Assembly (NCBI RefSeq): GCF_900108095.1
Contig: NZ_FNWL01000006.1
Span: 1-64,000, forward strand
Length of the DNA: 64,000 nucleotides
Source: Natronorubrum sediminis
GTDB lineage: Archaea; Halobacteriota; Halobacteria; Halobacteriales; Natrialbaceae
Direction of reading: 5' to 3'
Position numbers and translations under genes: made by a program. This document shows positions 1-64,000 of this stretch, piece by piece. The stretch's first letter is position 1. Every line of letters begins with the position of its first letter. Below the pieces are notes generated by a model. The model was not told where the DNA came from, ran no database searches, and saw only the letters and a list, made by a program, of their open reading frames with translations.

Positions 1-2
1 GG

Positions 3-980
3 AGCGCGGCCGCCGTCGCAGACGGACTCGCCCCTGCGGCGCAGGGATCCGACGCCGGCGGATCGGTTCGAATTCCAGCCGCCTGTTGTGGTGTTTACGG
101 GTTCAAACCGACATTTGGACGAGTTCCGAACGGAAACCCGGCGAACGCCTTCGCCGAACACACGCCGTTCGTACAGCACGGCCCGCTGACCAGGACGGTC
201 GAAGACGCGGCGATTTTGCTCGACGTGATGACGGGGCCCCACTCGAACGATCCGTTCACGCACCCCGAAATGACGGAATTGTACACCGATGGACTCGAGC
301 GTAATATTGACGACTTCGAAATTGCGTACAGCCCCACGCTCGGGCTGTTCGACGTCGATTCTCGCGTTCGAGAGACACTCGACCGCGCGGTTGAATCGTT
401 GTCGGCTGCGGGTGCGACGGTCGAGCGAATCGAGGTTACCTTCGATCGCAATCCGGGCGAGATACGGGATGCGTGGCGGACGATCTTTCAGGTGCTGATA
501 GCGGACATCATTCGACAGCTAGACGACACACACGGGATGGATCTGCTCGAGGAACACGGTTCGAGTATCGATTCGCTGGTGAGCAGCATTGTCGAGGCGG
601 GTCGTGCTCACTCCGTCACGGAATACAAGCGAGCCGACGCCGTTCGAACGGACGTGTATGCGGACGTTGCGACCATTTTCGAGGAGTACGATCTGTTGGT
701 GACGCCGACGATGGCGATTCCACCGTTCGAGGCCGAGCAGATCGGACCGTCGGAAGTCGATGGGGTCGAAATAGATCCGTTTATCGACTGGATCTTCAGT
801 TGGATATTCAATATGACAGATCACCCCGCAGCGTCCGTTCCGGCCGGATTCGTGGAGGAATCGCTCCCAGTTGGGATGCAACTCGTCGGCGATAGATTCG
901 CCGATACTGACGTCATCGCGGTCAGTGCGGCCTTCGAACGGGAACGGCCGTGGAACGGTGCATATCCCTGGCAAAGCTGA
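3..980 (+). CDS. Amidase signature family protein, 5' end cut by window edge
   Basis: The frame is open from the left edge to a TGA at 978-980, so 325 C-terminal residues are visible and the start lies outside the window. The amidase-signature loop GSDAGGSVRIPA is encoded near position 45 and is followed by CCGVYGFKPTFGRVP, the usual continuation. In this family the Ser of GGS is the nucleophile of a Ser-cisSer-Lys triad; the Lys and cis-Ser should lie upstream of the window. The product should hydrolyse a carboxamide to acid and ammonia. It sits at the head of an acyl-CoA catabolic cluster, so it may release the acid that the ligases further on activate. GatA is another member of this family and cannot be fully excluded, but the context argues against it. 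Confidence 0.85.
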   Translation, partial: SAAAVADGLAPAAQGSDAGGSVRIPAACCGVYGFKPTFGRVPNGNPANAFAEHTPFVQHGPLTRTVEDAAILLDVMTGPHSNDPFTHPEMTELYTDGLERNIDDFEIAYSPTLGLFDVDSRVRETLDRAVESLSAAGATVERIEVTFDRNPGEIRDAWRTIFQVLIADIIRQLDDTHGMDLLEEHGSSIDSLVSSIVEAGRAHSVTEYKRADAVRTDVYADVATIFEEYDLLVTPTMAIPPFEAEQIGPSEVDGVEIDPFIDWIFSWIFNMTDHPAASVPAGFVEESLPVGMQLVGDRFADTDVIAVSAAFERERPWNGAYPWQS

Positions 981-1413
981 GGTGTTGATCCCACGCTGGA
1001 CAAAGCGAACACGGTATTCGACAGAGTAACTCGGCCCGAAGATTGTTTGCTGGTCGGTGGCGAACTCGAGTCGAAGACTTATCGAACCGTTCGATACTGG
1101 ATCGGCAATTGGGGCGTTATTGTTAGACTCGAACCCACATACTGCCGGAGTACGGAATAACCGGAGCTACCTTCGGTAGAGATAAACATTACAAGTGTAT
1201 TGGTGTAACGACGGTGTCGATTTTGCCCCACCGTGGAGGATAGTACGCGTGTAGATTCTTGTGTTACCTTATGTTAACACGACACATTCGGTATCGTCGG
1301 AATAGCCGGTCAATTGTGTCAACTGGGTTCGATCCACAAATAACGCGAATTCGCGCACGTGATCGAACAACCCACCTCGTGAGTCGTCTATCCACTCCTA
1401 ACACCTCCGGAAT
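981..1413. other. Non-coding region between amidase and IclR regulator
   Basis: No convincing gene is seen here. An open frame continuing upstream of the IclR start (to 1259) has no family-like content and is read as leader sequence. The stretch holds CCGGAG/CGGAAT motifs around 1144-1166 that resemble the CCGGAA half-sites of the operator just downstream, so it may carry extra regulator sites. Confidence 0.4.
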
Positions 1414-1436
1414 TACCGGAACAATTATTTCCGGTA
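1414..1436 (+). promoter_or_regulatory. Perfect inverted repeat overlapping TATA box of IclR gene
   Basis: TACCGGAA at 1414-1421 and TTCCGGTA at 1429-1436 form an exact 8-bp inverted repeat around an AT-rich 7-base spacer. A further TCCGGAA half-site begins at 1406. The AT-rich core (AATTATTT, 1423-1430) is about 27 bases before the ATG at 1454, the expected TATA position for a leaderless transcript. A regulator bound here would block TBP/TFB. Binding by the adjacent IclR protein is inferred. Confidence 0.55.
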
Positions 1437-1453
1437 GAATGGTAGCACGCCGC

Positions 1454-2218
1454 ATGACAATCGAAGTACAATCGATCGAACGGGCCGACCGGCTCTTACA
1501 GACGCTCGTGGACGTGGAGGGGGCGACAGCGTCCGAGTTGGCCGACGAAGTAGATATGCCGCTGAGTTCGGTCTACGATTACCTCACGACGTTCGAAGAG
1601 TTAGGGTACGTCGTCGACTCAGGCAACGGGCATTACGTGGTCTCGTTCGGCTTTCTCGAGCTCGGGAACCGGGTTCGGAATCAGTACGATGTCTATACCG
1701 TCGCGGAGTCGGAACTCAAAACGCTCTCTCGAGAGACCGGCGAATACGTCGTTTTAATGGTGGAAGAGGACGGTCTCGGGGTCGTCATCGGATTGCAGAA
1801 GGGGGACGAAAGTTCCAACATCCACATACGGCGGACGCATCCAGGGACGAAAACGCGCCTCAGCACGACCGCGAGTGGCAAATCGATCCTCGCTCAACTC
1901 TCCGACGAGCGAGTGCGTGAACTCGTCGATCGATACGGGCTCGCACCGAAAACCGAGAACACGATCACGGATACCGACGAACTGTTCGAGGAACTTGAAC
2001 GGATTCGAGACGACTGCTACGCGATCGACGACGAGGAGCGATTCGAGGGGATGCGAGGGGTCGGCGCACCGGTAGCGACCGGAAACGAGTCAGTTACCGC
2101 CGGTATCGCGATCTACGGACCGGCGAATCGTCTCACCGAGACGGTACTCCACGAGGAGTATTCGAAACGGGTCCTCGAGACGGCCAACGTTATTCAGGTT
2201 AATCTGTCGTACTCGTGA
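1454..2218 (+). CDS. IclR family transcriptional regulator
   Basis: A 254-residue protein with an N-terminal winged helix (about residues 5-65, GATASELADEVDMPLSSVY) and a C-terminal IclR effector domain ending near residue 250 (SKRVLETANVIQVNL). The ATG at 1454 was chosen over the longer frame because the domain begins immediately after it and a TATA-like element lies about 27 bases upstream. IclR proteins usually repress or activate neighbouring catabolic operons in response to small organic acids. The inverted repeat overlapping its own promoter suggests autoregulation. Targets probably include the acyl-CoA genes around it (inferred). Confidence 0.88.
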   Translation: MTIEVQSIERADRLLQTLVDVEGATASELADEVDMPLSSVYDYLTTFEELGYVVDSGNGHYVVSFGFLELGNRVRNQYDVYTVAESELKTLSRETGEYVVLMVEEDGLGVVIGLQKGDESSNIHIRRTHPGTKTRLSTTASGKSILAQLSDERVRELVDRYGLAPKTENTITDTDELFEELERIRDDCYAIDDEERFEGMRGVGAPVATGNESVTAGIAIYGPANRLTETVLHEEYSKRVLETANVIQVNLSYS

Positions 2219-2290
2219 CCGGATAATACGGTTCACGAGTTGTGAGACGCAGCGCGTGGATTGATGCTGGTCGCACCACATTGGAACACT

Positions 2291-3292
2291 ATGACCGAAT
2301 TCGGCTTCGTTCTTCCAGACGAGTTCTCGCACGTTCCACTCGACCAGACCCTCGAGTTCGCCCGCCGAGCCGACGAGGCGGGACTCCACTCGGTCTGGAA
2401 ACAGGAAGCCTCGGGCACGAACGGAGTCGCCACGCTCGCGGCCATCTCTCAGTGTACGTCTACCGTTCGGATCGGGACCGGCGTGGCGAGCGTCTTCTCT
2501 CGGAGTCCGTCACTGCTCGGAATGAGTGCGGCGACGCTTCAGGGACTCTCGAACGGGCGCGCACTGCTCGGCATCGGCGTGAGTTCTCCGCCGCTCGTCG
2601 AGCGCTGGCACGGGTGCGAGTTCGACCACCCGCTCAGACGACTCCGCGAAACGATCGAAATCGTCCGCCAGGTGACCGCCGGTGGAACGGTCGAGTACCA
2701 CGGCGAGGTGTTCGACGTCGGACCGTACACGATGGCGCTCGAGACGAACGAAGACGTCCCCGTGTTCAACGCCGCGATCGGCGACGCGAACCGCGCGCTC
2801 ACGGGGGAGTTCGCGGACGGATGGCTGCCGGCGTTCCTCCCTCGATCCACGTTTTCGGCGTTTGTCGACGACGTTCGAGAGAGCGCGCGAACCGCCGGAC
2901 GAGACCCCGACGAGATCACCGTCGCGCCGTGGATTCCGACTGCAATCGACGACGACCCAGACCGTGCCGAACGCCGCGTCCGATACCTCCTCGCACAGGA
3001 AATGGCGATGGGGTACAACGAGCAACTCGACGAACACGGATTCGGAGACGCGCCGGACAGAGCACACGACCTGTTTCGCGACGGAGACCGTGAGGCAGCG
3101 GTTGCCGCGATCTCTGATCAGATGGTCGACGAACTGACCGTCTCTGGAACCGAATCCGACGTGCGAGACCAGTTCGACCGGTACGCTCACGGCGGCGCCG
3201 ACCTCATCATCGCGATGCCCTCGATGGAAGCTTCGGTTCCCGAGTTGGAGACGGTCGTCGACGTCTTGGGTGAACTCAGCGACTCGACGTGA
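2291..3292 (+). CDS. LLM-class (luciferase-like) flavin or F420-dependent oxidoreductase
   Basis: A 333-residue protein of the bacterial-luciferase-like superfamily (PF00296). It begins MTEFGFVLPDEFSH, the usual first beta strand, and carries the GIGVSSPPLVERWHG region and the RLRETIEIVRQ helix typical of the family. Haloarchaeal members commonly use F420 rather than FMN, but the sequence alone does not settle the cofactor. An in-frame ATG at 2261 is possible, since ATAATACGG near 2225 could serve as its TATA box; 2291 fits the family start better. It may oxidise or reduce a substrate, or carry out a monooxygenation, in the adjoining acyl-CoA pathway. The substrate is unknown. Confidence 0.8.
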   Translation: MTEFGFVLPDEFSHVPLDQTLEFARRADEAGLHSVWKQEASGTNGVATLAAISQCTSTVRIGTGVASVFSRSPSLLGMSAATLQGLSNGRALLGIGVSSPPLVERWHGCEFDHPLRRLRETIEIVRQVTAGGTVEYHGEVFDVGPYTMALETNEDVPVFNAAIGDANRALTGEFADGWLPAFLPRSTFSAFVDDVRESARTAGRDPDEITVAPWIPTAIDDDPDRAERRVRYLLAQEMAMGYNEQLDEHGFGDAPDRAHDLFRDGDREAAVAAISDQMVDELTVSGTESDVRDQFDRYAHGGADLIIAMPSMEASVPELETVVDVLGELSDST

Positions 3293-3397
3293 GCGAGCGG
3301 GTGGGCCTCGTCACGGCGCGTTCGACGCGACCGCCGACCGGCGAACGAGCCGCGGCGACGGTACGTATTAGGTGGTCTCCCTCGATAGCGCGTGTGT

Positions 3398-4186
3398 ATG
3401 TCTACCGAATACGAAACCATCGAACTCGCCGTTAGCGACGACGGGCGAGCGACCGTCACGCTCGATCGACCCGACTCGCTGAACGCGCTCGACGACCGCA
3501 TGGCCGAGGAACTACTCGACGCACTCGAGACCCTGCGCGAGGAGTCGGCGCGGGTCCTCGTTCTCCGCGGCCGGGACGGGAACTTCTGCGCCGGCGCGGA
3601 TATCGGCACGTCGCCCGAGACGACGGCCCCGCACGAACAGACTCGTCGGTTTCGCCGACTACGGCGGCTGTTCGATCGGCTCGAGTCGTTTCCCCTTCCG
3701 ACGGTCGCAGCGATCGAGGGGTACTGCCTCGGAGGCGGGTGCGAACTCGCCTGTTGCTGTGACACCCGGATCGCAACTGCGGACGCAACGATCGGCGTGC
3801 CCGAGATCACGCTCGGCGTCATTCCCGCCTGCGGTGGCACCCAACGGCTCTCGCGACTCGTCGGGCTCTCCCGCGCTCGCGACATGATTCTCCGCGGGAA
3901 GCACTACGACGCGGCGACGATGCACTCCTACGGGTTCCTCCACGAAGTCGGTGGCGACCGATCGTTCGAAGTCCTCTTAAAAGACGTCGTCGAGGAGTAT
4001 CTCGCCAGACCGCCGGTCGCTATCGAATTCGCGAAACGGGTCGTCAACAAAGGATACGAGTCGCCCCTCGATGCTGGTCTCGAGATGGAGGCGCTCGCAA
4101 CGGGCGTCCTGTTCGGTACCGAGGACGCCGAGGAAGGCCTCGACGCATTCCGTACCAATCGCACTCCGGAATTTAGGGGGGAGTAG
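3398..4186 (+). CDS. Enoyl-CoA hydratase/isomerase (crotonase family)
   Basis: A 262-residue crotonase. Residues 63-68 are FCAGAD and residues 111-118 are LGGGCELA; GVPEITLGVIPACGGTQRL follows at about 133-151. Both catalytic glutamates of classical enoyl-CoA hydratases (in GGCEL and in PEI) are present, so hydratase rather than pure isomerase activity is likely. It would add water to a trans-2-enoyl-CoA. The ATG at 3398 is preceded by TATTAG at 3366-3371, about 27 bases upstream, consistent with a leaderless message. It converges with the dehydrogenase/hydratase fusion at 4198, which carries a second crotonase domain, so the two may handle different chain types. Confidence 0.9.
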   Translation: MSTEYETIELAVSDDGRATVTLDRPDSLNALDDRMAEELLDALETLREESARVLVLRGRDGNFCAGADIGTSPETTAPHEQTRRFRRLRRLFDRLESFPLPTVAAIEGYCLGGGCELACCCDTRIATADATIGVPEITLGVIPACGGTQRLSRLVGLSRARDMILRGKHYDAATMHSYGFLHEVGGDRSFEVLLKDVVEEYLARPPVAIEFAKRVVNKGYESPLDAGLEMEALATGVLFGTEDAEEGLDAFRTNRTPEFRGE

Positions 4187-4197
4187 TCCTCGCCGCG

Positions 4198-6171
4198 CTA
4201 GCGCTGCCAGTCCGGATCGCGTTTCTCCAGGAACGCTGCGAGCCCCTCGCTCGCTTCCTCCGATTGCGTTCGTTCGACGAGACGGCCCATCGCGTTGTCG
4301 AACCAATCCTCGAGCAGATCGTCTTCCATGGTCGTCCAGAAGTCTTTCATTTCCGCAACGGACTTCGGGCCCGACGCCGTCGTTGCGCGGGCGAGTTCGC
4401 GAGCGACGTCCGCAACCTGGTCGCCGTCGACGACGTAGTTGACGATACCCATCGATTCGGCCTCGGTAGCCGTCAGCTGATCGCCCGTCAACGCGAGTTC
4501 CATGATCGACTTCTTTCCGAGACTCATCCGACCGTAGGTGAGTCCGATCGGCGGAAGCGCACCGATTTTCGCCTCCGGAAGCGCGAAGTCGCTGTCCGGA
4601 GAGGCGACCGCGAGATCACTCAGCAAAACGAGTTCGCAGCCGCCGCCGTTCGCGACGCCGTCGACGGCCGCGATCACGGGTTTCGGATGATTCCGAAGCG
4701 TCTCTACCGTCGGGCCGAGGACGTTTTCGATCATCTCTGAGGCGTCCTCGGTCGACTCCCAACTCTGGATCTCGGCGATGTCGTCGCCGGCACAGAACGC
4801 GCGTCCCGACCCTCGAAGGATCGTCGCGCGTACCTCGTCGTCATTCGCGGCGTGCTCGAGGGCATCGTTCAACCCTTCCCAACTCGGCTCGTCGAGCGCG
4901 TTGAGCGCCTCGGGACGGTCCAGCGTGATCCAAGCAACGTACTCGCGTCGCTCGTATCGGACCGTGTCGAACGTCGTTTGCTCGTAGTCCCACTCGTAGA
5001 AGCCGACACTCGATTTGCGCCCGCACTCGTCGTTCGAAACCATCTCTTCGAGGTGCGGGTGTGGTTCGTACTCATCCCAGCCTGATCGTTCGCGGAGCGT
5101 CTCGAGCGTCTCTACCAACCGATCGATACCGTACTCGTCCGCCATTTTGAGGAGCCCTCGGGGCCAGTTCATCCCGATCCGCATCGCCTTGTCGATCTCG
5201 GACTTCGTCGTCACGTCGTTGGCCAGTAACCATGCCGCCTCGTTTACTGCGGGTGCCAGGAGGTGTTTCGGATCGAAGTCGTAGCGGCGTTCCCGCGGGA
5301 TATCGACGCGCGAGTACTCGCCCGGGGTAGGATAGGAGTAGAAGCCGACTCCGGTCTTCATCCCGTGTTTGTCGACTTCGGTTTTCTCCTCGAGCAAGTC
5401 GGGGACGTGCAGGTCGACGCCGCGGTCGCGCATCGACTTGGCAGCCATCGTTGCGACGTCGACGCCGCTGAAATCGAGGACCTCGAACGGACCCATTGGG
5501 AGACCGATCCGTCGGATCGCGGCGTCGATCGAACGCTCGTCCTGTTCGCCGTTCTCGACCTGTCGAACCGCCTCGAGCCAGAACCGCAGGTTGATCCGAT
5601 TGATGAGGAAGCCAGGGATGTCCTTCTCGACGAGGACCGGCGTCTTCTCGATCTCTGTGCTGATCTCCTGAATCGCCTCGAACACGTCGTCGTCGGTCGC
5701 CTTGCCACGGATGACCTCGACGATTTCCATCAACTGAACCGGATTCGAGAAGTGCATCCCCACGACCGCGTTCGGGCGGTCCGTCGCGGACGCGATTTCG
5801 GTGATCGGGAGCGTACTGGTGTTCGTCGCCAAAATCGTTCGCTCGGGTGCGTGGTCGTCGATCGACTCGAATACGGTCCGTTTCAAGTCGATATCTTCGG
5901 GGACCGCTTCGACGATCAGATCGGCGTCGCCGTAGGCCTCCTCGTCCGATGTCGTCGTTTCGAGTCGCTCCAACACGGCGTCGTGATCCTCGCCGAGTTT
6001 CTCGAGGCTCCCCTCGATTTTCTCGAGAGCCGTTTTCAGGACGTCGTCGTCGACGTCGACGATCGTGACGTTGTACCCGGCCGTCGCAAACGTCTGGGCG
6101 ATACCGTGTCCCATCGTGCCGGCACCGACGACGGTAACAGCGTCTACGCGTCCGGCTAGTGAATCGCTCAT
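4198..6171 (-). CDS. 3-hydroxyacyl-CoA dehydrogenase / enoyl-CoA hydratase fusion
   Basis: A 657-residue bifunctional protein. The N-terminal half is a 3-hydroxyacyl-CoA dehydrogenase: Rossmann motif GAGTMGHGIAQ near residue 16, then HFSNPVQLMEIVEV with the catalytic His. The C-terminal third (from about residue 400) is a crotonase with GRAFCAGDDIAEIQ, GGGCELVLLSD and LPEAKIGALPP, so the hydratase glutamates are kept. The order (dehydrogenase first) is the reverse of bacterial FadB and is common in archaea. It should hydrate enoyl-CoA and oxidise the 3-hydroxyacyl-CoA with NAD, two successive beta-oxidation steps. It is divergent from the acyl-CoA dehydrogenase at 6324, sharing an approximately 150-base promoter region. 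Confidence 0.93.
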   Translation of the reverse strand: MSDSLAGRVDAVTVVGAGTMGHGIAQTFATAGYNVTIVDVDDDVLKTALEKIEGSLEKLGEDHDAVLERLETTTSDEEAYGDADLIVEAVPEDIDLKRTVFESIDDHAPERTILATNTSTLPITEIASATDRPNAVVGMHFSNPVQLMEIVEVIRGKATDDDVFEAIQEISTEIEKTPVLVEKDIPGFLINRINLRFWLEAVRQVENGEQDERSIDAAIRRIGLPMGPFEVLDFSGVDVATMAAKSMRDRGVDLHVPDLLEEKTEVDKHGMKTGVGFYSYPTPGEYSRVDIPRERRYDFDPKHLLAPAVNEAAWLLANDVTTKSEIDKAMRIGMNWPRGLLKMADEYGIDRLVETLETLRERSGWDEYEPHPHLEEMVSNDECGRKSSVGFYEWDYEQTTFDTVRYERREYVAWITLDRPEALNALDEPSWEGLNDALEHAANDDEVRATILRGSGRAFCAGDDIAEIQSWESTEDASEMIENVLGPTVETLRNHPKPVIAAVDGVANGGGCELVLLSDLAVASPDSDFALPEAKIGALPPIGLTYGRMSLGKKSIMELALTGDQLTATEAESMGIVNYVVDGDQVADVARELARATTASGPKSVAEMKDFWTTMEDDLLEDWFDNAMGRLVERTQSEEASEGLAAFLEKRDPDWQR

Positions 6172-6323
6172 AGTTGCCTTCCCGTAGAGACTTTCGACGA
6201 TTCGTGTTATAGCTTTCCCCGGTGTGTGTTCTCGCTACACACGACTACGTCGAAGCGGGAGTTCAATCTAAGACACACTCGCGTCCCCCGTCGTTATATC
6301 ATGTGAGACCGTACCAATGGACC

Positions 6324-7547
6324 ATGCGGAGTGATAGCGACTTCGACGACTTCCGCGAAGCGGCGCTCGAGTACCTCTGGACCGAGATCGAACCGGACGC
6401 GGAAGCGTGGGATCGAACCGGTACTCTCCCCCGGAGCGAATTGTGGGACGAATTTCTCGATCTTGGCTTTCTCACGTGCCGCGTGCCGGAAGAATACGGT
6501 GGCCTCGATCTATCGACCCGAGAATACGTGCAACTGGAAAAAGAGTGGGCGAAGGTCTCAGGGGGATTACGAGTCATCTTGCACGTCCACACCGTCGGTG
6601 CGGAACTGGTCGCGCAGGCGGGAACGGACGCCCAGCGAGATCGCTGGCTCTCCGAAATCGTCGAGGACGGGGCGTCGTTCGCGTTCGCACTGACCGAACC
6701 GCACGCCGGCAGCGGAACCGATATCGAGACCGAGGCTCGAGCGGCCGGCGACGACTACGTCATCAACGGGGCGAAACACCACATTACGAACGCGGACTTC
6801 GCGGAGTACTTCACCGTCGTCACGCGGACCCCGTCCGGATTCGCTATCTTCGTCGTCCCCCGCGATGCCGACGGACTGACCATTCGCGAGATGCCGGAAA
6901 CGATGGGGAGTCACGGGTCGGAACACCGGTATCTACAGTTCGACGACGTTCACGTCCCCGGAAGGAACCTGCTCGGGAACGACGAAAGCGGGGGTCTCGC
7001 CGCCGCCGTCGATCACCTCCGAGTGAGCCGAATCTACGTCGCCGCGAACGCGCTCGGTATCTCCGAGCGGTGCCTGGAGGAGGCGGTCTCCTGGAGCAAG
7101 AAACGCGTCACGTTCGGCAAACCGATCGGCGAGCGCCAGGCCGTCCAGCGGTATCTTGCGGAGATGGCCCGCGACGTGTACGCGCTACGGCTGATGGTCG
7201 CGGACGCCGCCGAAACCGTCGACGAACGAGGGAATGCTGGTATCGAAGCGGATCTCTGTAAGCTGCTGGCTACTGAGGCGAACAGGCGAGTCACCGACAA
7301 CGCACTGTTGGTCTTCGGCGGTATCGGATACTACCGGGAAGTGCCGATTCAGCGATTCTACCGTGACGCGCGTCTCAACTGGCTCGAGGAGGGAACGCCG
7401 TCCATCCAACAGATCACCGCAGCGAAGAGCCTGCTCAACGGCGAGTATCCCTACGAACTCGACGAATGGGCGACACGACGGTACGACCCCGGGCCGTTCG
7501 AATACGATCCGACGAACGGAGACGAGTACGAACTCTCTTACGAGTAG
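6324..7547 (+). CDS. Acyl-CoA dehydrogenase
   Basis: A 407-residue acyl-CoA dehydrogenase. Seen are the FAFALTEPHAGSGTDIETEA segment of the middle domain, the GAKHHITNADFAEYF region, the VHVPGRNLLG loop and the C-terminal FAD-domain segment VFGGIGYYREVPIQRFYRDAR. The catalytic base region reads RLNWLEEGTPSIQQI, with a Glu in the expected place. The ATG at 6324 was chosen because TTATAT at 6294-6299 sits at the TATA distance; the longer frame runs through that promoter. It would introduce the alpha-beta double bond of an acyl-CoA, passing electrons to ETF. Its substrate may differ from that of the ACAD10/11-like enzyme at 10210. Confidence 0.92.
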   Translation: MRSDSDFDDFREAALEYLWTEIEPDAEAWDRTGTLPRSELWDEFLDLGFLTCRVPEEYGGLDLSTREYVQLEKEWAKVSGGLRVILHVHTVGAELVAQAGTDAQRDRWLSEIVEDGASFAFALTEPHAGSGTDIETEARAAGDDYVINGAKHHITNADFAEYFTVVTRTPSGFAIFVVPRDADGLTIREMPETMGSHGSEHRYLQFDDVHVPGRNLLGNDESGGLAAAVDHLRVSRIYVAANALGISERCLEEAVSWSKKRVTFGKPIGERQAVQRYLAEMARDVYALRLMVADAAETVDERGNAGIEADLCKLLATEANRRVTDNALLVFGGIGYYREVPIQRFYRDARLNWLEEGTPSIQQITAAKSLLNGEYPYELDEWATRRYDPGPFEYDPTNGDEYELSYE

Positions 7548-7596
7548 CGTCGGCACCGCAACCGAGCTCCCGGTGCCGGATTTCCGCCGCGTCGGA

Positions 7597-8652
7597 TCAA
7601 ATGTCTCGTTCGCCGTCGATGATCTCTTTCGCCCGCCGACTGATTTCGGGGACTACCGCCCCCATCTTCGGGTAGAGGTCGTCGTTGCTGTTTCCGCTGA
7701 GATACCGGGCGTAGAACATCTCACAGACCGCGATGAGCATGTAGAGCCCAAGTGCGACGTAGAACCGTCGGTTCGTGAACTCGAGACCGGAGCGTTCTTC
7801 GTACCGATCGATGAGTTCCTCCTTGGTCGGATACCCCTCTCGATCGATAAACGTCGGCATGAGGTCCTCGATGAGCGGGTCACGGTCCCAATAGCAGAGC
7901 ATCCAGCCGATGTCGGCCGACGGATCGCCGAGCGTCCCCATCTCCCAATCTAACACGGCGTTGATTTCCGGCGGAGTGCCGGGCGCGAGCATGACGTTGT
8001 CGAGTTTGTAGTCGCCGTGGACGAGCGTGTGCTCGTAGTCCTCGGGAACGTTCGCCTCGAGCCACGTTCCGAGTTCGTCGATGTGCGGGACTTCGCGTTC
8101 GCTTTCCGTCGTCTCGTACGCCCACTCGAATTGCTTTCCCCACCGCTCGACCTGTCGCTCCGTATATCCCTCCGGCCGTCCCAGATTTTCCAGCCCGAGC
8201 GATTCGTAATCGAGCGAGTGAATCTCGGCGAGCGTGTCGATCAACGTTTCGCCCACGAGGCGGCGCTGCTCGGGCGTCGCGAACCGGGCGGGTTCGCGGT
8301 CGCGAACGACGTCACCTTCGAGGCGTTCCATCAGATAGAACTCGCCGCCGATCACCGAGGTGTCGTCACAGGCCACCACCGGCGTCGGCACCGGAACGTT
8401 CGTGTCCGCGAGCGCGTCGATGACCCTGTACTCCCGGAGAACGTCGTGAGCCGTTTCGGCGGTCTCACCGGCCGGCGGACGGCGCATAACCAGTTCTTGC
8501 TCCCCCCACTCGATGAACAGCGTCTCGTTCGAGTGTCCCTCGTCGTGGTAGTGAACGGTGACTCCTCGAGCGTCGCCGAATTCACGCTCGAGATACGCCG
8601 TTAACGCGTCCTCGTCGACGAGACGGTCGAGATAACTTTCGTTTTCGGCCAT
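7597..8652 (-). CDS. APH-family phosphotransferase (ACAD10/11 kinase-domain type)
   Basis: A 351-residue aminoglycoside-phosphotransferase-fold protein. The catalytic segment is LVHGDYKLDNVML (HGD-x4-N) and the metal-binding segment is AVLDWEMGTLGDPSADIGW. These match the kinase domain fused to the dehydrogenase in human ACAD10/11 and LvaA of the Pseudomonas levulinate pathway, rather than antibiotic kinases. In that pathway the kinase phosphorylates a 4-hydroxyacyl-CoA. Here the kinase and an ACAD10/11-like dehydrogenase (10210) are separate genes within 3 kb. The ATG at 8652 (MAENESYLD) begins the conserved region; the longer frame upstream runs through a promoter and is rejected. Function in 4-hydroxyacid breakdown is inferred from context. 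Confidence 0.85.
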   Translation of the reverse strand: MAENESYLDRLVDEDALTAYLEREFGDARGVTVHYHDEGHSNETLFIEWGEQELVMRRPPAGETAETAHDVLREYRVIDALADTNVPVPTPVVACDDTSVIGGEFYLMERLEGDVVRDREPARFATPEQRRLVGETLIDTLAEIHSLDYESLGLENLGRPEGYTERQVERWGKQFEWAYETTESEREVPHIDELGTWLEANVPEDYEHTLVHGDYKLDNVMLAPGTPPEINAVLDWEMGTLGDPSADIGWMLCYWDRDPLIEDLMPTFIDREGYPTKEELIDRYEERSGLEFTNRRFYVALGLYMLIAVCEMFYARYLSGNSNDDLYPKMGAVVPEISRRAKEIIDGERDI

Positions 8653-8778
8653 ATGGTCTGTTTGATACTCGGTAGCGAGGGAGTTTAACCTTCTGTCAAC
8701 GAGATTGGAATCACGTTCTTTGTTACAGGCTACCGTGCCCCAAATACTTAAGAAGCGAATCGGTGATGTTCGGTTAGT

Positions 8779-8892
8779 ATGACTGTCGAACGACCGTTGC
8801 CCATCCGTACCTCCAACCAACACGACCAAGTGACGAACATCGGTGGAACCGGGCTACGAACACGATCACCCGACGAGCGTGAGTGGCCATGA
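8779..8892 (+). CDS. Short leader ORF overlapping the start of the CoA-transferase gene
   Basis: A 37-codon frame starts with ATG at 8779, about 27-30 bases after ATACTTAAG (8744-8752), a good haloarchaeal TATA element, so it would be the first ORF of a leaderless transcript. It ends TGA at 8890-8892, overlapping the ATG of the next gene (8889) as ATGA. Translation of this short peptide would therefore be coupled to the CoA-transferase. The peptide (MTVERPLPIRTSN..., ending REWP) matches nothing I know. It may be a regulatory leader or a chance frame. Confidence 0.4.
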   Translation: MTVERPLPIRTSNQHDQVTNIGGTGLRTRSPDEREWP

Positions 8893-10061
8893 ACCTCGAG
8901 GACTACACCGTCCTCGACCTAACGTGGTTGCTGCCGGGGCCCTACGGGACGATGCTGCTGGCCGATATGGGTGCCGAAGTCATCAAAATTGAGGAACCGA
9001 CTCGCGGCGATTACGCCCGCTGGCTCGAGCCAGAAGTCGAACCGACGGATTCGGGCGCGCTGTTCCACTCGGTCAATCGAAACAAAAAGAGCGTCACGCT
9101 CGATCTCAAGAGCGACGCGGGCCGGGAGACGTTCTTCGAACTGGTCGCCGACGCGGACGCCGTCTTCGAGCAGTTCCGACCCGGCGTCGTCGACCGCCTC
9201 GGCATCGGCTACGACGACCTCCGCGAGGTGAACGAAGAGATCGTCTACTGCTCGCTGTCCGGCTACGGACAGGACGGGCCCTACAGCGACCGCGTCGGCC
9301 ACGATATCAACTACGTCGGACTGGCCGGCCTCCTCGGTGAGACCGTTTCGAAAGACGGGACGTTCCCGGCCGTCCCCGCCTACCAAATCGGAGACAAGGT
9401 CGGCGGCATGTTCAGCGCGTTCATGATCGTCTCGGCGTTGCTCGACCGCGAGGCGGGTAACGGCGGCCAATACCTCGACGTCTCGATGACGGACGTCGTC
9501 GCGTCGCTCGGAACGGGCCAGAGCTGGCGGGCGTTCAGGAGCGAGGAACTGCCCGAATCGGAGCGCTCGCCGGCGGCGATGGAAGCGCCGTGTTACCACG
9601 TTTACGAGACGAAAGACGGCAAGTACGTGACGATCGCCCCCCGCGAGGAGAAGTTCTGGGCGCAACTCCTCGAGGAACTGGATCGCGAGGATTTGGCTGA
9701 GTACCAGTTCGCGACCGGCGAGGACGCGGCGTACGCTCGCGAGGAACTCCAGTCGGAGTTCGATAAGCGAACGCGCGAGGAGTGGGAGGAGTACCTGTCC
9801 GAAGAGACGATGTTCGCCCCGGTCAACGAATTCGACGAAGTGTTCGAACACCCGCAACTCCGGGCACGGGATATGCTCGGGGAGATGGAGGTTGGTGACG
9901 GCGAGGCGTTCTCGTACGTTGGCTTCCCGGCGAAGTCCTCGAGCGAAATCGAGGATATGCGGTCACCAGCGCCCGAGTTCGGTGAACACACGGACGAGGT
10001 TCTCTCTCGAGTCGTCTCCGAAGAGCGATTGAAGGAACTCGAGGAGAACGACGTCATCTGA
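8889..10061 (+). CDS. CaiB/BaiF family enzyme, alpha-methylacyl-CoA racemase-like
   Basis: A 390-residue class III CoA-transferase-fold protein. It begins with VLDLTWLLPGPYGTMLLADM, the family signature. Motifs GHDINYVGLAG (near residue 140) and IGDKVGGMFSA (near residue 175) correspond to the His and Asp of alpha-methylacyl-CoA racemase, and PREEKFW takes the place of the EPQFY segment with the third catalytic acid. A racemase acting on 2-methyl-branched acyl-CoAs is therefore as likely as a CoA transferase. The start is the ATG inside the ATGA overlap with the upstream short ORF. It is followed by the ACAD10/11-like gene, which has its own promoter. Confidence 0.85.
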   Translation: MNLEDYTVLDLTWLLPGPYGTMLLADMGAEVIKIEEPTRGDYARWLEPEVEPTDSGALFHSVNRNKKSVTLDLKSDAGRETFFELVADADAVFEQFRPGVVDRLGIGYDDLREVNEEIVYCSLSGYGQDGPYSDRVGHDINYVGLAGLLGETVSKDGTFPAVPAYQIGDKVGGMFSAFMIVSALLDREAGNGGQYLDVSMTDVVASLGTGQSWRAFRSEELPESERSPAAMEAPCYHVYETKDGKYVTIAPREEKFWAQLLEELDREDLAEYQFATGEDAAYAREELQSEFDKRTREEWEEYLSEETMFAPVNEFDEVFEHPQLRARDMLGEMEVGDGEAFSYVGFPAKSSSEIEDMRSPAPEFGEHTDEVLSRVVSEERLKELEENDVI

Positions 10062-10209
10062 TTCCGATCGTCGACGTAAATCCGGCGACCTGTTTTCGCT
10101 GTCGACGGTTCCGAACGTCAATACGACGAGAAAGCGGCCCCAAACTGACGTCACCGAAGCGCGGTTGTCCGGACGTAATTTTAAATCACGCTCGCTCGAG
10201 AGTACTGCT

Positions 10210-11418
10210 ATGGAGTACCAAGACTCCGAGCGATCGAGAGAATTAGCCGGGCGAGCCCGAGATTTCGTCGACGATGTCGTGATACCGCGAGAGCGCGAAC
10301 TACCGGGAGGAACTGCGGTCCCCGACGACGTTATCGCCGAGCTTCGCGAAGAAGCGAAATCTCGAGACCTGTATGCGCCACAGATCGGCGAAGAGTACGG
10401 AGGGATGGGCGTCGACTTCCGAGACGTGCTTCCGCTGTTCGAAGAAGCCGGTCGAAGTCTGCTCGCCCCGCCTGCAATGCGCGTCGATGCGCCCGACGAA
10501 GGAAACATGCATACCCTCGAGATGGCGGGCACGGAAGACCAGAAAGACCGGTGGCTTCGGCCGCTTCTCGAGGGGGAGCTCACGTCTGCGTTTTCGATGA
10601 CCGAACCCAGACAGGGTGGCGGTGCGGATCCGAAGATGATCGGGACGACCGCCGAGAAAGACGGCGACGAGTGGGTCATCGACGGTCACAAGTGGTGGAT
10701 CACGAACGGGGGCGAAGCCGACTTCTACATCACGCTCGCACGAACTGACCAGGAGAAGCATCCCTACGAAGGCTGTTCGCTCATCGTCGTCCCCGAAGAC
10801 ACGCCCGGACTGGACGTCGAACGCGATATCCCACACCTTGGAGACGACGTCGTGTCCCACGTTCACTCGGAAATCCGCTACGACGACGTCCGCGTCCCCG
10901 AAGAGAACCTACTGGGCGAAGAAGGAGAAGGGTTCACCATTGCACAGAAACGCCTCGGACCGGCGCGACTCACGCACTGCATGCGCTACTCCGGGATGGC
11001 CGCTCGAGCGCTCGAGGTCGCGAAGGCGTACACGAGCGACCGCGAAGGGTTCGGCGATCCGATCGCCGATAAACAAGGGGTCCGGTTCGAGATTGCGGAG
11101 GCTGAGACTAACTTGCACGCTGCGCGGACGATGGTTCGTCACGCGGCAGATGAAATCTCCCGTGGGAACCAGGCACGCGTCGAGGTGTCGATGTGCAAGT
11201 TCTTCACCGCGAACGTCACGGAAAACGCGATCAACACCGCACTTCAGTTCTGTGGAGCTAGTGGCATCGGCAAAGATTTGCCGATCGCTGACTTCTACGA
11301 GAACGTTCGACAGTTCCGTATCGTCGACGGTCCAGACGAGGTTCACAAGCGGGTGATCGCTCGTAACGCGTACGAAAACGTCGATATGGATGAATTAGAT
11401 CCGTTGCCGACGTTCTGA
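10210..11418 (+). CDS. Acyl-CoA dehydrogenase, ACAD10/11 type
   Basis: A 402-residue acyl-CoA dehydrogenase. It has FSMTEPRQGGGADPKMI, the DGHKWWITNGGEADFYI block, RVPEENLLGEEGEGF, and the C-terminal RIVDGPDEVHKRVIAR segment. That last segment is typical of the ACAD10/11 subgroup rather than classical short-chain enzymes. In that subgroup the dehydrogenase works with an APH-type kinase on 4-hydroxyacyl-CoAs, and such a kinase lies at 7597. The ATG at 10210 follows TTTTAAATC (about 10179-10187) at TATA distance, supporting a leaderless start. Confidence 0.9.
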   Translation: MEYQDSERSRELAGRARDFVDDVVIPRERELPGGTAVPDDVIAELREEAKSRDLYAPQIGEEYGGMGVDFRDVLPLFEEAGRSLLAPPAMRVDAPDEGNMHTLEMAGTEDQKDRWLRPLLEGELTSAFSMTEPRQGGGADPKMIGTTAEKDGDEWVIDGHKWWITNGGEADFYITLARTDQEKHPYEGCSLIVVPEDTPGLDVERDIPHLGDDVVSHVHSEIRYDDVRVPEENLLGEEGEGFTIAQKRLGPARLTHCMRYSGMAARALEVAKAYTSDREGFGDPIADKQGVRFEIAEAETNLHAARTMVRHAADEISRGNQARVEVSMCKFFTANVTENAINTALQFCGASGIGKDLPIADFYENVRQFRIVDGPDEVHKRVIARNAYENVDMDELDPLPTF

Positions 11419-11505
11419 GGACATCACGAGTACCACTCCGTGTGTGTGGTATACTAGCATTCTTATAAAAAATGCTATTTGGGACTACTGTGACTCTTTA
11501 CGTGT

Positions 11506-11940
11506 ATGTATCAGAACGTACTCGTCCCGGTAAACGGGACCGAGATTTCGGAAACGGCGATTCCACACGCGTTGGAACTGGCAGAAAAACACGACGCGGT
11601 CATCCACGCACTTTGTGCGTACAATCGCGAGGGTGGGTACGGGTCGCTATCGATCGAATCCGCCCAGCGTCAAGAGGAGGACCTACAGGACCGTGCCCAA
11701 GAGATCGCAACGGCGGTCGCTGATCGCGCCGAGGACGAAGGAATCGAAGCTGTCAGTGCGGTGAGCAGCGGTGACCCGGCCGATTCGATACTCGACTATA
11801 TCGACGAGAAGGACATCGACATCGTCGCAATCGGTGCTCGAAAGCGGTCACCAACCGGCAAATTGTTGTTCGGTAGTGTGACTCAGACCGTGCTTCTTCA
11901 CGCGAATATTCCAGTCGTCGTGACCGGTTCAACGGAGTGA
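11506..11940 (+). CDS. UspA family universal stress protein
   Basis: A 144-residue single UspA domain. It starts MYQNVLVPVNGTE and ends with the nucleotide-binding pattern GARKRSPTGKLLFGSVTQTVL, fitting the G-x2-G-x9-G(S/T) motif loosely at the first Gly positions. The last strand IPVVVTG is conserved. TTATAAAA at 11463-11470 is the likely TATA box, giving a leader of about 10-15 bases. It directly precedes the symporter pair; UspA proteins often accompany haloarchaeal transporters, perhaps as nucleotide-responsive modulators (inferred). Confidence 0.9.
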   Translation: MYQNVLVPVNGTEISETAIPHALELAEKHDAVIHALCAYNREGGYGSLSIESAQRQEEDLQDRAQEIATAVADRAEDEGIEAVSAVSSGDPADSILDYIDEKDIDIVAIGARKRSPTGKLLFGSVTQTVLLHANIPVVVTGSTE

Positions 11941-12040
11941 ATGCGATTGTTAGGTAGTATGACTGCGAATACGTGAGAAAAAACAAACATAATGTTTTAG
12001 TAACCGGGTCGGAACAGATGTTGTGAAGGTATGGTACGCC

Positions 12041-12367
12041 ATGGCAAATAAAACACCAGAAGATAATCCGTCGACAGCAGTGAACGATTCGAACGGGGGT
12101 GGAGCACCCGAAACGTCAGAGGAAAACGTGATCGCGTACGAGGACATCAGTTTCACGGACCAACCTGGTTTCAAGCCGATGATCGTCATCGGGTCGCTCG
12201 TCATAATCTCGTTCATCCTGCTCGCCGGATTACCGCAATATGCCGAACCCGGGGACGGCGAATTTACGCTGTTCACGTACACGACCGTGGTTTGGGGACT
12301 CGTGATTGTCGTCCTCGGATTCGCCTACGAGTACTGGCTGATGAAGATCGAGGGAGGTGGGTGGTAA
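12041..12367 (+). CDS. Small two-helix membrane protein, likely symporter partner
   Basis: A 108-residue protein with a hydrophilic N-terminus rich in D, N and E (about 40 residues), then two hydrophobic segments: MIVIGSLVIISFILLAGL and TVVWGLVIVVLGFAYEYW. Its TAA ends one base before the ATG of the sodium:solute symporter, so the two are clearly co-translated. Several prokaryotic SSS transporters have a small membrane subunit in this position. I do not recognise the exact family. The ATG at 12041 is the first in frame after a short run of non-ATG codons. Confidence 0.75.
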   Translation: MANKTPEDNPSTAVNDSNGGGAPETSEENVIAYEDISFTDQPGFKPMIVIGSLVIISFILLAGLPQYAEPGDGEFTLFTYTTVVWGLVIVVLGFAYEYWLMKIEGGGW

Positions 12368-12368
12368 T

Positions 12369-13868
12369 ATGCTCAACCCACTGCAAGTCACACCGGAAGT
12401 TTCGAGCGGACCGGAAGCGGTCACGATGCTCGTCCTGTACTTCATTCTGGTCACCGCGATAGGAGTGTACTTCTTCCGGAAATCGCGCGAGAGCACCGGT
12501 GATTTCTGGATCGCAGGCGGGAACATCCCGCTTTACGTCCAGGTCTTCGCGTACTTCGCGGTCACGGCGAGCGCCGGTTCGTTCTTCGGATTCGGTGGCT
12601 TCGCTTACGACTTCGGGGCAGCGTTCTCCTCGATGGTCGTGATCGCCGTCTGTGCAGGCGGATTGATGATGATGGTCACGATCGCTGCACCGATGCGACG
12701 AAGCGGCGTTTACACCGTACCGGATTACATGAAAAAACGATACCAGAGTACGAGCGTTCGGTTACTCGCTGGTATTCTCTTCGCCGTGGCGTCCTGGGCG
12801 TATCTCGTGCCCCAGCTGACCGCAGCGGGGATTACGATGGAGTTCGTTTTGCCCGATCTCGGCTACGAACTGGGGCTGTTCGTCAGCGTGGTCATCTTCG
12901 CACTGTACGTTTCACTGGGCGGGATGTGGGCGGTCACCTGGACCGACTTCATTCAGGGGATAATGATGTTCATCCTCACCCTACTCCCGCTCCCCATCAT
13001 CTTCGCTGACATGGGCGTCGGCGGAACGCTGAGCGGTGCGATGGCGAACGATCCGGCCTTCGCGAGTAATTCCGCACCCTACCTCATGATATTGGGTGTC
13101 GGCTTCTCGTGGATTTTCGCGTACCTCGGTCTGCCGCAGTTCGGACAGCGAGTGCTCTCGAGTTCCGATGCGAAGACTGCCCGCCGAGGCTTCATGTGGA
13201 TGAACTTGCTCTACATTAGCGCGTTCGTGCTATCCGCGTTCTTCGTCGCGGGTGCCGCGATGGCGCTCGAGCCGGACCTCGCGACCGCTGATCACTTCTA
13301 CTACGCCGTTCTGGAAGAGTACACCGGACCGATCGTTCAAGGGATTGGTGCGGCCGGTTTGCTGGCCGCAGTGATGTCCTCGACGGACGCGCTGCTCGTC
13401 GCGCTCAGCGCGAGCGTCTCACACGACATCCCCGAGTCACTGGACATGGGACTAACGGAGAAACAAGAGACGCGGTTCGGAACGGTCGTGATCTGGGTCG
13501 GTGCGCTCGCGGCCGCGTACGTCGCGATTTCGCCGCCGGGAATCATCGGCGTTATGACCACGATCATCGCCGGCTTCGCGGCCTCCGGGTTGTTCCCCGC
13601 GTTAGCGATCGGTACGTGGTGGAAGCGCGCCAACGCACCGGGTGCAATTGCGGCGATGCTCGTTGGAGGAATCTCGTACGTGGTCTTGTTCCTTGGTGGA
13701 TTCATGCCCGTCGAACAGTCGGAAGTCCTCGTGACGGTTCCACTCGGCGTGATTACGTTTATCGTGGTCACGTTGGCGACGCGCCGGCCAACCGGCGAAG
13801 AACTGCAGGGCTTCATCCAATTCCACCGTACCGACGACACGCCGACGACGGTCGTCTCTGACGACTGA
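12369..13868 (+). CDS. Sodium:solute symporter (SSS family)
   Basis: A 499-residue, very hydrophobic protein with about 13 membrane segments. The first helix is followed by the family-typical STGDFWIAGGNIPLYVQ loop; SLGGMWAVTWTDFIQG and VMSSTDALLVALSASVSHDI are also signature SSS segments. It should import a carboxylate or similar small solute with Na+. Position in an acyl-CoA catabolic cluster suggests an organic acid (inferred). The ATG at 12369 lies one base after the small partner's stop. The cytosolic C-terminus is short. Confidence 0.93.
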   Translation: MLNPLQVTPEVSSGPEAVTMLVLYFILVTAIGVYFFRKSRESTGDFWIAGGNIPLYVQVFAYFAVTASAGSFFGFGGFAYDFGAAFSSMVVIAVCAGGLMMMVTIAAPMRRSGVYTVPDYMKKRYQSTSVRLLAGILFAVASWAYLVPQLTAAGITMEFVLPDLGYELGLFVSVVIFALYVSLGGMWAVTWTDFIQGIMMFILTLLPLPIIFADMGVGGTLSGAMANDPAFASNSAPYLMILGVGFSWIFAYLGLPQFGQRVLSSSDAKTARRGFMWMNLLYISAFVLSAFFVAGAAMALEPDLATADHFYYAVLEEYTGPIVQGIGAAGLLAAVMSSTDALLVALSASVSHDIPESLDMGLTEKQETRFGTVVIWVGALAAAYVAISPPGIIGVMTTIIAGFAASGLFPALAIGTWWKRANAPGAIAAMLVGGISYVVLFLGGFMPVEQSEVLVTVPLGVITFIVVTLATRRPTGEELQGFIQFHRTDDTPTTVVSDD

Positions 13869-13956
13869 TCGACTCGAATTTGCTGTTTTCTCGAAGGGGA
13901 CGAACGGTCGTCGTACGACCAACAACCGAGTGAGACGAAATCCGAGAGATTAGACG

Positions 13957-14481
13957 TCAGGCAGCGTCCGATACCGATTCCTGATCCACGCCGAGCCAGT
14001 ACGTCCAGAGAACCCGAATCTTCCATCGAAGGAGGAACGCGAGACGGAACCCAACGTGATGGGTTACCTTCCACGGCGGATGGTCACTCAGGTCGACCAT
14101 CCGTTGGACGAACCGTGCAATGTACGGACGCGTCGTGTTGTCGATGTCTCGAAGGTCGACGACACACGCACCCGACGTCATCTCCTCTCGCTCTTCTTCG
14201 GGGGAGAAGAACTTGAGCGCAAATCCAACCCCCGGATTCGACTTTGCGGTCACCGTCTGGATAGTAAACGGGACCGGCGATTCGACGGTGATTTCGTCAC
14301 CGGTTTCGCCGGCCCCGAGCATGAACCGCTCGCCGTCTGTCGTCTCTAACTCCTCGAGAGAGTACTCGTACCCGAGGTCTTCGAGCGCCTCGGTCGCCAG
14401 TTCGACGAACTCCTCGCGCTCCAACCCACAGAAGGTACGCCACCGCCGACCGATGTACAGCGTCAGCAGTCTCCGGAACAT
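13957..14481 (-). CDS. Conserved-looking haloarchaeal protein of unknown function
   Basis: A 174-residue soluble protein starting MFRRLLTLYIGRRWRTFCGL, acidic in the middle (FSPEEEREEMTSG) and ending in a basic or aromatic region (LRWKIRVLWTYWLG). I see no catalytic motif. Codon use is like the neighbours and the frame is free of stops, supporting a real gene. It is convergent with the symporter gene and precedes, on the opposite strand, the iron-ADH-like gene. No function is assigned. Confidence 0.7.
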   Translation of the reverse strand: MFRRLLTLYIGRRWRTFCGLEREEFVELATEALEDLGYEYSLEELETTDGERFMLGAGETGDEITVESPVPFTIQTVTAKSNPGVGFALKFFSPEEEREEMTSGACVVDLRDIDNTTRPYIARFVQRMVDLSDHPPWKVTHHVGFRLAFLLRWKIRVLWTYWLGVDQESVSDAA

Positions 14482-14624
14482 ACTCGGAAAACAATGGGGC
14501 CGGGAAAATCAATTGTGGTTAGTGTACAACGAGCTACGTTACGCGAAAACGAGGGTCGCAGTCGTCGACTCGCAACTCGATTCGAGTGTAATTCTTTCGT
14601 CTTCAGCGTCCACGTCTCACCGAC

Positions 14625-15815
14625 TTACCACGCCTTTCGGAGGACCGCCTCGAGTTCGTCCGCGGTCGGTTCGAGTCCGTCGGGCGCGTTCGTCATCATC
14701 ACGTCGTCTGCGACGTCGGTCGCGATTTCCGACAGGTCCGATTCGGACATGTCGTCGATTTCGCGAAGCCCCGTGGGAAGGTCGAGAGCGTTCCGGACCG
14801 TTTCGACGGCATCGATGACGGCGGCGGCAGTCGCGTCCGGATCGTCGGCCGGACCGACATCGAACCCTTCAGCCAGCAGGTCTCTGCGACCGTAGACGTT
14901 GTCGAAGACGTACCGAAGCGCGTGGGGCGCGATAATGCCGTGAGCGCCACCCTGTTGGATGGCGTACCCTCGAGAAATTCCGTGACCGAACGAGTGAATG
15001 ACCGACGCGGTGACGTTCTCGCCGCCCAAGGCGCCGTATTGGGCCAACACGGTGCCGACGATCGAGTCGTGTAGCGTCTCTTCGCTGCGGTCGCCCTGTC
15101 CGAGGCGCGGTAGCCCTCGACCGAGCAATCGGAGACTCCGAACCGCCGTTCCGTCCGTTATCGGCGTCGCATTATGCGCGTACAACGACTCGACCGCCTT
15201 GTCGAAGCCGTTCATAGCCGACGCACAGAGAATCTCGTGCGGCGTCGTCTCGAAGAGCGCCGGATCGTAACACAGCGCTTCGGGCATCAACCGTCTACCG
15301 ATGAGGGCACCGCGAGTGAACCCCGACTCGCGGGCGGTGATCCCAGCAACGGCGGAGAGGTCCGAACCGGCAAGTGTCGTCGGTACCGCGACGATCGGAA
15401 CTACCTCTTCCTCCGGCATCGGAATCGTTCGCTGACGTTCGAACGTCGATCGAACACCTTCCTCCGACCGGTCGCCGGCCGAAACGACGCTCATCACTTT
15501 CGCGATATCCAAACTGCTTCCACCGCCGAGACTCACGAGCGCGTCGACATCGTCCGCGTTCATCCGATCGACGCCGTCGAAGACGGTCGTCAATCGCTTG
15601 TCCGGAGTCGTCTCGTCGAACACGCCCGCGAGCCTATCGCCGATCCCGTCGACGACCGGATCGATCACCGAGTCGGTCGCACCGACGGTCGATCCGCAGA
15701 CGATCAACGCCCGCTCGGCGCCGATACGCTCGAGTTCGTCCTCAATTCGTGCGACGCTGTTCCGGCCGTAGACGATCGTCCCCGGATCGTACGCGAATCG
15801 GTAGTTAGCTGCCAT
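14625..15815 (-). CDS. Iron-containing alcohol dehydrogenase family protein with altered metal site
   Basis: A 396-residue member of the iron-ADH/dehydroquinate-synthase fold. It has the NAD-binding LVSLGGGSSLDIAK segment near residue 95. In the metal-binding helix the usual M-D-A-L-T-H-A-I-E reads M-N-G-F-D-K-A-V-E, so by my alignment the first Asp and first His ligands are Asn and Lys. The later histidines (VIHSFGHG and GGAHG) are kept. It could oxidise or reduce a hydroxy/keto compound, but the altered site makes metal dependence doubtful. The ATG at 15815 follows AATGTATTTC on the minus strand at TATA distance. Confidence 0.85.
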   Translation of the reverse strand: MAANYRFAYDPGTIVYGRNSVARIEDELERIGAERALIVCGSTVGATDSVIDPVVDGIGDRLAGVFDETTPDKRLTTVFDGVDRMNADDVDALVSLGGGSSLDIAKVMSVVSAGDRSEEGVRSTFERQRTIPMPEEEVVPIVAVPTTLAGSDLSAVAGITARESGFTRGALIGRRLMPEALCYDPALFETTPHEILCASAMNGFDKAVESLYAHNATPITDGTAVRSLRLLGRGLPRLGQGDRSEETLHDSIVGTVLAQYGALGGENVTASVIHSFGHGISRGYAIQQGGAHGIIAPHALRYVFDNVYGRRDLLAEGFDVGPADDPDATAAAVIDAVETVRNALDLPTGLREIDDMSESDLSEIATDVADDVMMTNAPDGLEPTADELEAVLRKAW

Positions 15816-15926
15816 ATGGTAACTCTGCACAGAGTCTGCGAAATACATTTGGATCGGAACGATCGAACGTCTCTCGACGGAGAACGCGGATGCAAAATAG
15901 CGGTGGTCGGTGTGGTCGGATTCCGG

Positions 15927-16307
15927 TCAGTTCGGTTCGAAAACAGGGGCAACGCCCTCGTTCTCGATCGTACCTGCCAGTTCGACCGTCTGGCCGATCT
16001 CGACGGGCTCCGGAACGTGGGCCATCACTCGAGCGTCGTCGAGGTCGACGAGCACGATGTGATACGGACCGTCGAACCCTTCGGGAACGACTTCAAGTCG
16101 CGTCTCGGTGTACACCGTACCGGTTGTCGGCAGTTCGACCGTCTCGATGTCTCGGTTGCCACACCGAGCGCACGCCGCCTTCGGTGCGGCAGTCGCGTGA
16201 CCACAGTCACCGCAGTGTTGTCCGAGCACCGTTCCATCGCGAATCGCGGTCACCCAATCGCTGTACGTCAACTCGTCCGGAACAGTCTCGAGATCGTCCT
16301 CGCTCAT
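15927..16307 (-). CDS. DUF35/OB-fold zinc-ribbon protein, thiolase partner
   Basis: A 126-residue protein with an N-terminal zinc ribbon (CGDC...CARCG, residues about 32-50) and a C-terminal OB fold (TGTVYTETRLEV onward). Its ATG overlaps the thiolase stop by ATGA (16304-16307), so the two are co-translated. In archaea and actinobacteria such DUF35 proteins form complexes with SCPx-type thiolases or ChsH-type hydratases and help channel CoA substrates. The same is inferred here. Confidence 0.88.
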   Translation of the reverse strand: MSEDDLETVPDELTYSDWVTAIRDGTVLGQHCGDCGHATAAPKAACARCGNRDIETVELPTTGTVYTETRLEVVPEGFDGPYHIVLVDLDDARVMAHVPEPVEIGQTVELAGTIENEGVAPVFEPN

Positions 16308-17476
16308 GGTGTGGCCTCCATGACGGTTACGAACGTCGTCGCAGTATCGCCACCGAGGTTGTGTGCGATGGCGGTCTCCGCATCCTCGACCTGTCGCTCT
16401 CCGACGTCGCGGCGGAGTTGTTCGGTGAGTTCGACGATCTGAGCGGTACCGGTGGCACCGATCGGATGTCCCTTCGCTTTAAGTCCACCGCTGGGGTTGA
16501 CCGGGGTCTCGCCGTCGAGCGCCGTGCGACCCTCGGCCGCTGCGACGCCCCCGTCTCCGTCAGGAACGAGTCCGAGCGCCTCGATTGCGATTACCTCCGC
16601 ACCGGTGAAGCAGTCGTGAACTTCGGCGAAATCAACGTCGTCGGCATCGATCTCGGCTTGTCGGTACGCTTCCGTTGCCGCGTCCCGTGCAGCCGTCGTC
16701 TCGGTCAGCCCCTGCTTATCGGCGACCGGGACGATATCCGTTGCGTGACCGATGCCAGTCACCATCACGCCCTCTCCGTCATAGCTGTCCGCGAGGTCGG
16801 CGGACGTGACGACGACCGCGGACGCGCCGTCCGAGAACGGACAACAGTCCATAAGGCGGAACGGGTCTGCGATGATCGGACTCTCGAGGACGTCTTCGAC
16901 CGTTGCATCCCCACCGAAATGGGCGCGCGGATTCATGCTTCCGTGGTGTTGGTTTTTGACTGCGACCTCGGCGAGTTGTTCTCGAGTCGTTCCGTGGTCG
17001 TACATGTGACGCTTGGTTAGCAATGCGAAGACGCCGGGAAACGTAATGCCCGTGGGCTGTTCGTATTGGCGGTGAGTCGCGCTGGCAAAAATCTCGGTCA
17101 TTTCGTCGGTCTCTTTCCCTGTCGTCGGCGTGCACCGCTCGACGCCGCCGATCAATACGGTGTCGTGAATTCCGTTTTCGACCGCCTGAACGGCGTGTTT
17201 AAACGCGCTCGAGGAGGTTGCACAGGCGTCTTCGAATCGTTGACAGGGGATCCCTCGAAGACCGATGTGACTCGCCACTGCGGGCGCGAGGTGGGACTCG
17301 TTTTCCGTCATTCCACCGAGCGTGTTCCCGAGATAGAACGCGTCGATTTCGTTTCGGTCGATGCCAGCGTCGTCGAGCGCCGGCAAAGCGGCGTCGGCGA
17401 ACAGTTCCGACAGTGGTTGGTCGTGAGGACCGAATTTCGTCATACCGGCCCCTACGACTGTGGCTCGTGCTTCCAT
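16304..17476 (-). CDS. Thiolase, SCPx-type acetyl-CoA acyltransferase
   Basis: A 390-residue thiolase of the sterol-carrier-protein-X group. The nucleophile region is FEDACATSSSAFKHAV (Cys near residue 86). NPSGGLKAKGHPIGATGTAQ and the following EQLRRDVGERQ match the second His region, and a late Cys is replaced by the typical HNLGG of this group. It should cleave a 3-ketoacyl-CoA with CoA, the last step of the cluster. The start at 17476 (MEARATVVGAG) lies 27 bases after CTTTATGATAAC on the minus strand, a convincing TATA box; the longer frame upstream is rejected. It is followed by the DUF35 partner. Confidence 0.92.
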   Translation of the reverse strand: MEARATVVGAGMTKFGPHDQPLSELFADAALPALDDAGIDRNEIDAFYLGNTLGGMTENESHLAPAVASHIGLRGIPCQRFEDACATSSSAFKHAVQAVENGIHDTVLIGGVERCTPTTGKETDEMTEIFASATHRQYEQPTGITFPGVFALLTKRHMYDHGTTREQLAEVAVKNQHHGSMNPRAHFGGDATVEDVLESPIIADPFRLMDCCPFSDGASAVVVTSADLADSYDGEGVMVTGIGHATDIVPVADKQGLTETTAARDAATEAYRQAEIDADDVDFAEVHDCFTGAEVIAIEALGLVPDGDGGVAAAEGRTALDGETPVNPSGGLKAKGHPIGATGTAQIVELTEQLRRDVGERQVEDAETAIAHNLGGDTATTFVTVMEATP

Positions 17477-17639
17477 ACGGCGTATGCTATGTGACCTGTT
17501 ATCATAAAGACTGAGACGTGGTAACTGGCTGTGTCGTCTCGAGTCCATACCGATTCGACTAGCCCGTCCGAGCCGATACACCCCTCGAACGAACACCGGG
17601 CGGTAAGTATATGAGATGGAAGGTCGAACGCCAAGTTGT

Positions 17640-19283
17640 ATGCTAACAGGCGACGAGTACGAGAGTGTCTACGAGTCGTACGACTGGGACGCGATACTCG
17701 ACTCGTACGATTGGGACGCACCGGCGGAACTGAACATGGCACACGAGGCGTGTGACCGTCACGCCGGGTCCGGGAACGTCGGCTTCGCGTGGGTTTCGAA
17801 AGATGGAGCGCTCTCGGAGTACACGTTCGCAGAACTACGGGACGCATCGAACCGCGTCGCGAACGCGCTGACGGAACTCGGGGTCGAAAAGGGCGATCGA
17901 GTCACGACGTTGCTCCCGAAAATACCCGAAACGATCGTCACCGTTCTCGGCGTCTGGAAAACGGGCGCGATTCACGTTCCCCTGTTTACCGCGTTCGAGA
18001 AGCAAGCCCTGGAGTTCCGAATCAACGATTGCGAACCGGACCTGCTGTTGTACCACACCGATCACGACGAGACGGTCGCCGAACTGGATATCGATGTCGG
18101 TCCCGAGTTCATCGCAGTCGGTGACGAGGAAGGTGACGCAAGCGACTACTCGTACGACGAACTCGTCGACCGTCAATCGTCCGAGTTCGACGTCGTTCGA
18201 ACCAGTATGGACGATCCGTCTACGATGCAGTACACCTCCGGGACAACGGGGCCGCCGAAGGGTGTCGTCATGTCTCACAAGGTGTTGCCGATTCTGTACC
18301 CGCACACGACGTACGCGATGGACGTCACCGAGGACGACGTCGTGTGGGGCGCTGCAGACCCAAGCTGGTCCTACGGACTCTTCACCGCAGGATTCTCTCC
18401 CATGGCGCTCGGTGCGACCCGCGTCCTCCACTCGGGACAGTTCGATGCGGAGCGATGGGTCGAAATCCTCGACGAACACGATATCACCGTTATGGGCGCA
18501 GCACCGAGTGCCTACCGCGGGATCATCGCGGCTGGAGCGGATCTCCTCGAGGGGCACTCTTTCGAGAGCTTACGCGTCCTGAGCAGCGCCGGCGAGGCGC
18601 TGAACCCGGAAGTGAACAACTGGTTCGAGGACAACTTCGGTCTCAAAGTCCACGACACGTACGGACTCACCGAAGCGGGGATGATCGTCAACAACTACGC
18701 CGGACTCGACATGGACGTCAAAATCGGGTCGATGGGTCGACCCTGTCCCGGCTACGAGGTCGAACTCCTCGACCCGGAAACCAGGGAGCCGGTCGGCACC
18801 GACGAACTCGGTGAGGTCGCGGTCAAACCCAGGAAGTGGGTCCTCATGGAGGAGTACTGGGGGATGCCCGAGAAAACCGAAGACGCATTTCACGACGGTT
18901 GGCTGCTCACCGACGACCTGGCGCGGAAAGACGACGACGGGTACTTCTGGTACGAGGGACGAAGCGACGACGTCATCATCTCGTCGGGCTACCGCATCGG
19001 GCCGTTCGAGGTCGAGAGCAGCCTCATGGAGCATCCAATCGTCGCCGAAGCCGCCGTCATCGGTGTCCCTGACGAGCAGCGCGGCCAGCTCGTCAAAGCG
19101 TTCGTGGTCCCAGTCGAGACGCCAGACGATGCCGAGTCGACGCTCGAGGACCTCCAGTCACACGTCAAGGAGCGCCTAGCGAGGCACGCCTACCCCCGGG
19201 AAATCGAATTCATCGACGAACTCCCCACAACCGCGACGGGGAAGGTTCAACGGTACAAACTCGAGGAACGCGAAGAGGTGTGA
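17640..19283 (+). CDS. AMP-dependent acyl-CoA synthetase
   Basis: A 547-residue adenylate-forming ligase. The P-loop is MQYTSGTTGPPKGVVMSHK; later motifs are YGLTEAG, LLTDDLARKDDDGYFWYEGR and the C-terminal PTTATGKVQRYKL with the catalytic lysine. It should activate a carboxylic acid with ATP and CoA. The overall look is that of medium-chain acyl-CoA synthetases. The ATG at 17640 sits 27 bases after GTATATGAG (about 17606-17614). It is divergent from the thiolase gene, the two promoters facing each other across about 160 bases. Confidence 0.92.
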   Translation: MLTGDEYESVYESYDWDAILDSYDWDAPAELNMAHEACDRHAGSGNVGFAWVSKDGALSEYTFAELRDASNRVANALTELGVEKGDRVTTLLPKIPETIVTVLGVWKTGAIHVPLFTAFEKQALEFRINDCEPDLLLYHTDHDETVAELDIDVGPEFIAVGDEEGDASDYSYDELVDRQSSEFDVVRTSMDDPSTMQYTSGTTGPPKGVVMSHKVLPILYPHTTYAMDVTEDDVVWGAADPSWSYGLFTAGFSPMALGATRVLHSGQFDAERWVEILDEHDITVMGAAPSAYRGIIAAGADLLEGHSFESLRVLSSAGEALNPEVNNWFEDNFGLKVHDTYGLTEAGMIVNNYAGLDMDVKIGSMGRPCPGYEVELLDPETREPVGTDELGEVAVKPRKWVLMEEYWGMPEKTEDAFHDGWLLTDDLARKDDDGYFWYEGRSDDVIISSGYRIGPFEVESSLMEHPIVAEAAVIGVPDEQRGQLVKAFVVPVETPDDAESTLEDLQSHVKERLARHAYPREIEFIDELPTTATGKVQRYKLEEREEV

Positions 19284-19497
19284 TGGCGGAGCAGTGATCG
19301 GTTCGCAGACTCGAGGCCGTACCGGCACTGCGGACTGCTCGTTCCGATCCGCCTGGCGTCCGGTTGGTTCGTTCCCGCTCAGGACACTGTCGAGCGTTCG
19401 TCCGGCGAAATCGTCGACTCACCACACGGGTAGCGGGAGGGAACGACGAGTTTCATATGGGTGGAAGTAACTACCACGAACGAAGGATGATGACGAA

Positions 19498-19584
19498 ATG
19501 ATCGACCGCATCGACCGCGAAGTCACGAGCGGAGATGGCTCCGCGAACCAGACCGCGCGATCCGACTCACAAACAAATGACTGA
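19498..19584 (+). CDS. Short leader ORF overlapping the second CoA-ligase start
   Basis: A 28-codon frame (MIDRIDREVTSGDG..., ending QTND). Its TGA at 19582-19584 overlaps the CoA-ligase start at 19577 within ATGACTGA. Just before it, a 4-codon frame starts at 19487 and ends TGA at 19499-19501, overlapping this ORF's own ATG as ATGA. TTTCATATG (about 19451-19459) is a plausible TATA box for a transcript beginning near 19482. The arrangement would allow stepwise translational coupling. Chance cannot be excluded. Confidence 0.35.
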   Translation: MIDRIDREVTSGDGSANQTARSDSQTND

Positions 19585-21184
19585 GCTGACGCTTCGACCG
19601 TTCTTCTGGCGACCGACGAATCTCTTTCCCGAGAAGCGCATCGCCTCTCGAACGCACGACGGGATCACCGACTACACGTACCACGAGTTCGGCACCCGCG
19701 TCCGGTCGCTCGTTGGTGCACTGCTGGAGCGCGAGTTCGGGCCGGGAGATCGGATCGGGACGTTCGGCTGGAACCACCACCGTCACCTCGAGACGTACTT
19801 CGCTGCGCCGCTATCGGGTGCACAACTGCATACGATCAACGTGATGCTCGGCGACGACGATATCGTTCACATTATCGAGGACGCCGACGACGACGTTCTG
19901 TTCGTTGACCCCGGCGAACCGCTCGAAACGATCGAACGGCTGTGGGACGACCTCCCGGTCGAGACGGTCGTTGTCATGGCCGATTCGGTACCCGAAACGG
20001 ACGTCGACGCGATCGCGTACGAAGAGTTGCTTCAGAAAGCGGACCCGATCGCCGACAACGAATTCCCTCACCTCGAGGAGGACTACCCCGCCGGAATGTG
20101 TTACACGTCGGGAACGACCGGTCGGCCGAAAGGTGTCGAGTACACCCAGAAGATGATCTACGCCCACGCCATGATGGTGATGACACCGGCTGGGCTACAC
20201 ATCGACGAAACCGACGTCGTCATGCCCGTCGTCCCGATGTTTCACGTCAATTCCTGGGAGTTCCCGTACGCCGCGACGATGGCCGGTGCCACGCAGGTCT
20301 ATCCCGGCCCGTCACCCGAACCAGCAGATCTTCTCGAACTGATCGAGCGAGAGGACGTCACGATGACCGCGGGCGTTCCGACCGTCTGGATCAACTTGCT
20401 CGAGCACGTCGACGAACACGGCGGAGACCTCTCGAGTCTCGAACGGATCGTCGTCGGCGGAAGTGCGGCCCCCGAGGGAGTCATGCGCCGGTACGACGAG
20501 GAGTTCGACGTCACGATGGAACACGCGTGGGGAATGACGGAGACGATGAGTATCGGCTCGGTCTCACGACCGAAATCCACCATGGAGCAGTGGGATTCCG
20601 GTCGAAAATACGACAAGCGAAAGAAGCAGGGGCTCCTCTCACCCGGCCTCGAGATGCGCGTCGTCGACGACGACGGCAACGAGGTCGACTGGGACGGACG
20701 ATCCGTCGGCGAGTTGTGGGTCCGCGGCCCGACCGTCATCACCGAATACTACAACCGTCCTGACGCCAACGAGGAAGACTTTCACGGTAATTGGCTCAAG
20801 ACTGGTGACATCGTCTGCGTCGACGACGACGGCTATATCGAGATCATCGATCGAACGAAAGACGTCATCAAAAGCGGTGGCGAGTGGATTTCGTCGATTG
20901 AACTCGAGAACGCATTGATAGCCCACCCGGACGTCGTCGAAGCAGCCGTCATCGGCGTTCCTCACGAGAAGTGGCAGGAACGGCCATTCGCTTGCGTCGT
21001 GACCGCAGCGGACGCCAACCCGTCCGAAACGGAACTGTTGGAGTTCCTCGACGACGAGCTCGAGCAACCGAAGTGGTGGTACCCGGACGAGATAGCGGAA
21101 GTCCAGTCCATCCCGAAGACGGCGACAGGAAAGTTCGACAAGAAAATACTTCGCGATCAAATCGACAGTAAATACCAACAATGA
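19577..21184 (+). CDS. Fatty-acyl-CoA ligase (AMP-forming)
   Basis: A 535-residue adenylate-forming ligase of the medium/long-chain type. It has the P-loop [38 protein letters not shown] (typical of AlkK-like ligases), [31 protein letters not shown], and [13 protein letters not shown] with the catalytic Lys. The ATG at 19577 starts the conserved region. A further ATG at 19535 is in frame but adds only a proline/arginine-rich stretch. Its stop overlaps the SDR start as ATGA, so the two form an operon. The pairing suggests a ligase-dehydrogenase module for a hydroxyacid. Confidence 0.93.
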
Positions 21185-21948
21185 ACGAACAATTCGACCT
21201 CACTGGGCGAGTCGCACTGGTAACCGGCGGTGGGCGCGGTATCGGACGGGCCATCGCAATCGGTCTCGCAAACGCTGGCGCGGCGGTCGTTCCCTCGGCC
21301 CGGTCGACCGACGAAATCGAGCGAGTCGCAGATGAAATTGAATCCGCTGGCGGCGATTCTCTCGCAGTCTCAGCTGACGTCACCGACCCCGACGCCGTTG
21401 CGAACATCATCGAACGCACGAAAGACGAATTCGGCGGAATCGATATCGTCGTCAACAATGCGGGGTTCAATCCCGACGACGCGCTCGGTCGCCCGGAAGT
21501 CGTCTCCACCGACAGTCTCGACCGCGTCCTCGACGTGAACTTGAACGGCGCGTACGAAGTCACACAGGCAGCCGCCGACGAACTGTTCGAATCCGACGGT
21601 GGCACGGTGATCAACGTCGCAAGTGTCGGTGGATTAGTCGGCCTTCCCCGGCAACACCCCTACGTCGCCTCCAAGCACGGCCTCGTCGGTCTCACAAAGA
21701 GCATGTCCCTCGACTGGGCGCCGGACGTCCGCGTGAACGCAATCGCCCCCGGGTACGTCTCGACGGAACTCACCGAGGAACTCGAGTCAAACGAGCAACT
21801 TCGACAATCGGTAATCGACCGGACACCGCTCGATCGATTCGCCGAACCGGAAGAGATCGCGGGTCCAGTCGTGTTCCTCGCGAGCGACGCTGCAAGCTTC
21901 GTCACCGGAACTGTACTCGCAGCCGACGGCGGCTGGACCACGCGGTGA
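21181..21948 (+). CDS. Short-chain dehydrogenase/reductase (SDR)
   Basis: A 255-residue classical SDR. TGGGRGIGRA (cofactor, residues 15-24), NNAG near residue 96, and Ser...YVASK catalytic residues (near 140-164) are all present. ARS after the second strand suggests NADP(H) or NAD(H) ambiguously. It overlaps the upstream ligase stop by ATGA. Enzymes of this type serve as 3-ketoacyl-CoA or hydroxyacid dehydrogenases. In the Pseudomonas levulinate operon an SDR and a ligase occupy comparable positions. Confidence 0.93.
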   Translation: MNEQFDLTGRVALVTGGGRGIGRAIAIGLANAGAAVVPSARSTDEIERVADEIESAGGDSLAVSADVTDPDAVANIIERTKDEFGGIDIVVNNAGFNPDDALGRPEVVSTDSLDRVLDVNLNGAYEVTQAAADELFESDGGTVINVASVGGLVGLPRQHPYVASKHGLVGLTKSMSLDWAPDVRVNAIAPGYVSTELTEELESNEQLRQSVIDRTPLDRFAEPEEIAGPVVFLASDAASFVTGTVLAADGGWTTR

Positions 21949-21950
21949 AC

Positions 21951-21975
21951 TGCCTCGGGGTCAAGCCCCGAGGCA
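21951..21975 (+). repeat. Perfect hairpin after SDR gene, probable terminator or IS200/IS605-type end
   Basis: TGCCTCGGGG (21951-21960) and CCCCGAGGCA (21966-21975) are exact reverse complements with a 5-base loop. The hairpin starts 2 bases after the SDR stop. The core CGGGGTCAAGCCCCG recurs in reverse orientation at 61151-61165, so it is more than a simple terminator. Such hairpins resemble ends of TnpB-only elements, here without the gene. The mobile-element reading is inferred. Confidence 0.5.
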
Positions 21976-22096
21976 CTCGCCTTGCTCTTCTGTAGACCAT
22001 CGCACAGAACTCAGTGTTTCGTGGAGCTACTTTGAAAAGTGAACAGGTGGCCCGAGATTAATTCGGCTGAATCTATGAGGGGTGTTAGGTAGATGG

Positions 22097-22152
22097 ATCA
22101 CTGAATCATTGAATTAGTGAATCACTGAATTAGTGAATCACTGAATTGGTGA
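22097..22152. repeat. 3.5 copies of a 16-bp near-palindromic tandem repeat
   Basis: Units ATCATTGAATTAGTGA (22105-22120), ATCACTGAATTAGTGA (22121-22136) and ATCACTGAATTGGTGA (22137-22152) follow a half copy at 22097. Each unit has TCACT and AGTGA/GGTGA arms, so the array can fold or bind dimeric proteins. It lies in the AT-rich gap between two convergent operons, with no gene in 21976-22293. A role as bidirectional terminator or binding array is inferred. Confidence 0.7.
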
Positions 22153-22293
22153 TGTCCGGAGTCCTGATCTCCAGAGATAGGCTCTGAGAGTTACAGATGG
22201 CTAGATCGTCGACGAAGAATACGGCCTCGGAGCGGTCGTCGTTCTCGCTCGTTCGATGGGAAACGCCGATGCTGGCTTTTCACCGCCGCGTAT

Positions 22294-23262
22294 TCACTCA
22301 TCAAGATACACCGATGCCGACCGGACGGCGGTGACGCCGTCGCCGAGAGCAGTGGTAATCGACTGCGGCGAGGACTGCCGAACGTCGCCAGCGGCGAACA
22401 GTCCGGGAACCGCCGTCTCGAGCGACGGATCGACGACGACGGCGCCGCAGTCGGTCCGCGGTATCCACTCCGGGAGGAACGACGCCTCCGGTTCGACGCC
22501 GTGTTGAACGTACAATCCGCCGACGGTTTCGACGGACTCGGTTCCCTGGGTGCGGTCGAACAGTTCGAGCCGCTCGAGGACGTCGTCACCACTGACGCCC
22601 CTAATCTCGGTGTCAGTCCGTACCTCGATGTCCGGATGGTCGTCGACCCTCTCGCGAAGCGTCTCACCGGCGGACAGTTTCGGCCCCTCCTCGATGATCA
22701 CGACGCGTTCTGCGTGCTCGGTCAAATAGAGCGCGTCGGTCAGCGCCCATTTGTCCCCACCGGAGACGGCGATACGTTCGCCGGCGTACAGCGGTCCGTC
22801 GCACATGGCACAGTTGAAGATACCGCGACCGCGGTACGCATTTGCGTCGGGGACGTCTAGCCGGATCGGCCGACCGCCGGTGGCGACGATGACGGTCCGG
22901 GTGCTGTAGGTACCCGCTGTCGTATCGATCTCGAAGCCGACGCGTTCTCCGTCATCGGCACGATCCGGAGTGCCGTCGTCGTTTGCCGCCTCACCGTCCA
23001 ACTGACGGATGTCGTCGACGGCCGCAAGCTGGACCTGGCCGCCGACATCACGGAGTTGGTCGACCAGCGTCGAGCGGAGTTCGGGACCCGTGGATTCGGA
23101 GCGACCGGGAAGGTTCTCGAGAGTGTGGCGGTTGACGAGTTCACCGCCGACGGACTCCCGCTCGAATAGAACCGCCTCTACCCCGTGGTGGCCCGCTTCG
23201 ATGCCAGCGGCTAACCCTGCCGGCCCCGAGCCAATCACGAGGAGGTCGTAATCGTACACCAT
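22294..23262 (-). CDS. Thioredoxin-reductase-like FAD/NAD(P) oxidoreductase
   Basis: A 322-residue two-domain flavoprotein. The FAD site is VIGSGPAGLAAG (residues about 8-19) and the redox site reads FNCAMCDGP, a C-x2-C as in thioredoxin reductase (CATCDG). The C-terminal FAD segment is VPGLFAAGDVRQ. The NAD(P) site reads AVSGGDKWALTDAL, diverged from the usual GGGxSA. It is the last gene of a tight operon (5 bases after the partner gene), so it probably delivers electrons from NAD(P)H to the CGSC protein rather than to general thioredoxin. That link is inferred from gene order. Confidence 0.88.
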   Translation of the reverse strand: MVYDYDLLVIGSGPAGLAAGIEAGHHGVEAVLFERESVGGELVNRHTLENLPGRSESTGPELRSTLVDQLRDVGGQVQLAAVDDIRQLDGEAANDDGTPDRADDGERVGFEIDTTAGTYSTRTVIVATGGRPIRLDVPDANAYRGRGIFNCAMCDGPLYAGERIAVSGGDKWALTDALYLTEHAERVVIIEEGPKLSAGETLRERVDDHPDIEVRTDTEIRGVSGDDVLERLELFDRTQGTESVETVGGLYVQHGVEPEASFLPEWIPRTDCGAVVVDPSLETAVPGLFAAGDVRQSSPQSITTALGDGVTAVRSASVYLDE

Positions 23263-23267
23263 CTAAG

Positions 23268-24371
23268 CTAGTCGTCGCTCGGCTGTCCCCACTCGCGGTC
23301 GAGTTCGTCGCCGTAGCGCTCGAGGAGCGCCTCCCAGTCGTCGGGCAGTTCGACGCGTTTCGTCGTCGGACCCCCGAGGGTCGGCCCCATCGCGGCGTTG
23401 AACCGACCGCTCCCGCCGGTTACGAACAGTTTGATGCGGTCGGGGTCAGCGAACTGTCGCCGCCAGAGCGACTGCAACCCGTCGTCCCTGGCGCTACCGC
23501 CGCCGAGACCGGACACCTCTTCGGCCCGTCGGAGGGCATTTTCGGAGATGTACTCCTTGATCTCGGCTTTCGTGTAATCCTCGAGTTCTTGAGCGTTGTA
23601 CGGACAGAGCGCGTAGTACACCTCGAGTTGGGCACCTTCGTAGCGCTCGTTGGCCGTCTCGGTCTTGAGCCCGACCATGTGGGGCGGCGTGTTACGGATC
23701 AAGCTCTCGACCATCTCCTGGTCGCCTCGCGGACCCGCTTCGAACTTGTACTGGAGGAAGTTATTGGGTGCCGCGAACGTGATCGTGCTGTCGTCGCGGT
23801 CGTAGCCGCGCTCGACGTGCAGCGGCTCCCAGGGGCTGCGCTCCTCGTTCTCCCCGGCGATCAGGCTGAATTTGAACGGGTTGCCGATGGTTGCCATCTC
23901 CTTCTCACCGGGATGGATGCGGGCGGTGTTTTTGTATGCCAAGCCAAGCGCCCGCCCGACCGTCTGGTTAGTGCGGAAGCCGGGGCCGAACGCGGCGGTG
24001 TCGGAGTTGACCTCCAGCGCTCGCCGAATAGGGCCGTTGACGACGAAGAGGTAGGCCCACGAGCCGGTGCTGACCGACGCTTGGATGGCGTTGGACTTGG
24101 GATCTGCCAGCGCCCGCGCGCCGGCGACTAACAACGGCATGTGGATCGGCAGACAACCGGCCATCACACCGTTGACCGCCAATTTCTCGACCGTGAGGGC
24201 ACCCTCGCGGGTCCCGAGTCGGCCGATCACGTCGTCGCGCGGCAAGTCGGTCCCCTCGAGCATCTTATCGACGCGTTCCTCGGTCGGCGGTACGACCGGC
24301 AGGCCGTCGGTCTTCCCCTTGCGGTAGAACGACGTCGTCACACTCTCGATATCGGTTTTCTGTTGGCTCAT
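23268..24371 (-). CDS. Conserved protein, partner of CGSC (UGSC-like) protein
   Basis: A 367-residue soluble protein of a family that I associate with UGSC (seleno)proteins, but whose biochemistry I do not know. Recognisable blocks are VNGVMAGCLPIHMPLLVAGARAL (one Cys), AYLFVVNGPIRRALEVN, FGPGFRTNQTVGRALGLA and SPWEPLHVERGYD. It lacks membrane segments or a known cofactor motif. It begins 4 bases after the CGSC gene and ends 5 bases before the reductase gene. The fixed spacing argues for a complex. I make no substrate assignment. Confidence 0.7.
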   Translation of the reverse strand: MSQQKTDIESVTTSFYRKGKTDGLPVVPPTEERVDKMLEGTDLPRDDVIGRLGTREGALTVEKLAVNGVMAGCLPIHMPLLVAGARALADPKSNAIQASVSTGSWAYLFVVNGPIRRALEVNSDTAAFGPGFRTNQTVGRALGLAYKNTARIHPGEKEMATIGNPFKFSLIAGENEERSPWEPLHVERGYDRDDSTITFAAPNNFLQYKFEAGPRGDQEMVESLIRNTPPHMVGLKTETANERYEGAQLEVYYALCPYNAQELEDYTKAEIKEYISENALRRAEEVSGLGGGSARDDGLQSLWRRQFADPDRIKLFVTGGSGRFNAAMGPTLGGPTTKRVELPDDWEALLERYGDELDREWGQPSDD

Positions 24372-24375
24372 GGGT

Positions 24376-24975
24376 CTACCGATCCCCCCCAGCGACGACC
24401 GTCTTGTCAGACTCTGCGTCCTCGGTGGCCTGCTCCTCGGGTGACGGCGGCCGCGTCACTTCTTCGAGAATGTTGTCGAGGACATCGGCGGTAATCTGCT
24501 CGCGGAAGCGATCACGGTCGACTACTTCCGAGATCGCCGGCAACGTGTAGTAGCGCATATCACGGCCGAAGTCGCGAGCGTTGGTGTCCCAGTCGAGCGC
24601 GAAGCCCTCGTCCACAATGCCGACGCCCGGCGTACCGCTTCGTTCGACCGCCTCGATGCCGTAAACGAGATACTTCGTACAGGAACCACAGTCGCCGATA
24701 GCGCCGATGCAGGCGTCGAGATTCTCGTCGGCCCACGCCTCGATGTCCGCCATCTCCTCTTCGTTCTTAATGCGGTTGAGATGGGCGACGGCGTACCGAT
24801 CGACCGTTACGGTTGGATACGCTTCCTCGAGGCGCTCCTCGACGACGTCTAGCAACGGCTCCGCCGCCGGCTTCCCGTTGTCGAACAACCCGATACGCGT
24901 CCCCTCAATCTGCTCGAGTCGCGGGGCGATGGGTTTTCGCTCTGCCTCTTCGGAGTCAGCCACAGGGTCGTACAT
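24376..24975 (-). CDS. UGSC-family protein with Cys in place of selenocysteine
   Basis: A 199-residue protein with the motif GDCGSCTKYLVYG near residue 90. This is C-G-S-C where family members in some bacteria read U-G-S-C (selenocysteine). GLFDNGKPAAEPLL near the N-terminus and GTPGVGIVDEGF after the motif are also typical. The pair of cysteines is probably redox active. The ATG at 24975 was chosen over the upstream TTG at 24999 because an AT-rich TATA-like stretch (about 24995-25010) lies 27 bases before it. It is the first gene of the operon with the partner and the thioredoxin-reductase-like protein. Confidence 0.7.
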   Translation of the reverse strand: MYDPVADSEEAERKPIAPRLEQIEGTRIGLFDNGKPAAEPLLDVVEERLEEAYPTVTVDRYAVAHLNRIKNEEEMADIEAWADENLDACIGAIGDCGSCTKYLVYGIEAVERSGTPGVGIVDEGFALDWDTNARDFGRDMRYYTLPAISEVVDRDRFREQITADVLDNILEEVTRPPSPEEQATEDAESDKTVVAGGDR

Positions 24976-25086
24976 GCTGGTCTTGTCATATGTTATCAAT
25001 TGTATTGAAGATGAAGGTTTGTCAACGTGACTTTCAGGGGAACTAGTATAGAGATTAGAACCGATTAGATGAGGACGAGAGAGGAA

Positions 25087-25173
25087 ATGGACGAACGATA
25101 CGGTCCGACGGTGTTCGAGTAGGAGGTACTCGAAGCGGTCGAGTCAGAAACCAATACCGAACTCACCCGCTAA
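25087..25173 (+). pseudogene. Short broken reading frame
   Basis: ATG at 25087 opens a peptide MDERYGPTVFE, then TAG, then EVLEAVESETNTELTR and TAA in the same frame. The acidic, haloarchaeal-like composition on both sides of the TAG suggests a small gene broken by a nonsense mutation. I cannot name the family. Confidence 0.25.
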
Positions 25174-25266
25174 ACACCGCCGGAGGTGCGTCGATATTTC
25201 GCACAGTTCTGCAACAGCCTCGGTAAAAGTAGTCGCTCCGTCCGCGCCAGTACCACTAGATCTGGT

Positions 25267-25908
25267 CTATGTCGCTTCGCGACAGTACTGCGCAAAGTTC
25301 TCGAGTACCCGCGTCGCGTTCGAGTCGTCGAACGAGTGGGAGCCGTCGGCCCAATCGCTCGGTTCATCGCGGACGCGCTCGGTGAACTCGGGGTGGAACT
25401 GGACGGTCCAGATCGGCGCATCCGCGTGTCGGCTGCAGAAATGCGCGTTGTAGTCGGTCCGCGCGGTGGACGCTAGTGCGTCGGCTGGATCGACGACGAA
25501 GTCGGCGTGTAGAACCGGAACGATGGGATCGAGATCGGCGAGTGCGAGGTCGTCCCTGTCGGTGGACTCGAGTTCGACGAACGTGGCGCGGCGTTCGTCC
25601 CGTTCGACGACGCCGCCGAGTGCTTGATGGATCAGCTGGTGACCGAAGCAGACGCCGAGCAAGGGAACCGTTTCGTCGCGACAGCGGCGGACGAGGGTTT
25701 CGGCCGGTTCGATCCAATCAGCGTGCTCGTCGTCGTAAACGCTCGCGGTACTGCCGCTCAGAACGACGCCGTCGAACGATTCCAGGTCTGGAAGGATCGG
25801 CTCGTCGACGAACACCCGATACTCCGTCTCCCCTGGAGTCAGGCGAGCAATCTCTGGAGCGAGATAGCGGTAATCGGGTTCCACTTCCAGATCGAGGACG
25901 AGTATCAT
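25267..25908 (-). CDS. Class I glutamine amidotransferase
   Basis: A 213-residue GATase1 domain. The nucleophile elbow is LLGVCFGHQLIHQALGG (Cys near residue 87), and the His-Glu pair is in VQFHPEFT (near residue 172). It would release ammonia from glutamine or hydrolyse a gamma-glutamyl bond. It is a stand-alone domain like GMP-synthase subunit A or PuuD-type gamma-glutamyl hydrolases. It lies next to a glutamine-synthetase-like ligase in the same orientation, as puuD and puuA do in polyamine breakdown. TATA-like GTATAAATTC on the minus strand near 26004 may give it its own promoter. Confidence 0.88.
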   Translation of the reverse strand: MILVLDLEVEPDYRYLAPEIARLTPGETEYRVFVDEPILPDLESFDGVVLSGSTASVYDDEHADWIEPAETLVRRCRDETVPLLGVCFGHQLIHQALGGVVERDERRATFVELESTDRDDLALADLDPIVPVLHADFVVDPADALASTARTDYNAHFCSRHADAPIWTVQFHPEFTERVRDEPSDWADGSHSFDDSNATRVLENFAQYCREAT

Positions 25909-26021
25909 TGGCCCATACCTAGTGTGCGTCCGTAATGACTCTGACGAGGAGCGACATGGTAGGGAGGGTGCAGACGGATACGGAAAGAAGAGAACATACG
26001 TGAATTTATACTACTTCGACG

Positions 26022-27389
26022 TCATAGAGTCTTTACGTACTGTTCTCGTTCCCAGTCGGTCACGGTGTCGCGGAATGACTCGAGTTCTGCTCGCTTGGCG
26101 GCGACGAACGCCTGGATCAACTCGTCGCCGAGGCGGGCTGTCAGCGTGTCGTCGGACTCGAGTGCGGCGAGTGCGAATTCGGGCGACTGCGGCAGCGGCG
26201 GCCAGTCGCCTGCAGGGTCGCCGGAAACAGGGGGCTCGGGCTCGAGTTCGCGTTCGATTCCGTCGAGGCCGGCCGCGATGGTGGCCGCGATGACGATGTA
26301 GGGGTTAGCATCTGCACTCGGGATTCGGTTCTCGATGCGAGTCGTGCCCGAGGGGATTCGGACCCCGGTCATGCGGTTGTCATATCCCCAGGAGGCGGTG
26401 TACGGTGCGAACGAACCTCGCTCGTAGCGCTTGAAGCCGTTGATAGTAGGGGTTCCGAGGGCCGCAAGAGCTTCTGCGTGATCGACGATACCGGCCACGA
26501 ACTGGCGGCCGGTCTGTGAGAGGGAGCCCGAATCGTCGTTATTGGCGACCACATCTGCGTCGTCGGCTTCGAATACGTTCTCACCGTCTCGAAACGCCCC
26601 GACGTGCAGATGATAGCCGCTTCCCGCTCGCCCGCCGAACGGCTTGGCCATGAACGTCGCCCAGAGATCGTGACACCGACCGGTTTGCTTGACGAGTCGC
26701 TTAAAGTCAAACGTGTCGTCGGCCTGTCCCATCGGAGTGCCGTACTCGAACAATACTTCGAGCTGGCCGGCCCCGTGTTCGTGCATGAGCGACGTCACCG
26801 AGGCGCCGTATTCGTCGCTCCAAGCGGCCAGATCGTTGTAGTAGGCCGAGACCTCCTCAGTCGCCCAGGAGATGCACTCGTGTTTGTGGGAGGTGACCGG
26901 CTCGTACCCTTCCTCCGTTTCGGAGAGCAGGTAGAACTCGAGTTCACTCCCGACGGTGAACTCGAACTCGTCGGGGGTGGACTCGAGTACCCGCGCGAGT
27001 GCGGTCCGCGGGGAAGCGTCGACGGGTTCGTCGCCGTCGACGACATCACAGAGAACGCGTGCGGCGTCGTCGCGCCAGGGGAGGCGACGCGCCGTGTGCG
27101 GGATCGGACGAAGTGTCCCGTCACCGTAGTCGATTTCCTCGCCGACACCGGAGCCCTCGGGGACGGCGTTGCGCGGCGTCTGTGCGAGAAGCAAGAGATT
27201 GACCGAAAACCCGGACGCCCACGAGTCGAGGAAGTAGTCGGTGCGCAGCTGTTTGGTCCGCGAGATGCCGTTGATGTCGGAAAATTCGGCGAAGACGTGG
27301 TCGATATCGGGGTCCGAAAGCAGGTCGAGCATCCGTTCGACGTGGTCGTCCTCGTGCTCACGTGGAGCGGGTCTACTCGCGTCAGTCAT
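26022..27389 (-). CDS. Glutamine synthetase family protein (gamma-glutamyl ligase-like)
   Basis: A 455-residue GS-fold ligase. The metal/ATP motifs are GSELEFYLL, MHEHGAGQLEVLFEYG and GSGYHLHVGAF; the substrate loop reads NGFKRYERGSFAPY and the C-terminal block RIENRIPSADANPYI. These diverge from true GlnA (NSYKRL; RIEVRSPDPSANPYL). It may instead ligate glutamate to an amine, as PuuA/GlnA3-type enzymes do. The adjacent class I amidotransferase supports a gamma-glutamylation route. The start MTDASRPAP overlaps the end of an upstream 38-codon ORF. The C-terminal Tyr used for adenylylation in bacterial GlnA is not evident. Confidence 0.9.
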   Translation of the reverse strand: MTDASRPAPREHEDDHVERMLDLLSDPDIDHVFAEFSDINGISRTKQLRTDYFLDSWASGFSVNLLLLAQTPRNAVPEGSGVGEEIDYGDGTLRPIPHTARRLPWRDDAARVLCDVVDGDEPVDASPRTALARVLESTPDEFEFTVGSELEFYLLSETEEGYEPVTSHKHECISWATEEVSAYYNDLAAWSDEYGASVTSLMHEHGAGQLEVLFEYGTPMGQADDTFDFKRLVKQTGRCHDLWATFMAKPFGGRAGSGYHLHVGAFRDGENVFEADDADVVANNDDSGSLSQTGRQFVAGIVDHAEALAALGTPTINGFKRYERGSFAPYTASWGYDNRMTGVRIPSGTTRIENRIPSADANPYIVIAATIAAGLDGIERELEPEPPVSGDPAGDWPPLPQSPEFALAALESDDTLTARLGDELIQAFVAAKRAELESFRDTVTDWEREQYVKTL

Positions 27390-27498
27390 CGATTTCTCCG
27401 GTGTGGCGGTCGTGAGCGATCGCAGACGGTTCGGTCAGTGGCTGGCTTTCCGCCCCTGTGTCGACGTACCGTCGGTGCTCGGGGGTACGGGCTCTCAT
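27382..27498 (-). CDS. Short leader ORF overlapping the GS-like gene start
   Basis: A 38-codon frame (MRARTPEHRRYVDTG..., ending HTGEIDD) starts at 27498, about 12 bases after the expected start site of a transcript driven by CTTATTA on the minus strand (27534-27540). Its TGA (27384-27382) overlaps the GS-like ATG within ATGACTGA. The same eight-base overlap joins the short ORF and ligase at 19577. It may be a translated leader. I do not recognise the peptide. Confidence 0.4.
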   Translation of the reverse strand: MRARTPEHRRYVDTGAESQPLTEPSAIAHDRHTGEIDD

Positions 27499-27590
27499 TG
27501 TCTGTTCGTACCGTCTTCCGTCTCACTCGGGCGTAATAAGTTACTCGTTGACACGGGACACAGATCGCTCCGGACCGTCTCTCGTAGCGA

Positions 27591-28181
27591 TCACCGAAGC
27601 GGCGACTCGTACGCACCCGGCTCATCGGCCGGCTTCTCGCCGCGCTTGCCGCTCCAGCCCTCCACGTCGAGTCGATAGACGGCTGTCCGGTCGATCGACT
27701 CGTTACTCATCAGATCGTAGTCCTCGCCAGGGGTGAGCTGTGGGGCGAACTTGTCCATGAAAGACTCGAGTACCTCCCGCTTTTCAGCACGCGTCGTGAG
27801 GAGGTCAATCGACCCGCAGGCAACGACGCTCGCGTATTCGACGGTGAAGCTTACTGGCTCGTCCGCTGGAATGAATCGCCCCATCTCGCTCGTCGTGAAA
27901 CACGCCGGCGGTTCGTCGCCACGCTCGACGATGTCGTAGGCGCGACCGTCTCTCGCACCGTGAACATAAATTGCGTCGTCCTCGCAGACGAACAGTTGCG
28001 TCACGAGGTGAGGTGCCTCCTCATCAATCAGCCCAAGAACGCCGGTTTCTTGCCCGGACAGGAAGTCACAGATCCATTCTTCGTCGTCAATTGCCTTTCC
28101 CTGGCACCGTATCAAGTCGGACGTAACGGTCGGCGAATCCTCAATGCCGTTCGTATGCCAACATGTAGCATAAGTTTGCAC
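27591..28181 (-). CDS. Pyridoxamine 5'-phosphate oxidase-fold (FMN split-barrel) protein
   Basis: A 196-residue split-barrel protein of the NimA/PNPOx-like type. Seen are the FLSGQETGVLGLIDEEAPHLV beta hairpin near residues 40-60, LFVCEDDAIYVHGARDGRAYDIV and FTVEYASVVACGSIDLL. It should bind FMN or F420 and may be a flavin reductase or nitro-reductase-like protein. The first ATG at 28181 is used; the opening 20 residues are not conserved-looking and a later start is possible. It precedes the leader-ORF/GS-like unit on the same strand with about 90 bases between. Confidence 0.8.
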   Translation of the reverse strand: MQTYATCWHTNGIEDSPTVTSDLIRCQGKAIDDEEWICDFLSGQETGVLGLIDEEAPHLVTQLFVCEDDAIYVHGARDGRAYDIVERGDEPPACFTTSEMGRFIPADEPVSFTVEYASVVACGSIDLLTTRAEKREVLESFMDKFAPQLTPGEDYDLMSNESIDRTAVYRLDVEGWSGKRGEKPADEPGAYESPLR

Positions 28182-28376
28182 GATACCAATTCCCGTTCAC
28201 TTTGTTCGAGTACCGGTCAATTCTCGCTGTGGTAGACACCGACATTCTCGAAGACGCATTGTGGGGAGTCGTATTCTCCTAACGGTGCCTGTCGTACCAC
28301 AGTGGTGAGTTCGGATCGAGCCGTTCGCACCCGACCGACATAATTTATACACATTGTTATCATACCACACTGGACG

Positions 28377-29549
28377 ATGGAGATAACAGACGTCCGTGCA
28401 GTTCCGCTATCGGCAACGATTCCGGAGGAACACCAGTTTCGCAGCGATTTCGGGGCCAGAGTCAAAAACGACGCGACGCTGATCTACGTCGATACCGACG
28501 CGGGGATCACCGGCATCGGGACCTCGCTCGGGACGCCCTCGGTCGTGAAAGCGATCGTCGAAGACAGCCTACGCTCGGCGTTGGTCGGTGAAGATCCGAC
28601 TTACGTCGAGCGACTCTGGTCGAAACTCTACAACGGCTCGAGAACTGAACCTGCTTTGGAGCGGGGCTACACACAGCCCCGGTACGATCGTCGCGGGATC
28701 ACGTTCGAGGCGATTTCCGGGATCGATATCGCCCTCTGGGATATCTTAGGGAAACACCTCGAGCAACCGATTTACAAGCTGCTCGGTGCCGCTCGCGATT
28801 CGGTGCAGGCCTACGGCAGCGGCGGCTGGGCACCAGGCGAGGAGGCCGGGCCTCAGTTACAGGGGTACGTCGACGAACACGGGTTCGACGCGGTCAAGAT
28901 GCGCGTCGTCGGCGAGGACGACTTCGGGATCGAGCACACGGTCTCGCGGGTTGAGTCCGCCCGAGAGACGCTCGGCGACGATATCGACATCATGGTCGAC
29001 GCCCACGGCTCGCTGGATGTCACGACGGCAATTCGACTGGCCAACCGACTCGAGGAGTACGACATCGGGTGGTTCGAAGAGCCGGTGACGCCGGACGACC
29101 ACGCGGCGCTGGCCGAGGTCCGCGCGTCGACGGAGATTCCGATCGCGACGGGCGAGAGCGAGTTCACCCGGTTCGACTATCGGAGTCTCCTCGAGCACGA
29201 CGCGACCGACATCCTCCAACCGGACGTCGCTCGAGCGGGCGGGTTCACGGAGATCAGGCGGGTCGCCGCGATGGGATCGGCGCGAGGGGTCCAGACGATT
29301 CCACACGCCTGGGGCAGCGCCGTGCTCCTTGCGGCCAGCATCCATCTCGCGATGGCCCTACCGAACTGCCACATCCTCGAGGTTCCCCAGGCGCCGTACA
29401 TGCCGATGCTGTGGGACTTCTTCGAGGAAGATTTCGAGATCGATGACGGACGGGTGGTCGCCCCCTCGAGGCCCGGCCTCGGGTTCACCGTCCAAGACGA
29501 CGTCGAGGAGCGCTTTGCGTTCACAGAGGGACCGGAGTACGTGTATTAG
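28377..29549 (+). CDS. Enolase-superfamily enzyme, mandelate racemase/muconate lactonizing group
   Basis: A 390-residue enzyme with an N-terminal capping domain and a C-terminal barrel. Active-site pieces in order: AVKMRVVG (Lys of the K-x-K/R motif), IMVDAHGSLD (metal Asp), FEEPVTPDD (metal Glu), ATGESEF (third acid) and IPHAWGS (His base). This is the layout of the mandelate racemase subgroup, which includes sugar-acid dehydratases. The substrate is not predictable here. TAATTTATAC at 28341-28350 lies at TATA distance from the ATG, indicating a leaderless message. Confidence 0.9.
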   Translation: MEITDVRAVPLSATIPEEHQFRSDFGARVKNDATLIYVDTDAGITGIGTSLGTPSVVKAIVEDSLRSALVGEDPTYVERLWSKLYNGSRTEPALERGYTQPRYDRRGITFEAISGIDIALWDILGKHLEQPIYKLLGAARDSVQAYGSGGWAPGEEAGPQLQGYVDEHGFDAVKMRVVGEDDFGIEHTVSRVESARETLGDDIDIMVDAHGSLDVTTAIRLANRLEEYDIGWFEEPVTPDDHAALAEVRASTEIPIATGESEFTRFDYRSLLEHDATDILQPDVARAGGFTEIRRVAAMGSARGVQTIPHAWGSAVLLAASIHLAMALPNCHILEVPQAPYMPMLWDFFEEDFEIDDGRVVAPSRPGLGFTVQDDVEERFAFTEGPEYVY

Positions 29550-29808
29550 CGAATCTCACGAACCCATTCGACGTCACGTAACTCTCGAGCCACCGTCGTA
29601 CAAACGAAGATTGGGGGCCAGCACCGCTCTCAACACGACGGCAACCAACGCATTTGCGCTGGAGCCAACCGGAAATGTCCGCGCAACAACGACTCCAGTG
29701 TGGGTCCTGAAGAAGGACGACCACACAGACAGGGAGTAGGAGGTTCGCACGATTCAAGACGCGTAGAAAATTGTGATTCGGAACGCCCGATCAAAGAACA
29801 AATCTGGC

Positions 29809-31008
29809 TCACTCCGATTCGTTGCAGGCTGCAATTATGACCTCTGGGTCGTCGATCAATCGATTCTCCATATAGTTTCCTTTCCCCTTTCCAGCCCACT
29901 TACGCTCTTGATCGATGATCGAGAGAAATTCGAGTTCCGAGAGGATATCACGGACACGCCGCAGTTTCAGGTGATCAGAGCCATCTCGATCGCACAGTCG
30001 TTTGTAGAGATCGTAGACTTCGTTCGTCTTGATCGGAGCATCGTCATCACCTTCTTGCTGGGTCAAGAACGCCATTGCCTCGAGCACGAGTTTCGCATGG
30101 CTCGGGCTCTTTGAGATGAGTTCTGCAAGGCGACTCGTCTCTTCGCGTTCGTGGGCCTGTTCGACGCATTCCTCAGTGACAGTGTTGTCGCCGTTTTCTT
30201 CGGCAATCTCACCTGCAAAGCGGAGGATGTCGATTGCTTTCCGTGCGTCACCGTGTTCTCGAGCCGCAAGTGCAGCCACCTGTGGGATCACTGCATCGTC
30301 GAGGACGTCTTCGTGGAAGGCATCAGATCGAGAGTTGAGAATTTCGCGAATTTGAGTCGCATCATACGGTGAAAAGACGTACTCACGTTCGCACAGACTC
30401 GATTTGATCCGCTCGTCGAGTGATTCCTTGTATCGCACTTTGTTCGAAATGCCGATGACGCCGACAGTGCTCTCAGTAAGTTTTCCTGATTCCACCGCAC
30501 GGGAAAGTTGCATCAGGATATCATCGTCTTCGATCTTGTCGACCTCGTCCAAAATGATTAGGGCGACATCGAATCGGTCATCGACGATTTCCCAGAGACG
30601 GCGGTAGTATTCAGATGTGCTCAATCCGGAGTGAGGGATTGAAACGTCCGTCACAGTTGGTTCGTTGAGTTGATGGCCGATCGATTGGACGGCCTGTGTT
30701 TCAGTCGATTCCTGTAGGCAGTCGACATAGGCGACACCGATCGAGTTGCCGTTCGCTGAGGCCTGATTGATTGCTTGATTGGTAATGAACTTCGAACACA
30801 GAGATTTTCCAGTTCCAGTCTTGCCGTACACGAGAACGTTGTTGGGTGTGTTCCCACGTGTTGCTGGCTTGATCGCATTCGCTAATTGCGTCAACTCGTC
30901 TTCACGGCCAATTATTCGATCACCATCGGGTAGGTGTGAGACCTGCAACAGCTCCTTGTTCCGGAAAATCTCGTTTTCGCTTCCAAAGTAGTTGACCGAA
31001 TCCGACAT
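29809..31008 (-). CDS. orc1/cdc6: Orc1/Cdc6 replication initiator
   Basis: A 399-residue AAA+ initiator with a C-terminal winged helix. Walker A is VYGKTGTGKSLCSK (near residue 63) and Walker B is LIILDEVDKIEDD. Sensor 1 is GVIGISNKVRY and sensor 2 is AREHGDARKAIDILR. The C-terminal part (KTNEVYDLYKRLC...RRVRDILSELEFL) is the DNA-binding winged helix. The gene faces away from a cluster of repeats beginning 45 bases upstream, so it is the initiator for the adjacent origin and may repress itself through the nearest repeat (31053-31071). The minus strand GTTTAAGC near 31040 is a possible TATA box. Confidence 0.95.
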   Translation of the reverse strand: MSDSVNYFGSENEIFRNKELLQVSHLPDGDRIIGREDELTQLANAIKPATRGNTPNNVLVYGKTGTGKSLCSKFITNQAINQASANGNSIGVAYVDCLQESTETQAVQSIGHQLNEPTVTDVSIPHSGLSTSEYYRRLWEIVDDRFDVALIILDEVDKIEDDDILMQLSRAVESGKLTESTVGVIGISNKVRYKESLDERIKSSLCEREYVFSPYDATQIREILNSRSDAFHEDVLDDAVIPQVAALAAREHGDARKAIDILRFAGEIAEENGDNTVTEECVEQAHEREETSRLAELISKSPSHAKLVLEAMAFLTQQEGDDDAPIKTNEVYDLYKRLCDRDGSDHLKLRRVRDILSELEFLSIIDQERKWAGKGKGNYMENRLIDDPEVIIAACNESE

Positions 31009-31052
31009 TCCCTTGGTGGGATGTCACACTCATTCGGCTTAAACGTTCGGAA

Positions 31053-31372
31053 CCGGAGTGCCGCTTTATAGGTGCCTATTCCCGGGTTTGAGTGTCTATA
31101 CCCGGTATATGACACCCCGGAGTGCCGCTGTATTAGTGTACTTTCCACCCCACGGTTCCGCTGTATAGTGGGTAAGGACCCCCGAGTGCCGCTGTATAGG
31201 AGTGATAGAGCTATTCGATTACATCATAGTCACGATAGTTTATAACTTGAGGAGACACACCACGTTTCCGCTGTATAGCCAATAGAATTGCATAGAGACG
31301 GACTCACTATAGGAAACCAGACCCCGTGTTGCCGCTGTATTGGGAGACACACACCCCGTGTTGCCGCTGTAA
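31053..31372 (+). repeat. Seven direct origin repeats, consensus near ACCCCGTGTTGCCGCTGTAT
   Basis: Copies read CCGGAGTGCCGCTTTATAG (31053), CCCCGGAGTGCCGCTGTAT (31115), ACGGTTCCGCTGTATAG (within 31148-31168), CCCGAGTGCCGCTGTATAGG (31181-31200), ACGTTTCCGCTGTATAG (31262-31278), ACCCCGTGTTGCCGCTGTAT (31321-31340) and ACCCCGTGTTGCCGCTGTAA (31353-31372). The constant core is CCGCTGTAT. Spacing is irregular, unlike a CRISPR. They are the probable initiator binding sites. Confidence 0.85.
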
Positions 31373-31655
31373 CGAGTCAAGGGTGTGTTCGACCAGAAGC
31401 AAACACTTGGTTCCAGATATCGGTAAGAGAACCGCGCAGAAAGTCATTACTGCGTTGGAACAGCAAGTGCCGTTCATCTCGAGAAGGTGTTTTTGTTCAA
31501 TACCGATTGAACAAGTTTGCAATCAATACCCTTAATGGACTTTTCGCAGGCGAAGTATTTAAAGTTACTGGCCATTGATTGTCTATATTAGGGGCCTTAT
31601 GTGAAATCCTTAACTCAATCACTTGAGTATTGGTTTCACAGCTTCACCTTTGGAT

Positions 31656-31680
31656 CTATACAGCGGCACCGAGGGGTGTG
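31656..31680 (-). repeat. Inverted copy of the origin repeat
   Basis: The plus strand reads CTATACAGCGGCACCGAGG; read on the minus strand it ends GTGCCGCTGTATAG. This is the only copy facing the other seven and it lies across the AT-rich stretch, as expected for initiator boxes flanking an unwinding site. GTGTGTCC follows at its outer side. Confidence 0.8.
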
Positions 31681-31876
31681 TCCGCGTTTTCAATTCGCCG
31701 CTATTTTTTGACTATGCCTCCTGTGAGTCCGAGAACCGATGTCAGTCGCGCCGCCGGGCGAACGACCAGCGAACGTACCAGTGACCGACGTCGGGCACTT
31801 TCAACAACCCAATCAGCAATCGGCGGACTCATCGAGTAGTAGCAGTGAATCGCTAATTCACCGAGAGCGTTCCCCT

Positions 31877-32252
31877 TTAGCGTTGTATCTCGGAAGACGA
31901 GAACTCGGCCGGGAGAACTGAGTCTGAATCCTCAACGGTCTCACTTACAGTGATATCTGCATCAGGATCGAACTCCCCAGGTTCCTGGATCGTTGTTATG
32001 ATTTCCTCATCTCTGTGCCTCGCTGAACGTGGCCAACGGATACTCTCCCTGAACGTGGCCAACGGATACTGGGTCTTCGGTGAGTTCCTCCTCGTCACTA
32101 TCCCCGACACGAATCGCTAACTCACCATATTCATCTAGGTCTTCCTCACTAGAGACCGCTTCTAACTCAACAGAATCCTCCCCAGGAGTTGGGTCCTCGA
32201 AGAACGTAATGTGCGTTTCGTCATCGTTTACGGCGTGGATACGCGCTGTCAC
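31877..32252 (-). pseudogene. Small acidic protein gene broken by a tandem duplication
   Basis: The frame from 32252 reads MTARIHAVNDDETHITFF... rich in Glu and Asp, through SDEEELTEDPVSVGHVQ, then stops at 32007. A second frame continues with HRDEEIITTIQEPGEFDPDADITVSETVEDSDS to a stop at 31877. Both halves have the same acidic character. A 26-bp-period duplication (32023-32070) sits at the junction, so the reading frame was probably lost there. Removing one copy does not by itself restore a single frame, so at least one more change is implied. Family unknown. Confidence 0.45.
32023..32070. repeat. 22-bp direct repeat with 26-bp period
   Basis: CTGAACGTGGCCAACGGATACT occurs at 32023-32044 and again at 32049-32070, separated by 4 bases. 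The identity of the copies suggests a recent duplication. The period is not a multiple of three and falls inside the acidic-protein frame. Confidence 0.85.
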
Positions 32253-32290
32253 TGGATGACGCTAAAAACGATGATACGCTGCTATCTCCA

Positions 32291-32701
32291 TCACTGGTCA
32301 CCGACGCCCGACCGAATAATTGACTCGAATTCCGCGCTCGAGCGTTCGAAGACGGTATGTCCATCCCGCGATCGCCGACGGGGGATCGACGCAACCAGCT
32401 CGTCGTCGACGAAGACGGTCCAGTCATCGCCGTACCGTACGTCCACGCCGGCAATTCGAATGGTGACGTCGAAATCGCGCTCGAGTCGGTCGACAACCTC
32501 GTGTGTCAGCTCACCGTCGGCGAATCGAGAGGGACGGAACGGGCGCAGATTGTGGTTCTCGAACAATCGAACCGCCTGTGCCCACCAGTCGGGAAGCGTT
32601 TCGAGTGTAACGTCCTCGTATGGATCGTCGGAATCGTGGCCGGGTGGACGAGAACGCAGTCGTTCGATCTCGTCGTCGGTTGTAGCCCGGTCGTCGTCCA
32701 T
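32291..32701 (-). CDS. Hypothetical acidic protein
   Basis: A 136-residue protein from the ATG at 32701 (MDDDRATTDDEIERLRSRPPG). It contains DVTLETLPDWWAQAVRLFENH and GDDWTVFVDDELVASIPRRRS, but no motif that I know. An in-frame ATG at 32755 would add 18 residues and lies near a TATA-like GGTATTG, so the start is uncertain. It is divergent from the amidohydrolase gene at 32785, sharing its promoter region. Confidence 0.6.
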   Translation of the reverse strand: MDDDRATTDDEIERLRSRPPGHDSDDPYEDVTLETLPDWWAQAVRLFENHNLRPFRPSRFADGELTHEVVDRLERDFDVTIRIAGVDVRYGDDWTVFVDDELVASIPRRRSRDGHTVFERSSAEFESIIRSGVGDQ

Positions 32702-32784
32702 GGGACTAGATACAGCCGGAGTGTCAAAAAACCGCTTATCGGTCAACCGAACCATTATACGGCCATACAGAGACAATACCAAAC

Positions 32785-33930
32785 ATGGTAGAGTCACAGC
32801 GCGGTTCTACGTCGATACGATCGCTTACCGACATGACGATCGTCGATACGGATTCGCACGTCACCGAGACGCTCGAGGATCTCATTCCATACGTCGAACG
32901 GCAGAACCCGGGCGTCGTTCGGTTCTTGGAGAACGCGGCGGACGCGCGGCGCGATGTGTACTCCGCAACGCGTGCGACCGCAGCGTTCAGCCAGACGCCG
33001 GGGCCCCTCGATGGCCAGGAGACCGGTTCGTCAGACATCGTCAACTCGCCGGTTCGCGAACCGTCGGTGAAGATCGAACTAATGGAGCAGTTCGACATCG
33101 ATTACTCGATTCTTTCGCCAGGGTTGAACCTGAACCTGGCGACAGTCAACCACGATTCGACGGCCGCCGCAATCGCGCAGGCGTACAACTCGTGGCTGAC
33201 CGACACGTTCCTTGACGTACACGACGGGTTCCGAGCGACAGCGATAGTCGCCCACCAGAAACCGGCCAAAGCAGCTGAGGAAATCGATCGTATGGCGAGC
33301 GAAGACGATATCGTCGGTATCCAGTTACCTGGGTCCGGACTCGTCCCGCCCGCCGGACACACCTGGTACGACCCGATCTACGAAGCGGCCGAAGACCACG
33401 GACTCCCGGTCGTGATGCACAGTGGGAACAACGGTGCGTCCGCCGTCTTCCCAATCCAGCGTCAGTGGGCCGAAACCTTCCTCGAGGACCATGCGTTCAC
33501 GTTCCCAGTCGAGTCGATGTGGCACCTCATCTCGTTGGTCTGTCAAGGCGTTCCCGAGCGGTTCCCAGACCTCGAGTTCGTTCTCCAGGAGTGTGGAATC
33601 GAGTGGTTGCCGTGGTTAATGTGGCGACTCGACGATCACTACCTCCAGAACTCGCAGGACGTCCCATTGCTGCGTCGGATGCCAAGTGAGTACATCAAAG
33701 AGCACTTCTACATCACGTCCCAGCCGCTCGGGCACACCGAACGCAATGACCACCTCGCCTCGATTGTCGAGATGGCCGGCGGCGAGGAGACACTGCTGTT
33801 CGCGATGGACCACCCACACCCCGACTTCGATACACCCGAAGAGCTGTACAATCCGCTGTGTGCAGGCCTCGACGGTGACAGTATCAGCCAGATCATGGGT
33901 GAAACGGCGCTCGAGCTTTTCGACATCTGA
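32785..33930 (+). CDS. Amidohydrolase family 2 protein (ACMSD-like decarboxylase/hydrolase)
   Basis: A 381-residue TIM-barrel metal enzyme (PF04909). IVDTDSHVTE near residue 18 is the N-terminal D-x-D-x-H metal motif of this group. VVMHSGNNG and the LQECGIEWLPWLMWRLDDHY block follow, and FAMDHPHPDFDTPEEL supplies the late Asp. Members decarboxylate or hydrolyse aromatic and heterocyclic acids. The Rieske ferredoxin 6 bases downstream suggests a link with a ring-hydroxylating or demethylating step. TTATACGG at 32755-32762 lies at TATA distance, fixing the start. Confidence 0.88.
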   Translation: MVESQRGSTSIRSLTDMTIVDTDSHVTETLEDLIPYVERQNPGVVRFLENAADARRDVYSATRATAAFSQTPGPLDGQETGSSDIVNSPVREPSVKIELMEQFDIDYSILSPGLNLNLATVNHDSTAAAIAQAYNSWLTDTFLDVHDGFRATAIVAHQKPAKAAEEIDRMASEDDIVGIQLPGSGLVPPAGHTWYDPIYEAAEDHGLPVVMHSGNNGASAVFPIQRQWAETFLEDHAFTFPVESMWHLISLVCQGVPERFPDLEFVLQECGIEWLPWLMWRLDDHYLQNSQDVPLLRRMPSEYIKEHFYITSQPLGHTERNDHLASIVEMAGGEETLLFAMDHPHPDFDTPEELYNPLCAGLDGDSISQIMGETALELFDI

Positions 33931-33935
33931 TTCGT

Positions 33936-34292
33936 ATGTGTGGGCGTCACAAAGTCACCGACGAATCTACGATCGCCGAACCGGGCGAGCGCGTCCTCAC
34001 CGAGGTCAAAGGCGTCGAAATCGCCGTATTCAACGTTGACGGCGAGTACTACGCACTCGCGAACTTCTGTCCGCATCAGAGCGGTCCGCTCTGTGAGGGA
34101 CCGACCCAGGGTCGGGTGACAGTCGACGATGACCTCGAGTGGGGGTACGATGACGAAGAGCGACACGTCGTCTGTCCGTGGCACGGCTGGATCTTCGACG
34201 TCACGACGGGAACGAATATCGACGCCGAGCAGTACGCCGTTCCGACGTACGACGTCGAGGTCGACGACGGGGTGGTGTTCATCGTGACCTGA
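33936..34292 (+). CDS. Rieske [2Fe-2S] ferredoxin
   Basis: A 118-residue single Rieske domain. Cluster ligands are in NFCPHQSG (C-x-H) and VCPWHGWIFD (C-x2-H). It starts 6 bases after the amidohydrolase stop, so it is co-transcribed. It could be the electron carrier of an oxygenase encoded elsewhere, since no oxygenase large subunit is present nearby. The short acidic insert DDDLEWGYDDEERH before the second motif is a haloarchaeal trait. Confidence 0.92.
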   Translation: MCGRHKVTDESTIAEPGERVLTEVKGVEIAVFNVDGEYYALANFCPHQSGPLCEGPTQGRVTVDDDLEWGYDDEERHVVCPWHGWIFDVTTGTNIDAEQYAVPTYDVEVDDGVVFIVT

Positions 34293-34478
34293 CTGGTCGG
34301 TGATCTCCTCGTAGGTCGGCCGACTCGAGAAGTCGAACCCGTGACTCGCAGCGATTTCTTTCGCCGTCACCCACGCTCGTGCTGATCGACCTGGTTGGCG
34401 ATCGCGTTCGCGATGGCTAAACTCGACGAGTGCTTCGACGACAATCAGATCCTCCTGTGGCGTACAGTCGTACATCAT
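34293..34478 (-). pseudogene. Truncated winged-helix-like protein running into antisense of the Rieske gene
   Basis: From ATG at 34478 the frame reads MMYDCTPQEDLIVVEALVEF, then a helix-turn-helix-like AWVTAKEIAASHGFDF. It continues without a stop through the Rieske gene on the wrong strand, ending only at 33708. The part beyond about residue 62 is antisense noise, so the gene seems to have lost its true 3' end. A 19-bp palindrome lies just upstream of it. Confidence 0.35.
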
Positions 34479-34506
34479 CGATGTTGGTTCCGGCTTCGTA
34501 AGAAAA

Positions 34507-34525
34507 ATATCAGTAATACTGATAT
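34507..34525. promoter_or_regulatory. 19-bp perfect palindrome ATATCAGTA-A-TACTGATAT
   Basis: Arms of 9 bp flank a single central A. It lies between the stop of the small membrane protein gene (34535) and the start of the broken winged-helix gene (34478), both on the minus strand. It could be an operator of the latter or a terminator of the former; without GC it is a weak terminator. Confidence 0.55.
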
Positions 34526-34534
34526 ATGGCCGGA

Positions 34535-34783
34535 TTACTCTGAATCCTGAACGGTACTAAGGAGGTCAATACCACCAACAATAGCGATGATTACGCCAAT
34601 AGTACGTGTCCACCAGTACCGCTCATACTGGTCTTGGTGGTCACCCGAAAATGTCCGAGCAAATTCACCAGACATCGACTCATATTCCACAATACCTTGG
34701 TGGCCATAAAACACCATAATAACTCCGAGGGCAAGCAATATCAGCCCAACAACACTGTACAACCGAAGCCGGTATTTCTTCAT
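34535..34783 (-). CDS. Small two-helix membrane protein
   Basis: An 82-residue protein with two hydrophobic segments, VVGLILLALGVIMVFYG and TIGVIIAIVGGIDLL, joined by a charged loop (EFARTFSGDHQDQYERYW). The start MKKYRLRL is typical of a membrane protein with an inner basic end. TATATAGG on the minus strand near 34810 is at TATA distance. Function unknown. Confidence 0.65.
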   Translation of the reverse strand: MKKYRLRLYSVVGLILLALGVIMVFYGHQGIVEYESMSGEFARTFSGDHQDQYERYWWTRTIGVIIAIVGGIDLLSTVQDSE

Positions 34784-35306
34784 GGAATACTGTCAAAACT
34801 GTTCCTATATACATATGTTGATTACATTTTCACTCAAGTTTCAGGACTGCTGATATGGGCTACTATAACCTGAACCAAAAGGCCTGATCGAGTACAACTC
34901 AGTAGGATTGATTTTCGAGGCAAGGTACTAGCGGATCTACCTCCGGAATCATGGACTGCGTTCGTAATGGCCGTACTCGACGATTGCTTCAGGTAAATTG
35001 GAACTGCCTGTGGTTTCCAGTCAGGCACCGTCGACGTTGGCTGCAACTTTCGATAAGAACTCTCGTCTGAGAATACGTCGGTGGTGAGCCGACGCGAAAT
35101 TTTCCCTGATTAAGGGTGGGTGTCAATTGGGACGGTTAAGTGGAACTTGAAGCCCCCTGAGCGGCCGATAATGATTTCTCAGGTGCGGTGTCAGTGTCAC
35201 CGGCCGCTGAATGGCCCTTTTAGCCAGCCTAAATAAAACCTATCGGCCGTCATATAGGATATTGTCAGAAATAAAATCAGCGTACTGTTCGCACTGATCT
35301 CGAAAA
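34784..35306. other. Intergenic region with gene remnant
   Basis: No intact gene is visible. A 25-residue open tail on the plus strand (34919-34996, GKVLADLPPESWTAFV...) ends in TAA and looks like the C-terminus of a lost protein. AGCGGCCG (35160-35167) and CGGCCGCT (35201-35208) form an 8-bp inverted repeat. The rest is AT-rich. Confidence 0.35.
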
Positions 35307-35660
35307 ATGAAGGCAATTCAATTGGCAGCCCAGTATCGGAAGTATTGGAATCGGCTCACCGACGGTTATCTACCTCACCTTGCGAGCAACGCGTTGCAAT
35401 CGCCGTCTGACCAACCAATCCCCGAGTTGCCCGCACTCGAGGCCGGCGTTACGATCCTCGAGTCGACGAAATCAGGGCCGCTACAGACACTCGTTTTCGA
35501 CCACGTGCTTCTCGAGCGAGAGAACGCCTAATGGATCGATACGTTCGGCTACGCGCAAACCGAGCCACTGTCCGATATCGCGCCCAGCCGTCGGGCACTA
35601 GACCGAATCAACGTTGCACGGGCGTTCACGGGCTATCAACACCATAAGCTCGACTCATAG
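35307..35660 (+). pseudogene. Nonsense-broken gene fragment
   Basis: ATG at 35307 opens MKAIQLAAQYRKYWNRLTDG and stays open for 74 codons, meets TAA at 35529-35531, and continues in the same frame with WIDTFGYAQTEPLSDIAPSRR and ALDRINVARAFTGYQHHKL to TAG at 35658. Both halves read like one protein. The segment after the stop resembles part of a haloarchaeal protein that I cannot name with confidence. The 3' end is probably also lost. Confidence 0.45.
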
Positions 35661-36036
35661 GTGATGACAGTTACATTGGGAACGCCGTTGACGCAGACGA
35701 TATCGGACTCATCGTCGTTTCGGATCAACTGCGAAATACGGCCTGTCGTCACATCGTGTTCAGCATCGATTCGGTCGCGTGGAAGCACATGATCTGGTTG
35801 TGCGGCAAGTTGGCGAAGAATCGCAACCTTTCGACCATTAACATCGAGCACGCGGCGAGCAGCGTTCGCAGTCTTGATGATTCGTTTGCTGCTTCGGTCT
35901 TGATTGCGGACTCGCTAATCCCATCGCGGTAAGATCGGTGCCGGTCAGCGACCTGTTGGAGTGTAGAGTGTAACCCGGTAATCTGAACATCCAGGCCTGC
36001 AGCAAGGATCTCGAACAGGTATGAATTCGCAATCAC
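35636..36036 (-). pseudogene. Possible decayed winged-helix gene in two frames
   Basis: One minus-strand frame (36036-35749) reads MIANSYLFEILAAGLDVQITG... and a second, overlapping frame (35851-35636) reads MLDVNGRKVAILRQLAAQPDHV, then DVTTGRISQLIRNDDESD. The second resembles a winged-helix domain. The two may be halves of one gene separated by a frameshift around 35850, but either could be chance. No family is assigned. Confidence 0.25.
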
Positions 36037-36912
36037 CGCTCACGTCACGTAACACCCCCATCGGACTCTGTTGCAACACTGACAGCGTGATCGGTTCAAT
36101 TGGTATTGGATCTGGCAGAATACAGGAGTACAAGCCTGCCAAAAGTGATGACGGGATCGGTGTAGAGCCCCCATTCAATGGGTGGTGAGCCCATTGATGG
36201 GTGATTGAAATCGGCGTGTCAAGTGGGGTCGACGGTGGCTAATTTCAACCGATGGCAAGGGTGTCAGATGTCTCAAGTCGGACGAACTCTATCTACGACG
36301 ATAGTCAATCCCCCCTGCCACCTGAGGAATGTCAGCCGATGTGATTAAAGCTACTGGCCGTGAAGAACGTCTTACGCAACCATCAGAGTGTTAGAGACGT
36401 CTTTTTGCCGGTCTCCTGCTCGGCCGGAATTCTTAGTTCTTGTACTCACTGTTGCGTTTCTTATTTCCCAAGATGCGAACAACCGTGGAAGTCGTCCACT
36501 CTCGCTTGGGGGTTCGGCTCATTTCTCGGTGGTCCTATAGTTTGGATTCTGTATTATTTTGTGCGTGATGAAGTCGATACAGACAATTCGAAGTGGGAGC
36601 TAAAGTCAGTACTTCTATTTTCAAATCCCTATGGGACTCTACTCGGGTCACGTTCAGTTTACGATCCCATAGGATAAATTCGCTAATTACAGCTGATACC
36701 GAGCGCGAATTGGTTGAAGACGGGATACTCTGGAAAGTGCAATGAGTTGTAAGTGCTCGTATGAAGATAACATAGAGTGAGTACCGAGGAGGTGCTCACC
36801 TAGTTTGCGTCAATTTAGCTACAGGCTCGGGAGAGGACGCTGGCCACCGTAAACGAGAATCTCTGTTGTGGGGCCAGAACGACTATCCACTGATAGATGT
36901 ATGCACCTAGCT
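36037..36912. other. Intergenic region with frameshifted membrane-protein remnant
   Basis: No intact gene is seen. Around 36427-36590 on the plus strand, EFLVLVLTVAFLISQDANN in one frame continues as WGFGSFLGGPIVWILYYFV and RDEVDTD in another. Joined, they look like a small haloarchaeal membrane protein, so a frameshift near 36505 is likely. CCATTCAATGG and CCCATTGATGGG near 36170-36200 are two small adjacent palindromes. Confidence 0.4.
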
Positions 36913-38781
36913 ATGAAATCCCCGATCCGCGTGCTCTACATCGATGGCGATCCCCAGTTCGCGGATCTCACCGCCACCCGTCTCGAACGTGCAGACGAGC
37001 GCATCGAGGTCATCACCGAATCCAACACAGCTGACGCCATTGAGTTACTCGCCGCGGAGGGCCCCAAGATCGACTGCCTCATCACCGAGTACGAGCTGCC
37101 GGGGATGGACAGCTCGGCCCTCCTAAAACTGGTCCGCCGAGAGCGGGACGAACTGCCAATTATTCTATTCACTGATCTGGACGACGAGGAACTCACCATC
37201 GATGCTGTCACTACCGGCATCACCGAGTACTTGTCAAAGACAGGTTCCGACCACCACGATGTGTTGGCCGACCGGATCATTGATGCAGTCGAATGGTACC
37301 GAAAGACCCCCGTGGGCGACCGGAGCGATCCACAGGTGCAGGAGTTAGCCGACAGATCAAACGATGTACTCTGGATGTATTCCGCCGACTGGAACGACCT
37401 GCTGTTCGTCAACGCCGCCGTCGAACCGATCTTCGGCACGACGCCTGAGCAGCTCCATACGGCTCCCACGCGATTCCTCGACGCCGTCCATCCAGAGGAT
37501 CGAAAGCGAGTCAAAACCGTCATGGATACCCTTTCGGCAGGCGAGCCGGCGGAGTTCGAGTACAGGATCAACGAAGCCGAAGATTATCCACGCTGGGTCT
37601 GGGTGCAAGCTGAGCCGATCTTCGACCAGAACGGGGCTGTCGATCGAATCGTCGGCATCACGCGCAACATCACCGCTCACAAAGAGCGAGAACGGACCCT
37701 CCATGCCCTCAACGAGGTGGCCGTCGATCTCAACGGGTGCGACTCGGCCGAAGCCATCTACGATCGCACTATCGCCGCCAGCGAAAGCCTCCTGCAGTTC
37801 GATCTGAGCGTAATCGATATCGAGGAGGACGGCTACTTGACCAAGGCGGCGATCTCCGAGGACATTGTTCCGATGAACACGACGACGATGTCCATCGAGG
37901 AAGGGATCGCGGGCAAAACCTACCGGACAGGGACATCGCTACTGATCGATGACATCGACGTGTATCCCGACGCGAACCCCCAGGGACCGTTTCGGTCGGC
38001 GATCAGCATCCCAATCGGAAACCACGGTGTCTTCCAAGCGGTCGCCGAGGAGCCGGCCGCCTTTGACGCGGTCGATCTCGAACTCGCGGAGTTGTTGACC
38101 AGCCACGCAGCCAGCGCACTCGAACGGCTCGAGCGAGAACGCCGGCTACGCCACCAGAACGAACGCCTAGAGGAGTTCACCCGTATCGTGTCGCACGATT
38201 TGCGCAATCCGATGAACGTGCTCGGCGGTTCGCTCGCCTACGCCCGTGAGAACTGTGAGTGCGAGTGCGAATCGACCCACTTGGCGACGGCTGCAGAGGA
38301 ACTGGCGCGGATGGAGACGATCGTCGAGGACACGCTCGTGCTCGCTCGAGAAGGGCAGCTTGTCGACGAGATGAAAGCGGTGCACCTGCAACTGATTGCT
38401 AGAACCTGCTGGGGAAATTTGGAGACTGCCTCCGCCACGCTCGTCGTCGCCGATGATGCGACGATCCGGGCCGATCGAGATCGGTTACACCATGTCTTCG
38501 AGAATCTGTATCGAAACGCCGTCGAATACGGGGGGCCCGAGGTGACGGTTCGCGTGGGCGGACTCGACGGCGGTTTCTACGTCGCAGACGACGGGCCCGG
38601 CATTCCCGCCAACGACCGCGAGCGGGTGTTCGATCCGGAGTACACGGAGACCAACAGCTCTGGCTTCGGACTAGCGATCGTTCACCAGGTGGCCGACGCC
38701 CACGGGTGGACAGTTGAGGCAACCGAGAGCACGGCAGGCGGCGCGCGGTTCGAGTTTTCCGGCGTTGAGACTATTGACTGA
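36913..38781 (+). CDS. Sensor histidine kinase with receiver-like, PAS and GAF domains
   Basis: A 622-residue cytoplasmic kinase without membrane segments. Order: receiver-like domain (1-125), PAS (about 145-265), GAF (about 275-425), HisKA with FTRIVSHDLRNPMNVLGG, and HATPase with FENLYRNAVEYGG, VADDGPGIP and SGFGLAIVHQ. In the receiver the phospho-accepting position reads CLITEYELPG, with Glu where Asp is usual. Acidic residues near its N-terminus (YIDGDPQ) are kept. The start may also be ATG 36901. It may sense light, redox or small ligands through PAS/GAF. No partner regulator is adjacent. Confidence 0.9.
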   Translation: MKSPIRVLYIDGDPQFADLTATRLERADERIEVITESNTADAIELLAAEGPKIDCLITEYELPGMDSSALLKLVRRERDELPIILFTDLDDEELTIDAVTTGITEYLSKTGSDHHDVLADRIIDAVEWYRKTPVGDRSDPQVQELADRSNDVLWMYSADWNDLLFVNAAVEPIFGTTPEQLHTAPTRFLDAVHPEDRKRVKTVMDTLSAGEPAEFEYRINEAEDYPRWVWVQAEPIFDQNGAVDRIVGITRNITAHKERERTLHALNEVAVDLNGCDSAEAIYDRTIAASESLLQFDLSVIDIEEDGYLTKAAISEDIVPMNTTTMSIEEGIAGKTYRTGTSLLIDDIDVYPDANPQGPFRSAISIPIGNHGVFQAVAEEPAAFDAVDLELAELLTSHAASALERLERERRLRHQNERLEEFTRIVSHDLRNPMNVLGGSLAYARENCECECESTHLATAAEELARMETIVEDTLVLAREGQLVDEMKAVHLQLIARTCWGNLETASATLVVADDATIRADRDRLHHVFENLYRNAVEYGGPEVTVRVGGLDGGFYVADDGPGIPANDRERVFDPEYTETNSSGFGLAIVHQVADAHGWTVEATESTAGGARFEFSGVETID

Positions 38782-38954
38782 CCGGGACTCGAACGGCGCC
38801 CTAATTTGAACATGACTCAGTGCCAAATCCACGCGTTATTCGACACGTATCATCTCGTTGGTGTCTTTCATTTGGTTCACCCCTGGGAGACGTTTGATTT
38901 CCCCGCACTCTTTCTGAGGGTCGAACAACCCACTAAGCTGTTAGCTCTCTGGCG

Positions 38955-40370
38955 TTAATAGGCGGTTCCATTCTCGAGAACGGCAACGATATCGGAGAGA
39001 TCAAAAAGGCGGAGGTTTTCGCGCTCGTCTGCAGCTTCCTCGACGGAGCGTTTGAACCCAGAACGACTGAATAAGGCAAATTCATACGTCGGCTTACCAC
39101 CTGTGGTGGGCGTCCAGTCGATGTGCTCCACGTCGTCTTCGAGATCCGCGAGCACGTCATAGCCGAGGGGGGTGTTGGTAAATTTCGCTTCACCAGCAAT
39201 CAGCGTTGACTCGTCAGTTGGTGCGACGACATCTATCTCCCGGCCCTTGTACCACCACTGGCTCGGCACCTGCGTGAGTTGGTAGTCTGCATAGAGTTCC
39301 GTCATCGCCTGGTGACAGAGCGATTCGAACGTTTCGCTAACGAAGTTGGGCAGTTCCGGTTCGATCAGGTCCTCGTAGGCGTTCTCGCCGTAGAGTTCGT
39401 ACTGCCCCCCGCGGCCGTAGAGATACCGGAAGTAAAACCGGAATACGGGGTCCCGAATTTGGTACCGAGTCCGCTTGCTGCGTGCCGGATCGGCGAGCGC
39501 CGGATGGTGTTTCTCGATGATTTGGAGTGTTTCCAACCGGTCGAAGTAGTACGACGTGTTGGTGCTCTCGATGCCGGCTCCCTGGGCAATCTCGTTACGA
39601 CTTCGGTTCCCGCTGGCCATCGATTCTAGCACGGAGAAGTACGTGTTCACCTCGTTGAGCTCCATCTGGAGGACGGTTTCGGGCTCGTCGTGGAGTGGGC
39701 CATCCGGGTCGCACAGCAGCCGCGTGATGTTCTCTCCGAGGCTCTGAGATGGATCGAGTGGGCTGAGATATCGGGGTGTGCCGCCGAAGACGCCATAGAC
39801 GAACACCCGTTCTTCGGGGTCGTACGTCGGCACGAACTCTTGGATGGAGCGAAACGGCAGCTGAGTGAGTTCGAGGCGGCCATTCGGTGTCTGGGACACC
39901 CGGCCGTAGAGTGGTGCACCACCATCGAGGACGTGGGTGTGAATCATGCCGATTGCAGAGCCTGTGAGTACGAGCGTTGCCTGGCTCTCGTCGACGGCCG
40001 TATCCCACAGGTGTTGAATGACTGAGGGAAGCCCCTCGTTCGATTCGATGAGGTACGGGAATTCGTCGATGACGACGATGGCGTCTCTGTCGGTGAGGTA
40101 CGTCAAAAGTGGTTCCCATTCCTCTTTGACGGCCGTGATGTCTGGATAGCTCGTCGCTGCTGCCTCGACGAATCGCCTGAGCTGTGTCGTCGCTGTTCCT
40201 TGGACTGCCTGATAGTACACGGCATCGTCGCGGTCGGCAATCGATTGGCGGACGAGTTCGCTTTTGCCGATCTGCCGGCGCCCATAGACGATTGCAAGTT
40301 CTGCAGCGTCACTCTCATAGAGGGTTTGCAACCGATCGAGTTCATCGATACGATTGACGAACTGGTCCAT
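38955..40370 (-). CDS. Archaeal AAA ATPase with C-terminal DUF234 nuclease-like domain
   Basis: A 471-residue protein of the archaeal ATPase family (PF01637 plus DUF234). Walker A is YGRRQIGKSELV (near residue 32) and Walker B is AIVVIDEFPYLI. A winged-helix section (RNEIAQGAGIESTNTSYYFD) follows. The C-terminal part has EIDVVAPTDESTLIAGEAKF, a D-x(n)-E-x-K pattern as in PD-(D/E)XK nucleases. Such proteins are abundant in archaeal mobile regions and their role is not settled. It stands alone next to a decayed plasmid replication gene. Confidence 0.9.
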   Translation of the reverse strand: MDQFVNRIDELDRLQTLYESDAAELAIVYGRRQIGKSELVRQSIADRDDAVYYQAVQGTATTQLRRFVEAAATSYPDITAVKEEWEPLLTYLTDRDAIVVIDEFPYLIESNEGLPSVIQHLWDTAVDESQATLVLTGSAIGMIHTHVLDGGAPLYGRVSQTPNGRLELTQLPFRSIQEFVPTYDPEERVFVYGVFGGTPRYLSPLDPSQSLGENITRLLCDPDGPLHDEPETVLQMELNEVNTYFSVLESMASGNRSRNEIAQGAGIESTNTSYYFDRLETLQIIEKHHPALADPARSKRTRYQIRDPVFRFYFRYLYGRGGQYELYGENAYEDLIEPELPNFVSETFESLCHQAMTELYADYQLTQVPSQWWYKGREIDVVAPTDESTLIAGEAKFTNTPLGYDVLADLEDDVEHIDWTPTTGGKPTYEFALFSRSGFKRSVEEAADERENLRLFDLSDIVAVLENGTAY

Positions 40371-40592
40371 ACTCCCAGTCGTCGTGGGAGATACATATGT
40401 GCTCCGAAGTTAGGAACCAGACTATTATAGCTCAAACTATAATATCTCAGGTCCTAAAAAGTGACCTATCACCGTCATCACGAAGGGGCCTCACTCTTTC
40501 AAACGAACCCGGCCAATAACCTGAGAAGCCCGGAACGTGGTGTTGGACAGTGGCCGGTGATCGTACCCACCAACAAAAAGGTCTGCGACTGG

Positions 40593-41459
40593 CTAGTCCC
40601 ACCACGTATCCCGTTCCGGGAAGACGACCTCCGACCACCGAGTGAGCACGATCGAACATCGTCCGTTGTACTCATTTTCGCTACGGCCCTGAACCGCACC
40701 CGTTCACCCTCGTCGACCAGTGGCTGCTTGCTCTTCTTCCAGACAGTGAACTTCGTTCGTCCCGTCTCACCCTCGAGCAGCCCAACCTGTTGTTGACTCG
40801 AGCAGGCGAGTTCCCACAGCTCGAGCACACGCCCTTCGACACTGACCTCGCTACGATTGGTCTCCTTGAGTCGGTCAATCGGAACGATGTCCCTGCCTCG
40901 TGGAGCATCTCTTCTTTCGTATCCATCACGGCTTCGAGCAGGTCCGCATCCTCGAGCGTACCCGACTGATTGTGTTTCGTCTCAGTAGTGGAATCGGGAC
41001 CAATCACCGTCTTGTTCTCCTCTTGAGCCACCGATCCAGCGATGTACTCGTTATCCACGGTCTCGAGTGCACCAACCCGTTCACCGACTCGAGACGGTGT
41101 CGACTCAACGTGCTCGCCAGTCACGGTGAAAAACCGTGCCCTCTTGTACATCTCGACCGACCCACGCCGACTTCGATCACCAGGAATCGACCCACGAACG
41201 ATGACGTGATAGCCAGTCCCCGATGGCGACACCTCAGTAAACGAATCCAATTGTTCGATAATCTCCCGGCCCTCCTCGCTCGGTGATCCCGTTTCCGGAT
41301 CGCGACAGTCATCGAAGTCATCGTCATCTCTGGATCACGCCGTACTGTGAGTGGCACGTCGACGAAATTACTCCTCGGGCCGCCTGTACAGACGCGGCAG
41401 TCGTCGGTTCCGAGTGCACTCGGATGCAGACACGTCTTTCCCATTGTCATCCAGACCAC
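40593..41459 (-). pseudogene. Decayed plasmid/virus primase-like gene with OB-fold remains
   Basis: Read on the minus strand, the fragments come in several frames. DDCRDPETGSPSEEGREII continues into DSFTEVSPSGTGYHVIVRG and MYKRARFFTVTGEHVEST, the pattern of the N-terminal primase/polymerase-like part of haloarchaeal plasmid and virus replication proteins. After DTKEEMLHEAG comes VLELWELACSSQQQVGLL and TGRTKFTVWKKS, then VRFRAVAKM. WSEVVFPERDTWWD ends at a TAG (40593-40595). The latter is an RPA-like OB fold. Frameshifts separate the pieces and the helicase part is missing. Confidence 0.65.
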
Positions 41460-41502
41460 GCAACTCGGGAGATCAACGTATCGATCTATGTGAGATGCGA
41501 TA

Positions 41503-41546
41503 GTAGTCTGCTATGTCTATTTATAAACGAACTGTAGTCGACTATG
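41503..41546. promoter_or_regulatory. Two 13-bp direct repeats flanking a TATA-like element
   Basis: GTAGTCTGCTATG (41503-41515) and GTAGTCGACTATG (41534-41546) flank TATTTATAAA (41518-41527). A partial third copy begins at 41580. They lie just upstream of the decayed primase-like gene and may be its old operator or iterons. Confidence 0.4.
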
Positions 41547-42005
41547 GGAATAACACACCACAGGCCTCCTAAACCCACTGTAGTCTCATCTTCTGGCAAC
41601 TAGAATTGGTATCGCATTATGCGGTTTATTCTTGTCGTGTATTCTGGCGCTTGCTATAGCGTGGGTTCAGCAGACTCTACCAGTCAGCCAAGCCCACAAA
41701 CTAATAAGGAAGTCAACTAAAACGTTGAGCAACCCGAATATGATCTTCTTAGAATTACCAACCGGCGGCGCGAGTGGGCTTCTAACAGGAATCCGTGACA
41801 CTCGAGATCCGAATAGACAACACTCTGAGAAACAATCCGATGAGTCAGTCAGAACCTGATCAGGATACCGAAACCGAAGCAAAGCGGACACCATCATTCG
41901 ACAGTATCAGATGGACATCGTGCTCACTCAAGGACATCCGCTCATTGGCGGATGAACCGTGGAGATCATTGGTCTTTAGCTAAGCCTCAGCATTCGGTTG
42001 GACAT
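41547..42005. other. Region without a convincing gene
   Basis: A plus-strand frame (about 41590-41860) encodes one hydrophobic segment (IGIALCGLFLSCILALAIAW) and a polar tail but has no good start codon. A second short frame (41795-41983) has no family features. Both may be remnants. Confidence 0.3.
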
Positions 42006-42256
42006 TGGTAGCGAGTTACGACGTCAATGACGCCGTGTTTCTCATTGATGGCGATAAGTCGCTGAACTACGCCTGTCAATGACATGGCCTCGATCTCAGA
42101 TACGAACGACATGGAAATCGGAACAGTGTCGAACGTGTTTTTCGTGAGATAAAACACCGAATCTCATCCTTCTCAAACTGCTTTAACAACGCTTATGCAG
42201 AAACTGCTGATCAGTGGCTCAGATCGTTCGCCTTCGCATGGAATCAGCTTATCTGA
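42006..42256 (+). pseudogene. IS6-family transposase, C-terminal remnant
   Basis: The plus-strand frame reads NDAVFLIDGDKSLNYACQ, one in-frame TGA, then HGLDLRYERHGNRNSVERVF and CFNNAYAETADQWLRSFAF, ending AWNQLI and TGA. This is the C-terminal third of haloarchaeal IS6 transposases, including the last catalytic Glu region (NSVERVFREIK). The N-terminal part and the DNA-binding domain are gone. It marks past transposition next to the deoxyhypusine synthase gene. Confidence 0.8.
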
Positions 42257-42394
42257 ACACGATAGCTGAGGTGGACGAAAACGTTTTACAGTAACCCTCA
42301 TATCGAGAGTTGAAGCTACACTAAGTGCATCCTCACGGTGATTTTGTGTCGAATTACGGATCCACGAGGGGGGATGCGGGCTTGAGCCATTCGT

Positions 42395-43393
42395 TCAGGG
42401 GTCGACGTTCCGCTGAATGTCACCATTGAATGCTGTCGCCACAAGCAGCGGGAAGACGAGCGTTGCTTCGGCTTCGACTTGCGTATAGTTCGTCCGTTCC
42501 TCCTTGATTTTTCCCCAGGAGACCGCTTCGTTCGGCGGCGCTCCCGATAGCGATCCGTCACCCTCCATCCCCGTCGAGATGTAGACGACGTAGTCCGCAC
42601 CGCCGCGGAACAGATTCGTCATGATTGCGTGATGTTTTGGCACGCCGCCACCGACGGCGATCAACCCCGTCGTATCCGCGAGCAACCCGTCTTCGATGAG
42701 CGAGTCGTAGTCGTCCAGGATCTCGATTCCGACCTCCGAGTCGTATCCTTGCCGGTAATAATAGAGGAAGTTACCGACTTCAGAGTCCGTCAGCGCCGGG
42801 CAGTAAACGGAGACATCGTTGTCTGCGGCCTGTTTCAAGACGGAATCCTCGTCGTCGAGTGTCCCCCCTAGTTCTCGTGCGAATGCTGTCGGCGTACGTA
42901 CTTTTTCGTCCGCAAAAAAGTCATCGAAGAAGTCGTAGAGGTACTCCTCGAGCCACACGTACCGATCGGACGGAACGAAAATATTCCCGAGACGGTTAAC
43001 CCCTCGATCGCGGAGTGTTGCCTCGTCAGCGTCCCACTCGCCCATCTTGAACGGCTTTGCCGTCTTGATGACGTCCTCCGTCAACGACCCAGACGTAGTG
43101 ATGAGCACATCGACGTACCCCTCGCGAACCAGATGCGCGACTACTTCACGCAATCCCGAGGAGATGATGTTCGAAGTGAACGTGAGGTAGATCGTTGCCT
43201 CCTCTTCTTGCATTTGCTCGGCAATATCGACGGCCTCGGCGAGTTGCGTCGCCTGAAATCCCGTCGTCTCGTAGGACGCGATGAGATCGTGAAAGTCGAA
43301 CTCCCCACGAAAATCGTATCCACGGACGTCCGCCGTGGTTAGTTCGTCGTCACTACTTGGAACAACATGGTCGCGAGAGTCGTCTTCCTCCAT
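42395..43393 (-). CDS. Deoxyhypusine synthase family protein
   Basis: A 332-residue member of the DHS family. TFTSNIISSGLREVVAHL, ITTSGSLTEDVIKTAKPF, GLIAVGGGVPKHHAIMTN and SGAPPNEAVSWGKIKEE are the family blocks; the Lys of WGK is the catalytic lysine that carries the butyl group in true DHS. The enzyme modifies aIF5A using spermidine, or in some haloarchaea agmatine. Its place in a mobile-rich region beside an IS6 remnant suggests an additional copy (inferred). The start is the ATG at 43393; the first 25 residues are acidic. Confidence 0.9.
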   Translation of the reverse strand: MEEDDSRDHVVPSSDDELTTADVRGYDFRGEFDFHDLIASYETTGFQATQLAEAVDIAEQMQEEEATIYLTFTSNIISSGLREVVAHLVREGYVDVLITTSGSLTEDVIKTAKPFKMGEWDADEATLRDRGVNRLGNIFVPSDRYVWLEEYLYDFFDDFFADEKVRTPTAFARELGGTLDDEDSVLKQAADNDVSVYCPALTDSEVGNFLYYYRQGYDSEVGIEILDDYDSLIEDGLLADTTGLIAVGGGVPKHHAIMTNLFRGGADYVVYISTGMEGDGSLSGAPPNEAVSWGKIKEERTNYTQVEAEATLVFPLLVATAFNGDIQRNVDP

Positions 43394-43462
43394 ACGCTTC
43401 CGTAGCGCGACGACTGATTTGAATGTCTCGAGACAGATCGCTCGCCCCCGAGACGACTCCGT

Positions 43463-43597
43463 CTATCCAATGGTTGCTCTCGTGAACAATAGGAGAATAA
43501 TTCCAGCTGCTACCACCAGTGTTAGCTATGCAAAGAAGGTTGTCGCGGCTTGTCGGCCTGTAAGCTGGTCACCGCTAAGGACTTCGTCAAGCGCCAT
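43463..43597 (-). pseudogene. Small membrane protein with an in-frame TAG
   Basis: From ATG at 43597 the frame reads MALDEVLSGDQLTGRQAATT and FFA, then TAG, then LTLVVAAGIILLLFTRATIG and a second TAG. A soluble head followed by a single membrane helix is a common small-protein layout, so the first TAG probably broke a real gene. Confidence 0.3.
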
Positions 43598-43657
43598 GTA
43601 TAGTAGTACCCAACAGATTGAGATAAATCGTTTGGTCTGGTTTGTTCTCCACCGGAG

Positions 43658-43837
43658 TCACGATTCGTTCGACTTAATTTTCTGAAATTTCTCGAGGAGT
43701 TCGCCGGTCGAACTGCCCCCATCGAACGTTATTTTCCCCCGATATTCGTTCGGCTGATCGTCCGAGTCCGACTCAATCTCGGAGATCGTTCGTTCGCGAC
43801 GCTCGTACTCACGCTGGTCATAGTCACCTATTCCCAT
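43658..43837 (-). CDS. Small acidic protein, DUF5786-like
   Basis: A 59-residue protein: MGIGDYDQREYERRERTI..., then GKITFDGGSSTGELLEKFQK near the C-terminus. The opening MG-x-G-x-YD and the closing S-T-x-EL-x-x-K-F pattern match small haloarchaeal proteins that I know as DUF5786. Function unknown. It is below usual length cut-offs and easily missed. AATATTTGA on the minus strand upstream could be part of the promoter but is closer than usual. Confidence 0.65.
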   Translation of the reverse strand: MGIGDYDQREYERRERTISEIESDSDDQPNEYRGKITFDGGSSTGELLEKFQKIKSNES

Positions 43838-44537
43838 ATGAACTCAAATATTCGCGAGGAGTCGCAATCAAGGTATCGGTCACCGACAGAATAGCGATAT
43901 AGACATCGTAGGGAGATCTACTAGCACCGTGATTATAGTACAGTATGATAGTATCTTGGTCAATCTGAGGTCGATTCCATCTCTGAATTTCATTACAAAA
44001 GCGCGGCCGTAATATACGTGCCCGCATAGTTTGTTTCAGGCCGTTCATCGTAGTTCTATATAGATAGTGGACCCAGCCGTCATTTGGGAGGGGACTCGAG
44101 AATTTTCCCAGTATATAATAGTCAATATTTCTCGGGCAGTTCTGTCGTACTCTCGAGTAAAGACCGACACTCAATTGAGGGAATTGACCTACTCAAGCCA
44201 CACGGCTGACTGGTAAGTAAACCGTCGGATGGTATCACACTTCGGATGAGGACCCGTCTCTATTCTTGACCTCATCTTTCACCAGTGATCGCAGAAACGA
44301 TGGTGGACTGATAGTGATCGATTCAGTCGCTGTTGCTCTGTGATTTGGGACTGGCCGAGGACTGAATCGTTCATGAACGAAACTCATAATGGTCGACGGA
44401 TCCTATCTGTGAACACATCCGGAACAAGGCGACTACAGCACCGGTCGATTGGTCTATCGGATGGTCCACAGAAATCAATGACGGTTACTGATGACACTTT
44501 CAGGCAAACCCTCGATTATCCGTTGAGTGAGAGTTCG
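43838..44537. other. Long leader region before trkA with an inverted repeat
   Basis: No gene is supported. CGATTCAGTC (44319-44328) and GACTGAATCG (44360-44369) are perfect 10-bp arms 31 bases apart. GATTATCC near 44510-44517 is a possible TATA box for the ATG at 44538. An open frame upstream of that ATG (from 44340) has no TrkA-like content. Confidence 0.45.
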
Positions 44538-45872
44538 ATGCGTATAACGGTCATCGGAGCTGGTGAGGTCGGACGAACGATCGCTGCAACGCTCGCAGAC
44601 CTTCACGAGGTAGTTGTTGTTGATTGTGATGAGCAGATCGTCGAGGAACTCACGTACGCGTACGATGTACTCGCCGTCCACGGAGACGGCCGAGATATTG
44701 AAACACTACGAAAGGCCGAAATCGATCGAGCAAATCTCGTGATCGCGTGTACCGACAATGATGACGTCAATACCGTTATCTGTGCGACCGTAACGATGAT
44801 CTCTGATGCGTTCACGGTTGCCCGAGTGAGGCACCGAACGCTCTTCGAAACGTGGAACGACCGTCCGGATGCGTTCGGTGTCGATTTCATGATCTGCACG
44901 GACTCGTTGACGTCCGAAGCAGTGTTTCGGATTTCTGGACTCCCTGCTGCACAGGAGGTTGATACGTTCGCGAACGGTCTCGTCCGAATGGCTGCGTTCG
45001 AAATCGACCCGGAGAGTCCGTTCGTCGATCAAACCGTGCGCGAGATCGGTCTGGATGAATCGGTAACGGTCGCGGCGATCTTCCGCGACGACGAGTTGGT
45101 ACTTCCAGCCGGAGAAACTGTGATACAGTCCACCGATCGGATCGTAGTCATCGGAAGCGCTAGCGGCGTTACGAACGTCGCGAATCGTATTTCGCTATCG
45201 TCGCGAAGTCCGACCGACGAGGTCGTTATCGCCGGAGCGAGCGAGATTGGTCTTCGAATAGCCCGGCTGTTTGAAGAACACGGCTATCATCCTCGGGTAG
45301 TCGAACAGGATCCCGATCGCGCCCGAAACGCGGCCGAAGCACTTCCCGACACGACAGTACTCAAGGGAGATCCCACAGACGCCGGATTTCTGGAGCGCGA
45401 ACACACCGGAGACGCCGATATCGTCATCGCTACATTGCCGAACGACGAACGGAACTTACTCGTATCGTTAGTAGCCCGCCAGTTTGGCGTCGGTGAAACC
45501 GTCGCTATCGTCGAGAACATCGAGTATACCGAATTATTCGAAACCGCTGGCGTCAATGTGACCGTCAATCCGCGCGAAGAAACCGCCGAAGAAATCATTC
45601 GGTTCACCCGATTGATTCCGACTGAAAAGATCGTACTGCTCGACCACGATCGCGCGGAAGTGATCGAGATCGTCGTTACCGAGGAGAGTATTCTCGCAGA
45701 TCGTGAAATCAGGGATTCTACGGCGAGCCTTCCGGATGGAGTCATCATCGGAGCGATTGCTCGAACTGGTGAACTCGTAACGCCTCGAGGGACGACCGTA
45801 ATCAGACCGGGGGATCACGTCATTCTGTTCGTGGATACGGACGCACTCGACGAAGTCACCGAAGTGATCTAA
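44538..45872 (+). CDS. trkA: TrkA potassium-uptake regulatory subunit
   Basis: A 444-residue peripheral protein with two TrkA-N/TrkA-C units. The first nucleotide site is VIGAGEVGRTIA with acid DCDEQ at the end of strand two (residues 1-120). TrkA-C follows at about 145-220. The second Rossmann motif is diverged, reading IAGASEIGLRIA (about 228-345), and a second TrkA-C ends the protein. It gates a Trk/Ktr potassium channel in response to NAD(H) or ATP. No TrkH gene lies in the window, so the channel subunit is elsewhere. The start at the first Rossmann strand rejects the 66-residue upstream extension. Confidence 0.92.
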   Translation: MRITVIGAGEVGRTIAATLADLHEVVVVDCDEQIVEELTYAYDVLAVHGDGRDIETLRKAEIDRANLVIACTDNDDVNTVICATVTMISDAFTVARVRHRTLFETWNDRPDAFGVDFMICTDSLTSEAVFRISGLPAAQEVDTFANGLVRMAAFEIDPESPFVDQTVREIGLDESVTVAAIFRDDELVLPAGETVIQSTDRIVVIGSASGVTNVANRISLSSRSPTDEVVIAGASEIGLRIARLFEEHGYHPRVVEQDPDRARNAAEALPDTTVLKGDPTDAGFLEREHTGDADIVIATLPNDERNLLVSLVARQFGVGETVAIVENIEYTELFETAGVNVTVNPREETAEEIIRFTRLIPTEKIVLLDHDRAEVIEIVVTEESILADREIRDSTASLPDGVIIGAIARTGELVTPRGTTVIRPGDHVILFVDTDALDEVTEVI

Positions 45873-45918
45873 TGCGAGATCAGCACGACTTATAGGCTGC
45901 AACCGCCAGTACGTAGGT

Positions 45919-46200
45919 ATGGCAGACCTCAACCCGATCGCGAAGCGAATACACCAGATCAGTCCCGAACCCGTCGAGCTTACGCTCAACGACGGAACGA
46001 CGGCCGTATTTCGTATTACCGGGGCCGAGTTCTTCCAGCAGGAATTTCAGGCAGAGGGTGTTCGCGAGGACGACGATGCGGACTATCGATTCGTCTCGAG
46101 CGCGGATAACGAATCGATTCTGGTCGGACGAAAGGGCGTAGACGAATCGGAGTGGACGATGGTCGGAACGGTAGCTAAAGTCAACAGGCGCGGATCGTAA
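45919..46200 (+). CDS. Small conserved-looking haloarchaeal protein
   Basis: A 93-residue protein, MADLNPIAKRIHQISPEPVE..., predicted all-beta in character (ELTLNDGTTAVFRITGAEFF, ILVGRKGVDESEWTMVGTV). CTTATAGG near 45885-45892 is at TATA distance from the ATG, so it has its own leaderless promoter and need not belong to trkA. The composition hints at an LSm/OB-like barrel, but I cannot name the family. Confidence 0.7.
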   Translation: MADLNPIAKRIHQISPEPVELTLNDGTTAVFRITGAEFFQQEFQAEGVREDDDADYRFVSSADNESILVGRKGVDESEWTMVGTVAKVNRRGS

Positions 46201-46546
46201 ACACCTGTTCGCTGGGTATCCCACTGCACCCGTTCGCTACGTATCGCTTATCCAGTGTGAGGGAAACTTCCCATTCTAGTCGGTCCCTCCCTGACCTAGT
46301 TGCCGTCAGCACGGTTGACGACGGTCGGCGGTTCTCCTAGAACGCAGCGCCCATGCGGAAATATATAATAGTCCAGATTCTCCGAACTATATTGACGACA
46401 CGTCGTGTGGTTCTACAATTGCACACATTGTGTTACAACCATACGAGTGTAATTTGTTGTGGTGATTTCGTTCCGGATACAGGAGGCACATATAATGATA
46501 CGGTATATTCGGACCGTTTGTCGAAACTCGTGAGCGATCCGATCAC
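46201..46546. other. AT-rich intergenic region
   Basis: No gene is supported. An open frame at 46353-46550 has low-GC codons unlike the neighbours. The region separates the small protein gene from the convergent IclR gene and may hold both terminators. Confidence 0.4.
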
Positions 46547-47347
46547 TTAGCGATAATCGTCCAAGTACGAATCTCTGATTTCGGTCTCGAGGTCGTTAAC
46601 GTATTCCGTTAGTATCTCCGGCAACTCGGTAGTGTACCGTTCGTCCGTGAATCGATACTTTGGGCCGATAATGGCGATTGCACCGAGAATGCTCCCATCG
46701 GGACCCGTCACGTGCCGCCCGACTTCTCTGAGACCGTCGACGTACTCTTCATCGGTAAACGCAACGCCTCGCTCGCGAACCTCCTCGAGTTCCTGTAAGA
46801 GGTCGTCTCGGTCTGTGATTGTGTGTGCCGTTTGTCTGGGGAGTCCCCAGTCGTCCAATACCGCTTCGACGCGCTCGTCGGATAATTCGGCGAGAATTGC
46901 TTTCCCGGTTGCAACGCTGTGGAGATAATAGTAGATCCCGGCGGAGCTATGTGCAGTAGAGATATGTCGTTTCTTGGACGGAAAGTGGCTATCCGGATGG
47001 AAGGATTCGTGGACGAGAATGCCGCGATTATCGTTCTCGACGACGAATTCGACCTCTTCGTCGATTCGGTCGGAAAGTTCTGTTACAGTCTGCTTTGCCA
47101 GCGTGTACGCCTTCTTGCGTGAGCGTGCATACTCGCCGTGGTTGAGGAATCGCAACCCGATGTGGTATACCGCACCCTCCTTCGTGAGATATCCTTCTTT
47201 GAGAAGGGTCTGGAGGTGGAGGTGGATCGTACTTCTCGAAATCTCCAATTCACCGGTCAATTCATCTAGTGTTGCGCCGTCCAATTTCTGAATCGTGTCG
47301 ATTACGTCCAGCGACCGTTCCGTGGTTTTCGCCGTCTGCTTGGTCAT
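46547..47347 (-). CDS. IclR family transcriptional regulator
   Basis: A 266-residue regulator with winged helix at about residues 8-65 (GATLDELTGELEISRSTIH) and an IclR effector domain (YLHSVATGKAILAELSDERV onward). ATATAATGG on the minus-strand side (47371-47379) gives a TATA box about 27 bases upstream. A long inverted repeat lies just beyond the TATA box and is its likely binding site. Targets could be itself and the genes at 47446 or 47959 (inferred). Confidence 0.9.
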   Translation of the reverse strand: MTKQTAKTTERSLDVIDTIQKLDGATLDELTGELEISRSTIHLHLQTLLKEGYLTKEGAVYHIGLRFLNHGEYARSRKKAYTLAKQTVTELSDRIDEEVEFVVENDNRGILVHESFHPDSHFPSKKRHISTAHSSAGIYYYLHSVATGKAILAELSDERVEAVLDDWGLPRQTAHTITDRDDLLQELEEVRERGVAFTDEEYVDGLREVGRHVTGPDGSILGAIAIIGPKYRFTDERYTTELPEILTEYVNDLETEIRDSYLDDYR

Positions 47348-47388
47348 AGCTGTCTGTACTGATTGAAACTATATAATGGTTTTTCTGG

Positions 47389-47435
47389 ATAGGACTATTA
47401 AGTCTTCTAAGTACTATCCTTCTTGGTAGTCCTAT
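47389..47435. promoter_or_regulatory. Inverted repeat ATAGGACTA...TAGTCCTAT, probable IclR operator
   Basis: ATAGGACTA (47389-47397) and TAGTCCTAT (47427-47435) are exact reverse complements with centres 38 bp apart, close to four helical turns. It lies just upstream of the IclR gene's TATA box, where archaeal activators or repressors bind. Confidence 0.55.
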
Positions 47436-47445
47436 GCAGAGAACG

Positions 47446-47721
47446 TTAGCGGAGATGCTCTTGCAAGATCCGATACCGATACGATCCGTTGTATCCTCTC
47501 GACCACTTCTCCAAGTACGATCGGCTTTCACAAAATAATCCGAACAGTTCCAGGGAAAACCGGTCGTCGATCTCGTCTTCGATTCCCTCATACAGTGCTC
47601 GTGATTTTATGTACGGTCCTCTCGTCGGATGACCCAGGCATTCCGTTTGTAGATATTCTTGCACTACGGTGTCGGTTTCCGCGATATCGAACGTCTGTAA
47701 CTGGGAAGGGACTTCATTCAT
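47446..47721 (-). CDS. Hypothetical small protein
   Basis: A 91-residue frame from ATG 47721 (MNEVPSQLQTFDIAETDTVV), with many acidic residues (YEGIEDEIDDRFSLELFGLF) and ending SYRYRILQEHLR. The frame stays open upstream to 47985, but that part is not protein-like. No motif is recognised. It lies between the IclR operator and the multicopper oxidase gene. Confidence 0.4.
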   Translation of the reverse strand: MNEVPSQLQTFDIAETDTVVQEYLQTECLGHPTRGPYIKSRALYEGIEDEIDDRFSLELFGLFCESRSYLEKWSRGYNGSYRYRILQEHLR

Positions 47722-47958
47722 GGTAATTGAGGGATCTCTAGCGGCTATTGGGATGTGTCTAGATAGTTTATTTCGGATGAACCATAATGATGGTGATGTG
47801 GGAATATCGACTTTGGATCGATATATATCCTGTTCCACGTTTCGGAAACGAGGATGGCTGCAATAGGCCACTTCAGGTGATGTACCCTCTTCAGATTCTG
47901 ACTCAGTAGGAATCGGCCGACCCCGCATATGCTGGGGCATCATATGCTTACGTGTACT

Positions 47959-49782
47959 ATGAGTGATCGCACTGGAGGACCTCAACCAGTGATATCGCGT
48001 CGTGAACTGCTCGTAACTACTGGTGGTGCGAGCATCTCGGCACTTGCGGGCTGTTCATCGGGAGAAACGAATCCACCGCCGGCTGAAAGTGCGGGGACGA
48101 TAACGGATCACTCGTCGCCCGACCTCGAGAAGTGGGTTGACGAGGTCCCTCGGCCAGACGTCGCAGAACCGTCCGGGACGAAGGACGGACAGCCCTACTA
48201 CGAGGTGACAATGCGCGAGGTCGAGCAAGAGCTACACCGCGACCTCCCACTGACGACCGTTTGGGGGTATGACGGGCAGTTTCCGGGACCAACAATCGAA
48301 GCCGAGCAGGGCGAACCGACCTATGTCCAGTGGACGAACGACCTCCCGGACGAACACCTCTTGCCCGTCGACACCACGATTCACGATGACATCATTCCGT
48401 ACGATATGCCGGGCGTCCGGACAGTGACACACCTTCACGGCGGAAACATCGAATCAGAGAGCGACGGACAGGCGCAGGCATGGTTCACGCGTGACTTCCA
48501 GGAAACGGGCCCCAAGTTCGAGAAGAAAGACTACTACTACGTGAACGACCAACCGCCGGCGACGCTGTGGTATCACGACCACGCGCTCGGTATCACGCGG
48601 CTCAACGTGTACGCCGGGCTCGCAGGATTCTATCTCCTGCGGAACGATCACGAACGAAACCTCGACCTTCCCGACGGCGAGTACGAGATTCCGCTTGTAC
48701 TCCAGGATCGGAGTTTCAACGAGGACGGGTCGTTATTCTATCCGACGGTCGTCTCGGACGAGCAAGGCGGCAGCGACGATTCACATCCGGACCCAAGTAT
48801 CGTGCCGCAGTTCTACGGCGACACATCGGTTGTCAACGGGAAGGCCTGGCCTCGGCTCTCCGTCGAACCCAGATCGTATCGCTTTCGGCTCCTCAACGGC
48901 TCAAACAGCCGCTTTTATACCCTCAAACTCCTCCAGTACGATGAATCGTCAGGCGATATCGGCGGCGACGGACCACCGTTCGTCCAGATCGGGAACGACG
49001 GGGGCCTCCTCTCGAGTCCGACCAAGATCGACGACCGTCTCGAGATCGGTTCGAGTCAGCGTGCCGATGTCGTCGTCGACTTCACCAAATATGCTGGAGA
49101 GACACTGGTGCTCCACAACAACGCGCCCGCTCAGTACCGCGGTGAGGTAGGTTCGACCGATGATGACATCGTCTCGCTTCCCGAGATAATGCTTGTAGAC
49201 GTGGGCGACACGGGAAACACACGAGACGACGATCAACTCCCCGACAAGCTGACACAGGTCCCGGAAATTCCCGTGGAGTCGGTCGACAATAACCGGTATC
49301 TCACACTCAACAGCGGAGCAACCGATGACTACGGTCGACAGCTACACTTGCTCGGAACAGCCCAAGACCAGGACGGCCTTGAGATGGGTGCACCCGTTAC
49401 CGAGGACCCCTCGCTCGGTGATACCGAGATCTGGAGTTTCGCTAACCGAAGTGCGATGTCTCATCCGATACATCTCCATCTCGTGCACTTCCAAATGCTG
49501 GGGCGACAGTCGAACGGGGACTACGATCCGGAAGACAAAATCGATCTGGACGCGCTTGAGACACCCGAACCGTACGAACGAGGATGGAACGACGTTATCA
49601 CCGTCGATCCCGGCGAAGTCGTCCACGTGATCGTCCACTTCGGAGAGCACGACGGACTGTTCAACGATCAGACGGGCACGTATATGTGGCACTGCCACAT
49701 GGTTGAGCATGAAGACCACGATATGATGCGCCCATTTGAGGTTCGTCCCCGTTCAGACGATGGTGACACTCGTATTGAATAG
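47959..49782 (+). CDS. Multicopper oxidase with Tat/lipobox signal
   Basis: A 607-residue secreted oxidase of the CotA/bilirubin-oxidase group. The N-terminus has SRRELLVTTGGASISALAGC: a twin-arginine motif followed by a lipobox with Cys, so a Tat-exported lipoprotein is likely. Copper motifs in order: THLHGG, LWYHDHALG, HPIHLHLVHF and MWHCHMVEHEDHDMM, so T1, T2 and T3 sites look complete. It should oxidise phenolics, metals or similar with O2. Start ATG 47959 is preferred because the signal follows; 47944 and 47929 are also in frame. Confidence 0.9.
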   Translation: MSDRTGGPQPVISRRELLVTTGGASISALAGCSSGETNPPPAESAGTITDHSSPDLEKWVDEVPRPDVAEPSGTKDGQPYYEVTMREVEQELHRDLPLTTVWGYDGQFPGPTIEAEQGEPTYVQWTNDLPDEHLLPVDTTIHDDIIPYDMPGVRTVTHLHGGNIESESDGQAQAWFTRDFQETGPKFEKKDYYYVNDQPPATLWYHDHALGITRLNVYAGLAGFYLLRNDHERNLDLPDGEYEIPLVLQDRSFNEDGSLFYPTVVSDEQGGSDDSHPDPSIVPQFYGDTSVVNGKAWPRLSVEPRSYRFRLLNGSNSRFYTLKLLQYDESSGDIGGDGPPFVQIGNDGGLLSSPTKIDDRLEIGSSQRADVVVDFTKYAGETLVLHNNAPAQYRGEVGSTDDDIVSLPEIMLVDVGDTGNTRDDDQLPDKLTQVPEIPVESVDNNRYLTLNSGATDDYGRQLHLLGTAQDQDGLEMGAPVTEDPSLGDTEIWSFANRSAMSHPIHLHLVHFQMLGRQSNGDYDPEDKIDLDALETPEPYERGWNDVITVDPGEVVHVIVHFGEHDGLFNDQTGTYMWHCHMVEHEDHDMMRPFEVRPRSDDGDTRIE

Positions 49783-49953
49783 AACACAAGACAGCAACCG
49801 CAGTCAGCCGCCAATGAGAAATGGGGCGAGCGACTGCATTGGTATCGACGGGACCAAAGCCATTCGGCAGGGACTCGAGAACGTGAAAATGTCCCGCCAG
49901 TCAGCGGACGAGGCATTCGTAGTCAGAAAGACCCTTACGCGACCCTCGACTGC

Positions 49954-51921
49954 TCACTTCTGATTCAAAATTGTTGCAATTTCACCGAGAATTTCCGGGT
50001 TTCGAAGGGTGTCGCTGTCCGTAAGCGGCTGTTCATTGACGACGCCCTCGAGAAGTCGGTACATTGTCTTTCCAGCGTAGGTTTCAGGTAGTTCAGGCGT
50101 GAATACGACGCTCGCTGGCCGTGCGAACTCGCCGACATTCTCAGCGATTGCATCCGCGATGGCGTCTCGGACGGCGTCCCGGTCTCGCTGTTCTTGTTCG
50201 AGGGTTGCAAACACACAGAGCGTAGTCTCGCTGGCAGTACTCTCAGCAACGGCAGCGGCTTCAGTAATGCCATCAACAGTCGTGATTGCAGCCTCGAGTT
50301 CGGCCGTTCCGAGGCGACGGTTGCCGATCGTAATAACGTCGTCGTCGCGGCCGATGATCGTCACGTACCCATCGTCGTCGACGACGGCACGGTCACCGGT
50401 GAAGTACCGCCAGGAATCCGCCCGGGGGTCTGAAAACGCTTGCCAGTACTCCGCGAGAACCCAGTATTGGTCACTCTCGAGCGGAGCGAACATCGATGGC
50501 CAGGGGCGCTCGATCGTCAGATAGCCGGGTTCGCCCGGAGGGAGTTCACGGCCGTCTTCGTCGACGATCTGGATTTCGATTCCGGGTAACGGTGGGCCGA
50601 CCGAACCAGGCTTTAACTCGTCGATCCCAGGACGGACCGAGATGAGGACGCATCCAGTTTCGGTTTGCCACCACGTGTTGACGATCGGGCACCGTCCCTC
50701 GCCGACGTGAGTGTAGTACCACTCCCAGGTGTCCGGACCAATCGGTTCGCCGACGGTGCCGAGCAGTCGCAGTGACGAAAGGTCGTGAGACGAGGGAAAC
50801 GACTCGCCCCACTTCATGAACGTTCGGATTACTCCCGGCGTCGTATAGAAGACTTCCACGCCGTTCCGTTCGATCACCTCCCACGGGCGGTGGCGGTCCG
50901 GATAACGGAGACTTCCCTCCGCGAGGACGACCGTCGCACCCGAGAGCAGTGGCCCGTAGACGACGTAGGAGTGACCGGTAATCCACCCAGCATCGGCCGT
51001 ACACCAGATCGTGGTCCCCGGCGTGAGGTCGAATACGGTCTGGGCCGTCCACGCGACACCTGTGAGGTAGCCCCCGGTTGCGTGAGTCATCCGTTGCGGT
51101 TCGCCGGTCGTTCCTGACGTGTGGATGTGAAAGAGGGGGTCGGTCGCCTCCCGTGGCACTGGGGGCACGTTCGCACCGGCAAACGCCTCGACGAGATCGT
51201 CATAGTCGTATTGGTTCCTACCGAGATGCATATCGTGACTCGAACCGAGTCGATCGACGACGATTGTCGGAAGTGATTCCCCGATCGATGCCAGTGCCGT
51301 ATCGGCTTTCCGTTTCTGATTGATCACGGTCTCCTCACGGAAGCTACCGTCGCATGTGACGAGCGCGCGTGAGTCGACACGTTGCATCCGTTCAGCGAGT
51401 GCGGTGGGGGCGAACCCCGCAAAAACGACGTTATGGAGCGCGCCGATACGAGCACAGGCGAGCATCGTGATCGGTAACTCGGGGAGTTTCGGCAGGTAGA
51501 TCGTGACGACATCGTCTTCTTCGACGCCGATCTCGCGGAGCGCGGCTGCGACAGCTGACACCTCGCGATAGAGGTCGTAGTACGTATAGGTTCGACGCTC
51601 GCCACGTTTCCCTTCCCACCGCAATGCGACCTGATTCTTCCGCTCCTCGAGATGGCGATCGATGCAGTTTTCCGCGGCGTTCAAGTGTCCACCAACGAAC
51701 CATCGGTAGAACGGCGCATTTTCCTCGTCGACGATGCGCTCGTAGGGCTCGCTCCACTCGAGCAACGATGCGGCGGCGTCCCAGCACGCCGGCCACTCGT
51801 GATCGGAGCAGTCGCCATCGGCTGGCTCCGTCGAAGTTTCGTCGCGACTGAACGCTTGCGGAGTCCGGTGACGAACCGTTCGATTCTCGAGGGATGGATA
51901 CGCCGGTCTCTCTTCGATCAT
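49954..51921 (-). CDS. Acetyl-CoA-synthetase-like ligase with altered P-loop
   Basis: A 655-residue protein aligned along its whole length with AcsA. FYRWFVGGHLNAAENCIDRHL, DWEGKRGE-like RWEGKRGERRTYTY, NTWWQTETGC and YFTGDRAVVDDDGY are family blocks. The P-loop reads HTSGTTGEPQRMTHATGGY, where true enzymes have GKPKG: both lysines and the last Gly are changed. The C-terminal catalytic lysine segment (TYAGKTMYRLL) keeps its Lys. It may be a diverged acyl-CoA ligase or one of reduced activity. The ATG at 51921 (MIEERPAYPSL) is chosen; a start at 51996 is possible. Confidence 0.85.
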   Translation of the reverse strand: MIEERPAYPSLENRTVRHRTPQAFSRDETSTEPADGDCSDHEWPACWDAAASLLEWSEPYERIVDEENAPFYRWFVGGHLNAAENCIDRHLEERKNQVALRWEGKRGERRTYTYYDLYREVSAVAAALREIGVEEDDVVTIYLPKLPELPITMLACARIGALHNVVFAGFAPTALAERMQRVDSRALVTCDGSFREETVINQKRKADTALASIGESLPTIVVDRLGSSHDMHLGRNQYDYDDLVEAFAGANVPPVPREATDPLFHIHTSGTTGEPQRMTHATGGYLTGVAWTAQTVFDLTPGTTIWCTADAGWITGHSYVVYGPLLSGATVVLAEGSLRYPDRHRPWEVIERNGVEVFYTTPGVIRTFMKWGESFPSSHDLSSLRLLGTVGEPIGPDTWEWYYTHVGEGRCPIVNTWWQTETGCVLISVRPGIDELKPGSVGPPLPGIEIQIVDEDGRELPPGEPGYLTIERPWPSMFAPLESDQYWVLAEYWQAFSDPRADSWRYFTGDRAVVDDDGYVTIIGRDDDVITIGNRRLGTAELEAAITTVDGITEAAAVAESTASETTLCVFATLEQEQRDRDAVRDAIADAIAENVGEFARPASVVFTPELPETYAGKTMYRLLEGVVNEQPLTDSDTLRNPEILGEIATILNQK

Positions 51922-52309
51922 AGATTCGTCCCTTCGACGCCCATCCTCCTGTAGATTCTGTTTATTACCATTGAAGGTATTATGGTTTAAAGACAAGACA
52001 GGAAGATATTAGCATAGTGGGTCCGAATTGATCTACGAGAAGCAGTTACGGACAGCGACTAAAAGTTGCCAGCACATGTTTGCCTCGAAGGCTCAACTTC
52101 GACACAGTATGGTGCGTAGAATCATTTCGTGATCTCAGACTACCCGCTAGAGTTCTTCGTTAGGACTCACTGATGATGCCATTGATATGCTTGAGCATGC
52201 TACCAAAGATAACCTCAATCTAGTTCTAGGCTACGAATTATTGGGATGAATGGTATACCTATCTCGAGATTCAAACTTTATAGTCCTGTATCTCTATTAT
52301 TAAATAACA
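51922..52309. other. Intergenic region between divergent ACS-like and TFB genes
   Basis: No gene is seen. It is AT-rich and holds the promoters of both flanking genes, including ACTTTATAGTC at about 52274-52284 for the TFB gene. No further structure was found. Confidence 0.5.
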
Positions 52310-53266
52310 ATGGTCTGGTCTGTTCGGCTCAGGGACGACGAATATGAAACGGGACAAACCGAGTCCGATGCAACTATCTCCACATGTTCAGAGTGTGGAT
52401 CGAGTAACGTAGTCCGACACTCTGCTCAAGGTGAGCGAATTTGTGAGGAGTGCGGTCTAGTGATTGAGGAAGCAATGGTTGATTCGGGACCAGAGTGGCG
52501 CGCGTTTAATCACAAAGAACGACAGGAGAAGTCGCGTGTCGGTGCCCCAACTACTCAGACAATGCACGACAAGGGGCTCACCACCCAAATCGACTGGAAG
52601 GATAAGGATGCATACGGCCGCTCGATTTCCTCGAAGAAGCGTTCGCAGATGAACCGGTTACGGAAATGGCAGAGCCGTATCCGGACGAAAGACGCCGGTG
52701 AGCGGAATCTTCAGTTCGCGCTCAGCGAGATCGACCGGATGGCCTCGGCACTGGGCGTCCCACGATCGGTTCGTGAGGTAACAAGTGTGATTTACCGGCG
52801 AGCGCTTCAAGACGATCTCATTCGTGGACGATCAATTGAGGGCGTTGCCACAGCTGCACTGTATGCTGGCTGTCGGCAAGAAGGTATTCCGCGCTCATTG
52901 GAAGAGATCACAGAGGTTTCGCGTATCGAACGAATAGAGGTAAGCCGTACCTACCGATACATCTCGAACGAGCTCGGTCTTGAACTGCTCCCTATCGATC
53001 CGAAGCAGTACGTACCTCGCTTTAGCTCAAAACTGGATCTCCCACAGGAAGTCGAAGCTAAGGCAAATGAAATTATTGAAGAGACCGCTGATCCATTACT
53101 CTCTGGGAGAGGTCCATCAGGATTTGCTGCCGCCGCTATTTACGCTGCCGCCTTGCTTTGCAACGAGAAACGGACCCAGAAAGAAGTAGCAGATGTCGCT
53201 CAAGTTACTGAAGTTACAATTCGTAACCGGTATCAGGAGCAAATCGAGATGCTTGGCATACATTAA
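52310..53266 (+). CDS. tfb: Transcription initiation factor IIB (TFB) paralogue
   Basis: A 318-residue TFB. The zinc ribbon is CSECGSSNVV...ICEECGLV (residues about 25-50), followed by a B-reader/linker (GPEWRAFNHKERQ) and two cyclin repeats (IDRMASALGVPRSVREVTSV; GRGPSGFAAAAIYAAALLC). The last helix has EVTIRNRYQEQIE, the BRE-recognition region. Haloarchaea carry many TFB copies with different promoter preferences. This one lies in the accessory region and may serve local genes. It is leaderless from ATG 52310. Confidence 0.95.
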   Translation: MVWSVRLRDDEYETGQTESDATISTCSECGSSNVVRHSAQGERICEECGLVIEEAMVDSGPEWRAFNHKERQEKSRVGAPTTQTMHDKGLTTQIDWKDKDAYGRSISSKKRSQMNRLRKWQSRIRTKDAGERNLQFALSEIDRMASALGVPRSVREVTSVIYRRALQDDLIRGRSIEGVATAALYAGCRQEGIPRSLEEITEVSRIERIEVSRTYRYISNELGLELLPIDPKQYVPRFSSKLDLPQEVEAKANEIIEETADPLLSGRGPSGFAAAAIYAAALLCNEKRTQKEVADVAQVTEVTIRNRYQEQIEMLGIH

Positions 53267-53326
53267 TTGAACTTCCGAAGGTACTCACCCGCCGAGCTCA
53301 AGGTATACAATTACAAACAATTTACC

Positions 53327-53488
53327 ATGTCGTCCATTGAGCTTACTCCGAGCCAGAAAAAGATTCTCCGCGCACTAACGAACCTCCACAAGGAGTCCGA
53401 GGGCGTCATCAAGGGCGAAGACATCGCCGAGCAAGTTGACCGGAACCAGGGACAATACGCAACCAGATGCAGAGTCTCAAGGCGCTGA
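53327..53488 (+). pseudogene. Truncated winged-helix regulator
   Basis: From ATG 53327: MSSIELTPSQKKILRALTNL, then VIKGEDIAEQVDRNQG. This is the N-terminus of a common haloarchaeal winged-helix protein. After DRNQG the frame goes to QYATRCRVSRR and a stop. In another frame the sequence continues TIRNQMQSLKALRHL, as the family should, and then loses similarity. So a frameshift near 53455 and loss of the C-terminal half are likely. GGTATACAA at 53302-53310 is a plausible TATA box. Confidence 0.6.
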
Positions 53489-53866
53489 GACATCTTTGGG
53501 TCGTCGTACTCGCAATCGGTGCTTGGAACAGAACCCGCTCTGAACGCACTCGAGCAACGTCTTAGCTAAAACTAGCTTATGACCGTCGCCACGTTCGTGG
53601 AATCGCTAGAGGCGTTGACGTTGAGTGGAACGCGACATCACTGTAGACGCCAGCCAAATAATAAGCGCTGCAATCGACCCTACTCCTACGGTGCTCATCG
53701 ACGACGCTGAGGTGAGCAAAGTTAGTAGAAACCGGTTGATGAAGCCTCGTTGAAATCCTTTGACGTTGACATTCGGAGGCGGTTCTCCCTTGGCCGCTCA
53801 CAACCAAAGTCGTAAAAACTTGTTGCTACACGAAACCGCAAGACGTGAAGAGGATTTCCACAGAGC
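53489..53866. other. Region without a supported gene
   Basis: Downstream of the truncated winged-helix gene, several short frames exist but none looks like a protein. A possible remnant (TFGGGSPLAAHNQSRKNLL, plus strand near 53770-53830) could not be identified. Confidence 0.3.
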
Positions 53867-54531
53867 CTATTTCTCGCCTTCTATCCCGGTTTCTCTCTCA
53901 AATTGAGAGAAGAACTTGTCGATAAAATCCCATCGAGACGTTCCAAGGCGACGTACTGGAGATGTATATAGAAGATCAAGGCGTTCCCTTGTCCAATTTC
54001 GTAGTAATTCGATATCTGGAGAGTATAAAGTAGTCGACTCAAAAACCGATAAGTCATCGATTATTGCGTATTTTTCTCCTGCTCTTCCATATATTTCGCC
54101 AATAATGCAAGCCAAGCGAATGACATCACGTGCTCCAGCAGCTTCCATCTTATCTGCATCAAAAAGCAACTTTGCCTCAAGAATCTCTGGTTCTGGAGAA
54201 CTTGACCGAATGCTATGTGCTTCAATGCAGTGTTTGATTGCTTCAATTCGATCAGATTCCACACCTTCAACCTGTAGAAACTCCTCAGATTTTGCTGCAG
54301 CCCATTTGTCGTGATCATCGATCAAGCCTTTTCGTTCTCGTGGTCGACCAATATCGTGTAACCAGGTTGACGCAGTGAGGGTATCTCTATTAACGGACTC
54401 TTTATATTCATCCGATAACTTAATTACTAAACCATGAAAACGTTTGCATAAAACCTATCGTGTGCCGGAAGAGCATTTTCATAATACGATAACGACAACT
54501 CTCGAGCGAGTAGGCCTAACTCCTGACTCAT
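53867..54531 (-). pseudogene. HD-domain phosphohydrolase with a single-base frameshift
   Basis: Reading from ATG 54531: MSQELGLLARELSLSYYENA, then LPAHDRFYANVFMV and stop. In the next frame FHGLVIKLSDEYKESVNRDT and LTASTWLHDIGRPRERKG follow at once and run open to 53867, including EAKLLFDADKMEAAGARDVI. Joined, these give a complete HD domain: first His (PAHDR), HD pair (WLHDIG) and final Asp (LLFDADK). One missing base near 54440 (in GCAAACGTTTTC) explains the break. The product would hydrolyse a phosphoester such as a nucleotide. Confidence 0.75.
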
Positions 54532-55333
54532 TGAAGACGAAAAGTTCGTATTCAGTGCAGATTATTGTGCTGGTTATCAATGGTGCTCGTTAAGATACAC
54601 TGTACTGATCTGCATAGATAGTCCCTTGCACTCGAGTCAGAAGCATTCGACCAATGGCCTCAGCACAGGCTTCGCGACGTGATGTCTTTCGAACGATCTC
54701 AACGGGCCCCAAGAATTCTATATAGCATTATGGTATTTATAACTCCAAGTTCTGTAGCTACACGCCTCTAAAGTGCTGAAATCGAACGTATTAGTCCCAT
54801 ATTGAATTACTTTGCTAAAGGGAGATTTAACCAAGTAAATCCCCCTGGATCGTCGCCCTATCCCACAGCGAGGATCATGTCCGGCGGAAACCGCGAGCTA
54901 CAACCGTCCACCAGCCGTTGAGCGCTCCCTCGAGTTGGGTGGTTGCCGGTCGACGATGAATCCTGCTCTCGAGACGTTCGCCGCGTTCTGTGCCCGAGAG
55001 GAATTGAGCACATCGATATCCAGGGTCTCGAGTGACCGTCGAGAGTTCGGTGTCGAGTTGCGAGAGCATTCCATCGGCGGCGAGATTGCCGACTTGACCG
55101 CGAGCATCACCAAAGAGGCCGCCCGCCAGATTCTGAACCAATCACTGATGAATAGGCATCGAACTCGAGGGCGATTAGGAGTACCTACAACCCCACGGTG
55201 CACGACGAGCGCTCGGTCAGAGCTGTAGAAACAGTTCACCCGGAACTCGCCCACTCGGCGCTTCGACACGAGTTGATCGGGACGACCCACGAGGCGTATT
55301 TCGGATTCGCAGCGAGGGGCGTCACCGAATCAA
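54532..55333. other. Long region without an identified gene
   Basis: 54532-54860 is AT-rich with no gene. 54875-55330 is GC-rich with overlapping frames on both strands (one plus-strand frame 54935-55228 is acidic and protein-like: FAAFCAREELSTSISRV), but none matches a family that I know. It may be a decayed gene disrupted when the TnpB element inserted. Confidence 0.35.
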
Positions 55334-56719
55334 TTAGTGAAGTACCACGGGTCGGGTGACCCGTGGCGTCCGTGTCTGCCCTGTAGTCGGGGCAACGGTC
55401 TTTAATTCCTCTCGCGCTTGACTCTGCGAGTCTCGCGCCGACGTTCCGTGTCGGTAAACACCCGAAGCGAAAACTGCTCCGTGAGAGTCGGCCTCTTCAC
55501 ATAGGCCCGATGCCGTCCGTCTCACCTTCCGAACTCTTGGAAGGGTTTCGAGAGACGGCACATTTCCATCTTGGTCGTCAACCCATTCTTGCGCTACACA
55601 CACCGCTGCTTTTCGGTCAGCGTGGTCTTGGAATCCACACTTATTGCACTTGAACCGCTTCCGACGACGATTCGCTCGCTCAATGTGCAAACACCCTGTT
55701 CGAGGACACCGCTGAGACGTGTATTCCGGGTCAATGTCGTCCGAGGGGATTCCTTCCCACGCGGCTTTGTACGTCACCATGACTCGAAGAGCGGCGAACG
55801 GAAGGCTGTGCAAGCGGCGGTTCATTCGCGTTCCGTAGTCAATGGAGTCTCGTATGTCTTTGAGGTCTTCAAAGACGATTACCGGGTCGTTGAATTGTGA
55901 GACCCACTGGGTTACGTCGCGCGATACTTTGTGGAGTTGGTCGTGAACGAAGTCACGTTCTTCGGTTCGGACAACAGTCTCGAATGCGGTTTGTCCAACA
56001 TTTTGCATCCGCTTGCGTTTGGTGAAGAACTCGTGGCGAACTCGCTTGATGTCCGGGTACTCGATGACGACCGAATCGAGCACGTCACCAGTATCTCTAT
56101 TCAGCGCGGTGAGTGCCACGCAGTCCTCGTTAATGTCCACACCAACTACTGTCTCTGCGTCATCTGGAGCTGCTACGGTACGTGTCTTATGAGTGACTGT
56201 AACGTGGAGTCTCCATTCGTCGTGTTTGTACACGAGTTCAGCGGCTCCAACGCACCACGCGTCCGATGCTAACGCGTTTTTCACTCCTTCGAGGTGGTAG
56301 GGACTGCCACGAAGTACGCCTTTGACATGGTTGTACGGTTTGTAACTAACTCTGAAGCGAACGTCTCCTGATTCGTCCAGAGTGAGGGAGTATCCTTCAT
56401 TGTGGTTCATCCGCATCGGATACGTTTCGTCAATGTAGGGAAACGGTCGGCCCCACTCATTGTCTTTGTAGTCGTAGTACGTCTCAAGCTCTTTGAGTGC
56501 TTTCTGGACGATGAGTTGAGTCGTGTTTTTCACGAGGTTGGCGTTATCGACAACGGTGTCGTGGATGTCGTCCCAGTCCCACCCTTCGTTGTCGAGTCGG
56601 TTGACTTCGTTTCGGACTCGTCGAGCTTCGAGACAGCCTTCGTGCAAGTTCTCAGAACTACCCTCGTGGATGGTTAATCCAAAGGATATGGTCTGGGTTA
56701 GTCCTGAGTCTTGCATCAT
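55334..56719 (-). CDS. tnpB: TnpB, RNA-guided nuclease of IS1341-type element
   Basis: A 461-residue TnpB. RuvC acids are in VVGVDINEDCVALTAL (Asp), VIVFEDLKDIRD (Glu) and FQDHADRKAAVCVAQEW (Asp). The zinc finger is CPRTGC...CNKCGF, with a slightly longer first pair than the usual C-x2-C. The C-terminal 80 residues after the RuvC block are basic and low in structure, as in other haloarchaeal copies. Its stop lies just past the right-end hairpin. TnpB cuts DNA guided by an RNA made from the element's right end. All catalytic residues are present, so it may be active. Confidence 0.93.
   Translation of the reverse strand: MMQDSGLTQTISFGLTIHEGSSENLHEGCLEARRVRNEVNRLDNEGWDWDDIHDTVVDNANLVKNTTQLIVQKALKELETYYDYKDNEWGRPFPYIDETYPMRMNHNEGYSLTLDESGDVRFRVSYKPYNHVKGVLRGSPYHLEGVKNALASDAWCVGAAELVYKHDEWRLHVTVTHKTRTVAAPDDAETVVGVDINEDCVALTALNRDTGDVLDSVVIEYPDIKRVRHEFFTKRKRMQNVGQTAFETVVRTEERDFVHDQLHKVSRDVTQWVSQFNDPVIVFEDLKDIRDSIDYGTRMNRRLHSLPFAALRVMVTYKAAWEGIPSDDIDPEYTSQRCPRTGCLHIERANRRRKRFKCNKCGFQDHADRKAAVCVAQEWVDDQDGNVPSLETLPRVRKVRRTASGLCEEADSHGAVFASGVYRHGTSARDSQSQAREELKTVAPTTGQTRTPRVTRPVVLH
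55335..55480 (-). ncRNA. Predicted omega RNA (reRNA) overlapping the tnpB 3' end
   Basis: TnpB guide RNAs come from the 3' end of the tnpB transcript and run past the right end into flanking DNA. The right-end hairpin at 55345-55366 fits the terminal stem of such an RNA. The guide would begin in the bases just below about 55344 on the minus strand. The 5' boundary is a guess. Confidence 0.4.
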
Positions 56720-56800
56720 CGATTACTTGTCGTGAATTGTTGTAAAGATAGTGATTTGTCGGCATTCACCCACGGGTCAGGTGACCCGTGGTACTCTGCC
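55335..56800 (-). mobile_element. Solo TnpB (IS1341-type, IS200/IS605 family) element
   Basis: A tnpB gene is flanked by the same hairpin at both sides: CCACGGGTC...GACCCGTGG at 55345-55366 and CCACGGGTCA...TGACCCGTGG at 56770-56791. No TnpA transposase is present, so it depends on another element for movement. Exact ends are not determined; IS200/IS605 elements leave no target duplication. Confidence 0.75.
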
Positions 56801-57074
56801 TCGACCGCCTATAGAGTACGAAAATAAATCGAGTCGTCTGATGGAGCGTCCGTCCACGACGTGGACGGAGTTGAGAACGCCGGGGTCGAGACCGACCGAC
56901 CGACCGACTCGTATTTTGTAGCCACGGATGGTACATCGAGTGGTGGTTCAATGACGACACAGTACGGCGTTTTGAAACGATCTGTGGGGATCCCCATCCC
57001 CCCGTCCGTCGGCCAGCTCCACGACCGACCGTGCCGATCTCGATCCAATCGAGACGCGACGCGAGGTGATGTCT
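56801..57074. other. Leader region of phosphoribosyltransferase gene
   Basis: A minor plus-strand frame here (from 56861) lacks family features. GAGGTGAT at 57063-57070 lies about 5 bases before ATG 57075 and resembles a Shine-Dalgarno site, so translation from a leadered mRNA is possible. CCGACCGACCGACCGACTC near 56891 is a short tandem run. Confidence 0.4.
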
Positions 57075-57707
57075 ATGTTCGATGATCGAACCGACGCCGG
57101 AGAACACCTCGCGGCGGCGGTGTCCGAGGAAAACATCGACGCAGATGTTGCTCTCGCTATTCCCCGAGGCGGACTTCCACTCGGAAGAATCGTTGCGGAC
57201 GAACTCGACGTCCCGCTTGACGTCGTCGTGGCGAAGAAAATCGGCGCACCGGGGAATCCAGAGCTTGCGATCGGTTCAGTGGCAAGTGATGGCTCCGTCT
57301 GGCTCAACGACGAGATTATCAGTCAGCTTTCGGTCGATGAAAAGTACGTCGAAGCACAGCAAGAAGAAGTGGCAGCAGCTGCGAGCGCGAAAGCGGATCA
57401 GTATCGAGCGGGTCGAGACGCGATCGATCTCAAGGGAAAGCGCGTGATCGTGGTCGACGACGGTGTTGCGACCGGTGCGACGACTCGCGGATGCCTCAAA
57501 CGTGTGCACAACGCCGATGCCGCGCACATCACCCTCGCCGTCCCGGTCGGGCCGCCAGAGGCAATCGAGAGCCTGCGTGATGAGGCCGATACCGTCGTCT
57601 GCGTCGAAACGCCAGCCTGGTTCGGCGCCGTCGGACAGTTCTACAGAACGTTCGGGCAGGTATCGGATACGGAGGCGATGGCATACCTGAACAGCGACGA
57701 ACAGTAA
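57075..57707 (+). CDS. Phosphoribosyltransferase family protein
   Basis: A 210-residue type I PRTase. The PRPP-binding motif is VIVVDDGVATGATTRG (near residue 123) and an N-terminal PPi loop AIPRGGLPLGRIVADEL is clear. Proteins of this kind are often fused to a dienelactone-hydrolase-like domain; here a separate alpha/beta hydrolase gene lies convergent at 57852. The substrate base is unknown. The ATG at 57075 has a Shine-Dalgarno-like GAGGTGAT; 57069 and GTG 57066 are alternatives. Confidence 0.88.
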   Translation: MFDDRTDAGEHLAAAVSEENIDADVALAIPRGGLPLGRIVADELDVPLDVVVAKKIGAPGNPELAIGSVASDGSVWLNDEIISQLSVDEKYVEAQQEEVAAAASAKADQYRAGRDAIDLKGKRVIVVDDGVATGATTRGCLKRVHNADAAHITLAVPVGPPEAIESLRDEADTVVCVETPAWFGAVGQFYRTFGQVSDTEAMAYLNSDEQ

Positions 57708-57851
57708 TCCGAGTGACGTTTGCCAATAGCGGAAGTGAGACGAAGTCGGTACCCTGGAGAGTTCCCTCGACTCCGTTTCCTGGCGACTCAACGGCGAGTC
57801 GCTGGCAGGTGACAGCGCACGTTTCGAAAAGGTGGCTATCGTGATACTCGT

Positions 57852-58493
57852 TCACCGCAGATTTTCTGCAAACCAACCGCCCGCGTGATCAGCAACCATC
57901 TCGAGCGCGCCTGGTTCTTCGAAGAGATGCGACGCGCCCTCGACGACCTCGAGTGACTTTTCTCCCGCCAGCAGTTCGAACGCGTCCTCGTTCCACTCGA
58001 GGACGGGCTGATCGTCTCCACCGACGATGAATAGCGTCGCTGCGGACACGCGATCGAGGACGTCTTCCGCCATATCGACACGGCCGCCGCGCGAAACGAC
58101 GGCCGCGACCTCGGTTTCAGGGCGCGCCGCGGCGCGGAGTGCCGCGGCGGACCCGGTACTGGAACCGAAGTAGCCGATCTTCAGGTTGGCTGTGTCCTCG
58201 CGGCTGCGAACCCATTGCGTTGCGCCGACGAGGCGATCGGTCAATAGTGAGATATCGAATCGCGTTTCGTACGTTCGATCCTCGGCTTCGGTGAGCAGAT
58301 CGAACAACAACGTTCCGACGCCGCGCGCACGGACGCGCTCGGCGACGAAGTTGTTCCGCGGACTGTGTCTGCTGCTACCGCTTCCGTGCGCGAACAGGAC
58401 GAGACCGGTTGCTCCGTCCGGTACGATCAACTCTCCTTCGAGGGCGACGCCGTCGACGGTGACCGTGATGATCGAGTTATCTTTCGCTTCCAT
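57852..58493 (-). CDS. Alpha/beta hydrolase, dienelactone-hydrolase-like
   Basis: A 213-residue single-domain hydrolase. The nucleophile elbow reads IGYFGSSTGSAAAL (G-x-S-x-G), the acid region is LFIVGGDDQPVLEWN and the His is in EGASHLFEEPGAL. The oxyanion region is LVLFAHGSGSSRHSPRN. It matches the C-terminal half of PRTase/hydrolase fusion proteins, and the PRTase gene is its neighbour. The ATG at 58493 begins the conserved part; ATG 58514 would add seven residues. Confidence 0.85.
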   Translation of the reverse strand: MEAKDNSIITVTVDGVALEGELIVPDGATGLVLFAHGSGSSRHSPRNNFVAERVRARGVGTLLFDLLTEAEDRTYETRFDISLLTDRLVGATQWVRSREDTANLKIGYFGSSTGSAAALRAAARPETEVAAVVSRGGRVDMAEDVLDRVSAATLFIVGGDDQPVLEWNEDAFELLAGEKSLEVVEGASHLFEEPGALEMVADHAGGWFAENLR

Positions 58494-58678
58494 CGTTGAT
58501 GCTTCGACGACCATGCTATTGAGTCTGGAGGGACAACCGAGCTTCGACCGGGTTCGGTCTGCGCGCGACGGTCTGATAACACTCCCCTCAGATTGACTTT
58601 CAGAGGGTGTGAGTGCTACGAGACCACGGAAACGAACTTAATGCTCGGAACCGAATGTCGAAGTGACGGCTCGCCTCC

Positions 58679-59497
58679 ATGGAGATCATCGTTACACCCA
58701 CAGCAGAGCATCTCGAGCTCGACGCCGCACGACTGAACTCACATCCCCAGAACGAGTCTCGACTGTTTCCCGACGGCGAGGTGTACGTCCAACTCGAGTC
58801 AGTAGCCGACATCGAATCCGCGCTCGTCGTCCACTCGGGACAGCCATGTCCGAACCAGGGACTGGCGTACCTGTATGGACTGCTCGATCTACTCACGAAA
58901 CACGACGTCCTGATCACCCTCTGTTTCACCTACGTTCCCTACGGCATGCAGGACAAGTCGTTCTATCCGGGAACGGTGAATTACGCTCGAGCACTCCTGG
59001 ATCACGTCACGCGGTATCCCGTTCGACAGGTGTACGCGATCGATCCCCACTTCAGCCACCGTGACTGGGTCGCAGAGTATCCCGTGAGCCACTTGCACGC
59101 CTTCCCGCTCGTTCAACAACGAGTGAACGCCGATCTCGACGACTACGTCGTCGTCGGCCCAGACCTCGGCGCAGTAGAGCGATTTGGAATTCCCAGCTAC
59201 GAGAAGACTCGGAACGGTGCCTACGAGGTCGAACTCGAGGGCGGACTGGACATTGAGGGACGGAACGTATTGGTCTTCGATGATCTAATCGAGACCGGCG
59301 GAACGATGGTCGCGGCGTACGATCGTCTCAAAAGCCAAGGTGCGGACACAGTAGTTGCGGCGGCGGTACACGGCGTGCTCGACGAAGGTATTCAACGCGT
59401 TCAGGGTACGTACGACGGACTCTACTTGACGAATACGATCGAAACGGACGCGGGAAACGTCGCTACTGAATCCCTCGTTCAGACCGCACTCGAGTGA
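58679..59497 (+). CDS. PRPP synthase-like (ribose-phosphate pyrophosphokinase family) protein
   Basis: A 272-residue protein of the Prs fold with two PRTase-like halves. SRLFPDGEVYVQLE, CFTYVPYGMQDKSFYPGTVN and IDPHFSHRDW correspond to the ATP and ribose-5-phosphate binding parts. VLVFDDLIETGGTMVAA is the PRPP loop. It is a little shorter than typical Prs (about 285-310) and the flexible loop (YGMQDKSFYPG) differs from the usual YARQD-RF. It may make PRPP for the nearby PRTase or use another pentose phosphate. Confidence 0.85.
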   Translation: MEIIVTPTAEHLELDAARLNSHPQNESRLFPDGEVYVQLESVADIESALVVHSGQPCPNQGLAYLYGLLDLLTKHDVLITLCFTYVPYGMQDKSFYPGTVNYARALLDHVTRYPVRQVYAIDPHFSHRDWVAEYPVSHLHAFPLVQQRVNADLDDYVVVGPDLGAVERFGIPSYEKTRNGAYEVELEGGLDIEGRNVLVFDDLIETGGTMVAAYDRLKSQGADTVVAAAVHGVLDEGIQRVQGTYDGLYLTNTIETDAGNVATESLVQTALE

Positions 59498-59602
59498 GTC
59501 GTTCGTGGTACATATGCTTTCGCTTCGTTCGAACGATTCGGGTGACACATCCCCGTATCTCGGTCGTCGGATGCGATCGGCACCCGCGTCAGACGTGCAG
59601 AG

Positions 59603-60934
59603 TCACTCTTCGAGACGATCGCTCTCTCTCTCGTCGTACCTGTTTCCGACGTCGATTCTGAAGTCCGAGAGCACGTCTCGCCCGATCAGTAACGGGTACG
59701 TGTGTTCCGCTCGGTCCTCTACCGTGGCGTCGACGGTTTTCTCGGTTCCGGCGATTCCGACGACGATGTCGACGACTGGCTGTCGGTGGCGGCGGCCGTT
59801 GCGGTCAGATTCACTGTGACCGACCTGAATCGGACCAGCTCCAATCCCGGCTGCGAGCTGGAGGTCGATTCTCGTCCGTGCACTCGTCGGATCGGTGCGC
59901 CCGGTCACCGACTTCGTATCGGTGGTGCCGCTGACGACGACGCGCTCGGTGAGCCCGACGACCGGAGCTTCGCTCCCGATCGGTTGCACGCGTTTCGACG
60001 CACGTGATGGGACCGAACCGTCGAGCGTCGTTCGAAGCACGTCGACCAGCTCGTCGTTCACCGACCCGCCGGCGCGCTGGATCGCGAGTTTCGCGATGGC
60101 GGGAGCTGGACTGCGTCCCGTCGCGTCAAAGAGCCCTTTGAACCCGGCGGTCGGGTTCACCTCGAGCACGAACCAGTTGTCGTCGCCTTCGATGAGATCC
60201 ACGCCGGCGCAATCCAGACCGACTGCGGACGTGGCCCTCTTGGCAATCGCCTCGACAGGGTCGGGGAGCGATTCGGTCGCGTCCTCGACGGAGCCGCCGC
60301 GAGCGACGTTCGTCCGCCAATCCTCCTCGACTGCGTAGCGATACATCGCCCCCACGACACTTCCGTCGACCACGTATACGCGGAGATCTCGCGGTCTCTC
60401 GCGGTTGGTCTGCACGAGTTCCTGAAGGAACGCCCGGCGCATTCCCACAGTTCCAGTGATTAGATCTGTCTGATGGACCTTCCACGCGCCGCCACCGTGG
60501 GTACCCACAATCGTTTTGTAGACGAACTCCTCGCCAAACTCCGGACGGATTCGACCGACAGTCGACGTTCCGAGGGCCAGCGCCGTTTCCGGAATCGGCA
60601 CCCCCTCCTGTACCAGGGCCGCGGCCGCGGCGATCTTGTGCGAGGCGAGCGCAGCAGCGTCAGGGGCGTTCACCATCGGCCGAAAGCAGGCGATCGCGTT
60701 TGCGATCCCGATAGATTCCATAGGCTGTTTCGCCGTCGACAACAGCAGGCGATTTATCACCACGTCCACATCCGGCTCGAGAACGAACCTCCCATCCGTA
60801 AATCGGAGGAGGACGTTGTTTTCCCGTAGCCAAACAGGTTCGTGTCCGAGTTCCTCGATAGCGTTACAGATCGCCTTCGACTCCTTGCTGTTGTGAAAGC
60901 TCAAGACGCCGACCCTAACGCGATCTTCCTTCAT
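59603..60934 (-). CDS. RimK-family ATP-grasp ligase fused to retropepsin-like (RimB) domain
   Basis: A 443-residue fusion. Residues 1-290 are RimK-like ATP-grasp: EFVYKTIVGTHGGGAWKVHQ, LRVYVVDGSVVGAMYRYA, GVDLIEGDDNWFVLEVNPTAG. Residues about 320-440 resemble the RimB/DUF785 retropepsin domain: VVGLTERVVVSG, ARTRIDLQLAAGIGAGPIQV, VDIVVGIAGTEKTVDAT and YPLLIGRDVLSDFRIDV. Where haloarchaeal relatives read D-T-G-A-T-R, this one reads D-P-T-S-A-R, so the protease motif is changed. RimK enzymes add glutamate or similar to a C-terminus or small molecule. The acceptor here is unknown. Confidence 0.88.
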   Translation of the reverse strand: MKEDRVRVGVLSFHNSKESKAICNAIEELGHEPVWLRENNVLLRFTDGRFVLEPDVDVVINRLLLSTAKQPMESIGIANAIACFRPMVNAPDAAALASHKIAAAAALVQEGVPIPETALALGTSTVGRIRPEFGEEFVYKTIVGTHGGGAWKVHQTDLITGTVGMRRAFLQELVQTNRERPRDLRVYVVDGSVVGAMYRYAVEEDWRTNVARGGSVEDATESLPDPVEAIAKRATSAVGLDCAGVDLIEGDDNWFVLEVNPTAGFKGLFDATGRSPAPAIAKLAIQRAGGSVNDELVDVLRTTLDGSVPSRASKRVQPIGSEAPVVGLTERVVVSGTTDTKSVTGRTDPTSARTRIDLQLAAGIGAGPIQVGHSESDRNGRRHRQPVVDIVVGIAGTEKTVDATVEDRAEHTYPLLIGRDVLSDFRIDVGNRYDERESDRLEE

Positions 60935-61253
60935 ACTTATTCTATCGGGCACAGTTCAGTTAAACGTAGTCCGCACTGAATACGCGTGGCCGCGCAGCGA
61001 TCCCCGAGCGTCCGCCTCGAGGTCGGACACCCCTCCGGTCTGTGGGCACTCGGCTACGGGAACGACACGCCCTCGATTACGATCGCTGATCGAGTACGTC
61101 GAGACGCTCGAGTTCGGCGCGCGGCTTTACAGAATACAAGGAGAATGCCCCGGGGCTTGACCCCGAAGCGATTCACATTTGGAGCCTCCGAGCTGAGCGA
61201 CAGGCGGACGATACCTTCCGACCGTCGTGCTCGTCGTCATTTCCGTCTCGTAC
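60935..61253. other. Intergenic region with IS-end-like hairpin
   Basis: No gene is supported. CGGGGCTTGACCCCG at 61151-61165 is the exact reverse complement of the core at 21956-21970. It lies near the truncated UspA fragment, as if insertion and loss of an element had cut that gene. Confidence 0.5.
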
Positions 61254-61394
61254 TCCGAGCGATTCGGTCGCCTCGTCGAGGAGTCGGTCTGCGGACTGCT
61301 GCGTTTGCTCATAGGCTTCATCCGAATTGAAGCCGCCCATGCCGTCAGGACTGGACCATTCTCGCGGGTCGTATACGTACAGAACGTGAAAAAA
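61254..61394 (-). pseudogene. UspA-domain remnant
   Basis: The minus strand reads FFHVLYVYDPREWSS and GMGGFNSDEAYEQTQQSADR, LLDEATESLG. This is the segment after strand two of haloarchaeal UspA proteins. The N-terminal strand (VLVPTDGS) and the C-terminal nucleotide motif are missing, so it is a truncated fragment. Confidence 0.5.
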
Positions 61395-61514
61395 CGACGT
61401 GTTCCGAAATCGACGAGGTGTTGCCCCAGATCCCACCAGGACCCGGGTGTGGAACCCTCAACGTCGGTCAATACAGCCCCACGAATTCATTGAGATAGGC
61501 GTCGTAATCCCGGT

Positions 61515-61679
61515 ATGTCGCCGCAAAACCGCCACCACCGCTGTAACCTCTGCGGTAGCGACTTCGATACCGGCGAGCAGCTTTGCGAACACGTCGAGCG
61601 ACGTCATCCGAAAAAGGATGTTCACTGGTGGGTCGTCGCGGAAGATCCAGCTAAAGAACTCCGATACTCTCGAGAGTAG
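61515..61679 (+). CDS. C2H2-type zinc-finger microprotein
   Basis: A 54-residue protein: MSPQNRHHRCNLCGSDFDTG, then EQLCEHVERRHPKKD and VHWWVVAEDPAKEL. The finger is C-x2-C-x12-H-x4-H with an extra Cys before the first His. Haloarchaea encode many such zinc-finger microproteins, several linked to regulation or motility. It is shorter than common gene-finding limits. Confidence 0.7.
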   Translation: MSPQNRHHRCNLCGSDFDTGEQLCEHVERRHPKKDVHWWVVAEDPAKELRYSRE

Positions 61680-61790
61680 ACGGAACAACGTGACGAGTTT
61701 CGCCGAATGAACTCACGAGGTACTCGACCTCCGATGGGCAACGACCCGCTTCACGGCGGATTCAACCGATCGTTACTACTGAACTGTTGG

Positions 61791-61816
61791 ATTCTGACCC
61801 TGAGGGTTGTCAGAAT
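61791..61816 (+). terminator. Hairpin ATTCTGAC...GTCAGAAT
   Basis: Eight-bp perfect arms (61791-61798, 61809-61816) around a 10-base loop, between the zinc-finger gene and the ATP-grasp gene. It may end the zinc-finger transcript, though no T-run follows. Confidence 0.35.
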
Positions 61817-61927
61817 TAGGAGGACTACGAGATCCACCACCCCGATACAGTGTGGCGATTTGCCAGTGCATAGAAAAGTGACCACCAGTACCTTATTACC
61901 CGATCATGACGGTACTACTCGTACGTC

Positions 61928-62680
61928 ATGAGCAGTAATGACTCTCCGACGATCGGGATCACGTACTTCGCGGAGGGAGGCGAACCACTCAAGCGAAAAC
62001 TATTCGACAGAGTTTGCTCGTGGGCCGACCTCGTGCTCCTGAGTCCGGAGCAGACACATCCTGATCTTTCCGAGATGGGCCTGGATCTGTATCACATGGC
62101 TCGCTGGTCGTGGTCGGCGTATGCAGATTTCGAACGGGCAGCCGACGCCGGAATTCCGACGATCAATTCGTATCATGGAGCCAGAATTACCGCGGACCGC
62201 GTGAAATCTGCGCAAGCGATGCTCGACCACGGACTGCCGTTCGCGGAGTTCGAATACGGAACCGACGACGAGGTGACGCTCACACCACCCGTTATCGTCA
62301 AACCGCGACACGAACTCCACGACAGCGGACACGAATTTCGAGTGGTCTATTCCGGTGACCTCGACTTCGATGGAGCGCGAATCGTCCAGCGATACATCGT
62401 TCCGAACCGATCCTTCAAGCTTTTTTCCGTCGGCGAACACGTGCGAGCGACCGAAATCGTTCCGGGCGAAGAGGAACCGCAGGAAGTCCCCGTTTCACGC
62501 TACTTCGACGAACTGGTGGCGGAAATCGCTACACTATTCGATCTGGAGTTGTTCGAACTCGACATTCTCGTTCACAAGGCTTACTATATCATCGACGTCA
62601 ATCCAGTGGTGAGTCTCGCGGGCGTCAGCGACGCGCTCGACGTGTACGAGGGCCTGTTTCGATCGATCTGCGACGCGTAA
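61928..62680 (+). CDS. Small ATP-grasp (RimK-like) protein
   Basis: A 250-residue protein with an ATP-grasp core: PTINSYHGARITADRVKSAQ, PVIVKPRHELHDSGHEFR, RIVQRYIVPNRSFKLFSVG and the metal segment YYIIDVNPVVSLAGVS (D-x-N). It lacks a RimK N-terminal domain of usual length. CCTTATTACC at 61890-61899 is near TATA distance from the ATG. It lies with the RimK/RimB fusion and PRPP genes, and the substrate is unknown. Confidence 0.8.
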   Translation: MSSNDSPTIGITYFAEGGEPLKRKLFDRVCSWADLVLLSPEQTHPDLSEMGLDLYHMARWSWSAYADFERAADAGIPTINSYHGARITADRVKSAQAMLDHGLPFAEFEYGTDDEVTLTPPVIVKPRHELHDSGHEFRVVYSGDLDFDGARIVQRYIVPNRSFKLFSVGEHVRATEIVPGEEEPQEVPVSRYFDELVAEIATLFDLELFELDILVHKAYYIIDVNPVVSLAGVSDALDVYEGLFRSICDA

Positions 62681-62923
62681 AGAGACGGGAATGGCGAGTT
62701 GCCGCGTCGATAGTGTATCCGTACTCGAGGTGCCCGCGGTTCGACGATGGGTGCGACAGAATGCACACGATAGAGGTGTCCCAACTGAAATGATTTACAC
62801 GCTGCTCGCGAGCGACGTCCACGAGCAATGATTTTCAGATCGTAACCGTAATTGATGACACTATTCCAACAGATATCCTGCGCAGAGGGAGTGTATTAGT
62901 AGTGTCATGTCGTGACCATTTAC

Positions 62924-63764
62924 ATGGCATACGTAGAAGCGCCGGACGGAGTGCCACTATACTACGAAGAACGGGGAGACACTGCTCCTCATTCACGGTT
63001 GGATAATGAACGCGGAATATTGGTGGCAGAAGAACACGGAGACCCTTGCAGACGACCACCACGTGGTCACCGTCGATCTCCGCGGTCATGGACTCTCCGG
63101 AAAAACCAGCGAGAACCATACGTTAGCGCAATACGCACACGATATCCGCCATGTCGTGCGATCGTTGAACCTAGAGGACGTTACGGCGATCGGCTGGTCG
63201 ATGGGTGGTGCCGTGGTGCTGACGTACCTCGACCAGTTGGGTAGCGACCGGCTCCGTGCCGCTGGACTCGTTGAGACGGGTCCCATGCTCTTCCCAGATG
63301 CAGGCTGGGACCATCCGACAATGGGCGGACTCACCCCCGAAGCATTTGAAGAACTCGTCGAGACCATCCACTCCGACCGTCCCGCCTTCGCCAAACAGTT
63401 CATCAGCGATATGTTTGCTGACCCGCCGTCAACGGAACGGATCGACGAAATGTACGCGGAGACGATGAAGACGCCAACGTCGGTAGCAACGGCAATTACG
63501 CGAGACGTAGCCGAGAGTGACCTCCGCGGTGTGATTCCCGAGATACCCATCCCAACGCTCCTGCTCTACAGCGAACAGAGCAAGGTCTATCCTAGCGACC
63601 TGGGCGAGTGGATGCACGGTCAGATTCCCGACTCGGAACTCATGTTGTTCCCGGAAAGTGGTCACTGTCCATTCTGGGAAGAACCCGACGAGTTCAACGA
63701 CGCGGTCACCTCGTTCGTCGAGCAGCGTGCCGATCGCGACGTGGAAACCGAAGGGACAGAATAA
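62924..63764 (+). pseudogene. Alpha/beta hydrolase with a frameshift near its start
   Basis: ATG 62924 reads MAYVEAPDGVPLYYEERG, the usual N-terminus of an alpha/beta hydrolase. The next block LLLIHGWIMNAEYWWQ is one frame away; from there the protein is complete to 63764 (VVTVDLRGHGLSGKT, IGWSMGGAVVLTYLDQ with the nucleophile Ser, and FPESGHCPFWEEP with the His). One extra base (or two missing) around 62975-62990 explains the break. GTATTAGTA at 62892-62900 is at TATA distance from 62924. A second start at 63006 would yield a protein without its oxyanion strand. Confidence 0.75.
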
Positions 63765-64000
63765 TCCACCTTCCAACAGGAACTCCGTTCTCGTCGGAGA
63801 GAAGTCACGAAACGTATCGTTCACTCATCTGCACCGTCATAGCGAAAATGATTCATCTGGTATCACAGGCACAGCGTTATAAACAGAGATGTCGTGTGTC
63901 CGTTTGAGTCGATTGCAACTAGTCCCGCTGTCACGGCTCGAGAGAAGTATTCATATGAACAACTGGACCAAAACCAACGTAAAAGAATCAGGTGACGAGA
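63765..64000. other. Window end, no gene seen
   Basis: No protein-like frame is visible after the hydrolase stop. The last bases (AACAACTGGACC...) may belong to a gene continuing outside. Confidence 0.3.

Follow-up and report, generated by a model that had tools for sequence, protein, structure and literature searches.

A cysteine-form UGSC protein, its partner P2 and a thioredoxin-reductase-like flavoprotein form a conserved gene unit in haloarchaea

Among the selenoproteins of aquatic metagenomes, the UGSC proteins rank with the most abundant. The family is already known from the work of Zhang and Gladyshev in 2008, who guessed at a thioredoxin-like fold and reported the fusion of UGSC to a conserved domain termed 'Unknown_1' (PMC2398784). 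Among the closest described enzymes are GrdB and PrdB, component B of the glycine, betaine, sarcosine and D-proline reductases (PF07355). In these proteins the selenocysteine attacks a substrate that has been activated by a partner subunit, and the oxidised Sec/Cys centre is then reduced by a thiol system (PMC13188914); in glycine reductase the electrons are supplied by a system of the thioredoxin reductase type. Among thioredoxin reductases themselves, HRRD is the motif that confers selectivity for NADPH, and enzymes that lack it draw on NADH, on ferredoxin, on F420 or on unknown donors (PMC5627308).

The window analyzed here, a stretch of 64,000 nucleotides from Natronorubrum sediminis, contains three minus-strand open reading frames at positions 22294-24975. 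These encode a UGSC-family protein in its cysteine form (24376..24975, 199 aa, ATG at 24975), a protein designated P2 (23268..24371, 367 aa) and a thioredoxin-reductase-like flavoprotein (22294..23262, 322 aa), and their exact coordinates agree with the gaps of 4 and 5 bases given in the original prediction. The orthologues begin at the same ATG. A sigma-70 promoter scan, using a model ill-suited to archaea, returned no match. Immediately downstream of the flavoprotein gene, at 22097-22152, lies a tandem repeat of 3.2 copies of the 16-base unit TGAATCACTGAATTAG.

The first of the three proteins belongs to the same family as the UGSC selenoprotein of Zhang and Gladyshev, with cysteine here in place of selenocysteine. 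It matches PF24696 at 97.7 bits (cut-off 25; E=1.1e-27) and carries the [U/C]-G-S-C motif as CGSC at residues 96-99, encoded at 24679..24690. Its score against the equivalog model NF041046 (74.1 bits) is under the cut-off of 125, and in Haloterrigena the protein is labelled 'hypothetical protein'. The expectation that CGSC stands where relatives have selenocysteine was borne out among 100 family members: with Sec called from an in-frame TGA together with family precedent, 82 have Sec, 15 Cys, 2 Met and 1 Ala at the first motif position, and 98 have Cys and 2 Ser at the fourth.

Some UGSC members match the GrdB, PrdB, GrdF and GrdH models weakly. When UGSC was compared by hhalign with GrdB and PrdB profiles built from the same genomes, reading TGA through as Sec, the match was 93.8% for GrdB, 90.5% for PrdB and 96.0% for both together (E 4.6e-9), all from small alignments and with the Sec positions aligned; 11 control families of unrelated neighbours reached at most 2.8%. 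This agreement places UGSC, with high probability, in the GrdB/PrdB selenoprotein-B superfamily. The homologous region is a C-terminal domain in which a buried strand precedes [U/C]-G-[S/T]-[C/S], and GrdB and PrdB, like UGSC, each have a partner subunit. However, the UGSC-GrdB alignment covers only the C-terminal ~95 columns; the N-terminal domain of GrdB is missing from the 199-residue protein, and a Pfam scan found no match to PF07355. In an AlphaFold model of a natural UGSC-P2 fusion (pLDDT 91.5, pTM 0.92), the UGSC domain (AF2, pLDDT mostly >90) consists of successive strand/helix units in which a helix directly follows the Sec/Cys; the PDB structures that match it best are flavodoxin-like, for example lumazine synthase (TMt 0.56). 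A thioredoxin fold for UGSC was not supported, the model being Rossmann-like alpha/beta. From both homology and motif, Cys96 and Cys99 should do the same job as the Sec/Cys centre of GrdB and PrdB.

The second gene had been assigned to a poorly described family; instead, P2 represents a new family absent from Pfam, NCBIfam and the sequences of the PDB, and a structural search of the PDB using its own model (pLDDT 89.5) found nothing below E 0.001. The motif VMAGC[LK]Px[YH] includes Cys73 (codon 24153..24155), which is Cys in 112 of 115 homologues; two of the three P2 proteins that lack it are fused to Sec-type UGSC. Homology of P2 to GrdE/PrdA was rejected, given an hhalign probability of 0.1% against the GrdE profile and no Pfam hit (PF09338, pyruvoyl pro-protein), and there is therefore no ground for presuming that P2 shares their pyruvoyl chemistry. 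The 'Unknown_1' domain reported in PMC2398784 may be P2.

The reading preferred here, which is given about an even chance (roughly 0.5), is that the trio constitutes a two-subunit reductive enzyme together with its private flavoprotein reductase. More specifically, the nucleophile of catalysis would belong to the UGSC protein, as Cys96 in this case and as Sec in the majority of relatives, and would sit where a helix of its Rossmann-like domain begins, the position that it also occupies in GrdB and PrdB. P2 would bind and activate a small organic substrate and set it against this nucleophile; a bond of the substrate would be cleaved reductively, leaving Cys96 and Cys99 as a disulfide, or as a selenenylsulfide in the Sec forms. 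The CAMC dithiol of the flavoprotein would then re-reduce the Cys96/Cys99 pair directly. The gene unit, the co-inheritance, the matching copy numbers and fusions of the pair, the GrdB/PrdB-type motif and the loss of the NADPH signature are shown here and support this reading; counting against it are the P2 proteins without Cys73, the lack of any sequence relation of P2 to GrdE/PrdA, the fusions devoid of UGSC cysteines and the many Sec-type pairs with no thioredoxin reductase close by.

The order and strand of UGSC, P2 and flavoprotein are kept in six genomes of six haloarchaeal genera (G000, G028, G206, G431, G036 and G020), such that the trio is conserved well outside the strain in which it was predicted and the first refuting condition of the original prediction, a trio confined to this strain, does not hold. 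Across the ~15-20 kb compared around each of these six copies the trio itself is common and the flanks are almost wholly different, and this recurrence amid unrelated flanks indicates that the trio is a functional unit; co-occurrence of the three genes is far above chance. The same trio is located on plasmid pHTUR01 of Haloterrigena turkmenica, which belongs to the same family as the host of the window. Two exceptions were found in the flanks. A gene for an Fe-containing alcohol dehydrogenase, at 14625-15848 in the window, has a 76% identical copy in G020, 0.9 kb upstream of the trio there. A glutamine amidotransferase, which in the window adjoins a glutamine-synthetase-like gene (25267-27389 for the two together) in a manner reminiscent of gamma-glutamyl amine degradation, is 48% identical and on the opposite strand in G028. 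A substrate clue was sought in conserved flanks of the six trio genomes and none was found, the flanks differing in all six. Of 391 genomes of the class, 22 (from 15 of 86 genera) encode P2, and every congener searched lacks it; its distribution is thus patchy and mobile. The trees of UGSC, P2 and flavoprotein have a deep split in common, and those of UGSC and flavoprotein branch identically. At E<1e-30 each of the six trio genomes yields the flavoprotein, and none of three trio-less congeners does. Other haloarchaeal arrangements include P2'-UGSC-P2 and UGSC-P2-DUF6282, and in some of these a related flavoprotein lies close by.

When GTDB genomes were scanned, at least 584 relatives of P2 emerged. 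In the best-scoring 80 of these and the plasmid hits, which are not a random sample, UGSC adjoins P2 in nearly all loci and in either gene order, and the two are often fused as one reading frame whose only TGA is that of the motif. Copy numbers of P2 and UGSC are identical in 22 of 32 genomes (Spearman 0.99). A thioredoxin reductase is not found near most Sec-type pairs. The original prediction of a three-gene unit was correct for the order kept in six genera, but what is universal, and forms the core outside haloarchaea, is UGSC with P2; the flavoprotein has been added in particular lineages, mostly haloarchaea and a few bacteria. One 5 Mb groundwater Chloroflexi assembly (G062) contains at least 66 P2 and at least 77 UGSC genes, these counts being lower bounds from a metagenome bin. 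Most of the genes listed from its loci (L019, L030, L032, L033, L037, L051 and L061) have an in-frame TGA, and its selenoprotein set may be among the largest of any prokaryote. On plasmid pFER4 of Paracoccus ferrooxidans (L012:6432-8071), a UGSC gene with TGA adjoins P2 and selB lies ~3 kb downstream; the two halves of this locus are annotated in the record as separate hypothetical proteins. The pair is also present on contigs titled Bordetella parapertussis (L079) and Methanobacteriaceae (L022), which are metagenome bins and probably misassigned.

Two natural UGSC::P2 fusions retain the Cys73 of P2 but are devoid of the UGSC cysteines, having MGTS at the motif; some relatives therefore cannot use the proposed redox step. 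These fusions are encoded on Sporomusa and Vibrio plasmids (L011:6323-8047 and L015:6368-8053), near aconitase X/DUF126 genes. Their existence and location argue for a different explanation, that P2 catalyzes a non-redox reaction on organic acids, of the lyase, hydratase or isomerase type, and that UGSC is mainly structural or regulatory, its cysteines forming a redox switch kept reduced by the flavoprotein. The weak Foldseek hits of P2, to class I fumarases and Toblerone-fold hydrolases, point in the same direction; however, at TM <0.25 and probability <=0.51 they are sub-threshold and not real matches, and membership of P2 in either group was rejected. P2 also has no three-Cys iron-sulfur pattern, and the prevalence of Sec at the first motif position and of Cys at the fourth suits catalysis better than a switch. 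A non-redox P2 is considered unlikely on this evidence.

Genes near the bacterial pairs include those for taking up and catabolizing organic acids and peptides. In an approximate tally, with neighbouring ORFs called by length only, TctC receptors make up 10 of 91 genes, followed by SBP_bac_5 (6), DUF6282 (4) and SelB (2), and SDRs are also present. These neighbours point to the catabolism of imported organic compounds generally and not to one substrate. In three loci from Chloroflexi/Dehalococcoidia (L024:9157-15226, L042 and L043), P2-UGSC is followed by a NuoE/NuoF-like pair, and L024 and L043 also have an NAD-linked formate dehydrogenase alpha-like subunit. An FdsGBA-like formate dehydrogenase was rejected as a pathway link, because these three pairs are too few and too related.

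Nothing in the neighbourhoods pointed to the mercury, arsenic or halogenated substrates that had been suggested for the trio, and no mercury, arsenic or other metal genes were noticed near its copies or in the neighbour tally. This weighs against a thiol stress or detoxification module in which UGSC would be a peroxidase or a reductase of electrophiles or metalloids and P2 an accessory. The trio does travel between genomes as a self-contained unit, as detoxification cassettes do, and its donor is of the thioredoxin reductase type. However, the model shows no thioredoxin fold for UGSC, the bacterial copies lie beside solute receptors and catabolic genes, and the 66 or more paralogues in a single genome suggest substrate diversity. 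A detoxification role thus appears quite improbable.

The third protein matches PF07992 (5.8e-34) and has the CAMC dithiol (CA[MKT]CDGPLY; 22801..22812) within an FAD/NAD(P) two-domain fold, in agreement with the predicted reductase with a CAMCDGP site and an unusual nucleotide loop. Like TrxB (TIGR01292) it has the FAD fold, the CxxC in CAxCDG and a whole-length match, but at 231.6 bits it is under the TIGR01292 cut-off of 343.45; two other thioredoxin reductases of the same genome, which have the standard motifs, are also under that cut-off (333 and 324). Because the host already has these two, the trio flavoprotein is an extra. It differs from TrxB in several further respects and is obligately tied to the pair. 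The GxGxxA loop is degenerate (SGGDKWA at 22744..22764, where GGGNTA is canonical), with GGDKWA instead of the signature GGGNxA, and all six trio flavoproteins have lost the third Gly. VVIIEEG (22684..22704) replaces the canonical HRRD of HRRxxxRA, such that the NADPH 2'-phosphate site is lost and the end of strand 2 is acidic (motif meaning from PMC5627308), and the flavin segment reads DVRQSSP instead of D..YRQAVTSAG. The trio flavoproteins form their own clade, and a bacterial member of this clade (L021) adjoins two fused Sec-type pairs. The NAD(P)H-independent thioredoxin reductase DvTRi of Desulfovibrio vulgaris is likewise non-canonical and devoid of HRRD; in contrast to the trio flavoprotein, it has TQ/NGK at the place of IEEG, reduces thioredoxin and is encoded by an isolated gene (PMC5627308).

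Of the original prediction, a real three-gene redox unit is upheld, but not its NAD(P)H source. NADPH was rejected as donor, and the replacement of HRRD by IEEG together with the loss of the third Gly indicates NADH or something else; NADH would be compatible with the conserved Glu that closes strand 2, yet the broken glycine motif weakens this choice. That the flavoprotein is an ordinary reductase of general thioredoxins, merely co-transcribed with an unrelated UGSC-P2 enzyme, is very unlikely, since, although Roseovarius and Variovorax pairs have thioredoxin reductases nearby with canonical HRRD and YRQAVTSAG, the trio flavoprotein has neither motif, falls under the family cut-off, occurs only with the trio (6/6 trio genomes, 0/3 trio-less congeners) and belongs to a cell with two standard-motif enzymes.

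The reading of the trio as a reductive enzyme with its own reductase may extend to the family as a whole. In this broader and more tentative proposal, against which the odds are somewhat tilted, UGSC-P2 would be a large unrecognized class of Sec/Cys reductases that combines a GrdB-like nucleophile with a substrate subunit of new fold, is present as tens of paralogues per genome in uncultivated bacteria and opens recalcitrant organics; haloarchaea would have switched to cysteine and a private NADPH-independent flavoprotein. No report of the obligate partner, of the link to GrdB/PrdB or of the dedicated reductase was found in open-access papers. Linking UGSC, until now an orphan family with no assigned function, partner or relatives, to P2, to the GrdB/PrdB reductases and, in haloarchaea, to a dedicated reductase makes it a testable enzyme, and because the cysteine trio can be produced and assayed without selenocysteine, it gives practical access to the UGSC-P2 class as a whole.
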